Made by a program: the position numbers and the translations under genes. From Alligator mississippiensis (Eukaryota; Chordata; Crocodylia; Alligatoridae), in contig NC_081824.1 of assembly GCF_030867095.1 (NCBI RefSeq), forward strand, positions 120,908,162 through 120,972,161: a stretch of 64,000 bases of DNA, written 5' to 3'. Of the stretch, positions 1 through 64,000 are shown one piece after another. Within the stretch, counting starts at the first letter, position 1. Each line of letters begins with the position of its first letter. The notes below the pieces were generated by a model. It saw only the letters and a program-made list of their open reading frames with translations. It did not search any database and was not told where the DNA came from.

Positions 1-489
1 TGGATTAATAGCCCCTGAGGTTTGTTGCCCAATGGGCCTGACTCCAAGCTTTGAATTTGCACTCAGCAAAGTGCATTGGGATTTGGATTATTTACTAAAA
101 TCAGGCAGTAAAGAGTTTTTTTCTAAGCAAATGTGTCTGGTCTCCTATTGTTCCACAAGCTTCCTGCGACTGGTACCCTCTCATGAAAAAACTCCAAAAG
201 AATAAAACTGCAAGATGACTAGGAGAGGCTGGGAAGCAGCAGCATTGCTGCAGAGGGAAGGATTTTTATGAGATCCCAGCTTTGGGCAACAAGGGGCTGT
301 GGCAACATAAGGCTGATTTATAATAGCTCAGATTGGCCTGATTTCTCAGAATCCAAACTGTGACACTTCCAGAGCATATGGTTTGAGTGGTTATTTAGGT
401 TTCCTTCTCCTATGCAAATTAGGGGAAGTAAAACCTACTTTGCCACTTTTAGTTTTCATTTAAGGATTTCAACCTGCAGTGCAAGGCTT
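1..489. other. Non-coding, nothing recognised
   Basis: Unique-looking AT-rich sequence. I see no reading frame of note, no terminal repeats and no RNA gene here. Confidence 0.5.
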
Positions 490-650
490 ACCAAACCTCA
501 TTGCACTCTCATTTGAACTAGGGAGGTATTATTATTCCCATTTTACAGAGAAGAGAACTGAGGCTGAGAGCAGAAGACCTGGGATCCAGTACCTACTGAT
601 CTACATAGTTAAATAGTTTATGTAAAATGGAACAGCTTCAGCTGGAGAAA
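490..650 (-). repeat. MIR-type CORE-SINE remnant
   Basis: The stretch around 521-600 holds a run of cattttacagag followed by aactgaggctgagag. This is the reverse complement of the well-conserved MIR segment that reads ctcagttt...ctgtaaaatggg. Only the core and 3' half are recognisable and it is heavily diverged. MIR elements are tRNA-derived SINEs that predate the amniote split, so an old copy here fits a reptile genome. Ends are approximate. Confidence 0.5.
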
Positions 651-1419
651 CTAGAAGATTCCATGCATGCTAGAGTACCATTATTGTGGTTGGTAAAACA
701 CTCTTATATGAGTTGGGTTCAAAGTCTCAGAGGTAGGAAAGGGATTTGAACTCATGTCAGCCAGTCTGAGTGAATATTTAGCCCCTGCTGCCCCCCCTGC
801 AAATACAGAGAAGATGACAGCCCCCATCATTGCCCCCATATACCACATTTCTTTGCCTATAACATGCCCCCAAATAAGAAATACTTGTTGTTTTTAAAGG
901 GCAGAATGAAGAAATGCAGACTTTTCTTGAAAATACTGGCAAGTATGGCATTTTCCCAGGGAAAACACAGGCAGCTGCAGTTGAGGGACAGCAAACCTTG
1001 TGGCTGCTCTGTTAAAACCCTAGCTGCAGGATATTTCAGGCACTTCTGGCTGAGCCAAAATACCTGGCCCCTCTTTTCTTTTTGAGCTGAGCTGGGTGTG
1101 CAGCCTGCAGGACCTGCCATGTTAGCTGAGGGTCTGATCCTAGCCAGCGTCTCCTGTGGAGTTAGCTGAGAGCCCACCTGCCTGATACAGCAAGATCCTC
1201 TGTCCTGGCACCCTGGGCTCAGTTCTGCTTTAGAAATATAGCAGAGCTGAGAGTAGAGGCTTCTGCTAAGTCTGTTTTAGCTACTGCGGCATGAGTCTCT
1301 GCTAGGGGAAAAAGAAAGTATTTAATGCCAGCAGCTAGGGCTCCTCCTATGCAGAATTGAAAAGAAGGCAGTTACTTTCTCTCTCCCCTAGCAGAGGCTT
1401 GAGCAGCAGAAGATGCTAT
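651..1419. other. Non-coding, short ORFs judged random
   Basis: No repeat or gene recognised. Overlapping short open frames occur on both strands at 857-1177, but they have no domain pattern and no codon-like composition, so I treat them as chance. Confidence 0.45.
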
Positions 1420-1501
1420 TACCATATTTTCTCAATTAAAATGCACACCCAGCAGCTGATTTTTAGGAAAAAGTGCCTCTTGTATGTTAGAAAATATGGT
1501 A
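1420..1501. mobile_element. 82-bp mariner-like fold-back MITE
   Basis: The two ends are perfect inverted repeats: taccatattttct at 1420-1432 and agaaaatatggta at 1489-1501. The outermost TA on each side fits the TA target duplication of Tc1/mariner elements. The unit is tiny and has no coding capacity, so it would have been mobilised by a transposase from elsewhere. The family assignment rests on the TA flanks and on general resemblance to mariner-type MITE termini; the inverted repeat itself is directly visible. Confidence 0.5.
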
Positions 1502-1899
1502 CTTACCTTAGAAGACACCTACAGTATAGCTCAGCCCCAAGTAAGAGAGGTGGGGGAACACCTACTTTGTGAATCCTGTGGTGGCCTTGAGATGTCAAAC
1601 AGTTCAGGACTGTCATCATTTTGCCCATTCCATGCACACACAGCTACATAAAATTAGTGGAAACTAAGGTGGTTAGGGAGTTCAGGTGCCTACAGGGCTA
1701 TGAATGCTAGTGCTGCCTAAATGTTGGCTGGAGACACTTGAAAGAGCACTAGAGTACTTATGTCTTCCTTGTAAATCTACTCCTAAGGGCCCTGACACCT
1801 GTTTTACTGCTCTTGCTAGGGAAATATAATGTGGCTCTGCTAGAGTATTGTTACTTCTGTTCCACAGCATTAATTTTCAGTGAATTCTTCATGGCTTGC

Positions 1900-2100
1900 T
1901 AGTTAGTTTTATGCTAAATCAGAAGGGACTCAGAAGATCTGGCTGTAATACCTGATTCTACCACAAATTTAGTGCACCACCTTGGTTAAGTCCCTAATGT
2001 CATCTCTGTGTCTCAGTTCCCATCTGTAAAATGGGGATAATTATCTCCAGTTTTTCATTACTCCCAAACATTGTTATGTTTAACTAGACTGAAAGTTCTT
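1900..2100 (+). repeat. MIR-type CORE-SINE, plus orientation
   Basis: Around 1975-2045 the order is caccttggttaag, tctctgtgtctcagtt, then catctgtaaaatggggataat. This is the classic conserved run of MIR in the same order. The 5' part (ctggctgtaatacctgattc) is also plausible MIR. The copy is diverged and was presumably fixed long ago. Boundaries are approximate. Confidence 0.6.
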
Positions 2101-2944
2101 TCGGCAGATCCCAGTTCTTAAAGTGTGAATTTAGAGACTTGGGCAAAGGGTCCCCATTTCTTTTGGGACCTCTAAGAACTGCTTTAATAGAAAAGACAAG
2201 GATTTGTATTACTTTAATACAAGCACTCTTTTAATATAAACTACAACAACGCTCTAAACCTCGTTATTTGAATACAAATAACAACAATACAGATTATGCT
2301 GTTGTTTGAACAACACTAAGTCCCTGTAATATAGAGTTTAAAATATTTTAAGTATCAATGCATTGTAGCTCCTAAATACATCATTTTGATGTGTGTGAAA
2401 ATTTTGCCTGCAAATGTTGAGGGGGATGGGGGGAGGAAGGCGTGGGAGGGGGAGTAAAAATGGTTCATTCCCCCAGAATAAAGTATTTAACAAATTACCA
2501 ACAGCTTTCCTATGCAATTACTACCTTTTAGCCCCAAATGGATGTTTAATACAAATGTGCAATGTTTTGGTGCATGTGTGTGTGTCTGTGTGTAGGTGTG
2601 CGCATGTGAATGCTTTTCCTATTTTACAGTGTCCTCAGATTCCTATGTGCAGGATCCATTTAGCATGTTTTCTAGACAGGAGAGGTTTTGTTTATCAGAG
2701 CTCATGTTATTCTGAGAACTCATAGTACTGAAACAGTGTCATGATCTTCCTGTTTCTCTCACTAGCCTACTCACTACAGATTGCATTAATACTATTCCAC
2801 ATTAGTTACTGTGCACATATTCTTAATGCAGAGTTCCATGCATTTACTTTTTGTATAAGTGCCTGAACATGAACGTGCAGGGAGATGTTATATATAATGA
2901 TTCATCATAAACCCCTGCATAGGCACAATGGCTGCTGACAGATA
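2101..2944. other. Non-coding, one short TG-rich stretch
   Basis: AT-rich sequence with a short degenerate TG repeat near 2573-2600. The 103-residue open frame at 2414-2725 starts in low-complexity purine sequence and runs through the TG repeat, so it is not credible as a gene. Confidence 0.45.
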
Positions 2945-2948
2945 AGGG

Positions 2949-2976
2949 GACAAACAAAACAAAACAAAACAAAACA
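2949..2976. repeat. (AAAAC)n microsatellite
   Basis: Five tandem aaaac units lie immediately 5' of the fold-back element that begins at 2986. A second, shorter run of the same kind occurs near 53728-53750. Confidence 0.8.
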
Positions 2977-2985
2977 GCGATTTAC

Positions 2986-3346
2986 CAGAAGAGGAATCGC
3001 ATTAATTTGACCTGGCTCCCCAGCGTCTGTATAAATTGCACATTTCAATGGGGCTTTTGGCCCTTTTATCTAATCGCTGAATCAATCAGAGATTCCATAA
3101 AGCCCCACTGAAGTGCATGATCTATATCGGGGTGGGCAATTATTTTGGGCAGAGGGCCGCTTACTGAGTTTTGGCAAGCCATCGAGGGCCGCATAACAGG
3201 CAGCCAGGGCAGATAAATATTAATTTTCTAAATTTTTTAGGGGCCCTGAAGGTCGGATAGAATAGCCTGGCGGGCCGCATTTTGCCCACCCCTGATCTAT
3301 ATAGACACTAAGTGAGCCAGGTCAAACTGATGTGATTCCTCTTCTG
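2986..3346. mobile_element. Fold-back (palindromic) MITE, interrupted
   Basis: The left end reads cagaagaggaatcgcattaa and the right end is its near-perfect reverse complement (gatgtgattcctcttctg). The symmetry continues inward for about 75 bp per arm, taking in tttgacctggctc, a gtctgtata/tatagacac pair and a tgcac...tggggc pair. Without the inserted hAT element and one copy of its target duplication the unit would be about 186 bp and almost fully palindromic. I could not see a clean target duplication, so the superfamily is unassigned. It has no coding capacity. Confidence 0.65.
3120..3302 (+). mobile_element. hAT MITE with perfect 8-bp TSD
   Basis: The element itself is 3128-3294 (167 bp). 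It begins cggggtgggcaattattttg and ends gcattttgcccacccctg, whose reverse complement matches the start. It is flanked by identical 8-bp copies of atctatat at 3120-3127 and 3295-3302. Eight-base duplications and CAGGGG-type termini are diagnostic of hAT elements. The interior (gagttttggcaagccatcga) is shared with the copies at 13288, 39805 and 63688, and with the minus-strand copy ending at 26991. It is non-coding and sits in the right arm of the fold-back element around it. Confidence 0.85.
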
Positions 3347-6300
3347 AGCATGTGCTGCGCTTAGTGCGGGGCTTTGTCAGGTTGAAAGTAAAGTACCGTT
3401 CCCCCCACCAATTTGTAAGCAGCCATAGATTTCACTAGGAAAATGTACTGGCCTAAACCTATACTAGTTTAGCCATGAATTAGCTCCTTCAATAACGGAG
3501 TTTCCCTTCACTTCAATAAAAGCAAGGAATGGGCTAAAATTAACTGAACAAAGAAGAGAATGAGTTTAAACTTTCAATAGTTCACCCTCTGAATGAGACA
3601 AATACATTTATTAATATCTCCCATGTGTCAATCTAATACCTAATATTCTTTGGGCCCAGTAGTGAGTTGCTTATGAGTGGGAACATGTGTTTTCACATGG
3701 ACAAAGAGCAGTGGCACAATATGTGCAGCTACTACTTGTCCCCAGGAAATGCCCATGCATCTGTGCTCTGACACAGCATGTTGCCCTGGGTGGGGTAGGG
3801 GAGGCTGAGGCTAGCACCTGGGCTGGCCCCAGCAACTTTACCTGGGGTCTTGGTGGCCTCCAGGGGACTGCAGCTGGAAGTATGAAGCCTGGCTGGCAGC
3901 TGGAGTGTGGCTCTGGCCAGCTAGACTCTGGTTTTCAGTGGTATACGCTGCTGCCATGTGTGCTGCCCTGCTTTTTTAAAGCATGGGATTTTTTTGACAC
4001 TGGGATCTCCCGTTGTTAACCCCCACTCTCCCATGCTGCGAATTAGCAGCGCGTGGAACACCTGCATTTGCGATGCCACAGACCCATCTGTGGTGCTGCA
4101 TACCACATATCTATACTCATATGAATACATCCATGAAGGGTAACGTGCCCCTGTGCAGGCTTTTGTCATACCAGGCACTGATGGTATGGCTGAGGTAGTG
4201 TGGAAAAAGAACACTGTGTCAGATACTGGGTTGGTCCTGTTTACCCCGGAGCAAGACGGAACAAGGCTCCAAATGTTACCATTCTCAGTCCCTGGTGCAA
4301 GTAATGAGTAAGACGAGCAGGATTTGGTTATATATTGGTTTCCATAATACGTTTGTATACTCATCAGCTGATATGTCTATTAGAATTATTGTCTAACAAG
4401 TGCTTCAACTTTTGTGCCATCAGGTCTATATACTATAAACTATGAAAAAATATTTTTACAGTTTCAGTACTTATGAATAATCCTACAATAATGAAGCAGG
4501 AGGACAGAGGGTGGGGAAACAGTGGTGGTGATATCATACTTTGAAATGGTGATCTTATATATGGTTGGTATATATGATCAGGATGGTTTACTGAAATCTG
4601 ATATTGTATAGAGCAAAACACATTTGCAATGCTTAGGATATTTGAGGAAGCGAGAGTGTTCTGATCAGTGTGTGCCCCACCCTTATATACTTTATTATTG
4701 TGCGTCTTTTATTATGGATTCTATTTAATTTTTGTGCTGTTTGGGCCCGATTCTGTCTTCCTTTCTCAGGGAAAAAAATGATAGTCATCTCCCTGAATAG
4801 AAAGTTTAAGATTTTGTGCGTTATAGTTCACTTTATTTGTGCAGTTAATTTGTCATCATGCCTCTAGCATCTTTCTGGATCATTTCTTTATGATTAGGAG
4901 ACCATACACTAGATAATTCTATCCAAAAAATGGGATACTAAGAAATTAGTCTATCATTCATAATGGTTATTACTTTGTCACATTTATTTATTCTAAGTTA
5001 GTGTGTTCTGTGTTGATTGCAATTCTTTTATATTGCAAAATAATAAAGTACCAAATAAAAATCAAACAGACTTCATTTCCAAGAGCATTGCTATCAGGAG
5101 AGAGTAACAAATACCCACAACATTAATAAAGAATATTTTGATCGTGCCCTTTAAAATTTAACAGTAGCCAAATAATTTTTTGGATCAAACTTCAGCATAT
5201 TGTTTTTGGACTGTTTTATTTTCAGTGCTAGGAAAGAACATGAAATAAAAAATGTTCATGCAAAGATAATTAAAGTTTTTGCTCTTGTTTAGATTTCATC
5301 AATTGTTAGAAATCTCCTAGGTGATTAAAGTAATGCACTGTAAAAGAATGAATCCACCCCTCAGAGCTCTCCTTTATATGGCAAATAACCTGCTCTGTTA
5401 AGTACTGTTGGTGCTTTACTAAATTAAAATCCTAGGAGTTTTTTTTGTATATAATCTATTTTATCTGTGAAAACTGAGCAAAATGTTATGTGCGACTCAA
5501 ACTAAATTCCCTCTGTAATTAATAAAAAAAGATTTGAATACATTTATGTTACAGTCATCTCTGACCAATTTAATAACCTGATTTTCCTAAAAGAGAAAGC
5601 CCTTATCTCTCAAGACTTATTGGTAACATTGGGATATACCATGAAATTGTGAAGAGAATCATATAGCCCAAGTTTCTTTGTGGGGTGAAGATGAATTTAG
5701 CCTAGCAAGTTATCTTTCAGGTAATACATGTTATTAATAATTATTTAATATTTATATTGCAATAGCTATATACATTGCTTCAGAGTCCAGAGGCCCTAAT
5801 AAGGCAGATCAGGACTCTGCTATGCTAGATATTTTTCCAATAAACACAATATGTGTGACTGCTCCCCCACTGAATTTACATTTTGGACCTTGAGGAGACT
5901 TGTCATGTACTGATGACTTGACTCCTTTAGACTAGTCCCATGTTTACAATTAAGCATATACCTATATCTTTTCATGGATGTGGGACCTTAAAAGGCAATT
6001 ATTGCATTTATTGGGTAGAAGGGAGAAAGTACAGATGCAAAATCATATCAATTAATTTACCATACATAGTCATGAGGCAGGGCAGGGTGACCCCTTATAG
6101 ACAAACTTGTTCAGAGAGCCATGAGCTTTTGTAAGCTACAGCCTACCTCAGATGCTATTTATAGACTTGCAAAGCCCATATATATGATATATGTATGTTT
6201 CCTTTTTTATTAGCGTAAGCAGATAAAGTATGAGTTGTCCTCATGAAGTCCTGGCCAGGTGGATAGTAAAAGGGGATTTGAAGGAAGCTAGGGTAGGGAG

Positions 6301-6526
6301 AACGGTGATCTTATGGCTCAATTCAGAGATGGCAGCCTGTGAGTGTTATGCAGCATGGACAAAGGTGCAGGCATGTGCTTTTGACACTTTCATTTATTGA
6401 ATCCTGTTCTTCAAACATAACCTATTTCTGTCCACCATGATCCTTTCCAGTGGTGAGTTAAGAATCCCTGGGACCCAATACAACCAAACCAAATCTCTCC
6501 TCCTCAGTATAGGTGCTCAGTTAGAT
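3347..6526. other. Non-coding, no element recognised
   Basis: Roughly 3.2 kb of AT-rich sequence. The 147-codon minus frame at 3921-4364 and several shorter frames lack domain patterns, splice-like borders or repeats. I see no transposon termini here. Confidence 0.45.
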
Positions 6527-6870
6527 AACAGGATGTGTACAGAAGTGCTCCATGCATGTTTTACACTGCTATAATTTAGAGCCCTTTTTACAGCACTATA
6601 AAGTTATAGCACTCTTAAACATGAAGTGCAGTGTTTGGTAGTGGAGGGCGGGCTCTGAGCCTCCCTGCGCTTTTCAGGCTAAGAGGCAGGGGGCACTACG
6701 CAGCCTCCTAGGCCTTCTTCACTGGTCAGAAAGTTGACCAGTATACAGAAGTTATTTGAAGTGCTGTAGGTTGCTAAAGTGCTATAAAATACAGTGCTTT
6801 AAATATAATACTTCATTTAACAAGGGTTAATTTAAAGCACTGTACCCATTTTTAAAGTGTAGCAAAGCCA
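6527..6870. repeat. Degraded inverted-repeat (MITE-like) unit
   Basis: Segments resembling acagcactataaagttatagcac recur in inverted form downstream (aaagtgctataaaatacagtgct). The centre is GC-rich (6640-6720) and the arms are AT-rich. This is the layout of an old fold-back MITE, but the ends cannot be fixed by eye and I see no target duplication. Confidence 0.35.
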
Positions 6871-7547
6871 TGCAATTCTGTTAAGTCACAGCAATAAAGC
6901 AGTTTACATGGTGAAAAAAGCAATTTCTCTAACACCTACAGCTTGGAATGAACAAAAATAACCTATTCAGTTGTTCCTTTTCTTTAAATTTTTGAAGTTA
7001 AAATTTTAAAAGTCTATACAAACATCTTAATATACTATATCCAGCAAATGCATGCACAATACACATTCCCTGTTAGATTATTATATCAATGTTAAATCTG
7101 ACTAGAGCTGAGTGACTAGTGGAAAAAATTGTATGCAATCATTCATTTGAATTCAAAAGCAAATTTTGATTTAATCATGTCTACAGCCCTTTCATGTTCA
7201 CTGTCTGTGAACATTCAAGTACTTGATTGTTACTGTTGTGAATACTCCAGTAAAGCTAATTTTAAGATTAAAAGCATGAATATTTGATGACAACAGATCT
7301 TTAGGGTATAGTCATAATGGGATAATATCCACTTTGGTACCTTTACAGTAAAATCCTGGAAGGTACTCAAGGCCAATGCTTGGGTCTATAAAGAGATAAT
7401 TGACTTGGGTTAGAGACTTCTTCAGCCTAAGTCCATCAGCCCTCTGCTAGGCTGAGAAGATTACTGTGTTTTCTAATAAATTGTGCTGAAGCTTTTTCTA
7501 TAGGAATGTAAAAAAAAGCATGTATAACTTTCAGAAATGCTCAGAAA
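6871..7547. other. Non-coding, nothing recognised
   Basis: AT-rich sequence without credible frames or repeats. Confidence 0.4.
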
Positions 7548-7708
7548 CAGTAGCATAAGTAGTGGGCAACCAGGGCACAGTGCCAGGTACCCATTTAGAG
7601 GGGATACAAGAATAGCAGTTGCTGCTAGCCCAGTCACTGCTACTACCACTGCTGCTACTTGTAGCTGGTACAGTTGCCCAAGGTACAGACCCTGGTAGTT
7701 ATGCCTTG
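7548..7708. repeat. Possible short TIR element
   Basis: The segment begins near agtagcataagtagtgggca and ends near ctggtagttatgcc, which pair as a rough inverted repeat (ggcataacta type). A similar start (aatagcataactgggcga) occurs near 28757. Target duplications are not visible, so this is a weak call. Confidence 0.3.
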
Positions 7709-8269
7709 GTCTAGAATTCCCTCTCACAAAACAGGACTTGATCTTGAGGTCTCTAGGACAATCCATGGAAGAGGCTTGGTCTGTTTGGAAGGAGTGAGGA
7801 AAAACTCAATGAGTTCAGCAAAGGAGGCATTTCTTACCCACTTTGGGGCAATTAGGATCACCTAGCCTTCATCTCTTCCACCTTCCTTCTTCCTGCTCAT
7901 TAGAGAGAATTGGGGAGAGACATGTAGGCTCTGTTTAGTGGGTAAGTTAACAGGTGAAGTCATTAAATGTGCTTGTATTAGCAAGCATATAGGTCAGACA
8001 GAGAGGATCAGTCTAAGACCTTCAGGAAAGGTTCTGGAGACTTTTTCTGCTGAAGAATTAACACTCTGTGGCAGATCCAGACAGCTTAGAAAGTCTCTTT
8101 CCCAGAATATGTTAAAAGTTGTTTTTCCTGACCCAGCGGAAGAGAATTTTTATCATACAACTGTGTAATCATAGGGTATTCTAAGGGTCCATACTAAGAA
8201 GTTGGTAAAGGTAGCAAAATATGTAGATACTCCACAATTATTTGGATAAGTAGTTTGGATAAAAGCAGG

Positions 8270-8640
8270 AGGGTATGAAGAACTTCAGCAGGGCCAAAAC
8301 AACCTGGGCATATGGTCAATACAAGGGTAGATGGAAGTCCATATTATCAAAAACAACATGATAATATTGGAAGAGATGATTTAAACTACTCATACATCCT
8401 ATTGGGTTCTTAATTACCCGTATGAAGCTGAGGGAAAAGGCCTGTATTTTACTGATCTCAGCTCAGTGAAGATCTCTGATCAATGTGCAGCAGTGGTCAA
8501 AAAGGCAGACAATATATTAGGATCTATAAGATTCCAACTTAAACTTGGAACCAAAGACTCGTGACTGTCTATTCACATGCTGCTTCTTTCTACTAAGGCT
8601 CCAGCTGATTTAAAGCTTTAAATGTCAGGCTCCTTTAGGT
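8270..8640 (+). repeat. Old CR1/L3-like LINE fragment
   Basis: A short in-frame stretch near 8470-8530 encodes a peptide containing DQCAAVVKKAD followed by NILGSI. This resembles the conserved region downstream of the reverse transcriptase in CR1/L3 LINEs (a QC.A..KAN..LG.I pattern). There are no intact flanking motifs, so the fragment is ancient and inactive. The call rests on this one motif plus orientation. Confidence 0.4.
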
Positions 8641-11011
8641 GGTTCTACTTGTTGGGGTGCAGGGTGATGATTGGAACTATGAAGTTGCTCTGAGCAGGTT
8701 ACAGTTTGAATCCTTGCCATTAGCTTCTCCTCAGCTTATTCTCAGTTACTTTGTTAAGCCCTTTACTGCAGGTGAACGAGAGAGAAATACTGGAGCAATT
8801 AGAACATAACTGCTTTTTCCCTTTTAATCCTATTCCCATTAGTTTAAAATACAAACTGACGGGCTTCTGAGGCTTGCTGGAGCCCATACTTGAGCAGTCG
8901 GGAAGTGTTATACTCAATTCAGTAAAAGGTGAAACAGCGTACACATACCCAGGGTCCCAGGTATTAATCTCTTGGTAACCACTTTCACATTTGAACCTTC
9001 GTCTATTTTGTGAGATCCAACAATCTTTGCTTTTTTCTTTTCTAGGAGCAATTTTCCAAATCATTAATTTTCAGTGGCCAGGCTTCAATTAGCTTAATCA
9101 GGCATTGATTAGATTTCTCAAGTCCCTGGCATTTATTTTCCACCTTGCCTATATGGTTCCTTGACTCCATTACCCGATTGTTCACTTATTACATATGAGG
9201 CTTATTACTCTCCATTAACGTTGCCTGATGAGAGGTTTCTAGCCATCCAGCTAGCCATTTCTGTTAGTGATGGTGGCAATTCACAGTGAGGGCTAGATTC
9301 TACTGCTCTTACCCTGAATGCTATAGTTTCTTCTAGGTAGTGTCTCTGAACAGTATTACAGTATAGTAGATTACTCATATAGTACTCCTACTCACCAGGA
9401 GTAGTGCTGGTGCAAAAAAGTAAATTCTACCTCAAAGCAAAAGTGCTTGTCTTGAAACAAACTTAATTCGCAGTTTAAAAACTTGGGAGTTTCTAGCAAA
9501 GTAATCAAGGAAGTAAGCCAATGTTGTTTTTCATAATGTGCAATCTTCCCCTGAATCTGTTTGTCTGTTTTGACTCAGTATCTATTACAGCTAGAACAAC
9601 AACTTCAGCACAATTCATTTTCATAAACAGCACTCCCACTTTCTAAGAGAAACTTATCAAATGATGCCATTTCAGAGTGTACTGTTTTTGCTGACACAGT
9701 CTCCTAAAGCCATTCAGTTCCCTTCTTTTATTCCTTTAAGGATTTCACAAAGCAGTGCCATGTTTATTAAGATAACTGAATCTTGCACTTCAGTTCTGAA
9801 ATCTAAAAAGGGGTGTTCATTTGATCTCAGTCTCATTGTGGTAGCTCCTGAAAGTTTGGAGCGAGCTTAGATAAAAATCAAACCAAAACAAACCTAAACC
9901 TAACTCCAAACAACTCCTCCTCCTCCAAATCAGTTTAAACAAGTGACTAGCATAACAGTATAGCAGACATAGTGTAATGTTCAGAGAAATTAATTGATAT
10001 CAGGACTCCTGGGTTCTGCTCCTATCCCTGTCATGGGTATATCTACTCTTCGGTTTTGGTGGAAAACGACCAACAAACACTAAATCTAGCATATTTTGAT
10101 CTATTTAATTATGCATTTGTTACTTAGTATATCATTATATGGCAGAATAAACTTATGCCTGTTTATTTGCACATCCATCTCCTTCAAATTGTGGCCAATA
10201 ATATTATGAGCATTAATTTCATCCTTTGACCCTCAGTTTTTTTTTTTAACTATACAATTTGTTCCTTTTAACCCTTTTTCGCAATCCTTTTCTTAATGAC
10301 TATGTGGAATACTGATTGCATGCAGTTCATTATAGCTTTTTCGGTTCTTACTCCTCTTCTTCAAGATTTAAACGTGCTTTTCCTTTGGATTTCTTAAAAC
10401 ATGGGGAGTGGGAGTCTTCTAGCCTTCTGAGTTATTTATGTTTCCAATGCAGGATTTTGTTATTACACTCCAACCCAACTCTCTAGCCACTCCTGGGGAA
10501 ACATTTTCATTTATATGCTATTTCTCTTTTTAAATCATTCTTTAACTCCCTCTCTTCTTACCTCCCATCCCACATTTTTTTTACTTTCCTGGACTTCAGA
10601 ATAGCTACATATACCTACATGAGAGGCATTTTTGGTTTTCTTAGAAGAAAACCCAGCCAACCACCGAAGTAAAAATTAAATCAAACTCTGCAACTTTTGA
10701 ACTAAAACAGCCCAACTTTGTTATAATTATTCTTATCTTCCTCTGCCTTTAGAATTAGAGGCCCCCTTCAGTGAAGAATTTTTCATGTATTTAAAGCTGT
10801 CTTTATCTAGAAACCATGGTTTCCCTGCATGATGAAAAGGCCTTTCAAAATATCTGACAGTTCATTTTTGCAATTAGTAACTTTCAATTACTATGTTTAG
10901 AATTGCAAGGAATAGTAATACACAAATATCGTAAGAGCCAAGTGCAGTATCTTCTCTGCTTCAGTTCTGATTAGCATCACTTGCTGAGGTTATAGGGATA
11001 CTACCACAAGG
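8641..11011. other. Non-coding, no element recognised
   Basis: AT-rich sequence. The 114-codon minus frame at 8720-9064 has no recognisable domain. A sequence near 9960-10030 weakly recalls the 5' half of MIR, but not enough to call. Confidence 0.4.
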
Positions 11012-11233
11012 CAGTACCCCAGTGATTCTCAACCAGGTCTCCCCAGCTCCAGAGATTTCAAATAGTATTCTATAGTCTTAAAGCCATTCTGACCTGTTGT
11101 GGTCTTTCTGAGTTCATTGCAACAGAAGAATTGCTGTACTATTTTTCTGTAGTCCAAAATGAGTGAAAACTAGGAGCTGGTGTTTTTTTAGGGTGACTCA
11201 AATTTAAAAAGGTTAAGAAGCACTGCAATACTC
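11012..11233 (+). mobile_element. Short hAT (Charlie-like) MITE
   Basis: The element 11020-11225 starts cagtgattctcaaccaggtc and ends aaaaggttaagaagcactg, whose reverse complement begins cagtgcttcttaacctttt. The flanks cagtaccc (11012-11019) and caatactc (11226-11233) agree at 6 of 8 bases, a decayed 8-bp duplication. It is non-coding. The CAGTG...TTCTCAACC termini are typical of Charlie-type hAT derivatives. Confidence 0.7.
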
Positions 11234-13279
11234 TGTTTTCACTTGAGATTCTTAGACGGCGAAATATAGCTGTAGCAAGAGCTGCTGGGAAAGGTAGGGT
11301 CGAAGAAACTACTGTGGGGTTCACTTTGCTCAAGAATCCATCTTTCAACCCTGACAATCTTGCCACCTATCAATCAATATGTTTCCCATTTTTTTGTTTT
11401 TAGTAGAAGGTGGTTAAAAGATAGTGGACGCTATCAGCATCAATATTTTTAGTCTGTCTTTTGTTGCTGTTCACCAGAGGAATATATTGCCATCTGTGCT
11501 TCCTAGAAGATAGAAAAATGGTTGCCCTAATTCACTCCTTCTGCTTCTTGAGAGGTACCAGAGGAGAGTGTTGGGAATTACTCTTCCCGCTCTTGTTATC
11601 TTTAGCCAGGTATCACAAATATAGATATAGAATTTTTTCTTTGTTAATGTGCATTAAAGACTATGGGGAGGGTTAATGAGAAGACACTGCTCCTTAGTCT
11701 AAAGGGATGGCTGGACAACCCTGGTATTGAATATTCTGGTAGCAGCAACCACCGACAATACACTTTCCTTATTTGATTTGGTGAGGTAGGTGCTGCAAAG
11801 TCTGTATCTGGAATAAATTGTTACACTTATCCATGCTTATCTGTACGTTGTCACCTCAGGACTAGACTATGATAATGTACGCTTCATGGAACAATATCTT
11901 GAGACCATTTGGAAATTGAAGTTAGTGTGGCTGCTTGAATTATTGAACAGAATTTCTTAGAGAAGACGTAACATTTCTGAGTTGACAGCTCAAAGCTTCT
12001 GGGTGAAGATCAAGTTATTGGTTTTGATTAGTGTGGGTCAGAAAACAAGGAACAAATATCATGAAAATTCTCACACAAGTTCATTTCCACTTTTCATCAA
12101 AACTTTGTTTCTGTTTAAATTTTCAAAGCAGCCTTTAACTTTTATATACTGTAGCCTGAAACCAATTTCCTGAGAAACTATCTGTCTTCACATCTGAGAT
12201 TAGCAAAGCTGTAAGGAGTGGAAACACTCATTTTAAATAGAAGGAGTCTACTGTCAGCTTTTTTTTTTTTTTTTTATATAAACCTCTCATCTTTGGATTG
12301 TGGTTGTTTTGTAGATATTTGTGGAAAGATTGGGTTAATGGGTTTGTAAGCAGACTCTCTGTGTGTGTGTTAATTACGTACCATTTCACTTTAATATATT
12401 CAGCAACTAAACGTGTTGTATTTTAATATTATTTTGAAATTTTTTAAAAGCATCAAAGGCCAATTTGTTTAGGGCTATCAAGTGCTCACAACTCCAGTTG
12501 ACCTCAGTAGAAAACGTTGTTCCCTGTACTTCTAAAAATAAGGCCTCAGGAGTCTGAGATCAGTGCTATACAATTTAATCTATAAACAAATGCTGTTCTA
12601 GTCTTCCTTCAGCTGATGAAAGATGAATATGTCCCTATATCAAGCTGCAAACCAATACAAGAAGATTCTTACTCACCAAGGACTTAACTTTCTGCTTCTG
12701 CTGTGGTCACAGTTCTTTTTTGTCTTTGTTCATAAATGAATAAACAAAAATCAGTGGAAGTATGAAATAGCCCAACAATCTGCAGATTACTGACATACAT
12801 TGCAGGGCCTGAAAGGGCTTCACTATCTCCTAAATCAATAGGATTTGTGTATTTAAATTTGAGGCTTCCATCTTGCACAGCTAGTTCAAGCATAAGTTAC
12901 TTTGCACATATGAACATTCCCATTGAGTCAATAGCATGACTCGCACGTGCAAGCATGTGCATAGTGTGAACTCAGAGTACCAGGCGTACTTTCAGATAAG
13001 ACAAGTGAATCAGCTGCTTAGTCTTGCTCAAGTGTCATTCTACACATAGGTTATTTTAAGGGTGAAATTATGATAAATCAGTAATGGTATCTGTAGGTGA
13101 AAAATGATAATGATTATGAAGTCTATATACCATGTCACACCAAGGTGCCACTATCTAGGAAGATTAAAAAAAATAAAAGAAGCAGCTATTCCTATGTTGG
13201 GGATGGTTCCTCAGGGCACAGCAATGATGAAGCACCCAATAGGGAGTAACAGTTAGTAATCTACCCTACTGTAAGGTTG
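11234..13279. other. Non-coding, T-run only
   Basis: AT-rich sequence with a 19-bp T run near 12258. No frames or repeats I can name. Confidence 0.4.
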
Positions 13280-13481
13280 CATTAGGGCAGGGGCGGGTAA
13301 TTATTTTGGGTGGAAAGCCTCTTACTGAGTTTTGGTAAGCCATTGAGGGCCACATGACAGGCAGCCGGGGCAGATAAATATTACTTTTCTAAATGTTTGA
13401 GGGGCTCTGTGGTTCAGATACAATGGCCTGGTGAGCTGCATCTGGCCCATGGGCCACATTTTGCTCACCCCTGCATTAGGG
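13280..13481 (+). mobile_element. hAT MITE with perfect 8-bp TSD
   Basis: The element 13288-13473 (186 bp) begins caggggcgggtaattatttt and ends cacattttgctcacccctg. It is flanked by identical 8-bp copies of cattaggg at 13280-13287 and 13474-13481. The interior is collinear with the 3128 element, including gagttttggtaagccattga and gcagataaatatta, and has about 20 extra bases near the 3' end. It belongs to the same family and was mobilised independently. Confidence 0.85.
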
Positions 13482-13620
13482 GAACAACTGCTGTTTCCAG
13501 TTCTTGCAACATGGTGTGGGGATGGGTTGTGGGAGTGGGTTGGATGATGGGACTGCCACCTTTCATGCCTTAGAAAATTGAGTTGGTTGGATACAAAAGA
13601 GAAAGAAGTCTCAGAGCAAG

Positions 13621-15906
13621 TACAGGTTTCCCTTGCTTTATGCGGGTTCTGTATGTGCAAATTTGCTCTTATGCAATGGCCCTTTTTATACCAAACATTT
13701 GTTATATGCGAGGTAAATTCACTCTTTTGTGATCGGTGTGGTGGAAGCCTGCAGTCAGCTGCTTTGTGAAGTGCATTGTGGGAGTGATGTGAACCAAAAT
13801 ATAGCCTCTTGTGTGGATCTGTGATCTTCGTTTGTTGCCTGAGACACGTGTTTCTGTAGTTGCCATCCCCATTATGGCTTTTAAGAGTCCCATTAGCTTA
13901 TCTCCTACTCCTCTCCCTGGTCCATCAATGAAGCACAAGAGAACTTCACTAACACTGGAGACAAAACTCGAGATTTTGAACCATGCAGAAGCTGGTGAGG
14001 GGCCCTTTGCACTTGGTTGTGCATTCAGTCTGGGTGAGTCAATCATACGTGCCTTCAAGAAGAATGCCGACAACACAAGGAGTTCTGTGATGTATTCTAC
14101 ACCACTTACTGCCAAGATAGCAATGAGAGTAAGAAACCTGATGTTGGAGAAAAGGAGTAGATGCTGGTGGTGGGAGTAGAAGATCAGACCCAGAGGAAGA
14201 TGAATCTTTCCTCTGCTGCGAAAAGGGATAAGGCCCTGCAAATTTACGGCTGCCTGCTTCAAGAGGATGGTGGCCATGAAGACCCCTTCATGGCTAGTAA
14301 GGGCTGGTTTAACAAGTTCCTTTGGTGTATGAACCTGAACAATGTTAAGATGACTGGGGAATCTGCAAGTGCTGATCATGAAGCTGCTGCAAAATTTCCA
14401 GAGGGGCTTCAAGCAATCATAGCTGATGAGGGGTACAGCCCTAAGCAAGTTTTCATTGCAGATGAGATGGGGCTGTTTTGGAAGCTGATGCCATCTAGGC
14501 CGTACATCTCCAAGGAAGAGAAGGTTGCATGTGGGGTCAAGGCAGCAAAGGACAGGCTGACTGTCCTACTGTGTGGCAATGCTGCTGGAGATTTTAAGTG
14601 TAAGCCACTGATGGTCTACAACTCCCTAAACCCACATCCATTAAAAGGACTGAGTAGGAACATGCTGCCTATAGACTGGGCTGCAACCAAGAAGGGATGG
14701 GTGACAGGCCAAGTTTCTGAGGATTGATTCACTTAACATTTTATCGTGGAGGCACAGCACTATTGTAGGGAAGCTAACCTTGCATTCAAGGTGTTGCTCG
14801 TCTTTGAAAATGCCCCTGGACACCCTAAACACCTGGAAACTATGAACCCCAATGAGAGAACCGTGTTCCTCCTCCCTAATATGACTTCACTAATCCAGCC
14901 TCTTGATCAGGGCGTGATATCAACATTCAAGGCCTACTACCTAAGAAGGAGCATCTCCCAGCTGCTGGAGGATACTGACAGACCCAACAAGCCAACAGTC
15001 CATGAGTGGTGGAAGGCATGCAATGTGAGGGATGCCATAGACAACATTAAGGCTTCATGGGACAAAGTGAAGTCCACCACCATAAATAGTGCTTGGAAGC
15101 CTCTATGGAAGGAATGTGTTATGAACTCCAAGGGCTCCCCCAAACTGTGCACAACTGTCCAAGAAGTTATTGATCTTGGACAGAAGGTGGGAGGATATGG
15201 CTTTTAAGATCTGGAGGAGGGAGACATCATGGAGCATATCGATTCCCACAATGAGAAATAAGTGTTGATGAACTGATAGAGATTGCAGCTGCTGATGAGG
15301 AAGAGGAGGAACAGGAGCAAGAGGTGGTCTTCAAGGTAAAGGGCATGACTATGAAGAAGTTGGCAGAGTTTTTTTTCACAGGCCAAGAGAATTGCTCAGT
15401 TTGCCCTGGATATGGACCCTAGCCTGGACAGGAGCCTGCAGTTCAAGCATGGTTTTAACTCTCTCCTTGGTCCCTACAAGGAGGTGTATGCCCAGATCCA
15501 ATGACTGGCGAAGCAGTGCACCATGTTCTTGAAGCCTCACTCAGCTACCCCGCACTGGTGTTGGAGGGTGGTGAGAGCCCTGTGTCTGTTGATTCTCCTA
15601 TGGATGCTACCCTGCCTATACCTCCTACCAATGATGTGGAGTCTGACACTGAAGACCCTTCACCACCCTCTTTTCACACCAACTAAAGATTCACCAGCAC
15701 CCTGTGCTTGTGTGTACTGTTGGCTGTTGGCGAGTATCAAAATTGTCTTGTCAAAGTGGTAGAAATGGGTCTGGGGGTCAGTACCATTGAGGTCTTGAAA
15801 CATATCCCTGTTTGTTACATTGTAAAGTGGGCTCCCTTTATGCGAATTTGAGGTATTCACCATTTTCCAGGAATGTGTGTACAGCATAAAGTGAGGGAAA
15901 CCTGTA
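13621..15906 (+). mobile_element. Tigger (pogo) DNA transposon, complete but dead
   Basis: The terminal inverted repeats are caggtttcccttgctttatg at 13623 and a matching end at 15904 (reverse complement caggtttccctcactttatg). Two mismatches are seen in 20 bases. The element is 2282 bp and is flanked by TA on both sides (13621-13622 and 15905-15906), the target duplication of Tc1/mariner/pogo elements. Its single gene is a CENP-B/Tigger transposase on the plus strand, now broken. Because both ends and the whole body survive, the copy is complete in structure even though it cannot encode a working enzyme. Confidence 0.92.
13874..15686 (+). pseudogene. Tigger/pogo transposase pseudogene
   Basis: A pogo-family transposase binds its element's ends and cuts them with a DDE/D nuclease. 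The chosen ATG (13874) precedes a CENP-B-type helix-turn-helix (KRTSLTLETKLEILNHAEAG, about 13932-13991). A second DNA-binding domain follows near 14290-14390 (GWFNKF, LNNVKMTGE). The nuclease shows VFIADEMGLFWK near the first Asp and LIQPLDQGV near the third, but the second Asp lies in a LVFENAPGHP context where the family normally has Asp. A frameshift lies near 14160. In-frame stops occur at 14725-14727, a few codons later, and at 15205-15207, with further shifts after that. The acidic, Ser/Pro-rich C-terminal tail lies in another frame and ends at 15686. The protein is clearly inactive. Confidence 0.9.
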
Positions 15907-18560
15907 AAATGAATTCACCCTTGGATCAGCAGATAAGCAGAGGAGGGATTGTGACTCTTAGGGTAAGTCTGTCTGCCTCAAAGTAGTGTCAGGCTGAGAC
16001 CTGTCAGGCTCGCTCTGTGCATGCTAATTCCAGTCAGAAACCATGGAGCTGTATTTGCTTCTCATTTGGCAGTAGCATGTGCGGAGTGGGCATGTTGTAT
16101 CCCAATGTGGTGCTGCTTTGCTACAAATAGACTTACCCAGAGGCACAATTCTGGCTCTGTGCTCCTTCTGGGGATGCACAGCTCCAGGGCCAAAAGGAGT
16201 TAGTTGCAAGTATAAGTTTGAGCACAAATCTTGATCCTTTATGTAGTTTGTTGTTCTGAAAGGCATGAAAGAAAACTCAAAACAAATATCTGGTCATGGT
16301 TCCTACAACCCCTCCCCATTACACATTTCGGAGTAAGGTGGAGAATTTATGGCTGAAGCCTATCTCTGTGTAAACTAAAAGTGTCACAATTTTACTTTCA
16401 TATATAATAGCTGACATTTTGCCTCTTTCTGGAAAAATGATAAATTTTAGGCTTATAACTATGAGCATTAATGCTGTGAATTAGAAATTACTGCATACAT
16501 CATTAACTGCTTCAACTTACATGATAATTAGAAATAAGAAGGCATATTTTCTTACTAAAAATGAAAATGGATCTGGTACATTTTGCCAGGGCCTGGATGG
16601 AAAGAATAATTTATTGCATTAAAATGATGTACAATAGACTTTATATATACATAGAGAGAGAGAGAGAGAGAATAAGTTATAGTATTGTATGAAGGTTTCT
16701 CAGCATGAGTTGGGAATTATTTCAGGTCATCCCAGACATGTATCAATATAACCTTTGGGCTACATCACACTGGCTTATATATAGTGCATTTTTTTTCTGC
16801 TGGCATAGTGCACAAAGCACAATTTTACAAGCATTTTTGAGAATTTAAAACTATGGTAGGATAATTCCTCCTTCTTTCTGTAAACTCTGTGTTAGTTAAC
16901 TCTGGGTCCATCTGTCCAGGTCTCAGAGGGAATCATAAAAGTCTTTGAAAATGGTCTAAAAGCACCAGCAGTTTGAAATATGATATTTTGGGAAATGCTC
17001 AGTGCTGGAAGCAACCACTGGGATCTACTGGGAAACCAAGAATCTCTCTTTTCTGTTACTGTTTCTAGTTTAGCAAGACTACAGCTCTTAATGCTTTGAA
17101 CATCACATGTTTATGAACATAAAATCTGCCACTGATCTAGGCTGGGTTTGCCCCTCTTGGCTCAAGAATAAGGACAATTTTGTGGGGACTCGGAGAAGTG
17201 GGATTTTTTTAAGCTTCTTAGGATCTGTAATGTTAGAATAAGTCCCAAAGAGATGGGTTAGTGAACAGGAGTCAAAGGTGCTTGATCAAGTCATTTATTA
17301 CATAAGTAATTTATCACATGGGTACCAGTGTCACACATTGTCTTTCTTCCACACCATTTAATCAAGCTGTAGGTGTACAGGGGGGGAAATTTATATATGA
17401 AAAAGGATAAAACATTTTTACTGGCAGGTTATTTTAAAAGAAAATGGTGGCTTTTGGAAGCTACTCAGTTGTCAGTCTTTAATTAAGTCTAAGGAAAGCC
17501 AAAAGAATGGATTAGAGGGCAGATAATGCAAACAAAGGTGAGTGTTAAATGCATTTATCATAGGAATGTGCAGTTTATTGATTGCCCCTTTGGTTCATCA
17601 TATGCCTGTAGAAGTGTTCAGGAATTTTTTGAAGAAACATTTTTTGCCCTCAATGGGAATATGCTGATTCATCAGCAATGGACTTTTAAAATGCAAATGT
17701 ATCAGTTTCACTATACATTTTATGACAAAAGTTTCATGATAAGATTGAAATATCTGGTCAAAGACAGGAAGTTGTCAATTGGTCAAAGAAAAAGAGGGAG
17801 TCCCAGACTCAACTCTTTGGAGCAGGGACTTAAACATAGGTCCCTCACAGTTGTAGGCAGGTGCCAGGCTCCTGGAAGTTCTGGGAGAAGACAGAATGTT
17901 TATTACTTTTTGTTTAAAAAATTGCAAAAAGCTAAGTTTTTATTTACATGTAGCAGAAAAAGAGATTTTGAAATTTTATATGAAATGGAATTTGATTTTT
18001 CTGGTCAATTCTATAAGTATATCAGAGTCAACTTTGAATCTCTGTATTATATCCTTTCAAATACTTATTCTTTTACCTTTAAGTGCCTTATACTTACTGG
18101 CAGGACCCTGATTAATTAAAGCCGGACTACATTTCCTTCTTCTTACTTCTAATTTCCTATGCTTTTTCCCTCTTACTCTATCTCCTACTATTGGCTTCAT
18201 GCCTTCTACCATGGTACACCTGAAGCAGTTTCGTGTCCCAGCCAAACTCTTCCCTTGTAAAATACTCTAAATCCCCTCTTTAAAACATTCCTTCCCACAC
18301 TTTTTTTCTGCCTCACTCTACCTGTGATTTGCTTTACACTGCAAGAATAAAAGCACTTTTAAGTCAAACGTATCTTTACATTTGTAAAGTACCATGTGCA
18401 TTTGTGATTCTCTGTTTAAAAAGCATTAATGTAATAATCATTGTAATAATAATTAATAATATGTACATGAGAGATAGACCTGATCCAAACATCTAGAAAT
18501 TTAAGGGTGAATAAGCATTAGAAATCATATTTTGAAGGTGGTCCTTTTCTTCTTTATAAC
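15907..18560. other. Non-coding, with (AG)n repeat
   Basis: A perfect (AG)9 microsatellite lies at 16653-16670. A 197-codon plus-strand open frame at 17526-18119 is long for AT-rich DNA. It shows no known domain, signal peptide or repeat, and no splice-like or promoter context that I can defend, so I do not annotate it as a gene. Confidence 0.45.
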
Positions 18561-19247
18561 AGAATCATAGAAAATGAGGGTTGGAAGGGATCTTGGGAGG
18601 TCATCTAGTCCAATCCCTTGCTCAAAGCAGGTCCATCTCCAACTAGATCATCCCAGCCAAGGCTTTGTCTAGCTGGGTCTTAAAAACCTCCAAGGATGAA
18701 GAATCCACAGCCTTTCTGGGTCATCTGTTCCAGTGCTTTACTACCCTCCTCATGAGAAAGTTCTTCCTAATATCTAACCTAAACTTCCCTTGCTGCGACT
18801 TGAGACCATTGCTCCTTGTTCTGTCATCTGCCACCAGAACAGTCTATCTCCATTCTCTTTGACATCACTTTTCAGGCAGTTGAAGGTTGCTATTAAATCC
18901 CCTCTCAGTGGGCTCGTCTACACAAGATGGTACATCACCGTAGAGATGAGCTACAGTGACGTAGCTCATTGCTATTGCGATATAGCATTAACGGGCACTA
19001 ACCATGATGCCACCACTACTGCACAGTAGCACTGAGTTACTGCTCAGGAGGGTCAGAAATGACCCATACACCACTGGGACTGCGTAGTACCAACTGTGCA
19101 GAGGGGTGCACATGTAGATATGACCAGTCTTCTTTTCTCCAGACTAAATAAGCCCAGTTCCCTCAGCCTCTCTTTATAAGTCATGTGCCCCAGCCCTCTA
19201 ACTATTTTTGCTGCCCTCTGATGGATTCTCTCCAATTTGTCCACATG
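18561..19247 (-). repeat. CR1 LINE 3' fragment, split by a MITE
   Basis: The plus strand reads agaatcatagaaaatgaggg, ggtcatctagtccaatccct and later gagaaagttcttcctaatat. This is the reverse complement of a CR1 3' end with its ATTCTATGATT-like tail. The 3' part of the ORF2 reading frame can be followed on the minus strand (for example [13 protein letters not shown] near 19200). The two CR1 pieces, 18561-18909 and 19125-19247, are collinear and separated only by a 215-bp insert. The copy is 5'-truncated at about 19247, as usual for CR1. Confidence 0.85.
18906..19128 (+). mobile_element. 215-bp MITE in CR1, CAGT at both junctions
   Basis: The insert 18910-19124 begins gggctcgtctacacaag and ends tgtagatatgac. 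The CR1 sequence cccctctcagt continues as cagtcttc after the insert. CAGT therefore lies on both sides (18906-18909 and 19125-19128), although the uninterrupted CR1 needs only one copy. The termini pair as short inverted repeats (GG.C...TCTACA). It is non-coding. The same features recur in the element at 29695-30180. The superfamily is not clear: a 4-bp duplication would exclude hAT, and CAGT could instead be part of the element. Confidence 0.65.
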
Positions 19248-22189
19248 GACAAATGGACTATGCTACCACCCAGGATCCCACTGCTCTAGAACTCAATGCA
19301 TTCAAAATACAGAGTTTGAATTCCAGTTTTTAGCTTGAACTTATCCTTTATGTATTTACTTAAAAGTACCCATTTTAAGAAATTCATAAGGTTTTGAGTC
19401 TTTGAACTCTGGAGTAGAGAAAGGCAGAGGGGACCATAAGAAGTCCAATAGTAGGAAAGGAAGCTATTATGTTACCTTCCCTTTACCCACCATTTTATCC
19501 CATGTTAGAACGTGTGTGTGGAGCCCTACCCCCATTTCCCCCAGCAGCAGCATGGCTCCATAATCAGCAACAAGTGCCTACTAGAACCCATTTATTATGT
19601 CACCCTCATTCCCATGGTTTCAGGGGAGGGTAAAATGGTATCCAACACTAAGCCTTCCTTTGTTCTTGCATTTTAGGCAAAAGCCTGACTGGTAACAATG
19701 CAAAATCAAAAGGATCTCTGTTCAATTTCCCAAATTGATGGACCATGATTTTATGTAACCTGTCCTTCCTTTAGCTCAGCTTTGGAAACTGGATAAGATG
19801 GGAGATGAAGCTGAACCATCCATACTTTCGCAATACCCAAACCACCAAATCCTCCCCTGCTGGAACTAACAACATTAAATTTGGAACCCTGTTGCTAAGA
19901 CTACTAGATACTCAAGGGGTTTGTTTAACTGTAAAATTGCTCTTTGTGTGTTTATTTTCTTTAGATTTGTTTTCTTAATAACTAAGAATAGTCAATGCGA
20001 ATGGTTTCTTTTTTACAAGAAGAACGAGATGTAACAAGATACCGAGCTAAAAACATTAATCATATTAAAACTAATTAAAAACGGAGAAGTTTCTGCGAAT
20101 TCCAAATGCTGGTGGGGAAAACGTGCTTTGGTTTAAGCATTCTAGTTTCCTGAGTGCAAGCAAACGCCTGACACAGGGACAAAGTCAAATTCTGAAATGT
20201 AGCAAAACAGTGCCTGCATATTTGGCAGGAATTACAACCAGTTCAGGTCAGTGTCTGCTTCAGCAGAAAGAGGAGGCTCTGCATGTAACAGAGGGCTAGG
20301 AAAACAATTCAGAGGAAAACATGAGGAACAACATGTGACATTCTGTAAGTGCAGCAGTACTATTACCCAAGGAGCAACACTTTGCAGTCTCTCTGAAAAC
20401 ACTTCCTCCTATGCAACTGTGTTTGAACAATATTTTTATTCATGGTGTGGGGAGCTAGGGGGTTGGGTAAGGAGTTCAGGGCTTTTGAGCTGTTGTAATA
20501 TGAATGACCTAGATTTTTTTTTTCCTAATGGTGAGTGTGACTTTATAAATGTTCCAGAGAAACACAGCAGAATCTTCCATTGCAAGAGCAACAAGCAGCT
20601 CTTTAATATTTTATGTACACAGAGCAAGTACTACCAAACTCCATTGGAGTCAGGCTGGAAGGACAGGTCATGATGCAGAGGTGCAATAGGGCAGTTATAC
20701 ACCCTGGGCAGTAGCAAAACACAAGGCAGTGGTAGCTTCTGCCTGCTGGTGGCAGCAAGGCTGGCCAGTAGCAGCGATGACAGGTGTTATTTCTGTACCC
20801 CACTCTAAGTCAACCCTCGGGGCTGCTGTCCTGGTCATCCCTCTCCCTCCTCCCCCCTAGTCATGCTACTGTAATGATATATATGCTCAGTGCTGCATGG
20901 GCGAGTTACTGTACTGTTTGGAGCCTTAATGATTTCCAGGTAAGCTCCGTTAGCCCATGTCCCTATTGCAGGGGATAAGCCCTAACAAAACCCAGCTTCT
21001 CCCTTCAAATGCTCTCACCTTGCATGTCACCTTTACTTTCAGGAGATGTTGTTAATCAGCTCCCACCCTCTAGGGTTTCATTCACTGAAGGATCAGGTTC
21101 TGCCCTTGAATACTCATCCACAGTGCCCCTGACATCCATGAGAGCTGCATGTATACTGCCGGGCAAAGTCTGGCCCTAGCTAATTTTGGAACAAAGCAAC
21201 ATTTTAATCCGGTCGCACTAAAAGTTGTGGGGTTTTTTGTAAATTGCATTGTTAGGGTCATTGGGGAAGCGGACAGGGAGGCAATCTAGCCATGTAAAAT
21301 CATCTTTGTTGTTCAGGAACTGATATTTCTTCAGAGATGTGATTGTATCACTTGTTATTGTAACACTTATTGGTGATAAAGTTCAGCCTAAAAATTAAGC
21401 AGCTGCAATGTTGCAGCACAAATTAGTTTAATGTAAGCAGTCAGGAGCAGCTGTTTGGCTCAGGACTTGAATTTAGCAGTGGGGGAAGGGTTCTGTGACG
21501 CTGACAGTGTTTTTTCTCTACATAAACATTTTTGGCTGTTGCAGCTTTTGTGCTGATCATGTGACAGTGTCCCTAGGCAGATAATTTATTTCTGTAGCTT
21601 TCATGAGCAATCATTAACCTTCAGACACTGAGCTTGCTTTTTGCTTTGTGGCATTTGTGTGGCTTTTTTTTTTTTTTGTATCCTAACTAGTTTAATTCAC
21701 AGGGTGTCAGGAGAAAATTACAACCAATTTATAATAGACTGTAATGCATAATACTTATGTTTCTATTAAAACAGACCTTGCTTACAAGACCATTCTTATG
21801 GTTTAGCTTGTGTTCATGGATCAGAATAATTATTTTCAGTGATGTAAGTGCACCTGTCATCATGATATTCCCTTAGTGTCTTGTTCTGAATATAAGGTCT
21901 TGCAGAACCCTGGGTTGGGACCACTCTTTTGAATCCACCTCCACCCCCCTCCCTGCCTTGTCAGAGTAGGGGAGTTTATTGAAATGCAACAGGCATGATT
22001 TTGGGCAAAAGAACATGAGTTACTATTCTGACAGTTTTCATTCTTGCACCATGGCTCATCTATTGAACTGGTATTGATGGTTACCTCAGGAAGCGTGTTG
22101 AGAAGAAAGGTGATACTTGGTTAACAAGAATTTACGTATGTGCAAATGTAGATGAAGCCCACAAAACATTTTACTGATATTGTTTCAGT
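19248..22189. other. Non-coding, unique-looking
   Basis: About 2.9 kb without recognised repeats. T runs lie near 20514 and 21664. The frames at 20251-20673 and elsewhere are unconvincing. The segment 21280-21700 is compositionally balanced and repeat-free, and could be tested for conservation. Confidence 0.4.
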
Positions 22190-22330
22190 GTCACAGCACT
22201 TCAATATATTAGGAAGTTATTGAATTATCACACCTATTTTATATCAAGGTAATCATATATGTGACTTGGATAAGGTTGTAGAAAAAATAGTGTCAAAACA
22301 GGGATTGAACCCACACATCCCGTGTTGTAC
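22190..22330 (-). repeat. Probable MIR remnant
   Basis: The order cacagcacttcaa, atcacacctattttata and later acagggattgaacccacac resembles a reversed MIR, ending in the promoter B-box-like region. Strong divergence makes this a modest call. Confidence 0.4.
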
Positions 22331-22684
22331 AAGAAAGACAGTTGCAGAATAAAAAACTTGGCTGTGACCAAAAGACATAATAATAAAGAAAATAAGGCAC
22401 CATAAGTCTGCTAAGAAACCTGAATTAAAAACGTTTAGAACAAGATCACTGGAAATCTGCCACGAAGGCCATTTTCATTCAGTTTCCCCATCCATTTATT
22501 CTATCCTAAGTCCTTCGGCTCAGTGGTAATTTGCTATTAAAACCCTTGAGTTCACCTGTTGGGGTCGTTGAGCTGGATATTTATACCAATTTGTGCCTTC
22601 AGATTAGTGCACTCCAGCCATGTCAATAATTATGATTATGTATTATTTATATTATAGTAGCACCTACTGACCTCAGGCCTTTTA

Positions 22685-22922
22685 CACTAGGTCAGTGGTG
22701 GGGGGAGGCAACCTTTTGGCAAGGCCCCAACATAAGCCCTGTACCTGCTCCAAGTGCAGTTTTGATCACCATTCCCTGCCCAATATGTTGTTCTGCTTGC
22801 TTCTCCCTGCCCTTTGCTCCCTGCTTCATCTGTTGCTTTGATTTTTGCTCCTTGCCCAATCTGCCAGGTACCTATGCCACTCGTGGCATGCATACTGTAG
22901 TCCGGCTATCCTTACACTAGGT
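22685..22922 (+). mobile_element. hAT MITE with perfect 8-bp TSD
   Basis: The element 22693-22914 opens with cagtggtggggggaggcaac and carries the interior ctgctt...ttgctccttgccc, seen also at 31769-31999 and 43107-43351. Identical copies of cactaggt flank it at 22685-22692 and 22915-22922. The 3' terminus is eroded (ccggctatcctt against an expected ggccacccctg), so the exact 3' end is set by the duplication. Confidence 0.65.
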
Positions 22923-22961
22923 GTTATACCAACATATATAGAAAAAGACAACACATTTTCA

Positions 22962-23120
22962 GTCTAAGCCAAAGGTTGGCAACCTATGGAGTAAGGTCGG
23001 GGGAGCTTTGCTCATGCCATGGCCAGGCATGGGGAAAAACAGCAGGAAGAAATGGCAGAGGCAGCAGCTGTGTTGTTTTGCCACACCACTCGCAAACGAT
23101 TTCCAACCGCTGGTCTATGT
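22962..23120 (+). mobile_element. Short hAT MITE
   Basis: The element 22970-23112 begins caaaggttggcaacctatgg and ends gatttccaaccgctg, an imperfect inverted repeat (reverse complement cagcggttggaaatc). The flanks gtctaagc and gtctatgt match at 6 of 8 positions. It is non-coding and lies 47 bp from the neighbouring hAT element's target duplication. Confidence 0.6.
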
Positions 23121-23612
23121 GACTAGGTAAATAAGTGGTGGAGAAGAAATGGACCTCAAGAGCTGTAGTGACATGTGTTCTACAAGTGCCCTGTCTAAAA
23201 TCAAGAGAAATAAAACAAATTTGGTCAGCACAATTGGCCGGTACTACTTCTCACAACTTAGTGGCTTTTTGGGCAGATTTGTTGATTATTCATTCATTTA
23301 TTAGAAAGGTGTGTAATATGAAGAAAGTCAAGTTTACCAAAGCACAGATAATGCAGTGTTGAATGCTTTATAACCTCAATAAACAGAAAGATGCAAAAAG
23401 AGATTCTGCTATCAACACCAGGAACAAATTCATCTTTCTTTCCTCATTCATTAAAAAGTTGATAATCGAGCTTTTATTAATCCTAGCATTCAATATGCTA
23501 GGAAGAATGATTGGGTAGTTCACAGAAATATTTTCTGAAACAGCACTCTACTGATAATCTGTGGAGCATCAGTGTGCCTGATGCTCTCTACATATAAAAA
23601 ATGACATGGGGT

Positions 23613-23729
23613 ACAATTTTCAAAAGCACCCAAGTGACTTAGGAGCTTCAGCCCCATTGACTTCAGTCCTCTAGACCTAAGCCCTTAAGTACAAGAAAAT
23701 ATGAATTGGGCTTTTGAAAATTTTCCCCC
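23613..23729. repeat. Fold-back repeat, ttttcaaaagc ends
   Basis: The left end is caattttcaaaagcacccaa and the right end is gggcttttgaaaattttccc, an inverted repeat. The interior holds ttgacttcagtcc. Palindromes of this ttttcaaagc...gcctaa type are widespread in reptile and bird DNA as I know it. No target duplication is visible. Confidence 0.55.
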
Positions 23730-25239
23730 AGTTCCTGACCCTAGGTGATTAATCTGTAGCAAAATAATTCATTTGTGGCATTGTTGTATTTATCTCACTG
23801 AACTATATGCTAAAAAACCCTTAACTATTAAGGGTATTACCTCATCTTTTTTTTTGGAAAGACAACTCATTTTAGATCATTCTTTTCCTCATGTGTAAAA
23901 GAACTAACCTTGCTGAATTTTGAATATGGGCTGCTTAACTTTGAAATGTTATTTCTATAACTTTGTTTTCATTACGTATTATTCCCCTGAAGAGTTTCCT
24001 CTGTCGTTAACATCCATGCAGCTCCACTGTTGGCATCAACAGCTGGTGTTGAATGTAGCCAGTGTGTGATATACACTGAACCTGAAAAGGCTTTGACAAA
24101 ATGGTGGTTGAGCCATCACTAGCTGCCCAGAGGCAGTCCGTACTTGTAAATCCATTAGTGCTATCCCTGCTGGAGTTGCAGCACTATTAGCCATGATGGG
24201 ACATTCACCAGAAGAAAGCTTAGTTTAGATGCAGTTAATTAGTAAATACATGCTAAAAGTAAATTTAAGTCACCAACCTGCCACTTCAAACATGATCAAA
24301 ATCTAAAATGGGAATGGCAACACCTGACCTGCTTGAGTGCTTCACTAAATTTTGCTGTACTTAAAGTAAAATATATTGTAATGTTCCATGTGCTGAATTT
24401 CTTGTTATGCCTGTCTTAAAATCCAGCCCTTGTCAGGAAGCTTGAGCAGCAGTAGCAGCCTGTGAACACATAGTCAATATGTTATATAAATCTATTTATA
24501 CTCTTGCATCATGTTGGCAGCCTTATACAAGGGTCAGTTTCCATTTCCATAATGAACCTCTCCATTTTAGGGTTTAATTGACAATACAGAAGTTTAGCTG
24601 GACTGAAATTAAGATTGCCAGTTCATATCAGGGTTTTTCAGGTGTACTGCCTTTTACAGATGTTAGTGGTTGACAAGAAAACTAACATTGGAAACCCAGG
24701 AGAAATTAGAGTTAAGGGTATACTTTCACAAGTCACAAAATCCATTTAGATGATCAGAACAGCATTAATTCTGTCTCAGTAGAGTTACAACGAAGTATGA
24801 TTCTCTTATTTTATAAAGTAGTGCTTAATGCTATTTGTATCATTAGGTTTGAGAATGTCTGTGTTTGGCTAGATGCCTTTAAGGGAAGGAAGGCGGGTTA
24901 TGAGAGTGATTGTGATATTCATTCATTTCATTCATTCATCTCTCCAACCCTCGACCATGAGTGAAATCACAGAAATTTCTCCGTGAAACAGTTTCCGATA
25001 ATATTCTAAATAGTTTCATTAGGCACTAACAAGCCAGTGAGGGTTTGTGCTGTGTGTATTTGGGGATGAGGAGGCGGTGAGGAGAGAATATGGAGGGAGT
25101 TGGGGCTGTTACATATAAGCCATCCAAGATTTCAGGGGTCCCAATGTAGGGGTTTAAAAAGGTTTCCTACAGTGTTCCTAATCCTAAAGGAGAAAGGGAT
25201 TATTCTCCTCCTATAGATCTCAAGAGACCTCTGGGAACA
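23730..25239. other. Non-coding, nothing recognised
   Basis: AT-rich sequence with a short cattcatt repeat near 24920-24940. No gene or element. Confidence 0.4.
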
Positions 25240-25510
25240 AAGCATGCCTGTACACAAGCACAGAGGCTGCTCCAGCGTGTTGTAAATACAGCGTGTTGGA
25301 GCAGTCTGCTGGACTGTGGTAATTACCATGTTCCAGCAGCAGCCCGCATCTCATGTATCAGTGTCCCCATGGTTCAAAATGGTGGTGGGGGCACTTGAAC
25401 TAAGGCTGATATATGAGACTCTGTGGCGCTTTAGTTAGAACGGCTGTCAGAGCTGCTCTAATTAGAGTGCCACCCCCCCACCCCATCACATGTAAAAGTG
25501 CCCTAAAAGA
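25240..25510. repeat. Possible MITE with catgtgta-type ends
   Basis: The left part (agcatgcctgtacacaagca) and the right end (catgtaaaagtgccct) pair loosely as inverted termini. An internal duplication (cagcgtgttgtaaatacagc followed by gtgttggagcag) is visible near 25273-25310. It resembles the CAGT-flanked family in general layout, but I see no target duplication. Confidence 0.3.
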
Positions 25511-25904
25511 ACATCCTGCTAACACAGGGGCAGGCAAAATACAGCCTACCAAGCACTTTCATCTGGCCTGCAGCACCCCGCCCAGCCCTTCCGCCCATGA
25601 GGATGGGAGTGAGGCACCCATGTATACACCCCCCAAATATACCCTATTGCACTTCGCTTCCACCCTCATGGGCAGAAGGGCCTGGCCCAGCCAGCATGCA
25701 GCTTCTAGGCAGGGCTGCTGCTGTTGCTAGAGCCCCTGGGACCTGCTCTGCTTCCTTGGCCTCCTGCTTGCTGCAGGCAGCACGTAGTGGAGTGGGATGG
25801 GCAGGGCTGCGGCTGGCCAGCAGCACAGAGCATGGGAATGGTGCTGGTGGCAGAGTGGAGCCCGCGCCCAGGGGCAGCAGTAGTGTGGAGCTTGGCTGGG
25901 CAGT

Positions 25905-26415
25905 GAGTGGGTGTGAGGGAGGGTGGGGGGTGTGGGGACCTCCCCACACTTCCTCCATGGTGCTCAGCCATGGCAGAGGCAGCAGCAGCGGGCAGGGGTA
26001 TGCAGGGCTCTGATGCCTGGCAGGGTGCAGCTCTGGTCAGCGCTGTACATTGCCATTTGTATCCCTGGTGGTCCCCGCACTCATGTGGCATAGGAGAGAA
26101 GCCCTGCATCCTGGAGTCAGCTGCCTTCCCCGCTGGGGCTGCGCACCACGGGAGGGAAGCCCCAGGCACCTTCCCCTGGGGGGTGGGGAAGGCAGCCAGT
26201 TCCAGTGCCTGGGGCTTCCCCCCTGTGCTGTGCGTATGTGGGGAGTGACAGTGATACAGACTGTCTGGTGCGGGGCTGTGCTTCTCGCTGTGATGTGCAG
26301 CACTGGCCAGAGTTGTATCCTGTTGGGTACCAGAGCCCTGAGCACCCCTGTATGCTGCTGCTGTGCCATGGGGGGGTCTGGGGGTCTCCACACCATCCCT
26401 CACACCCCACAAACC
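25905..26415. repeat. Long imperfect inverted repeat (about 250-bp arms)
   Basis: The left arm segments gtgtgagggagggtgg, ccatggcagaggcagcagca, gcagggctctg, gagaagccctgc and cagctgccttcccc recur in reverse-complement order in the right arm: ccatccctcacacccc, gctgctgctgtgccatgg, cagagccctg, ggggcttccccc and ggaaggcagccag. The symmetry centre is near 26168. The symmetry explains why overlapping open frames exist on both strands here; they are not genes. A transcript across it would fold into a long hairpin. Confidence 0.75.
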
Positions 26416-26622
26416 CTATACACCTTCACTCTGCCCCCACAATCCCCCACATATATACAATCCCCCAACATACCCTATGCCCCCCACACAGAATGCACAA
26501 TCCCTCACAACTCCCCCCCCACACCCACACCCTAACACACACACACACACCACTTCACCATACACCCCCACCATACACATACACATGCACACGTGCGCAC
26601 ACACCCACACACACTGTACAAA
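26400..26622. repeat. C/A-rich low-complexity and (CA)n repeat
   Basis: Degenerate cccccacaat and catacacc units pass into (CA)n at 26535-26552 and a mixed cacacg/cacaca tract up to 26615. It lies inside the GC-rich hAT element. Frames through it (Pro/His/Thr-rich) are artefacts. Confidence 0.8.
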
Positions 26623-26990
26623 ACTAATAATTTATTTTTGAGTTATTATGCAATTCCCTCTATATACACTATGCAAACAGAAATCATGACAAAAATATTT
26701 TTAGTAATAAAATTAAAATATGTTCTAGTAGTGGTTTGACTTTTAGTGTATGATTTAGTTTTTTTCTGGTTCTGAGATGGCAATCCCCACTCCCAAAAGG
26801 AGTATTTCCAGGAGGCGCAAGGGGAGAAACTTCTGGTGGCAGAGATCAGGGGTTGGGGGATGTGGATGTCTGGTCCCAAGATGGCAACAAGGGGGTGGGA
26901 CAACGGTCAAGGGGCAGGGCTATCCACGCAGCCCTCGACAGCTCACCAAAAGTCATTAAGTGGCCCTCCACATGAAATAACTGCCTGCCC

Positions 26991-27035
26991 CATAAAGTGT
27001 TCCCCCATAAAGTGTTTCCCCATAAAGCTTTCTGC
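26991..27035. repeat. Short tandem repeat, three ~15-bp units
   Basis: The unit cataaagtgttcccc is followed by a close second copy and a decayed third (cataaagctttctgcccc), directly at the outer edge of the hAT element. Confidence 0.6.
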
Positions 27036-29690
27036 CCCCTCAATCTCTTTTCCCTTCTCCACAGGTCTGTAGTGGCAGTTGCCCTCTAACATGGTCTAAA
27101 ACAAACCAGAAGTACCTCATTGGAACCAACAAGCTAAGTCATGCTACTACTTGGATTTTAAATAACATTTGAAATTTGACTATAATCAAATAACTTTTAG
27201 AGCTAAGCACTGGGTCCCAGCTAAGGAATATCCAGTAAACTAAGTCGCCTTTCCTATTTCTTGCTCTAAAGTGGCTACAATATTGGAGCCATTTGGAACT
27301 TAGCTGTATGCTTTGATAAATGAAATGTTACAATTCAAGAACCATTTCTCCAACTTACTTAGAATTAGGTAGGCAATTTCTACATCATCTTTTAGATCTA
27401 ACTGGCCAATTTGGAGGCTGTTAAAACTTTTATGCGTATAGTACTTATATATATTTTTAAATAGGAAGTGTGCATCAGGTTAGAATGAAAACTTGGCTGC
27501 CTGTTCAGCATCAGAGAAAATGCCATCTCTTGGTAATAACTCTGTGTGCTTGAGGATGAGAGTTTTCTGTGGGACAGTCCTGATGCCTTAGTGGTGGTGC
27601 AGTGCACTACTGAAAGATAGACTTAGTTTTGGGTATTATCTCTCACTCACTTGACTAGTAAGGTCTGGACGTGCTGCAGATCACTCAGCTAGTGGGAAAT
27701 GGAGTCCCTTGTGCCAACAGTAATCATTTTGGATAACTGTGACTCACTGGGAGTTTCGAACTATTTTGGGTGCTAGTCCAAGGCTATAGAACGTACTCTC
27801 ACAGGAACAAAGGACCCCCCAAAAGGTCACCATCTTTGGCTCTTTGACGTTGCTTCCTTAATGCTAATGTATGGTAGCTTGTGTGGGTGCATAATATAAA
27901 TAAAACCCAGAACAATACTCCACTGCACACATGTCTCTCCCCAACCTTTCAGAAGAGAATAAGAGAACAAACATGTCACAGATGTTAGTCATGTTGCTTA
28001 ATATGCTACTGGAAGGCACTCACATTCTGTGCTGATGAGCACAGAATAAAAATCTATACAGAACAGAATAGACCTGGCTCTCAGGGGATCAATACTGATG
28101 AATTTCTTTATTTTTTCTCTTTTGTTTCTTTTTAACTGCTTCAGAAAAAATAACAACCAAAATCCACAAAGGAAATGAAACCACAAGAACATTCACAAAT
28201 AGCTAATTTCAAGGGGTTGACTTACACACAAAAAACCTAGGAAGTTCACAGCTGGAATATACCATTCTTCACTACACAGGCACACTGCACTTCACTTTTT
28301 ACTATTACTATATACCCTTGGTTTAATGTATATTTAATAATTTCTTTACTTTATCAGTTCAGTGTGCAGCAAAAAATTCAAGCTTGCCACATTTTTTTTT
28401 CATCCATTTTCTTCACTCCTACACAAAAAGGACATCCCACTGACTAGTTCCAAAGGGCTCTGATGGCTTTGTGCAGCCTTGCATTCCTGAATGCGCATTA
28501 CAAGTAGGGAAGGCTGAGAAAACTGAACTTATTTTCACTAAAGAAAGAGACACTGCTAGGGGACCAAATCTATATTTTGCTAATCACAAAAAGTGTTATC
28601 CTGATTTAACCCTTTGCCCTTGCAAAGCATAAAAGGTCTCAACCATAGACAACTGGAAAGAGGAAGAAAATATATATTTGTGACAATTTTTCTTGGAAGA
28701 TTAGTAATGTAAACAGATACCAAGTCCCCAGAAACACTGGATCTCCTTGTGGATGCAATAGCATAACTGGGCGAAGGGGTGTGTGGGGGAGGGCAGGGCA
28801 GAAGCCCCCTGTGCTGGCTTTAGAAAGAATTGCAAAGACAGCAATGGCTGTGGCTGGCACTGTTCCATGCAGAGTGGCTGCCCAGGGTATAGAGTTGCTC
28901 TGTTATACCTCTGTCTGGATGCTTGAAGTTGAGATTTTATTTAGAGTATTTGGTAGTGGATTTAGGAACCAGACTTGGCAAACTCAGGTGTGAGCATTTT
29001 GACCAAATTCCACTCCCCTCACCCAGTGACTGATTAGTGTAGATATGTTTATAAAGGGAAAGTATATGAAGAATGTAGTACAGAGAGCAGTATTTTCCTA
29101 TTGAAAAGAGAAGATGTAGTGCGCTAAGGATCTCTTTATGGACTCTAGGTTCCAAATCACAGCCTAAATCTCCCAAACAAATATTCATAATCTTTTATTT
29201 ACTATTATCTGCTCATTAACTCAATTTTGAGCATTAAGCTCTTGAAACTTTGTTATTTTTTGTATTGCTGGTTTGGTTTCAATTTTCTTGCACCTTGGTT
29301 TAAGTGTTAGATTAAAGATTATTGTGCTTTCTTTCATGACGCTTTTTGACACATTTCTAGCAAAAATGCAAAACAAAAATGCAGAAACTTTTTAACAAAG
29401 TCCTCAACTTTCTTTACACAGGCTTAAATTATTAAACTGCCAAGAGTCCCAAGAGTGTTTGAAAGAAAAGACAGACAGGAGAACAATAATTATTAACAGT
29501 ATTACAAGAATTTATGCCCTTCACTGTAATCTCTAGGCGTACATTACAAAGTTTAGATTTAATAGCTCACAACATAACCCATAATAGTTAAATGACCTTC
29601 CACAGAATTGACCTACATGGTGAGGGTGGAATGCCTAGCGTATGGTTAAAATGAAGGAGGTACCAAAATCTACAGTTAAAGAGAAAGTCA
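27036..29690. other. Non-coding; one possible weak TIR unit
   Basis: Mostly unique AT-rich sequence. At 28757-28915 a segment starting tagcataactgggcga and ending near gttatacctct could be an old terminal-repeat element. No gene found. Confidence 0.35.
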
Positions 29691-30185
29691 CAGTGGGTGC
29701 ATCTACATGTGCACTTTACTATAGGAGTTGACTAATTAGCTCTGCAGTAAAGTGTCCCAATCTACACATGCAGTGTTATTGGGCTGCACTAAACTAATTA
29801 ATTGTACTGTAGGATAGTACTGCCTGACACAAGTACTATCCTACAGATGAGTTATTTAGTGTGCTGTAATGAATATGGAGAAGGTGACTGGGGGTGGCTG
29901 GGGCATGAGGGTGCTATGGTGTGGGGCTGTCTGCTAGCTAGCCTACACTGTAGCGCATTTGTGCTCCAGCCAGCCCCTCTGCAGCATGTTGAGATGGGTC
30001 AGAACAGCTTCAGGCTGGCAGGCTGACCCCTCAGGCCCCCTGCCAGCTGGGGTTGCGCTGCCCCGATTCAACATGCTGCGTTCTTGGGCACACGTGTAAA
30101 TGCTGTGCCTGGGAGCAATAAACTGGTGCAAACTGTGCTTGAGTTTATTTAGCCATGATAACTGGGTGTGTAGATGTGACCAGTG
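29691..30185 (+). mobile_element. 486-bp MITE of the CAGT-flanked family
   Basis: The element 29695-30180 begins gggtgcatctacatgtgcac and ends gtgtgtagatgtgac, pairing as inverted termini (T.CATCTACA). CAGTG lies at both junctions (29691-29695 and 30181-30185), as CAGT does for the related insert at 18910. The interior is GC-rich near 29880-30070 and non-coding. The shared terminal motif and junction motif make the two copies one family despite different lengths. Confidence 0.6.
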
Positions 30186-30375
30186 TGAGTAAAATTGGGT
30201 ATTAACTGAAACTTAAGTGGTAAGTAGATCTGTTTTGGCTTTCTGAAGAAGGGTGATTTTAGCCTGAATTAATAATTTGGACAGAGATATGCCTGACATT
30301 TCTTTGCCAAGGAAAAGTGAAAGAGTGAACATTCTCTCACCTTTAGTGTAAGCTGCTATGCAATCTACCTAGTAG

Positions 30376-30873
30376 CTCTAGAACAATGGTTCTCAACCTT
30401 TTTTTGTACCATGACCCATTTGTAGACACTGATGGCCATTTCTGACCCAATAAAGAGTTGAAAACAGCCCCCTGGCCCTGCTGTTTCTCCTCACTCCTGA
30501 CTTGCTGCCCGCCCACATCTAGGCCCCAGTCCTCCACTGTGTGGGGCAGGGGGTGTGTGTGTGTGGGGCATGGGGGGAGCTCTGCCAGCCTGCAAGAGAA
30601 ATCTATGGTTTCCTACATTTTTCTCTGTTAAAGGCAAATCCATTTTTTAAAGTTTATTTGCAACCCTTTCATAGATTCTTGGGACCCATTTTTGGGTTTC
30701 ATAGTTTCATAGTTGTTAGGGTCAGATGGGACCTCAATAGATCATTGAGTCCTACCCCCTGCCATGGGCAGGAAAGAGCGCTGGGGTCATATGACCCCAG
30801 CCAGGGGTTTGTCCAGTCTCCTGTTAAAGACCCCAATGTTGGGACCTATAGGTCGAGAAATGCTGCTCTAGAA
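30376..30873 (+). mobile_element. hAT (Charlie-like) element with perfect 8-bp TSD
   Basis: The element 30384-30865 begins caatggttctcaaccttttt and ends ctataggtcgagaaatgctg, an eroded inverted repeat. Identical ctctagaa copies flank it at 30376-30383 and 30866-30873. No transposase is encoded. A CR1 3' end sits inside it at 30698-30837. The 3' hAT terminus resumes right after the CR1 piece, so the CR1 inserted into the hAT element. Confidence 0.8.
30698..30837 (-). repeat. CR1 LINE 3' end nested in hAT element
   Basis: The sequence catagtttcatagttgttag followed by ggacctcaatagatcattga, gcaggaaagagcgctgg and tatgaccccagcc matches the 3' end of the CR1 at 55585 unit for unit. It is severely 5'-truncated (about 140 bp). 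Confidence 0.85.
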
Positions 30874-31264
30874 TATTAGATTCGCTTTCTAGTTTGGGGA
30901 AGAGTTGGGGGTGGGGGGGGTGGGGCATGGGCTAGGATCTTTCACTTGTTGTCCAAGTGCACAGGTGGATTTGGGAGACAGATAGCCTTGCATGTGCAAG
31001 AAAGTAACATATGGCTTCTTTTAAGGCTTTCATTTCTTCCTAGAATTTCAATAGCAGATAACTTGTTCTTTTCTCACTATCTAGTAAAAAAAAAAATCTA
31101 TTATGGCAGCCCCTTTAGAAATGCTGGAAATATGCTATTGTCAATTTACACCCTGTTACTTCACTGAAGTTGGCCCAATATATCATTCTGATGAGAGAGA
31201 AATGCATTTCAGAGTATGAGGTGAAATGATGAAACAGAAAGTGACATGGAACATACGAAATGGG

Positions 31265-31530
31265 CCAGTCGGATATAACTAGAAGTAATGGGATGAAACT
31301 AAACAAAGGAAAAATTATGCTGATCATCAGGAAAATTTTCCTAGCAGTGAGGTCTGTTAGACTGTGGAATAGCTTCCCAAGGGAAGTAGTGGAACCCTCA
31401 CTGCTTGAGTAATTTAAAACTGAACAAAGCAGTCAGGAATATTGTAGGGACAACCCCTTAATTAACAGCAGACAGAAAACAGAATGACCTAATAGATCTG
31501 TTACCACTTCTGATTTTCCTGGTTTTATTA
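31265..31530 (+). repeat. CR1 LINE C-terminal/3' fragment
   Basis: The plus strand encodes the end of CR1 ORF2 (WNSFPREVVE near 31370-31400). Related non-coding sequence follows: ccttaattaacagcagac and gaatgacctaatagatctgt. Orientation is opposite to the other CR1 copies here. A terminal microsatellite is not visible. Confidence 0.7.
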
Positions 31531-31760
31531 TTTTAAGGCAAAACCAGGTTTGGAAATAAACGTATGCCAGTATATTTCAGTTTTTACAGTGAGGTCTTAA
31601 TATTTTTTGTTCCATGATCACAGTATTACTTTCTCACCATCCATTTCCCTCCATAAACTGTGCATCTTTACTTTTCCTTTATAAGGGCTATTTTAAATAA
31701 TACCTATAGCCTAGAAAAGGTATGCCCATTGCTGAAAAGAGGTGTTGCTATATAAACATA

Positions 31761-32007
31761 ATATAGACCAGTGGAGGCCAACTTTTTTGGTAGGCAGGCC
31801 ACAAATTAGCTCTGTTCCCTCCCAAAGTGCCACTCCAATTCCCTCATTCTTCCTGATCTGCTGCTCTGGTTGCTTCTTTCTGCTTCCTGCCCTGTCTGCC
31901 ACTGTGCTAGCTGTCCCCTCCCCATTCTGCAGCATGCCGTGCACACAAGCTGCCTGTGCCACTTCTGGGACTTGTGCCACAAGTTGGTCACTTTTGCTGG
32001 TATCTCT
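31761..32007 (+). mobile_element. Worn hAT MITE, same family as 43107
   Basis: The start cagtggaggccaactttttt and the end aagttggtcacttttgctg (about 31769-31999) pair as inverted termini. The interior shares ctgctctg...ttgcttctttctgcttcctg with the copies at 22693 and 43107. The flanks do not match, so the target duplication has decayed or an end is misplaced. Confidence 0.55.
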
Positions 32008-32015
32008 TGGCTTAG

Positions 32016-32757
32016 CTCTACACACATGCCCTTCAAGGACAACATTGTATGAGCTTCCTTGGTGATATAATTGCCTTTATTTTTAAATGATGCAAAATTG
32101 AAAGTGACAAGAGTGACAAAGCTATAAAAAAAGATTTTTAAAAGTATATTATGGCAGTCATTCATGAGGTACTGCATGTGGCTGAGTATTCTCACTGAAG
32201 AAATTTGAGAGACAGATAGTTGGCACAAGGCTCTCTTGGTTAATCTTTTCTTAAAATCATCTTATCCTACCTTACTGGAGGATTCTGCAGGTCAAAGAAA
32301 TACTGCCATAGTAGGTTGTACCATCTCTCTTCTGATTAGGCTAGGAGGTATGACTGGATATCTTTCTATGCCCCAGCAGTCCCCAGCTGGCTGGGGGTAG
32401 TTGTCAGCTGGCATAATTTTGAGGAACATAAATTTTCATCTAACAGATTTGGAGAACTGTATTGACACCAAAACTACTGAGAGGGAATTATACCTTGTTC
32501 CCTCCTAATTTGCAGCAAGCCCTTTCCAGTCCGACTGAAGCATCAGGGTCACTGTGTCAAACAAGATAGTTGTTATATAATTATGTTTACTTAATGTTCC
32601 TTTTGAAGCCAAAAGTCAAAGTGTTTTCATTCTTGATGGTAACTGCAAATAAGTAAAATTATTCTGATCACATGAAAAATACAACACAACTTTGTAGTAA
32701 ATATTTAAGGTGCTTAACAAACTTTCAACAGGTTTTTTCCCTTATAAAAGGGAACAT
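32016..32757. other. Non-coding, nothing recognised
   Basis: AT-rich sequence leading up to the LTR element. No frames or repeats that I recognise. Confidence 0.4.
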
Positions 32758-32762
32758 CTGAC

Positions 32763-33456
32763 TGTGCGGGCTGGGGACGATCTGGGCCCTTTTTCGAGCC
32801 ACGTGGGCTGTGGCCAGCAGCCCGGGCACGCTGGATCGGAGAAAACAGGCGACGCGCTAGAATTAGTCACGGACGCTTAGTGGTTGATTCAAGATTGTTT
32901 ACTTACACCGAAGATGGTCGCGGTGTAGGCTGCACAGTTTCCCAGGCACAGCTTCGATTAAATCCTCGTTTGAGGACTACGACAAGCTCGGGTCTCTCCC
33001 ACGGAGTGGTTGAGGCTCCGTGGATCCTTTTGCGCGCAGGGAGAGGGATACGTCGAGCATTGTGAACGGCAACGGGGAGAGGCTAGAGGCTGATCAGACC
33101 TCTGTTGCCTGCTTGAAATGCGCTGGGTCCGATAGGCTCCGCAGCGCTTAGAGATCTTCACACAGCGTGAAGATCCCTCCTCCTGGTGTTCTTGGAGTCC
33201 TCCAACTTGGGCGGAAACCACTCAAGGTTTTTATATGGCTAGCAAGCCAATCATTAGCCACCACGTGTGAATAATTTCATGCAAGCCAATAATGGGGCTC
33301 AAATTATCATACAAATGGTGGGAACTCTTTGCACCGAGCATTTCTTAACTGCAAAGAAGAAATGCACACTGCAAAGAAAGCTACAAATTGGCGGGAAAAT
33401 AATTCAGTGGCGCCAAAGCACACGCAAAACAAAAATCACACCCTTGGGTTGTGACA
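32763..33456 (-). repeat. 3' LTR
   Basis: Minus-strand 3' LTR, 694 bp, with TG...CA ends. It aligns end to end with the 5' LTR at 35305-35999. A TATA box on the minus strand (TATAAAAA, about 33228-33235) lies roughly 225 bp from the U3 edge. Confidence 0.92.
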
Positions 33457-33467
33457 TTCCCCCTGCT
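33457..33467 (-). other. Polypurine tract
   Basis: Read on the minus strand, GCAGGGGGAA abuts the 3' LTR. This is the expected position and composition for the primer of plus-strand DNA synthesis in LTR elements. Confidence 0.8.
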
Positions 33468-33872
33468 GAAGGCACAACTGAATTATGCTGCACGCTTGTC
33501 ATTCGAGTGATCCAGAGCTTATCACGAGTCATCAAACGAATAAACAAATAAACAAACATAAAATTCCCCAACATAAAATTCACTCTCCTGGGATTGAGTT
33601 GCATAATAACCAACACAAATACACATAATCAGATTCACAACAAAAACTGCACGATCAGGGCTTCAGTGGGCGTCATGGCGAAGTCGTACTTCTTCCGATG
33701 ATGTCATCCTTCTCAGGGCTTTTCTTCACCACGCATTCTAAATTCCGGATCTGTAAACAAAAACTCTCAAAAAAAAAAATAGGTTAACACATCTCAACAT
33801 ATTTACAAAGTTTCCATGGAACTTTACTATAATACAAGTGTTCACCACCCTAAACTACTCTCTCTTGCACAC

Positions 33873-35371
33873 TCAACTAGATGAAATTGTCGAGGAGCCG
33901 TCGTCTAGCTCTTCTAGATAACGGAAACCTAGCTCATAGGCCAGTTGCCATTGGCCTGCGTCCCCTAAAATCCGAAGTTGCCGCTTATTGAGTCCAGAAC
34001 GCTGTAGGAGAAATCCAAACATGTATCGCTCTTCTGGTGTTCTCTGTGGCAGTGGTGGAAGATTGGATTCACGATGTCTCGTGCCTTGAATCTCAGTCGG
34101 GTGTCAACAGTCCCAATCAATAGATAATCTTGGCTCCATCAGGATACGCAGTCGTGACAACTGACGAAGAAGATGCCAGTTAGTCATGCTTAAACTCCAT
34201 GGACATGAGTTCCAGCCATGAGACTATAGCCTCGTCAGACTCCATTTCAGATTCTTTGTACAGCTGTTGTAATTCCGTCCAAGCACGAATGCGACTGGTG
34301 ACGACATCTCGCTCATCAGTTACTTGATTGATTGATCGTGGCTGTAGGACAAGCTGCTCTTTCGGGAGTTGATGTTGTTACAGGCTGAACTACTGCTGCG
34401 GGAGTCACTGTTGCTGTTACTGCTTCAGGCAGGAGGGGCGGATGCACTCCTCCGCTTGACTCTCTCTTTTGTTGGCAGGAAGGCGTGGTCGGCAGAGGCG
34501 TCGCCGCGTCACTAGGCGGGATTGCCGGAGACGACGCTGCGTCGATGGGCGGAGTCGCTGACCGAACTCTCGCGGGTTCCTCTGAAGCTCCACCCTTCTT
34601 TTCTGGTTCTTCCACGCAGTCTCCCTCTTGCTCGGTGCCATCTTGGACTGGCATTTCAGGATCCCTTTTTTCAGCTGCTTCTTTGACCGCCTGAACAACC
34701 ATACGCAGCTGGGCCTTTAAACTTAAATTCTTGTTCATTAAATCAGCAATTGTACAGAAAGTTGCACTTAATTCTCCCCCCTTGTTGTACCGCGGGGCCA
34801 CCCTCTCATCTGCGGCGCGTTCCTCCATCTCCAGATCTTCGCGGAGCTCGGATGGAAGCTCGCGACCCCTTAATCTAGATGCCATGAGGGGAGGGAACCA
34901 GCCGATCGGCACCGGCACTTCACTCTCCCGAGCATATCGTAGGCATCGGGCACACTCCCGGGTGAGGGTCAGGTTTACTGCGCCCGCCAGGTTGACTCTG
35001 GCGAGGGACACAGTATCGAGGGGCCTGAACAGGACCCACTCGCCGCTCATTATACACCCGAACGCCGCAGGGAGCAAATACACTTCCCTCTCTCTCGGGG
35101 CTCCGTCTTCAGAAGCTTCCTCTTCTCCCTTCAGCGAAAGGCGTCCGCTGATAAATCTCTCACCCATTCCACCTGCCTGGTGGTAAGCGATATGCGCCTC
35201 CAGCTCCTCAAAACTTTTCACTTGGCGTTTGTTATCGCACCAAGGGCAGTTCTTAACCAATTCTAGCTCTAACGGGTTCTCTCCTGATCCCATCCTCGTC
35301 GCCATGTGCGGGCTGGGGACGAGCCGGGCCCTTTTTCGAGCCGCGCGGGCTGTGGCCAGCAGCCCGGGCAT
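33873..35371 (-). pseudogene. gag-position gene with C2H2-type motif, decayed 3' part
   Basis: The open frame runs from 35371 to 34316 (351 codons). Its first 22 codons lie inside the LTR, so the ATG at 35305, formed by the last LTR base plus the primer-binding site, is the likelier start (329 codons). Counting from 35371, residues 42-64 form C-x2-C-x14-H-x3-H, a classical C2H2 spacing. A further C-x2-C pair (ECARC) follows. The C-terminal third is rich in Ala, Pro, Ser and Thr. Beyond the stop, open stretches with protein-like composition continue in other frames to about 33873, so the original gene was probably longer and has frameshifts. I recognise no named gag domain. By position it would be the structural protein, but a zinc-finger accessory protein is possible. 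Confidence 0.65.
35285..35304 (-). other. Primer-binding site
   Basis: Directly after the 5' LTR the minus strand reads TGGCGACGAGGATGGGATC. TGG at this position pairs with the CCA end of a tRNA, as in most LTR elements. I do not assign the tRNA. The site also supplies the TG of the ATG at 35305. Confidence 0.8.
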
Positions 35372-35999
35372 GCTGGATCAGAGAAAACAGGCGACGTGCT
35401 AGAATTAGTCATGGACGCTTAGTGGTTGATTCAAGATTGTTTACTTACACCGCAGATGGTCGCGGTGTAGGCTGGACAGTTTCCCAGGCACAGCTCCTAT
35501 TAAATCCTCATTTGAGGACTACGACAAGCTCGGGTCTCTCCCACAGAGTTGTTGAGGCTCCGTGGATCCTTTTGCGCGCAGGGAAGAGGGATACGTCGAG
35601 GATTGCGAACGGCAATGGGGAGAGGCTAGAGGCTGATCAGACCTCTGTTGCCTGCTTGAAATGCGCTGGGTCCGATAGGCTCCGCAGTGCTTAGAGATCT
35701 TCACACAGCGTGAAGATCCCTCCTCCTGGTGTTCGTGGAGTCCACCACCTTGGGCAGAAACCACTCAAGGTTTTTATATGGCTAGCAAGCCAATCACTAG
35801 CCACCACGTGTGAATAATTTCATGCAAGCCAATAATGGGGCTCGAATTATCATACAAATGGCGGGAACTCTTTGCAACGAGCATTTCTTAACTGCAAAGA
35901 AGAAATGCACACTGCAAAGAAAGCTACAAATTGGCGGAAAAATAATTCAGTGGTGCCAAAGCACACACAAAACAAAAATCACACCCTTGGGTTGTGACA
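35305..35999 (-). repeat. 5' LTR
   Basis: Minus-strand 5' LTR, 695 bp, TG...CA. A TATA box (CATATAAAAA, 35771-35780 on the minus strand) sits about 225 bp from the outer edge, with inverted CCAAT motifs in the U3 sequence upstream. Transcription would therefore begin near 35745 and run toward lower coordinates. I see no canonical AATAAA in the expected place. Confidence 0.92.
35771..35780 (-). promoter_or_regulatory. LTR TATA box
   Basis: CATATAAAAA on the minus strand, conserved in both LTRs and correctly placed for a U3 promoter driving the internal ORF. Confidence 0.6.
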
Positions 36000-36299
36000 C
36001 TGACATACAGATCACACCACTATTTTCATTATTTAAACTTTTGGCTTTAAATTCAGTGAAAATCACCTAAGAAATAATGGGTGAAATTCAGCTTCCACTT
36101 ACAGCTAGAGATTCCTATTTGAAATTGTTTTTCACAGGTGCAACAATGGAATTTAGCCCATTTTGTATAAGACTATTTTTTTCTGAAATATGAAAATGAG
36201 CAGCAGTAGGAAAACGTAGCTTTACTGCGGACCTAATTTTACAAATATAATGACATTGATTTCAATAGTTTTGTACGAGTGTACAACTGAAGTAATGCA

Positions 36300-36430
36300 G
36301 AGCTGAGTCAGGTCCTCCATCTTTAAAGTGCTGTGTAAATATTTACCAATTAATCTTCACAACAGCTCTCTCTTTGAGCTATGTATTATTGTTCTTGCTT
36401 TACAGATGGCAAGTCAGACTGAGGTAAAGT
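36300..36430 (-). repeat. MIR remnant
   Basis: The plus strand reads tcttcacaacagctctct, tgtattattgttcttgcttt and acagatggcaagtcagactg. This is the reversed MIR core (ttttacagatgaggaaactg in the less diverged form). Confidence 0.55.
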
Positions 36431-37804
36431 GCAAATGATTTGAGTTGTTTTTGTCAGAATTATATAACAAAGTTAAGCAAATAGTCATGAAACAAGCATC
36501 ATGAAACAGTTCTTACATTAGTTTGTGAGAACCAAATGACCACGAGGATTGAGGGGTAAAATAGAAAGAGACATGGTGTTAATGTATTTATTAGTGATGA
36601 ATGTTCATCCGAAGAGTTAATCCAGGAATATCCAAACCACTGTAATTATCCCTGCACAAAGACTCTCTATTATTTGCCTGCTAAATAACAAAGCCTTCTC
36701 ATTATCTGGCATTGACATAACTTTAGCAGTAATGGTAGGTAGAGAGTGAATGAGCATTCCCTACTTGTGGGGGAGGGGGTATTGAACCATTTATGGCATA
36801 AAAAACAAGCAGAGTACAAATGGGATGGCTGGAGCATTTTCTTGCATAAAAATGAATATTGTGGCTAACATCCTGAATTGCTGTCACAAAGGACTGAAGT
36901 GTTAGGAGCAAAATGAAAAATGCAAACAAGCAAATCCTCTCTCACATAGAGGTGAAAATTTAGAAGTACTGACCACAGGAATGTGTCTGGATTCAAATGG
37001 GAAAGAATCCAAAATCGCAGTAGCTCTCTAATCTTCAACACAAGAGCAAGGATTTTCATTATGCTTTGCATTCCTCATAAGGCTTTGCTTTGGAGCTCTT
37101 ATGCAAGTGGTGATGCAGTAAAACTATTGTATTCATAATGATTTCAAAGATGTGGATGCTTCCAGGGTTTGACCTATTTTATCACTCATGCATTATACAC
37201 TGGGTAAAGCTATAGTCATAAGGCACAGTCATTAGTACTTAAAATACATATCATTCTAGTGCAATCCTTTTTCTGTGCAAAATGGACCATTTTTTAAAAT
37301 TTCTAAATCAATTATTTTTCTGCCCAATAGCTTATGTATATACATCAGTGAAAGCTGCACAAACACATTTGAAAACAGAATTTAACTTACGGGGCTGAAA
37401 ACAGAAGACCTATTCCATCTGCCCTCCTCACAAAGACATAGACTTTTATTTTGGGATTTTACAGGAGCCCTTTTCCCCATCCTAAATACCTGTTAAATAC
37501 TGAAATAACACCTGCCCTTCCCCCACCCCCAAACTGGGGCTAGTTTGTCATTCAAGTTGTGTGTGTAAAGGACTGTTTTGCACCTACTTTAATGGGAGTC
37601 AAAGCCTGGGACATTCAGCCTGGAGATAAACCAGTCTTCACTTTTAAACCTGGAGCTAATAAAAGTTGTTATATTTGATATTAAATAAAAGCAAATACAT
37701 CTCCCATTGAAAGGTTTTTTTAAACTAAAGGCTAAATTCTCCTTTGTTTTGCCCAGTGTGTTTGTTTTGGGAGGATGAAAGAAGGAGCTTAGAAACTCAT
37801 GGGC
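36431..37804. other. Non-coding, nothing recognised
   Basis: AT-rich sequence. The minus frames at 36723-37071 have no domain pattern. Confidence 0.4.
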
Positions 37805-37851
37805 TAGGTATAGATGTTACACTTACACTCGTGTAAGTGATTAGAAGTTGA

Positions 37852-38560
37852 TCTAAACCCATAGGCGGAGGGAGAAAAAATAATTTGGGAGGGCTGAGCA
37901 CATGCACACACGCCCCCAACTGGTAAGTCTGTAGGGGAAAGGGTGGGGGGAGGGAGTGGGGCAGGTGCAGGCCCTGCACAGCTGGGGTGGGTGAGGGATG
38001 GAGCTGCGAGTGGCTTGTCCAGGGGGCATCCGGTGTGTAAGGGGGGGTGGGGTGGGCTGGAGCTGCACTGGGCTGTTCCTGGTGGGTGGAGGTTGGGCAG
38101 GGTGCGCTTGGGGTAGGTGGTGGCAGTGCTGGGAGGGGGCTGAAGGGATAGGATGAATTTTGGGGTGGCTGCAGCCTCTGTCCCGTAATCTCTCTTTCAG
38201 TGCTGCTGCCACCTGCCCCGATGGCAGCCTGGCCGGACCCCTGCTGGAAAGAGCCCATCGCAGCCCCAGCCCCATCCTGCAGCCACAGCCTGTCCCGTTT
38301 CACCTCATGCAGATCCAGGGGCACCCCTCCATACCTTCCTGGGACATGCGTAGCGTGTTCCCCAGATGAGCCATTTGCCGTTCTGCCTTGTGCCCAACCT
38401 GGCTGTGCAGGGCCTGGCCCCGCCCCAGCCCCACTCCCTCCCTCACCCCTGCTGCAGCTGCTGGAAGCCAGCAGCTGGGCTGCCTTACAGCCCTACTGCT
38501 GCCCGTGTTTGGGGGTGCTAAGCCCCATTAGCCCCCCCGTCCACCACCTATGTCTAAACC
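37852..38560 (+). mobile_element. 693-bp hAT MITE with perfect 8-bp TSD
   Basis: The element 37860-38552 starts cataggcggaggg and ends cgtccaccacctatg (reverse complement cataggtggtggacg). It is flanked by identical tctaaacc copies at 37852-37859 and 38553-38560. Host sequence continues cleanly across the site. The interior is very GC-rich, non-coding and unrelated to the caggggtggg hAT family. Overlapping Pro/Ser-rich frames at 37797-38565 are artefacts of composition. Confidence 0.85.
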
Positions 38561-39804
38561 CATAACCATATACAAGTTTGCTGTGCATAGACTGGTTTAA
38601 AAATGGCAGAACCTGGTCTAAGATAGACCTGGATTGACTTGCTCTCAAATTTAATTAATTTAGGTTAGCCTGGTGAATCAAACTTCTGTACCAGATCCCT
38701 TATCAATTCAAGCTAGGTCACTGTCTTCCAGCATCCCAACCTTCTTTGTAGCTCTTTACTACCTCCTCCTTGCAGGGATCCACGCAGGAATTTGGTCTAT
38801 TCTTGGCTGCTTCAGCCAAGTGCCCCGTGCGCCCCACCCTGATCCAGAAGAACCCTTCCCCCCAGCTCTGCCTCCTGCCTCTGGCCATCTGTCAGCTGCA
38901 GGTGGGGGGTGTCTGTGTCTTCTTCACAAACCCCAGGAACAAGGCACCCATGTCCCTGGGTTGTGCCCTCATACCCTGTCACAAAGCACTGCACAGAGTA
39001 TACATAGACTTGACACTGAGACCAGGAGAGCTCCTGTTCTCAGGCACAGTCCCACAGACCCTGAACCTGCCTCCTATACACCAAGCCAGGGAACCCCATG
39101 GCCCCATACGGAGGCACAGCCCCATGGACCCCAACTCCGGCTCCTGAGCATCACCTCTTAGATGCCAGAGCCAGGCATCTTCCCACCCAGACCCTAGCAT
39201 GGACCACCCAACAAAGCAAGAGCTGGTGTGGGCAGCGTGCCTCTGGTGGGTCAGGGTGGCTGGGGGCAGAACACTGAGACTGGGCCTGCGCAGAGGCAAC
39301 CCTGAAACCTCCATGGCTCAGCCATCGCCAGCAGGTACCCGGGCCATGGGTACCTGGCATGCTTCAAGGCTTTTCTGGCCCATAGCTACAGAGTCCCAGA
39401 GTACTGAGGCTGGTGGAGCAGGAAGCACTGAGTATCCAGGCCAGGGCAAGCAGACAGATGCACCTGGAAACTTCAGGAACAGGTAGGGCATGGCCAACTG
39501 CCTCGATGTTGCAGGTACAGGACACTGGAAATTTCCAGGCCAGGGTGCATGGCTTTTGTCAGAATCATGGGGTATCTGCTGGTAGCTCCTGTAAAGTTTG
39601 AGGTTGTGGGCTGGCCTAATCAGTGAAGCCCTGGTCACACTGAAGCAGGGGCCACACTTAACTGCACACACCAGAATCTGCACCAACATGTATGCACCGC
39701 TCCTTCCATCTGCCCACCCTTCTAGCCTTCCTTCTACCCTTCTATCCTGCCTTCCATCCTTCCCGCCTGCTTTCCATCCACCCCCTTGCAGCCAGACCCT
39801 AACC

Positions 39805-39900
39805 CAGGGGTGGGCAATTATTTTGTCTGGAGGGCCACTTAATGAGTTTTGGTGTCCTCTTGAAGGCCACTTTGTCTCTTTCTCTCTCTCTTGGAACCCA
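39805..39900 (+). mobile_element. 5' part of a caggggtggg-family hAT element
   Basis: The sequence caggggtgggcaattatttt followed by gagggccacttaatgagttt is nearly identical to the first 50 bases of the copies at 3128 and 63688. The matching 3' end is not found, so the copy is truncated or its body has been replaced by the (TCTC)-rich sequence at 39870-39892. Confidence 0.65.
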
Positions 39901-40149
39901 CCTGGAGCTGTAACATGCCCCAATCCCCACCCTGACCCAGAACTACATTACTACCTGTGTGGCACAGTGGAACAAGCTCTGGGTGGGTGCTGACATCAGC
40001 TGTAAATATGTCTGGCAGGTTCTGGGTGGGGATCAGGATGTCCACCTAGGTCCACAGCTGACACCACTGCCTCAGCACTGGGCAGAAACACCCCCACCTA
40101 CCAATCTGGCACCATGCAGTAGCCAGAGTTGGAGCCACTGGCTGCCCAT

Positions 40150-40850
40150 AGGCCAGCTCCCGTGAGCTGGCAGGCTGTATCTGCCCATGCTGAACTGGTT
40201 GGTGATTTAGAAGTAACTGCTAGTGGTGTCCAGCTTCATGACAGTAGTGGCTTCTTCAGAGTGAGGGGTGGCCATATGCTGATGTCTTGGTGTGTGAAGT
40301 TGGGGGTCATCTGGGTGATGATGACCATGAGGGTGGCCTGGTGCATGTGGAAGGTTGTTTGGACCAACAATTTATCATCCCAAGTGCCCAGGGTGATCCG
40401 CTTTCACCAGTCAGTGCTGGTGGCGGGGGGTCCAGAACTGATGCTTGGTCTGGAGGTGGTACCAGAGCACCCTAGTGTCCATGGAGTCTTGGATGGCCTT
40501 GTCTTCATCAGCCCTGTGAAAGTTGCTGGCCCACTCCAGGACACTTGGCAGGTGCAGGGTGTGCTGGGTGCCCCACATGGGGTGTCCAACTGCTGGCTCT
40601 GGGGCATGAAGACAAGTGCCACGGCAACCAGCTGCTGGGTTGTGTCCATGTGGGCAAGAATGATGTCCCACAGCCTCCAGCATGAGTCATGCAGGGTGAG
40701 AAGCAGGACATGCAGTAGCTCCTGGGTCTCCCTGTTTGTGTGTGGACAGCAGCATGCCATGGCAGGGTACGGGCAGGTTGGGACACTGAGGCATATGCAA
40801 TTCATGATGGAGGATGCTCGCTCTGGGGTTCTTCTGGAAGCCTAGGGCTA
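40150..40850 (-). pseudogene. Harbinger-like transposase remnant
   Basis: Read on the minus strand, the frame through 40411-40683 ends with DTRVLWYHLQTK. A neighbouring frame then gives ITLGTWDDK, HMHQATLM and WPPLTLKK, and a third gives TTSSYF and NQFSMGRYS. This order (N-terminal helix bundle, then a PPLT..KR region, then a GNQFGVGKS-like helix-turn-helix) is that of PIF/Harbinger nucleases. It requires at least two frameshifts and several stops. The catalytic DDE core downstream is not recognisable. An alternative is a chance match in GC-rich DNA, but the ordered motifs argue against it. Confidence 0.55.
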
Positions 40851-41094
40851 GGCACAGGGGAGGGTCTGTGGTGATGTGGCAGGGGGCTGGGGGTGTGCTT
40901 GCCCATGTCTGGCAGCCTGTCAGGGGTGGCTTGGGTGCTTGGTGGCAGTTGGCAGTCTCCAGCAGAGTGAATGTGTGTTCTGTTCATTTCTAGTTTAACC
41001 TGCGCTGCTGACAGAAACCTGTGTAAGTTAGATTGATTCCTCCTGTGGCCTTCTGAACTTCTGTTCTTAGCCATGTCCTCAAGGGCACGAATCT

Positions 41095-41370
41095 AGCAGC
41101 ACTGAAGGGTTTCTGCTAAGGACATGCTTTAGCAGAGCACTTTGGCACATAGTTAGTTTTCAAGCATATACTTAAATTGTCCCATTCAGCAGAGAGGCCA
41201 GGATGTCTCAGGGTGGTATCTATTATTGGATCAAAAATGTAGTAGAGTTAGACAAGCTTTCCAATGCAAAACATCCTTCATCAGCAGAAATTTAAGCATA
41301 TCTCATCTAAGTCAGTGGGACTTAAGCATGTGTTTATGTGTTTTGCTGAACTGGAGTTTAAAGTGTTCTC
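41095..41370. repeat. Fold-back repeat interrupted by a second repeat
   Basis: Outer parts with atgctttagcagagcacttt and aagcatgtgtttatgtgttt (inverted in sense) belong to the reptile/bird-type palindrome built on gcttaagtgctttgctga. Between them, 41205-41300 holds tattattggatcaaaaatgt and agacaagctttcc...cttcatcagc, a separate dispersed repeat common in vertebrates. Confidence 0.5.
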
Positions 41371-43098
41371 TTGAACATTATTGTAGAGACTAATTAATAA
41401 ATCTCCAGAGCCAGATTACCAGGATATAACTGGACATCCTGGTTCTTCTGTGTGTAGTCACCGCAAGGGCACACCTTAATGTTCCTTCTGTAAACACCAG
41501 TGAAGTGTGCCAAACTATTTAAAGGGATATTATGTAATTTCTATGCACTATAGCTGAAAACCTTATTCTTTTCGTATTTTCTAGGCCATCCTGCCCTTTA
41601 CTGGTAGAATGGATCAGTAGCCAAGATCTGCAAGGCTGGCATTGTTTTCCCCACCTTCTTGCAATGCAGTAAGGACAGACAGAGGACAAACAAACTGCCT
41701 CCTACTAGCTGGCACTTGTGATCTTACAGCTACTTCCTCAGACCTAGTTAAGCCAGAGCAAAGGATGTATTGTCTTGTGCTACAACTACACATATTGTAC
41801 ATGTATCAGCCTTATTGATTTTGAGCATTGACAAGCATATACAGCAGGTGCTGCAGGTCAGATTAGCAATTACATTTGCTGAGGACCCATACAGTGGTTT
41901 AGTGTGCAGTGAGTAAATGAACACCCCTTAGACCTCTCTCCCCAAAGATACTGCTCTCTGCTGACCATTGTCTCTCCATCTCTCCCTAGTAGATGTATTA
42001 AATGCTATGGAACAGCTACAACAGGAAAAAGAAAAGCCTGCAAAAAGTCTTTTAAATCAGTCCCAACCCCCAATAAATGGGAAATTTTGTCCCTTACCCA
42101 ACTCCTGTTGTTACCTCTTCTGTCTCACTTGACCCTTCCTCTTTGAAATCATCTGGTGGGAAACTTTGGGCTGCTTGGAGTTACTAATGTGATTTAGAGC
42201 ACCCTCCTGTCAATATTTGAATGTAAGCACTGCTTTGTATGGGCACAGAACTTTTCCAGTACCATTTCTTTGGCTGAATTCACATTGGTGTTTGGTAGTT
42301 GCCACTGTCTTTTCCAGTTTATGATTCCAGCTCTACTCCTTGACTCGGGTAAAGCCAGAGACCTGTGGTTGACTTTTTGCATGGAAGCACCATGGGGCCA
42401 AAATTTGGCTTCTACCGATAAAAAAAATAAGACCTTCACTGTCATTCTGACCTATTACAAAGGGCATGGAAGTGAAACTAGAATGCAAAATCAATTGTGT
42501 GGTGATTATGTCAAAGTAATTAGTTATCTGTGGAAAAAACAGAAGGCTTGGATTGGCATGGAAAAACTAAAAAGAATGCACTAGCTTTCCCCTCTCCCCT
42601 ACCCCATTTTTAAAGGTCTTTACTTCTAACAGCAATAAAACTTATCCAAATGATACTTGAGCCTTCAAGCCCTCAACAGAAAATAATGTTTTAAATACTT
42701 TTACAAGGAGTTAGTGATGCACGGTTGCAGTGCTCTATGTTTAAAAATAAAGCCGTTGAATAAATGAACAATACCTCTGCAGAAATTTCTTTCTGCTCAA
42801 AAGTGAAATCCCTGCAGAGAATCATCAGTAAGATTCTGGAGGAAATCTACATTACAATACAACATTTCAATTTCCAGGAAGCAACTCACAAAATGACACA
42901 ACAAGGAGAAAAGAAAAAGTAAAAAAGCCCATCCCTTTGTGCCTAGGTTGTCACTATGGTCCTGAGTCTGCCATTCTTATGCTAAATAGTCCTCTGCCAT
43001 ACAGGTACTTCAGCTGAATTGGGAGCCTTTGTGGAGTAAAGGGCTGCTAAGCAGGAGGCAGGGTGACACAATTGGCTCATTGGCTAGAGAGAATGAAT
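41371..43098. other. Non-coding, nothing recognised
   Basis: Unique-looking sequence. Frames at 42194-42584 overlap on both strands without domain patterns. Confidence 0.4.
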
Positions 43099-43359
43099 CT
43101 CTAAGCCAGTGGGGGCCAACCCTTTTGCCACTTTAAACTTTATATCTTCCCCAAGTGCCACTGATTCCTTTCCATTGCCTGATCTCCTGCTTTGCTTTCT
43201 GCTCCTTGCCTTGTGCTCCTTGCTCCATTTGCTTCTCTGGTTTCTGTTTCCTGCTGTGTCTGCTACTCTGCTTTCTGCTCCCTGTCCTATCTACCATTGT
43301 GCAGCTTGCCTCTTCCCTGATCCACTGTGTGTCACAGGTTGGCCACCCCTGCTCTATAC
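43099..43359 (+). mobile_element. 245-bp hAT MITE
   Basis: The element 43107-43351 begins cagtgggggccaaccctttt and ends tcacaggttggccacccctg (reverse complement caggggtggccaacctgtga). The flanks ctctaagc and ctctatac match at 6 of 8 positions. The interior is a run of ctgctttgctttctgctcc-like units, which makes the frames through it Cys/Leu-rich. Its relatives are at 22693 and 31769. Confidence 0.75.
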
Positions 43360-44321
43360 CACTTGCAAGTGGAAGAGTGTGGTTCAAGTCTCCACTCTGC
43401 CTGACTGAGCCTAGGGACTAGGTTAGAGAATCAGTTTCTGTCTGGAGTCTGTTGTTTCTTTTTTATTCTTATCCGTCAGATTAGTAGCAGTGTTGAGGCC
43501 AGCCTCTTAGTTTCTATGGCTCAGAATTTGCCAAATATTTGACCAACTCCTTGCTTTGTGCCTGAAATACAGACTGTGTCAAGGTGGTCTCCCAAGGCAA
43601 CCACTAGCTAGATCCTAGACTGCTTCGCACGCCAGAAGGGGTTTATTCAATAGAGCATGATCACATCTACTTCATGTGGAAAAGTTCTTGGTTTTGGCTT
43701 GTTTTGAAATAAAAAAATACAACCCCCAAAGTCGTGTGGGCTTGGAAATATATTTTCACCACTTGGCTCTGGCATAACGGCAAAAGTAGTGAATGGAACA
43801 TATTGGAATTAAACTTGGGGGCCCATGGGGATATATTTTTAGAAAAATAGTTGCTGCATCTGACCAGAGCTGAATTGTCATGCAGTTTTATGTGCTGGTG
43901 AGTACTTACGGTCACTCCCAAGAACATTATCTTATTTAAATCTTTAATATTTTTATGATATCCAGTATCGCTGCACATTCCAGTTGGAGTGCGCATTCAC
44001 AATACTCATGTAATACATTCATTTGATTTAGGTTGTCATGAACTAGAGGTATGGGTCTCACAGAAGGCCTGTAACATGGCTGAACTGCCACTACACTGCT
44101 TTTTTGTGGTATGAAATGCTGCAGGTAATTCCAATATGCTGTGCTGGCTGGATCCAGACTTCCACCGTGGCACACTCTACACTGGCTGAAGAGGTTCTCT
44201 GCATTGGCAGGTGGGGAGAGCAGATCCAGAACCACACACATTTATTAGCTACAATTTCCACATACTGAGAAATATAATGGGCTGAGGGGCTATTAAACTC
44301 ATTGACTGTAGCCGCTAATCT
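43360..44321. other. Non-coding, nothing recognised
   Basis: Minus frames at 43667-44342 are open over about 300 bp each but have no recognisable domains. Confidence 0.4.
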
Positions 44322-44871
44322 GTACAGATCAGGGGTGCTCAACTTTTAGCCAGTGGGCCAAATGTGGCCCATGCAGCTATTGCCTCTGGCCTGTAGGGCT
44401 TCCCCAGATCAGAACATTTGGTGGAAATGTGGTGGACTGGAACATAATACCTCCACCCTCCCCAAAATCAAATTCTCAAACCCCAAGCCCCACATGTCTG
44501 GTTGAAGCTGGGTGGTGCCATCTTTCCCTTCTGGGCTGGGCCATGCATCCTCCCCACCTGCAGTGCCTTTTGGGGCCAGGCCACATCTCTTCCCTCCCAC
44601 AGGGCTGAGCCATACCCTCTTCCCTGCCTGTGGGGCTGTGTTGGGGCTGGTCAGACCCCCTTCCTTTGTGGGGCAGAGTCATGTTCCCTTCCCTTGCAGG
44701 GCCAGGGTGGGGCTGGGCTGCCCCCTGCTTCCCTCTGTGTGGCTAGATGGTACCCACCATGCCCACCCTAGATGCCAGATTGGGACCACAGGCTGGCTCT
44801 GGCCTGCAGACAGGCCAGGCACTGCCCATCTGGCCTGCCAGAGAAAAAGTTTGAGCACCACTGGTATAGAT
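44322..44871 (+). mobile_element. 534-bp hAT element
   Basis: The element 44330-44863 starts caggggtgctcaacttttag and ends aaaaagtttgagcaccactg, whose reverse complement is cagtggtgctcaaacttttt. The duplications gtacagat (44322-44329) and gtatagat (44864-44871) differ at one base. The subterminal gtgggccaaatgtggcccat is typical of hAT elements. It has no transposase. The long frames on both strands are compositional. Confidence 0.85.
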
Positions 44872-46019
44872 AATAGGTGCCCAAGATATTGTCTTTTCCA
44901 CCCACTATTATTCTCAAACACAAAGTGTCACTTGATCAGGCAAATATTTAAAATAAAACTTTAAACCAAACAATTTTTGCTTATTCCCACTACCTAAGCT
45001 TTTGTGGTTAGTTGTGAGTTCTAAAGGGCAGGAGATGTCCCACAACCTTGACTCCCGCAGGAAAAGAGATCACATTTCTTGATATATCTTCAGTTAGACT
45101 GCCAGCATTTACCCATATTCTAGCAATGGCTCTATGATACTCTTGAAATATAGTCCAATCAGGAATATAGTAAATGAAAATGTTTGTCTTCACACCCCTT
45201 CCCCTCCACTATCTTGTATGTGTCTGGGTTTGCAGGAGGTATACCTTGATATCATTAAAACAATCTACTAAAAAAATCACGGAGAAAATTTCAGCTCTAA
45301 ATTAAAGTGCACTCTAGAAAGAGCAGTTATTGAGTCTAAAATGTTTCTGCTAAATTCATGAGACATCAGACAATTTTATTCATGTTATCATCCACTAGTG
45401 CCTGAAAGAGTAAAAAAAAATCTTAACCAGTAGTGGGGAAATTTGCAAAATACTATCAAAGGAATGGCAAAGGTCACTTCTGTTGCCAGTCTTTTTTATG
45501 AGTTTCATTTTTGTCTTTTTTTTCCCTCATTGCATTTTGTTTGTATACATTTGCCACACACTAATGGCAGAAAATATGAGTGGGCAAAATGAATATAAAG
45601 GAACACTCTCTTGTTCAACAGTGCTGAGCTGGTACTTTCTGGAATGATGTTAGGTTCATGTTTAGAATGAAAATTCGGAAAGTCCACAAACAGAAGCATG
45701 CAGCAGTTCTTTTCTTCTTTTTTCTTTCTTTTTTTTACATTTAATACCTTTTAAAATTAACATCTATTTCTGGGTAGCTAGATAAATTTGTTATCGTTAA
45801 ATACAGCAGCACTGGTTCTGTTTAGCTACTTCAAAGGAGAGACCATGAAACAGTTTGCGTGTATATTTTCTTAAATACTGTAGAAGGTCCACTGCTCCGT
45901 GCACAGGAGTTTGCTTATACAATTGAAATTCAAATTTAAAACTCGCTTGCTGTGCTCCTGCAATAAATATGAATTGAGAGAAGAGGTTTGTTTTGCTTTT
46001 AAAAAATCACAGGATAACA
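44872..46019. other. Non-coding, nothing recognised
   Basis: AT-rich sequence with A/T runs near 45412 and 45720. Confidence 0.4.
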
Positions 46020-46215
46020 TTTCCAAATGTGGGTGCCTATCAGGCACCCAGCTAAATGGTGTCATTTTTCAGAGAGGACGAACATTTCAGTTCATTTTCA
46101 TTTCAGTTGGAGGCGTGTGGACTCAGCATCGCTGAAAATTAGGTCACTCATGTAGGTTCCTAGCTTCAGGTTGTCTGCTTGAAAAGTTTTACCTACATCA
46201 TTTCAGTAAAGTTTC
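46020..46215. repeat. Probable ttttcaaa-type old repeat
   Basis: The pieces aatgtgggtgcctatc, actcagcatcgctgaaaatt and aggtcactcatgtaggttcc correspond in order to a dispersed amniote palindrome that reads like gctcagcacctctgaaaatc. The family is old and the ends are unclear. Confidence 0.4.
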
Positions 46216-46245
46216 TCAAATTCAGATGAAGTTTTCTTGCGTATG

Positions 46246-46378
46246 CCCTGACTCAGCAGAGCACTTAAAAAACAAGCACATGTTTAAGATAGTAGCTAAA
46301 CCTAAACAGATGCTTAAATATATCACTAAATAGGGATGTATTTAGGCAGGTATTTAAGTGCTTTCCTGAGTCAGAGCC
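46246..46378. repeat. Fold-back repeat, gcacttaag type
   Basis: The left arm ccctgactcagcagagcact plus taaaaaacaagcacatgttt faces the right arm tatttaagtgctttcctgag plus tcagagcc. It is the same palindrome type as at 41095. Confidence 0.65.
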
Positions 46379-47383
46379 TTTTTGTCTATTATTGTTTTTC
46401 CTGCCTTGACGTGAGACTTGCTGTGGCAAATATGTTGAGAGATGATGTCAGCAGTTGCATAACAATATCTGTAATTACTTCTCCATCATTTGCTGTAAAC
46501 TGGTTTGTACCTTTTTCCTGCTGGACTCCTTCATGTATCATAATGGTGAGTGCAGGAATAGTGCCCAAAAGGGACAGGTTTTCTTTGTGATTTGGGTGTT
46601 GTAAGTAAATCACCGTTGAAAGGTTGTGCTAAATAAAAATAGATGCACTTTCCAAAAATATATGAATCAACAGGCTGTAGCCCAGCTCTTTCAATGCTCA
46701 CACAAATGCTTGTGTCAATAATGGGAGAATTCAGTATGGTGGCTGTTACTCTCCGTGAAGGTGCACAACTCATATTGAGCAGAGTCAGTCAGCGGAAAGG
46801 GAAAGCAGGTACAGCTCTTGCCTGTCCAGGGATGTGGCACTGTTTATAAGAGTACTACAAAAGGTACTTCCAGCCAGTGTACAGTAGAAAACTGGACAGC
46901 AGAAACAACTACTGGCCTGGATTTAGTGGGACACAAATGTGATACAAAGGCATTTGTTTCCCTGTGGATCCTGCAATACTCTGGCCTAGGGATGAACAGA
47001 AACCTGAATTCTTAATTTGTTCTTTAGTAACTCATATCTTCTCAACCAAAATCTTCTTTTCATATCTTCAAAGACTCATATCTTCTCAACCAAAATTTGA
47101 ATGACTAATCTATGTTAACCAATCCCTTTTTAGCTGTACCTTTATCAACGTTCATGTAAGACAAAAAACAAGAGTGTCTCTGTTATTATAAGCTTCATTC
47201 TTAGTTAAGCCCTGTTTTACCTGTATATCCTTTCTGTTTCAGAGAAGATCTTTTTCAGATTGTGGCTTGTGTTACCTAATGCATCACCATTGTTTTGTTT
47301 TATTTTAAAAGAAAAAAATGTTAATAATAAAAGGAACTATTTTTCAAATGTTTTCTTTGTCAACATACTTCCGTCTGATGGGA
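46379..47383. other. Non-coding, nothing recognised
   Basis: Unique-looking. A short tandem duplication is visible: actcatatcttctcaaccaa occurs at about 47030 and again at about 47070. Confidence 0.45.
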
Positions 47384-47685
47384 GATATTAGGGTATTCCT
47401 TCCTTACAGCAGCAGCATATCCCAGCTGGAATGCTACTCGGCACATCTTGCTAACTACTCTGGCTTGCACACTGCAAACCTGGAAATACTTTGGTGAGGC
47501 CATTCTGGGGTTGTCCCCAGGGGTTGCCTTCAAGCATGCTGAAGACTGCACTCTCAAGAGCAGTGGCAGAAGGACAGCCCAAGCCTGCTTGCCCAGTATA
47601 TTTCCAGGTTTGGAGCATGTGGGTGGGCCACGGGTGGTGTGAGCTTAGTAGAGTCCACAGTATAGATATACCCTTCAACACAGCT
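47384..47685. repeat. Possible MITE with internal inverted repeat
   Basis: The sequence gcaaacctggaaatact (47475-47491) is repeated inverted as agtatatttccaggtttg (47596-47613). The outer edges gggtattcctt and gtatagatataccctt also pair loosely. No target duplication is seen. Confidence 0.4.
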
Positions 47686-48444
47686 TTTTATCTTTTTATT
47701 CATCTTGCTAAACTTGGCTGCTTGCCTTCTTAAAGGAAGGAGCTTCTACAGGAGCAGAAGTAAATGCAGATAATTGAATGAACCAAAGTGAAACACTGAC
47801 TGTAGAAAGCTGAGTGCTCTTATAACTTTTTTGCCATCCAACTTTTTTTCCAGGAACATCTATCCAGTTTGCCTACCAGAGATTCACAATTAAAATTCTA
47901 TCCTGCTTTTCTAATCAAGACAGCAAACCTATTGAATTACATAATGCTGGAAATAATCAAAGACGGATGTGACATGAATCCATTTTTGTTTACAGCTAGA
48001 ACATACAATATTTCCTCTTCTTTCCTGAACATATAGCTGCACTTGAGAATCTCATATTGAGTCTATTTCCTCCTTGTGTACCTGTACCTTGGCTCTACCC
48101 TTGCACTTGCTGACCACATCTGCTGTCCAAGCTGAAGTGGAGAGGAGGAAAGTGAACTGTACTGCTTCAAAGATGGCTTGCATTCCAGAGCAAGAGGGAG
48201 GGAGAGCGGGTGTGGTGACTCAGGGTGTGGACGCGCTACATGTTTACATCAGGGTAATCTGCTTTTCACATCAGTGACAAAGTGGGTGGAGCCCTCCCCA
48301 GAGGTAGGCAGTCTAGTCCAGTATAAAGTCATCCTTAACAAAGTTGTAGTGTTATCCTTCACACTAACTACGTGACACCAGCAAATGGCTCATCTGTCTG
48401 CAATTCTGATCTGTTTCACCCTGGAATAGCTGTTTACAGAGGGA
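47686..48444. other. Non-coding, nothing recognised
   Basis: No repeat or gene recognised. Confidence 0.4.
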
Positions 48445-48585
48445 GGTAGTTAGCCATGTTAGTCTGAAGCCAAGCAGAAGGCAGGGTAGATTTGCACATT
48501 ACAGCCTAAGCCAGAGCTTTATATATAACATAAGCTTTCATGAGCCCAACCTCACTTCATCCTGTGGTCTATTAGTGGCTCTCTC
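48445..48585 (+). repeat. Dispersed repeat with cataagctttcatgag core
   Basis: The order gtagttagccatgttagtct, gcagggtagatttgcac, then acataagctttcatgagccc and acttcatcctg is a repeat found across vertebrate genomes as I know it. Its 5' part recurs at 63614-63687. Confidence 0.55.
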
Positions 48586-50879
48586 ACCACCTAGTGGAGA
48601 GACATCATAATAGCGCCTACTGAGAGCAACTCCCAGGAGAGCTTGTTTTGTCTATCCACTCTAGACCCTGGCATGGCTCACATCCATGTAATCTATGTTA
48701 GTTTTTTGCATCAGTGTTAGTGTCATTTGTCCACAGCCCCTTCCATGACTGCTCAAGGGACAGAGCAGTTGTGCGCCACCTCTAATTTGTTGCTGAGCCC
48801 CAATAGCACAGCTAGCCTATGGAGAAGAGAACACATCATTGTGATTCTGCACCCTCTTTGTGCCCATAATTGCTACTTAAGCCAAGGGGGCAGATTTCTT
48901 CTTGGAGTAAGTGTGTCCATCCCACTTTGAGCTGGATTCAAGCATGTGCTTACATCACGGTTGAATGTAGTCCATACACTTTCATTCATATACAAACGTA
49001 CTATTAAATCTCTGTGCATCAATGTAACATGCAGGTCATTTTAGTTTTGGTATAAAGACAGAGATTCAACCCAATTGGACTGAATTGCTTTGTAACCCAA
49101 TCAAGCTCAATTCAGTTACTGTCAAAACAAGACCACTGGAGTTTTAACCTTGTTCATGTACAACATGAGGAATCTGATTTGTGCTAAACTCGCAACTGGG
49201 TGCAGACAACAAGGAAAACAAGTCCTTGCAGTGGTTTCTTTGTTGAGCCTAACAAACCACATCTGATAAGCTATATAATTTGCTATGGCAATTTGCGCCA
49301 AAAATAAAAGGCACAGTCCTACAGTGCAGCACGTTTCTGAGAAAAACAGAACCCCACCCCTTAGTAGTATCATTCTTTCTTTTGCTTTCCCTTGCTTTTG
49401 CTTTTCTCAGCCAGGCCTGGGTGCCTGCATCTTTCATTCCTTTGGGTTAACTTCTCTCAGCTGAAGTGCAGAAAGTCAGGATTCATCCTTGTATGTCCGT
49501 CCTCCCGTCCGCCACCCCCCCCAGTTCCCTCTGTCTCCTTTATAAATTTTAAACACTACCAAAGGCAATGGCATGTTTTAGAAAATGATGACAGTAATGT
49601 GATGACTTTAACAGTGCAGCAGATTCTTGGCAGAGTGGCCCTGACTAGAAGAAAGGAAGCTCAAGATCTTCCAAATCATCAATTAATGAGCTACATAGCC
49701 ATTCCAGTAAACCAGGTCCTTTTTGTTGTTGTTTATTTGACAATGTTATTTGATACTTCTAAGAAATGTATCCCTTTTTAGTTCCCTGACCAGAACAGGA
49801 ACTAGTCCTTTGTGTGTGTTTTACATATTAGACCCCCAATGGAGACAGAAATTCCTCTGTAGCTTTTTTTTTTGCACTGCTGGTTTCTAAGGGGTGGGGG
49901 GGAGGCAGCATGAAGAGGAAGGGGGTTGGGATGAGGAGGGAACCAAACCAACTCCAAGTTCTGCCGAATGCAGACTGTCAGCTGCACTGTATAATAACTC
50001 AGAGATTAAACATAAATTGCTGCAGTATGTTCTTTAATTTGGATTTTTCCAAGGTACTTCACAACCCCTAATGCTTTTTTCAGTGTTTATGACAAAACCT
50101 GCAGATGTGCTTTTTGGTTATTAAAAGTAAAGGATATAAAATGGGGGGGGAGGGGGGAATCAGGTGGATCAGAATAAAAGGTCAATGATTTTAATTCTAT
50201 CTCACTGAACTCAAATGTTTGAAGGGACATATACACTTGAAAGGTCATGTTATGGAAGGTAAGAGCCCTGAATTGCAGCTTGTTCTGAGGTTTGCAGTGG
50301 AATAAACAAACGGTAACTTGCCTGAGATGTTTGTATGTCAAAGGGGACAAGGAACCTGCCTTTCTTTCAAAGCCTCTCAGCCCTGTGCAAACTCACTGGG
50401 ATCAGAGAAGAAGTTTAATGGCAACAGACTGGCGTTTGCTTTTAACTCCTTGCGTAAATGCAAGCACTGGCAGCATTACTACTGACAGCTAATATGACAT
50501 TTCTCATCCAAAAGAGGCTGAAGGAGGGAGGGCATCAATTCTGTCTCTGAAAGAACTTTTTGGTTCACATTAATTTTTTTTTTTAAATATAAAACCCCTA
50601 AAAAAATAAATATTGCAAAGTGCAGAAAGACACGCATCACAATGGCCAAGTACAGTGTCATTTAAAAAAAAATTATGCTGATGATGCAAAATTGTATTTT
50701 GGAAGCCCAGTAGTACTATCTTCTTCCATCAGTGCCTAGTATAGTCATAGTTCATAACTGGGGTTCCTAAGTGCTACTGTGATACCCTATAAAATATGAC
50801 TAACATTAGACAGTCTTCAGTTACAGTTACTTTGAAGGAAGTGAGAACCATTGTGGTTTCAGGAAGCTCCTGATTATAG
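48586..50879. other. Non-coding, nothing recognised
   Basis: Includes G runs near 50143-50157 and C runs at 49515. The 129-codon plus frame at 49392-49781 shows no domain. Confidence 0.4.
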
Positions 50880-51030
50880 CTTCCCCCAGTATATATAGTC
50901 CTTACATCATCACATCTGAATAACTCACATACATTGAAGCCCTTTACCCATACAACACCCCTGTGGAGAAATGGTGTGAATTTCACAACACAGACAGAGA
51001 ACAGAGGCACAGTGACTTTCACAAGGACAC
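50880..51030 (-). repeat. Probable MIR remnant
   Basis: The sequence tacaacacccctgtggagaa, then agagaacagaggcacagtga and ctttcacaaggacac, matches the reversed MIR order (ccctatgaggta, gaggaaactgaggcacagag, cttgcccaaggtcac). Confidence 0.5.
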
Positions 51031-51099
51031 GCTTGAAAAATTGAAGCTAGTCAAGGAATTGAACATCCATTTTTTGAAGTACTCTGCCCTGTAGATCTA

Positions 51100-51272
51100 C
51101 AGTTCCCAAACTTTTTTGACAAAGAAACTACCGTCAGTCCTTAACAATTCTTGTGAACCAGCTGGTACCCTTAACAGTGAACTTGTAAGGGAATGGGCCA
51201 GTGAGATTCACTAACCAGTTACCATGGCTTCATCGATCATGGGACCCACAAACTGCAATTTGGGAAACACTG
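51100..51272 (+). mobile_element. 173-bp hAT (Charlie-like) MITE
   Basis: It begins cagttcccaaacttttttg and ends ctgcaatttgggaaacactg (reverse complement cagtgtttcccaaattgcag). The termini are typical of hAT elements that open CAGTGGTTCCCAAAC. Clear target duplications are not visible (tagatcta against ctctagac). Confidence 0.7.
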
Positions 51273-51280
51273 CTCTAGAC

Positions 51281-54200
51281 CATCCCTTCTCTTTGCATCA
51301 TAAATATATATAACACACATGAAACCACACACAAATTACTTTAAAAGACCGTGATTAAAACTGAAAAGTCAAAAGTTAGGAAATGCTAAAATTAAGGTCG
51401 CCTATGCAACATTAATTCATCTGCCTGGCACATATGAGTTATGATAATAGCTTTAATTACATGAAAACAATTTTTTTCCCCTAGTTAAAGTCTATTGGGT
51501 ACAGGTAAACTGCAGCTTTTCAAAAGCTTTTTAAGTTGGGAAAATTTGGCTAGATTTTGATGGATGGCAAAAAGCACCTCCTTAGTTTAAATAGCAGCAA
51601 ATTTCAAGTCCCTGTTCCAAAGCATGGGGGCATTAGTGTTTTCAAATAAAAGGTCGCTAGAATTTTTGAACATGTGCAAAACAACATATTTTTTCCTAGT
51701 CTCATGCTCAGAGATGGCTGCCTGAGAAACACAGCATGAATATTTTTAGCTTGAATAATTGGAATCTGGCAAAGTTCTGAGTGACTTCTTCTTCTTGTGT
51801 TCTTGTCGTGAATTCAGTGTTTTTCCAGAATCATGCACAAGCGATGGCTCTTTCCATTGCTGCAGTGAGGTCCTCCCTCATACAGGTCTCAACAAGGAGT
51901 TGGTAAATGAACATGTGCTTCCTCCATAATCTGCATTTCACCGCACTCCCATATATTCGTATCAGTAGAGTAGCTCAATTTGATCATGTTTGTTTTTGAT
52001 CTTCCAGTCTGCATGTGCAGGCAATTCAGGAATTGCCATATTGGCCAAGCTAGATCTGTCCCTCTTGCAAGGTCCTCCTGGGGCTCCAAGTCCATTTCAG
52101 AGCACCTGATTGCACATAATCTGAACAATTGAAAACAGGACCTTACAGTGTTATGCTGGGCAGTCTTAGTATTCAGTGGCATAACCAGTTCTGCCTATAA
52201 ACCCTACGTGAGCTTGCACCCTTGTGATACTGACCCTAATTTTACACCCTGCAAGTCACTCCGAGGAAGTAGAAGTTAGATTGGACCTTATAAAAAAGAG
52301 GACTCTTTTTTTGTGTGTGAAGATTTACTCAATGGCCATGTTTTGGAAATACATCAGCATGACCTTTCAACAACGTGCCAAAAAATGGAACAAGGAAGGG
52401 CTTTGGGAACTGCCAACCAGGAAATATTGTTTTGTTTGTTTAAAAAAAAAAACCTAATAACTCTTGCCAAGAATTTTTGTGTAAGTTAAAGGCTAAGTCA
52501 CTCTCCTTTATAATCACCCTTCTTTTTTCCGGATACTGTATTTTCTGTAAAGCTAGATAAAAGTCTGGCAATATGCTCAATGGCTCTGTGTTTGGAGCCT
52601 ATCCCCTCCACACTCATCTGATTCTATAAACTTTTATCTCCTTTTTAACTTAGTGCAAGTTCACCCAGGAAAGACAAAAGAAGGGGTGGGGAGGAAAGCT
52701 AGCAAAATGCACAGTGAAAATTTGAGTTGCAGCTTCTGTCATGACTCAATGAAGAAAATGTTAGCAATGGTCAAGCAGTGCAATAAAATGTTATAAATCA
52801 CCCAGCATTATTTCCTGTATGGGAACCCACGATACAGATGAAGTTCTGGCAGTCTTTAAACACATACAGACTTTGCAAGTGTGATTATTTTATCAGATCT
52901 ATTACGCCTAATATCTTGGTAACTGTCTCAAGCAGTAACTCGAATAGGAATCTATAGGCAAAAAGCAGCATGCAGGATTCTTTCTCCCTCTTGCTTCCCT
53001 TCCCATTCCTCTCTCCCTTCCCCCACACCAGCAGTTTTGCAGTGTCAGCCTTTCCATGCATGAGCAGTTAGCTACAAGCTATGGAAAACCCCTCCTTAGA
53101 ACTCTGAATACTTGTGCAAGCCCATATTACTAAGCTTTCCTCAAATGTGAATTTCTGCTTCTGGTGTATCTCTTCTCTACATGCCTCAAACTGTTTACAT
53201 TTCAGCTCATTTCTCACATTTATGTTTTCATGGGGGAAGAAAAGATCCTGGTAAGAAGGGGGGCCTTTTAAATAGCACTGAAGTAAGATTACCTACTTGC
53301 TGGTAGCTAATGTGACCCTGAAACATGTTGAGTTTTTACTGGGGGTTTCAGTGCAATAAGCTTTTAATAGTAGTATAACAGTTTTATTGAAATGTTATGT
53401 TTCAGTGAATAATACTGTTCAACGTAAATTATAAATTCTTTTATTGGTAATTGCTAATGTAAGTGGAATAATTGCCATTTCATTAACTATAAGACAGTCT
53501 GACAAACCATATTTCAAATTTCACTTTGAGCCTAGATTATTTCTCATGAGACTGGATTCATTCAGGGTGCAAAGGAATTTTATCGTTTAGTTTTGACCCC
53601 AAATCTAATCCAGTTTCAAGTTTCTTTTAATTTTGGAAGGACTTAGTAGATACCTGCCTTTATTTTTAAGTATTTTGCCACTGGACAATAAAAATCTCCT
53701 GGGGGCCAATGTTTACATGGATGTATTAAAAAAACAAAACAAAACAAAAAAAGTTTCCTTCTAGCTTTGCAGCCACAATCACTGGTCTAACTTTTGAGTC
53801 AAATTCTGCCTCTGTAACACACATGTAACAACTCTTGACCTTACTGAGAGTTGCACACTTAAATCTAAAGGCAGAATCTGTCCCATTATCTCCAGAATGG
53901 AAGGGAAGTTCATCCGCATTATATTTCTTGTGTTTTGGGTATTTTGATTGATGATAGTGGTGCTGGAGCCCAAGCAAGTGTTTATATATCCCCAACATAA
54001 ATGCAACGTTAATTTCAAGGTCTGTTAGAAACACAAGAAGGGGGAAATATAATGTTTGATAGGACAAGATCTGCAGGAGAAAAGAAAACATTATTTTCTA
54101 GCCTCTAAAAGGTTATTATTACAAGCAATGGAAGGTCAATAAATAATATTTAATACTGTTAGAAGTACTTGACAGTGTTCTTTGGAGTAAGCACAGCAAG

Positions 54201-54674
54201 GCTCTGAACAATAAGTAACTGGTTTGTACATTAGGTGCTCTTTAACTGTTGATCAGGTCAGCATCAGAACAATCCTCAGAGCATTCTTGGAAGAGTTGTT
54301 GGAAAGCATTCTGTGCCTGAAACATGCATTAATAGTCCCTTTTTGGAGCTCATTATGCTTAATTTTGGAGCTGGTTGCAGCAGGCTGGTGTACACTCTCA
54401 GCTTTTATTTGAAAGTGAGTGGGAAGACGAAAGCAAACAGACTTTTGGCTATGAAAGGATGACCTTCCTTGTAAAGAATTTAAGTCTTTTAACTTCAGAA
54501 GGGAATGAGGCAGGAATGCTGTTTGTATCAGAAAGCTAACATGGAGAAAGGGCTGGGGGGAGGGGGAACAGCATCTTCGCCTTGCTATCACTTTACTGCT
54601 GTCAAAGAACCTGATTTCCCACAACTACCTTTTTAGCAGGATAATATAATTATTAGCAGCTGTTAAAGCAAACA
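51281..54674. other. Non-coding, nothing recognised
   Basis: About 3.4 kb of AT-rich DNA with a short (AAAAC)n run at 53730-53750. Frames at 51889-52182 and 53726-54091 lack domains. Confidence 0.4.
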
Positions 54675-54680
54675 AACAAA

Positions 54681-54689
54681 ACCAAAAAA

Positions 54690-54721
<32 letters not shown>

Positions 54722-54735
54722 AAAAGAAAAAAGCA
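54681..54735. repeat. A-rich simple repeat
   Basis: An A tract with interspersed G (aaaaaaaag units). No SINE body is visible on either side. Confidence 0.75.
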
Positions 54736-55072
54736 CACACCAGGACTGGCGTGTCTCCACATGCCTGAATGCTCTGACAGTGACACAGAAACCTTAAAAG
54801 AGGCCCCATTTTCCCACATCACCACTCATATTCAGGCCTGGTATCACCAAAGCTTGGTAGGGCTGAGTGCAGTCTAAAAACAGCAGTCAGAGGCATTTTT
54901 AAGGGCATTCCAGTTAAGAATGCAAAGCCCCCTCCACATGAGCAGAGCAATTCTTTTTTGTTCCATAGAACTTGCCTAATATGCTTTCCCAAAAACAAAG
55001 GGCAAGAGAGAAGATTTATTTTTGATTAAGGGGAACAGCAAAGAAAGAACAAATGCAAAAGTCTCCATGACC
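54736..55072. other. Non-coding, nothing recognised
   Basis: Unique-looking spacer. Confidence 0.35.
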
Positions 55073-55099
55073 CAGAGAGAGAGAGAGAGAGAGAGAGAG
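55073..55099. repeat. (GA)n microsatellite
   Basis: About 13 GA units with one interruption. Confidence 0.85.
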
Positions 55100-55584
55100 G
55101 TTATTCTGTATGCCAGCTCATGATTTTTGTTGCACATCTCACAATATTTGATGTCTTTTATTTCCAAAAGCTCCTGGAATCACTTGATTACATGAGAAAC
55201 TCATTTAAAAAAATAAGTTTATGGTCTTTATGAGAAGCTTGTAGAGACTTAGAAGGCTGAGACAGGTTTTAAAAAAGGCAAATAAAGAGATTCCCAGAAT
55301 TATTGTTTATTAAAATTTCATCATTTTTAAGCCAGTCTCACAATCCTTTTCTGCCAGACTCATGGTATTTGGATGCTCAAAGCTAGCAATATTGAAACAG
55401 ACGAAACATTCTGCATCTGAAATGAAATGCAAAGGACCAGATTCTTTCCCATCTATTAGACACAAAAGTGCAGATAGGTACATAAGTGTGAATCATTTGA
55501 CCCTCTTGGAGTCCCAGCAAATTGTTTGTACAAAAGGGCTAGGGACAGAAATCATACACAATCTGGTATAAGTGACTGGAAATC

Positions 55585-57002
55585 ATAGATTCATAGATTC
55601 ATAGATGTTAGGATAGGAAGGGACCTCAATAGATCATCGAGTCCGATCCCCTGCATAAGCAGGAAAGAGTGCTGGGTCTAGATGACCCCAGCTAGATGCT
55701 CATCTAACCTCCTCTTGAAGACCCCCAGGGTAGGGGAGAGCACCACCTCCCTTGGGAGCCCGTTCCAGACCCTGGCCACTCGAACTGTGAAGAAGTTCTT
55801 CCTAATGTCCAATCTAAATCTGCTCTCTGCTAGCTTGTGGCCATTGTTTCTTGTAACCCCCGGGGGCGCCTTGGTGAATAAATGCTCACCAATTCCCTTC
55901 TGTGCCACTGTGATGAACTTATAGGTGGCCACAAGGTCGCCTCTTAACCTTCTCTTGCGGAGGCTGAAAAGGTCCAGTTTCTCTAGTCTCTCCTCGTAGG
56001 GCTTGGACTGCAGGCCCTTAACCATACGACTGGCCCTTCTCTGGACCCTCTCCAGGTTATCCGCATCCCTCTTGAATTGCGACGCCCAGAATTGCACGCA
56101 GTACTCCAACTGTGGTCTGACCAGCGCCCTATAGAGGGGAAGTATCACCTCCTTGGACCTATTTGTCATGCATCTGCTGATGCACGATAAAGTGCCATTG
56201 GCTTTTTTGATGGCTTCGTCACACTGCGGACTCATGTTCATCTTGGAGTCCACTAGGACTCCAAGATCCCTTTCCACTTCTGTGCCACCCAGCAGGTCAT
56301 TCCCTAGGCTGTAGGTGTGCTGGACATTTTTCCTCCCTAGGTGCAGCACTTTGCATTTCTCCTTGTTGAACTTCATTCTGTTGTTTTCTGCCCACTTGTC
56401 CAACCTGTCCAGGTGTGCCTGCAGCTGTTCCCTGCCGTCCGGTGTGTCTACATCTCCCCATAGCTTTGTGTCATCTGCAAACTTGGACAGAGTACATTTG
56501 ACTCCCTTGTCCAAGTCACTGATGAAGACATTAAAGAGTATCTGTCCAAGGACCGAGCCCTGCGGGACCCCACTGCCCACACCCTTCCAGGTCGAAACCT
56601 ACCCATCCGCCACGACTCTCTGGGTGCGACCCTCCAGCCAATTCGCCACCCACCGGACTGTGTAGTCATCCAAGTCACAGCCTCTTAACTTGTTCACCAG
56701 TATGGGGTGGCATACCGTATCGAAGGCCTTCCTGAAGTCTAAGTATACGACATCCACCCCTCCTCCTGTGTCCAGGCATTTCGTAACCTGGTCATAAAAA
56801 GAAACTAGATTGGTCAGGCACGATCTGCCTGCCATGAACCTGTGCTGATTTCCCCTCAGCATAATTTGTCCTGCCGGGCTCTCACAAATGTGAGCCTTGA
56901 TAATTTTTTCAAAGACTTTGCCAAGGATGGAGGTGAGACTGACTGGCCTATAGTTGCCCGGGTCCTCCTTCCTCCCCTTTTTGAAAATGGGGACCACGTT
57001 TA
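55585..57002 (-). mobile_element. CR1 LINE, 5'-truncated, nearly open
   Basis: The 3' end is marked by three direct tcatagat-type units at 55585-55606, the short terminal repeat typical of CR1. The body runs to about 57000, where it stops just upstream of the reverse transcriptase motif that starts VPIFKKG. The 3' non-coding part (gggacctcaatagatcatcg, gcaggaaagagtgctgggtc) is of the crocodilian type. CR1 moves by target-primed reverse transcription and usually leaves 5'-truncated copies without target duplications, as here. The low number of lesions suggests this is a relatively young copy. Confidence 0.93.
55678..56997 (-). pseudogene. CR1 ORF2 reverse transcriptase (5'-truncated)
   Basis: This is the C-terminal half of a CR1 ORF2 protein; the N-terminal endonuclease is missing through truncation. 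Two open stretches in the same frame, 56997-56599 and 56580-55678, are separated by one or few in-frame stops (a TAG near 56587). The upstream piece has NYRPVSLTS and DFRKAFDTV with the first catalytic Asp region. The downstream piece has SGVPQGSVLG and FADD (about 56481-56470), the family's form of the YxDD catalytic pair. It ends with the conserved WNGLPREVV and RRLDEHL region. With no endonuclease and at least one stop it cannot work, although the catalytic residues visible are intact. Confidence 0.93.
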
Positions 57003-57420
57003 AATCAGTTCAAATCTGTAACATAACAGAAGTTCAGTGCACACAAACTGCTTTCAAAGTGGCCAAAAACAGTTTAAGATAAACCTGGGTGGATATAGTA
57101 TCAGATTTAACTGATTTAGGTTAAATCCATTTATTGAACTTCTGTCCCAGATCCCCTCCAGATTCAAATTAACTCCCAGTCTCCCAGCATCCCAGGATGC
57201 CTTGCACTTCCCCCGTAAACCCTCTCCCCCCCAACCCCCCCCAATTCCCAGGGTGTCTGGTCTAGCCTTGGCCCAAGCTGTGCTCCAGGCGAGCAGGGAG
57301 GCATGCTTTAGTGCCTCTGCCATCTTCTGGCCTCGGCCACTGTAAACATGTGGCTGCATTTCTAGATTCAAAAGTTAATGTCTGTTCACTTGATTTTCAG
57401 TTCAATTTATACACCTTAGC
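57003..57420 (+). repeat. Non-autonomous relative of the 37.8-kb Harbinger-like element
   Basis: The segments agttcagtgcacacaaactg, gtttaagataaacctgg, gatttaggttaaatcc and cttctgtcccagatcccctc occur in the same order as their counterparts at 38577-38720. The 3' part (gtctgttcacttgattttca) corresponds to 40970-40995. It has no transposase, so it looks like an internally deleted derivative. It abuts the truncated 5' end of the CR1. Confidence 0.45.
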
Positions 57421-57719
57421 TTAGCCTGTGAAGACTGAATTGTTTCAGCCTTGGGCTTTTTGACTGTCTCTGCTTAGCCAAGGTGGGTTCTCTTTCTTCT
57501 CCCTGCTTTTTTGTGACTCAGCTTTAAAGGTCAAATGATGGTGTATTACAAAAGTATCTGCATTAATGAATAGCCTCACATTTAAGCACCCAACATCCTC
57601 TCAAATAGATGTCCATTCATTTTTAATAGAATCTGCTCAAATGGCAGCGGCAGCATAACTACCCACATTAGAAGGAAGGGAGACCGTATATACAAAGAGA
57701 ATGAAATTACATGACTATT
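57421..57719. other. Non-coding spacer
   Basis: Unique-looking sequence between the Harbinger-like relative and the large hAT element. Confidence 0.35.
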
Positions 57720-57959
57720 TAGGGCTGTGCAAAACAGCACTGTTCCGTTTCGATGTTTTGATGGGATGGTGTTTTGTTTTGAGTTTCATTTCATTTCAAA
57801 ACTGCTGTTCTGTTTCATTTTGTTGAAACTGTTTCACTGTTTCAATGCTATTTTGACTTTTTGCCCATAGGCTATAATGGAGAAGCATGAAACTGCCTAT
57901 AACTTTATCAATTCTTGCCTGATTTGGATGAAACTTGCAGAGATGGTAGCTCCTTCTGA

Positions 57960-58190
57960 GCCCATGAAGCCTGCCGTGTCTTAAGGAGATAGGTACTGCG
58001 GCTTCTGGGAAACTGCACCTCAAATTCTTGAAAGCAAAATGTGTTGTGTGTGTGTTAAGGCACAGTGGAGTGAAAACTGCAGGCATGCTAGGCTCTGCTG
58101 AGGCCATGGAGCCTGCCAGCTTTCATGGATATAAGTGTAGGGGTTTCTGGGAAACTGCACCTTATGCTTCTGACAAGCAAAACTCATGAC
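57960..58190. repeat. Tandem duplication inside the hAT element
   Basis: Unit one (57960-58040: ccatgaagcctgccgtg ... cttctgggaaactgcacct) and unit two (58103-58190: ccatggagcctgccagc ... tttctgggaaactgcacct) are about 145 bp apart and clearly related. Confidence 0.75.
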
Positions 58191-58205
58191 ATGGGTGACA
58201 CTGTG

Positions 58206-58545
58206 TGTGTGTTAAGGCACACCCTCACTGGTACTGGGGCCTCTACATGACACGGTTGTGGGCCCTAATGAGGTCTTCTCCTCTCCTACAGCCTCAGTCC
58301 GGTCCACCACTTTACATGACAGTGGGTAATAGAATAACTTAGTGAGCAGCACAGCAGCACTAGCAGCATCTCAGGCAGCCAAACTGTGACAAAGCCTTTC
58401 TTTCCTCTCCTGCAGGAGCTTCTTCTCCAGCATGTGTGTTAAGGTGCATCTTCACTGTGTGACTGTGTGTGTTAAGGTGCACGCTCACTGGTGCTGGGGC
58501 CTCTACATGACACAGTAGTGTGCCCTGATGAGGTCTCCTCCTCCC
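58206..58545. repeat. Second duplication inside the hAT element
   Basis: The run tgtgtgttaaggcacaccct, cactggtactggggcctcta, catgacacggttgtg recurs near 58463-58545 as tgtgtgttaaggtgcacgct, cactggtgctggggcctcta, catgacacagtagtg. The spacing is about 255 bp. Confidence 0.75.
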
Positions 58546-59258
58546 CATACAGGCTGGCACACTACAACCTGCCAGACATCTGACTCCCCAGGTACCTCTC
58601 CACTTTTACCTGTGCTGCTACATCCTCCTTCCCCCCCTCACATCCCAGCCTGTCCCCCATCCCCTGATGCCTCCATTTCCATTTTCACTGACTGGGTTTC
58701 TTGCTTGCATTGCATGGTAGTCTCTGGCTTCTTTATTATTCCTTCCATCAAGGACCAGCACACACGAACACCCCAACTGCAGGTGCTTCCTCAGCTTGAC
58801 AAAGGGTTTTTCAACCTGAAAGCTGGCATTCCAAGCAGCTAAGCTGAGCTCACTTGGAGCCTCACAACTCCACTGCAACCAGCATACCTCAGACCTGTCA
58901 AAGAGGTGATGGGTCTGGGCTTTCCCCAGGCAGGACTGTGTGCATATGTGTGGTAGCTGGAGGTTATGGTGCCTCCTACCTGCCTTTCACCAGGGGGATC
59001 CTGGCACCGGGGGGATCCTGGATCCTCGGTCCTGGCATTTCCTGGGGCTACCACACTGCCAGCAGTCCCACCAGGCCACCCCAACTCTGGCAGAGTGCAA
59101 TTTTAGTGGTCATGCCCAGGACCTGGGGTCTCCTCCTTCCCCATAGCCCCAGCTCATACCTCCAAGTTAGTCCTGACATGGAACCTCAGCAGGGACATGT
59201 TGCTCCCCTGCTGGCTGGTGATGCAGTGAGTGCCCCCTCCAGCTCTGAGAGCAGGGCA

Positions 59259-61358
59259 TTAAATGACTTTTAAAAATTGAAAAAAGGAAATAGGTACAGA
59301 TGGAGTGAGGAGGGTGGCATTCACTCCGTTTGCACGTGGAGCTTGGGGAACCCCAGCAGCAGGAGGTTCACCTTCAGGAACACCAGCAGCTACACCAAAC
59401 CAGGATCCAAGCAGGTGCAGTGGGGGGTCACTACATCTCCAGCTCAGGACCCTGGTCAGTGGACAGGACAGGTGTTCCCAGACAACCATGGCCAGATCCG
59501 GCCACATCTAACTGTGGCTTACCCAGTAGGCCAAGGGGTTTAAACAGCAGAGACTCCATGTCCTTGGCAAGATAGGCAGACAACAAGGCCTGATGGTGGG
59601 ATCTGGTGCCTCTGGACCCCACCATGGAAGCCGTGCCCTTGGCCCACATTGGCAGCACCTGTGGTAGAGGAGACTGGCTGGTGGATGGTGTGCTAGCATG
59701 GGACAGTGGATCCCCCTCTTCCACATCCCCCTGCCTCTGCCCTTCTGCCTCCCTGACTCTCTTCACCAGCACCTCCATCCACTGATACAGGGTTTCGCTG
59801 CTGCATATGCTGCTCTTCACTGCCGGGTCACACATGGTGGCCAGCATGTGGACCATACTGGACTGCAAGGGATCAAGACATTTCCTGATGCCCTCCTTCA
59901 GTCACCTCACCAGTGCTTGGACGTCTGGTGACATTGGCTTTCCCCAGCCAGGAACACTGAAGTTGGCATCACGTACTGCCTTGACCATATTGGCCCCATT
60001 GTTGTTGACCATGAACCCGCAGGTGAACTCGCCCTGCCCAATGAGCTAACTCTGCACAAAGCAGTTCATGGCCCCCATAATGTCTGTCACCGTATGGGAC
60101 TCATCCATCAGTTTGGCTTGAAGGTGAGCCCACTGATGGCCTCACTGGTCACACTAGTGCCCCGTGAGGGAGAGGTAGGCGTGATCTCCACCCTAGCTGC
60201 TCCAGATGTCTGAGGTGAAGTGTAAGGCCACCTGCAGACCTACCTTGTGCAGCTCCTCCCTCATGTACTCCATGCCTGCCTCATACAGGGAGGGCACCAC
60301 CGTCCTACTGAGGGTGGTGTGTGCAGGCACTTGGGAGGATGGGTCCACGAGCACCATGAGCCACCTGAACCCTGGCCACTCAACTAGGAAGAAGGGTTGG
60401 CTATCGACAGCAAGCATCTCCTCAATGCTGTAGGTGATCTTGCTTGCCCTTGCAACAGGCCCCCCTTTCTGTCTGCCTTTCCCCCACTGTTCCAGGGTGG
60501 CCTGCCTCTGCTTTGGGGGCAGGGGGAGGGGACTTTGGAGCAAGAGGAGGACTTCCCTTTGGGCATGCTCCCACTGGTGCCAAGCTGAGGAGGAGCAAGG
60601 GCAAAGGGGTGGTGCCTGCAGAGATGCATCAGCATCCCCATGGTGCTCATGTGTTTTGTTCCCTTGCCCCAGCTGGTTTTGGCTCAGCAGTGCAGGCAGA
60701 TAGCGTAGATGGGATGATCTGCCAGCTCAAAATGATCCCAGACCACAATACCACCACTTCTGGGGGGCAGGTGCAAGTGTGGATGCTGCAATTTCTCCCT
60801 CCTCAGCAGGCAGAGGCACAGCAACAGGAGGAGCAGACTCAGCTGAGCCACTTGCCTCTTCACCCTCTACCTCAGCTTCCTCTGAAGTGCCTTCTGGGGA
60901 AGGAGACCTGGCTCTAAGGGAAACTTGAGATGTGTGGAGCACAAACTCAGCTGATTCCTGCCCCTTTCCCCAGAATTTCCCTTACTAGGGTGCTCGGATC
61001 CAGCTCCAGCTGCAGCTCCAGCTCTTCCTCTGGCACTGGAAGGCTCAGCATGGGAAATGAAATGGGTGTGGAGGAGACTGTCATGCTGGTGTGCTGCTGC
61101 TGCTGCTTGTTGTCATGGTGGTGGTGGTGGGGGAGTTATGGCTGGTGCTCTTGGAGGGGATGCAGTCTCAGGAACAGGTAGTGGCACTGGCCCCTGCTCC
61201 CCTCTCTTTGCTGCTTCTGGAAGCCTCATCCCTGCTAGTTGTAGGAAAGAGGCTGCATCTCAGTTTGGGAGGGGGAGGGGAAATTACACCTCTCCCTCTA
61301 CCCCCTCTTCTTCCCCTCCCTGAAGGCTTGCCAGCTGCCTTTCCACCACACTTCATGG
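59259..61358 (-). pseudogene. hAT transposase with BED zinc finger, broken
   Basis: A hAT transposase excises and inserts the element via an RNase H-like nuclease. The likely start is the ATG at about 61358 (MKHTMKCGGKAAG), followed by a low-complexity Gly/Arg, then Glu/Ala-rich N-terminus. A BED finger lies at about 60605-60765: Trp-rich start (QKWWYCGLGSF), a CLHC pair, then a HL..HH pair. The core near 60193-60510 has ITYSIEEMLAVDSQPF, FRWLM, VVPSLY and TSDIW, holding the first catalytic Asp. Near 59985-60015, NNNGANM stands where the family usually has a DN pair, so the second Asp appears changed. A C-terminal dimerisation-like segment (LSAYLAKD, NPLAYW in a neighbouring frame) lies at 59500-59580. 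Several frameshifts and stops separate these pieces. Confidence 0.75.
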
Positions 61359-61389
61359 TGTGTTTCATAGTGTCTTGCTTTTATACAAA

Positions 61390-61510
61390 TATATAAATGT
61401 ATCTGCGTTCCTATATACATTTTATAAGGTGTGTAGTCTATGCTGTAAGGTATAAATGTATAGAAATAAAATATAAATGTATCTCCCTTCCTATATACAT
61501 TCTATAGTGT
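61390..61510. repeat. AT-rich duplicated segment in the hAT element
   Basis: The segment taaatgtatctgcgttccta plus tatacattttata (about 61393-61430) is repeated as taaatgtatctcccttccta plus tatacattctata (about 61472-61506). Confidence 0.7.
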
Positions 61511-62095
61511 AATATTCAATATAATTATACAATTGAAAAGAATAAATCAATAAATATAATAATAAAATAAAAGTGTCTAGAAGAAGGAAAAAGGTATTGT
61601 GGAATCCCACAAGTAGGAAATTATTCAAATCAATGCTAGTACTAGCCTTTGTTGTCTAATGCTCCTGAGCTGCTGGAACATGCAGCTCAGTAAGTGTCAG
61701 ACCGCAAGGCAGAAAGCAGGCCAGTTCAAACAATGCTACCTTTTATGCAGTTTTTCCATCCCTCCCCCAGAGCACTGGGATTGGAAGGGACCTCAGGGAA
61801 GGATCACCGTCACTGGCCAGCTACAGAGTCAATATGAGAGCAGTCCTTCCTCCCTCTTCCCTGCTCTTCCCCCTCCCTCTCCTTACTTTCTGTTTCCCTA
61901 CAGGCAAGCCCAGCTTGTGCTTCAAAACTCGAAACATTTTGAAACTTTCGAAACGTTTCAACTGCCCTCATTTCGTTTTGAGGCTGTTTCAAAGCCCTTT
62001 GTTTCATTTTGATTTTGCTGTTCTGAGCTCGAAATGAGTTGAAACAGCATTGAAATGAAACAGCCGGCAAAATTTTGCACAGCCCTATTGCTATT

Positions 62096-63613
62096 GTCTT
62101 TGTGGACTGGAGAATAGGTCAGTGACAAGCTGTTTAGTGATAATTAGAGATGCACTTAAATCTTGGACTTTGAGGAAACCTGGAGTCAGTTCAAAATGTT
62201 TTAAACAGTCCCTTAACTATATATGGGTTCAGAACACCGGATAAAACTATTCCTAAACTTTGCAGTTTAGGCCCATCTCTGCTAATAGTGATGGTCACTC
62301 TTGTTATCATGAACTTCTTTCTTTGTCTTTTTCCTGCCTGACAGGCAAAGAAACTATGCTGCATAAATTTTCTTCTTGACCCTCCTTGTCCTTTTCTCAA
62401 GTGCCTCTTATGTTGGTTAGATAAAAGGTAGCACTGTTCTAAAATGCTGTCTCTGTAGTTTTGCTATGTAAAATGACATTCATTTGAAAGAGTGGTAAGA
62501 AAATAATGATCTCATTAGAAGAGAGTTTAGCTGTGTAGTGCTTCCTCTCAGTAGTGGAGATTAAACAGCAGCTAACTACAAACAATAGTCATTTAAACAA
62601 AGAACGTGCATCAAAGTTATTATTTCTGTTTCTGCCCTTTAAGAACATCATCAGAAATTGATCCTCTCACCACTGCACATTTTCATCAAAGGTCCTGAAT
62701 TTTAAGCTTGAAACACTAATTGTTTTTTTTGGTCCTCAAACTGGTTCCTTGGGTTGGTGTTTTTAACTAATTATTGGTGACATTTCACTTTTCCTTTTAA
62801 TGAACTTACTCTATTGTTTCTTTTCCTTCCTTGGGAAAATAAAAAAAAATCCTGACTCAATATGAGAGGTGAAATGCCAGAAATAATTAAAGGAAATCAT
62901 AGTGTAAATAGCTTTCCTTTCTCTTCATCTATGGAATACATGAAGTATGTACCTACTGGAAATTTGGGAAAGTGAACTAGAGGGCTCTCTCAAAAGAAAG
63001 CTCAAGGGAAGCCATGCAAATCTATTCCCTATATATCAAGAATGTGGATTGGGCCACACTTTTTTGCTGTCAGGTTGATTATACCAATTTAGCTTCCAAT
63101 CCATCTAAACTTTAAAGCTAGACTGCACTGCAGGCAGCTAATAAATAGTCCTTAAAACCCCCAAAAGAAGGAAGATATTAACAATATGACTTGCTATGAG
63201 AGGAGCCTTCACTTTAATAAGAATTATATAATGTATTATGCTATAGTCATACTTCCTCCTCCCTCATCCATGTTACAGTAGGGTGTTTGGAAATCAGCAC
63301 AGGTGAAGGGTCATTTATAGTGCTATTATTATTGTTGTTGCCATGTGTCACAAGGACGGCTGTATTTTAGTGATGGGAAAACAAAGTTAAATGATCCCTA
63401 TGCAGATGTATTTACATCTCAAAACTTTAGTTATCCAGTTTCTGGTTGACTAAAGTTAAGGCATTTAACCCTTGCATAACATGTCCCTCCCCAATCTTTT
63501 CCCCCTCCTGTATTTCCTACATACATTCAAATAATAGCATGTGAGAGCCTTGTCATTCACTAGTAACCAATAAAAATGTGTCCTTGCTACAACCAGTGAG
63601 ATTAGGCATTAGA
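62096..63613. other. Non-coding, nothing recognised
   Basis: AT-rich sequence without credible frames or elements. Confidence 0.4.
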
Positions 63614-63687
63614 GAGAGATAGTTAGCCATGTTAGTCTGAGGATGGGTAGAAGCCAGGGTATAGACTAGGGGTTACGCCTTATAGAC
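63614..63687 (+). repeat. 5' part of the dispersed repeat seen at 48445
   Basis: The sequence tagttagccatgttagtctg plus agccagggtatagac repeats the first half of the 48.4-kb copy, then breaks exactly where the hAT element starts (ccttatagac|caggggtggg). Confidence 0.5.
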
Positions 63688-64000
63688 CAGGGGTGGGCAA
63701 TTATTTTGGCTGGAGGGCTGCTTAGCAAGTTTTGGCAAGTTGCTGAGGGCCACATGGGTATCCCCACCCCTTGAAAGGTGCCCCACCCCCTGGGCACCAT
63801 CTTGGGACTAGAAGTCCTGCTCCCTAACCCCTGACTTCTGCCACTAGACATCTCTCCCCTTGCCCTTAGAGGTAATCCTTTCAGCAAGGGGGTTTGCTAT
63901 CTCAGAACTGGAAAAATACCAAATTATATTCTAAAAATCAAACATCTACTACGACACTTATTAATTTGATTTAAAAAAACTATTTTTGTTCTGATTTACA
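63688..64000 (+). mobile_element. hAT element, runs past window end
   Basis: It begins caggggtgggcaattatttt and is collinear with the minus-strand copy read from 26991 down to about 26690: gagggccacatgg, ccaccttgggactag-like segment, cttgcccttagagg, tctcagaactggaaaaat. It continues to the last base, so the 3' end is outside. The left 8-bp target copy would be ttatagac (63680-63687). Confidence 0.75.

Follow-up and report, generated by a model that had tools for sequence, protein, structure and literature searches.

A compact LTR retroelement of Alligator mississippiensis with a gag-position open frame and no detectable pol

XtERV-S of Xenopus tropicalis is presented, in the available text of its report, as a class III retrovirus that has LTRs of 705 bp, TGT...ACA ends, a primer-binding site (PBS) for a serine tRNA, and no zinc finger in Gag (PMC8278194). 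Its PBS corresponds to tRNA-Ser(AGA/TGA), and a 158-bp leader precedes gag (PMC8278194). The same text describes 19 deleted copies, Xt-S4 to Xt-S22, all of which have 5-bp target-site duplications and which usually keep the PBS, the leader, the 5' end of gag, and the polypurine tract; only Xt-S4 to Xt-S14 are alike (PMC8278194). Endogenous retroviruses of the ERV3 and ERV4 groups typically have 5-bp duplications and no zinc-finger motifs in Gag, according to the part of the source consulted (PMC4299795). The short Troyka elements, as far as their description was available, are LTR elements without a functional pol, with LTRs of 100 to 400 bp and a C-terminal Gag zinc finger of the form CX2CX8-10HX4C (PMC12440569). 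Leftovers that have no pol and keep their ends and one gene are a known kind of element. Among the matches listed from literature titles and abstracts, neither the element described below nor a reptilian family with a tRNA-Ser(GCT) primer site was found.

The DNA analyzed here, referred to as the window, is a 64-kb stretch of the A. mississippiensis genome, and a structurally complete LTR element spans its positions 32758 to 36004. The two LTRs are 694 bp (32763-33456) and 695 bp (35305-35999) long, each starting with TG and ending with CA, and the sequence CTGAC is duplicated directly outside both ends of the element. An initial annotation of this DNA had proposed LTRs of about 694 bp with TG...CA ends and a 5-bp CTGAC duplication, all of which were seen in the direct sequence, and its estimate of 1.85 kb for the interior agrees with the 1,848 bp measured between the LTRs. 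Alignment of the LTRs revealed differences at 30 of 694 aligned sites (20 transitions and 10 transversions), plus one gap column. No second copy of the LTR or of the interior occurs elsewhere in the 64-kb window, the best outside match having an E value of 0.094 over 21 bases. The features of the element are as follows.

32758-32762, no strand: left copy of the target-site duplication CTGAC (direct sequence)
32763-33456, minus strand: 3' LTR, 694 bp, pairing with 35305-35999
33230-33235, minus strand: TATAAA of the 3' LTR (pattern scan)
33457-33464, minus strand: purine run AGGGGGAA, the polypurine tract, abutting the 3' LTR (direct sequence)
33465-33872, minus strand: stretch without a supported gene, probably the 3' untranslated region (GC content and shuffle scores)
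33873-34315, minus strand: possibly a further, decayed part of the gag-position gene, lying in other frames, as weakly suggested by codon score
34316-35305, minus strand: gag-position open frame of 329 amino acids, its ATG lying across the LTR/PBS junction (open-frame list and shuffles)
35287-35304, minus strand: 18-nt primer-binding site able to pair with the 3' end of tRNA-Ser(GCT) (sequence and published primer)
35305-35999, minus strand: 5' LTR, 695 bp, starting TGTCACAACC and ending CGCACA (direct sequence)
35773-35778, minus strand: TATAAA of the 5' LTR, with ATTGG upstream at 35790-35794 and 35829-35833 (pattern scan)
36000-36004, no strand: right copy of the target-site duplication CTGAC (direct sequence)

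The element is oriented on the minus strand, with the right-hand LTR as its 5' LTR; the PBS, the purine run, TATAAA, and the open frame all agree on that strand. The minus-strand bases that follow the right-hand LTR are TGGCGACGAGGATGGGAT and then CAGGAG, which places the PBS flush with the 5' LTR. In the available text of the source, the published tRNA-Ser(GCT) primer starts with the same bases at 18 of 18 nt, after which the sequences diverge (PMC9072684). A match of 18 bases flush with an LTR would hardly arise by chance. The purine run that precedes the 3' LTR on the minus strand, from 33464 down to 33457, is short at 8 nt. A PBS and a polypurine tract flush with the LTRs had both been claimed in the initial annotation without a strand; both are present, but on the minus strand. 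A pattern scan found TATAAA once per LTR, with ATTGG motifs upstream. The plus-strand orientation was rejected, with TTCCCCC following the left LTR in place of a sequence bearing the TGG of a primer-binding site and with TATAAA confined, within the element, to the minus strand. One observation counts against the minus orientation, namely that the pattern scan found no AATAAA or ATTAAA on the element's minus strand. The plus strand carries ATTAAA in each LTR and at one interior position, and AATAAA at two interior positions. We consider this poly(A)-signal evidence to be the weaker, and it is outweighed by the primer site.

The open frame at 34316-35305 encodes 329 amino acids and begins at the very edge of the LTR; the A of its ATG is the last LTR base, and the TG are the first bases of the PBS. 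In 1,000 dinucleotide-shuffled versions of the interior, no frame was as long as its interior part of 328 residues (maximum, 278), and 1,000 shuffles of the first 989 bp alone likewise yielded none as long (maximum, 304). The claim that a gene occupies the gag position is supported by this frame, which starts at the LTR/PBS junction and exceeds every shuffle in length. A second ATG lies four codons downstream of the first and begins the sequence MGSGEN, a possible myristoylation signal. Near the N terminus, the protein contains a finger-like CPWC...HIAYH motif, CPWCDNKRQVKSFEELEAHIAYH, and beyond this motif it is, judged by eye, rich in proline and alanine. Comparison with Pfam gave no family above the cutoff; PF23165 was far below it, with an E value of 0.18 and 11.8 bits versus the 24 required. 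The PDB search with the gene product returned two rows, both ribosomal L33, at E values of 4.2 and 4.4. Protein scans of IMG/VR, whose viral contigs have little bearing on vertebrates, gave 4, 9, and 11 pattern matches, none of them confirmed, and a 23-base pattern scan of the same viral-contig collection, which does not hold vertebrate genomes, gave 0 matches. These searches brought up no Gag homolog of the gene product: Pfam gave nothing above the cutoff, the PDB nothing better than an E value of 4.2, and IMG/VR nothing confirmed. The single-sequence structure model of the gene product had a mean pLDDT of 39.5 and was unusable.

Downstream of the 329-amino-acid frame, we looked at codon scores and open-frame lengths, using a codon score that was trained on that frame itself, so that only values outside it count as a test. 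For the stretch from 33873 to 34315, 2 of 500 shuffles attained its best codon score, but 146 of 500 contained an open frame as long as its longest, which has 76 amino acids. The open pieces at 34180-34377 and 33873-34103 are neither of them best in their own frame (0.13 versus 0.16 and -0.01 versus 0.14, respectively). Frame 0 leads the codon score from about 34344 to 33984, and this is the frame of the piece at 34180-34377, not that of the piece at 33873-34103. The gene may once have run beyond 34316 and then decayed, as these scores weakly suggest. The region 33457-33872 is unremarkable: 45 of 500 shuffles attained its codon score, and 156 of 500 had an open frame as long as its longest. 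The GC content of 33457-33900 is 0.40.

Fourteen open frames (4 plus 10) were compared with Pfam, from an interior that is overlapped by 37 frames of at least 35 amino acids, and among these 14 there was no protease, reverse transcriptase, RNase H, integrase, or gag family. Even at an E value of 10, the 14 frames gave only two rows, PF23165 with the 329-amino-acid frame and PF16607 (E value, 0.18) with a plus-strand frame. The CCHC, DTG/DSG, YXDD-like, and HHCC patterns that we used were absent from the three element-strand frames. An autonomous element would have a protease, a reverse transcriptase, and an integrase, and the 1,848-bp interior showed these in 0 of the 14 scanned frames, in agreement with the lack of all three enzymes that had been noted from the sequence.

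The interior has a CpG observed/expected ratio of 0.84, and the two LTRs have ratios of 0.82 and 0.72, versus 0.20 for the window. The body of the element had been called GC- and CpG-rich relative to the host DNA; its CpG content does stand out, but high GC alone is not unusual in the window, where other 1-kb bins reach 0.55 to 0.58. The LTR differences fall at 19 of 90 CpG-related sites and at 11 of 604 other sites, and the LTR divergence is 0.045 over all sites (K2P) and 0.018 over non-CpG sites (Jukes-Cantor). The high CpG content fits an insertion that is younger than much of the neighboring DNA, with CpG being lost, and after insertion the copy, an old one, would have decayed mostly at CpG sites.

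Other features are found in the same window. Two neighboring open frames at 55681-57009 on the minus strand, in the same frame and one stop codon apart, match RVT_1 with E values of 1.8e-13 and 1.2e-14 and probably represent a broken reverse transcriptase of the LINE type. On the plus strand, transposase pieces at 13805-15207 include a CENP-B_N match just under the cutoff and HTH_Tnp_Tc5 and DDE_1 matches at 14164-15207; we take these pieces to be a decayed pogo/Tigger-like DNA transposon. In a self-comparison of the window, neither the RVT_1 frames nor the transposase shared sequence with the LTR element. An inverted pair of 312 bp (26681-26991 and 63690-63997) is 73% identical and has related fragments at 3129-3288, 13290-13449, and 39804-39870, together forming a dispersed repeat family. 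Two minus-strand frames in GC-rich DNA, at 59434-59901 (156 amino acids) and 60196-60726 (177 amino acids), look protein-like by eye and had no Pfam match at an E value of 0.01. Neither a tRNA gene (ARAGORN, bacterial setting) nor an Rfam family was detected in the window.

The explanation that we favor, and to which we assign about an even chance, is that the locus holds a non-autonomous LTR retroelement, internally deleted and oriented on the minus strand, derived from a serine-primed retrovirus-like lineage and dependent on the enzymes of a longer relative. Its RNA would be transcribed from the LTR promoter, reverse transcription would be primed by tRNA-Ser(GCT), and the reverse transcriptase and integrase would be supplied in trans by the longer relative. 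By its traits, the lineage appears closest in kind to the class III-like endogenous retroviruses (ERV3, ERV4, and XtERV-S), of which the element has the 5-bp duplication and the lack of a CCHC knuckle in the three element-strand frames. Membership among them is at most putative, because such groups are defined through pol, which the element lacks, and the placement is one of shared traits. Against the favored explanation stand the single copy, with no longer relative seen, the ATG that touches the PBS and the GCT isoacceptor, both unlike XtERV-S, the absence of any match to a Gag in the searches above, and the missing minus-strand poly(A) signal. A more tentative possibility, to which we give clearly less than an even chance, is a private deletion, in which a full-length provirus inserted at this site and later lost pol (and env), so that the LTRs, gag, and the 3' end were left, with no short family existing. 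The same anatomy would be expected from such an event, the element is a single copy within the 64-kb window, and most of the 19 deleted XtERV-S copies have individual structures in the available text of that report (PMC8278194). The same text nevertheless describes Xt-S4 to Xt-S14 as alike, which shows that one short form can build up in several copies (PMC8278194), and the intactness of both LTRs and both interior ends is weak evidence against a private loss.

The origin of the lineage itself is a separate matter. A pol-less LTR retrotransposon of the Ty3/gypsy type, not derived from a retrovirus, would be compatible with either a short element or a private deletion; we regard it as rather doubtful. 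Elements of this type also show 5-bp duplications and TG...CA ends, which we counted in its favor, together with the ATG that touches the PBS and the lack of a known Gag domain, neither of which fits any particular retroviral genus. Set against these are the lack of a CCHC knuckle in the three element-strand frames, the lack of a gag-type Pfam match in the 14 frames, and the combination of a serine PBS, an LTR of about 700 bp, and TGT...ACA ends, which is matched by the class III retrovirus XtERV-S in the part of its report available (PMC8278194). It is very unlikely, in our judgment, that the gene is a captured host or accessory gene carried by a pol-less element and not Gag. It sits directly behind the PBS, which is where gag lies, and no host family scored above the Pfam cutoff; what speaks for capture is the lack of any Gag match and the finger-like CPWC...HIAYH motif with its subthreshold PF23165 match (E value, 0.18). 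Captures of KIT-ligand and nectin3 are described for crocodilian endogenous retroviruses in the consulted part of the source, but of these two published cases one entailed no loss of an ERV domain, and in the other env was replaced (PMC4299795).

Returning to the internally deleted, serine-primed element that we prefer, a more ambitious version of it would be a multicopy gag-only family, leaderless and primed by tRNA-Ser(GCT), with an N-terminal C2H2-like finger unlike described Gags, moved by an unnamed reptilian retrovirus lineage. We think this distinctly unlikely. If many copies do share the short form, they would be a clear example from vertebrates of an element that carries gag and depends on the enzymes of another element, and the partner could readily be recognized by the exact tRNA-Ser(GCT) primer site. 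As a single copy, the element is an ordinary retroviral remnant. The initial annotation had taken the layout for that of a non-autonomous family living on a partner element and had named it a candidate for a poorly described system. This interpretation is partly supported: the absence of detectable pol, the gag-position gene, and the intact cis-acting ends on which it drew all stand, a family with a partner is a putative further step, with no second copy in the 64-kb window, and the suggestion of a poorly described system is weakened because a similar layout has been published for the deleted frog XtERV-S copies, in the available text (PMC8278194).

Among described systems, membership in Troyka was rejected, as neither the LTR length nor the zinc finger reported in the available description fits; the likeness is that of an LTR element without a functional pol. 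For the Lokiretroviruses and Odin, the main text of the paper does not contain the words tRNA, PBS, or zinc. The ERV4 elements of crocodilians and turtles and the ERV3 elements of crocodilians resemble the alligator element in their 5-bp duplication and their lack of a Gag zinc-finger motif, but these groups are placed by pol, which the element does not have, and the main text of the source uses neither the word tRNA nor the word PBS (PMC4299795). XtERV-S differs in its frog host, in its tRNA-Ser(AGA/TGA) primer versus GCT here, and in its 158-bp leader versus none here. Compared by description, in the text available, it shares with the alligator element an LTR of about 700 bp, TGT...ACA ends, a serine-tRNA PBS, and the lack of a Gag zinc finger, and its deleted copies, compared by layout alone, share the 5-bp duplication and the retained PBS, 5' gag, and polypurine tract.
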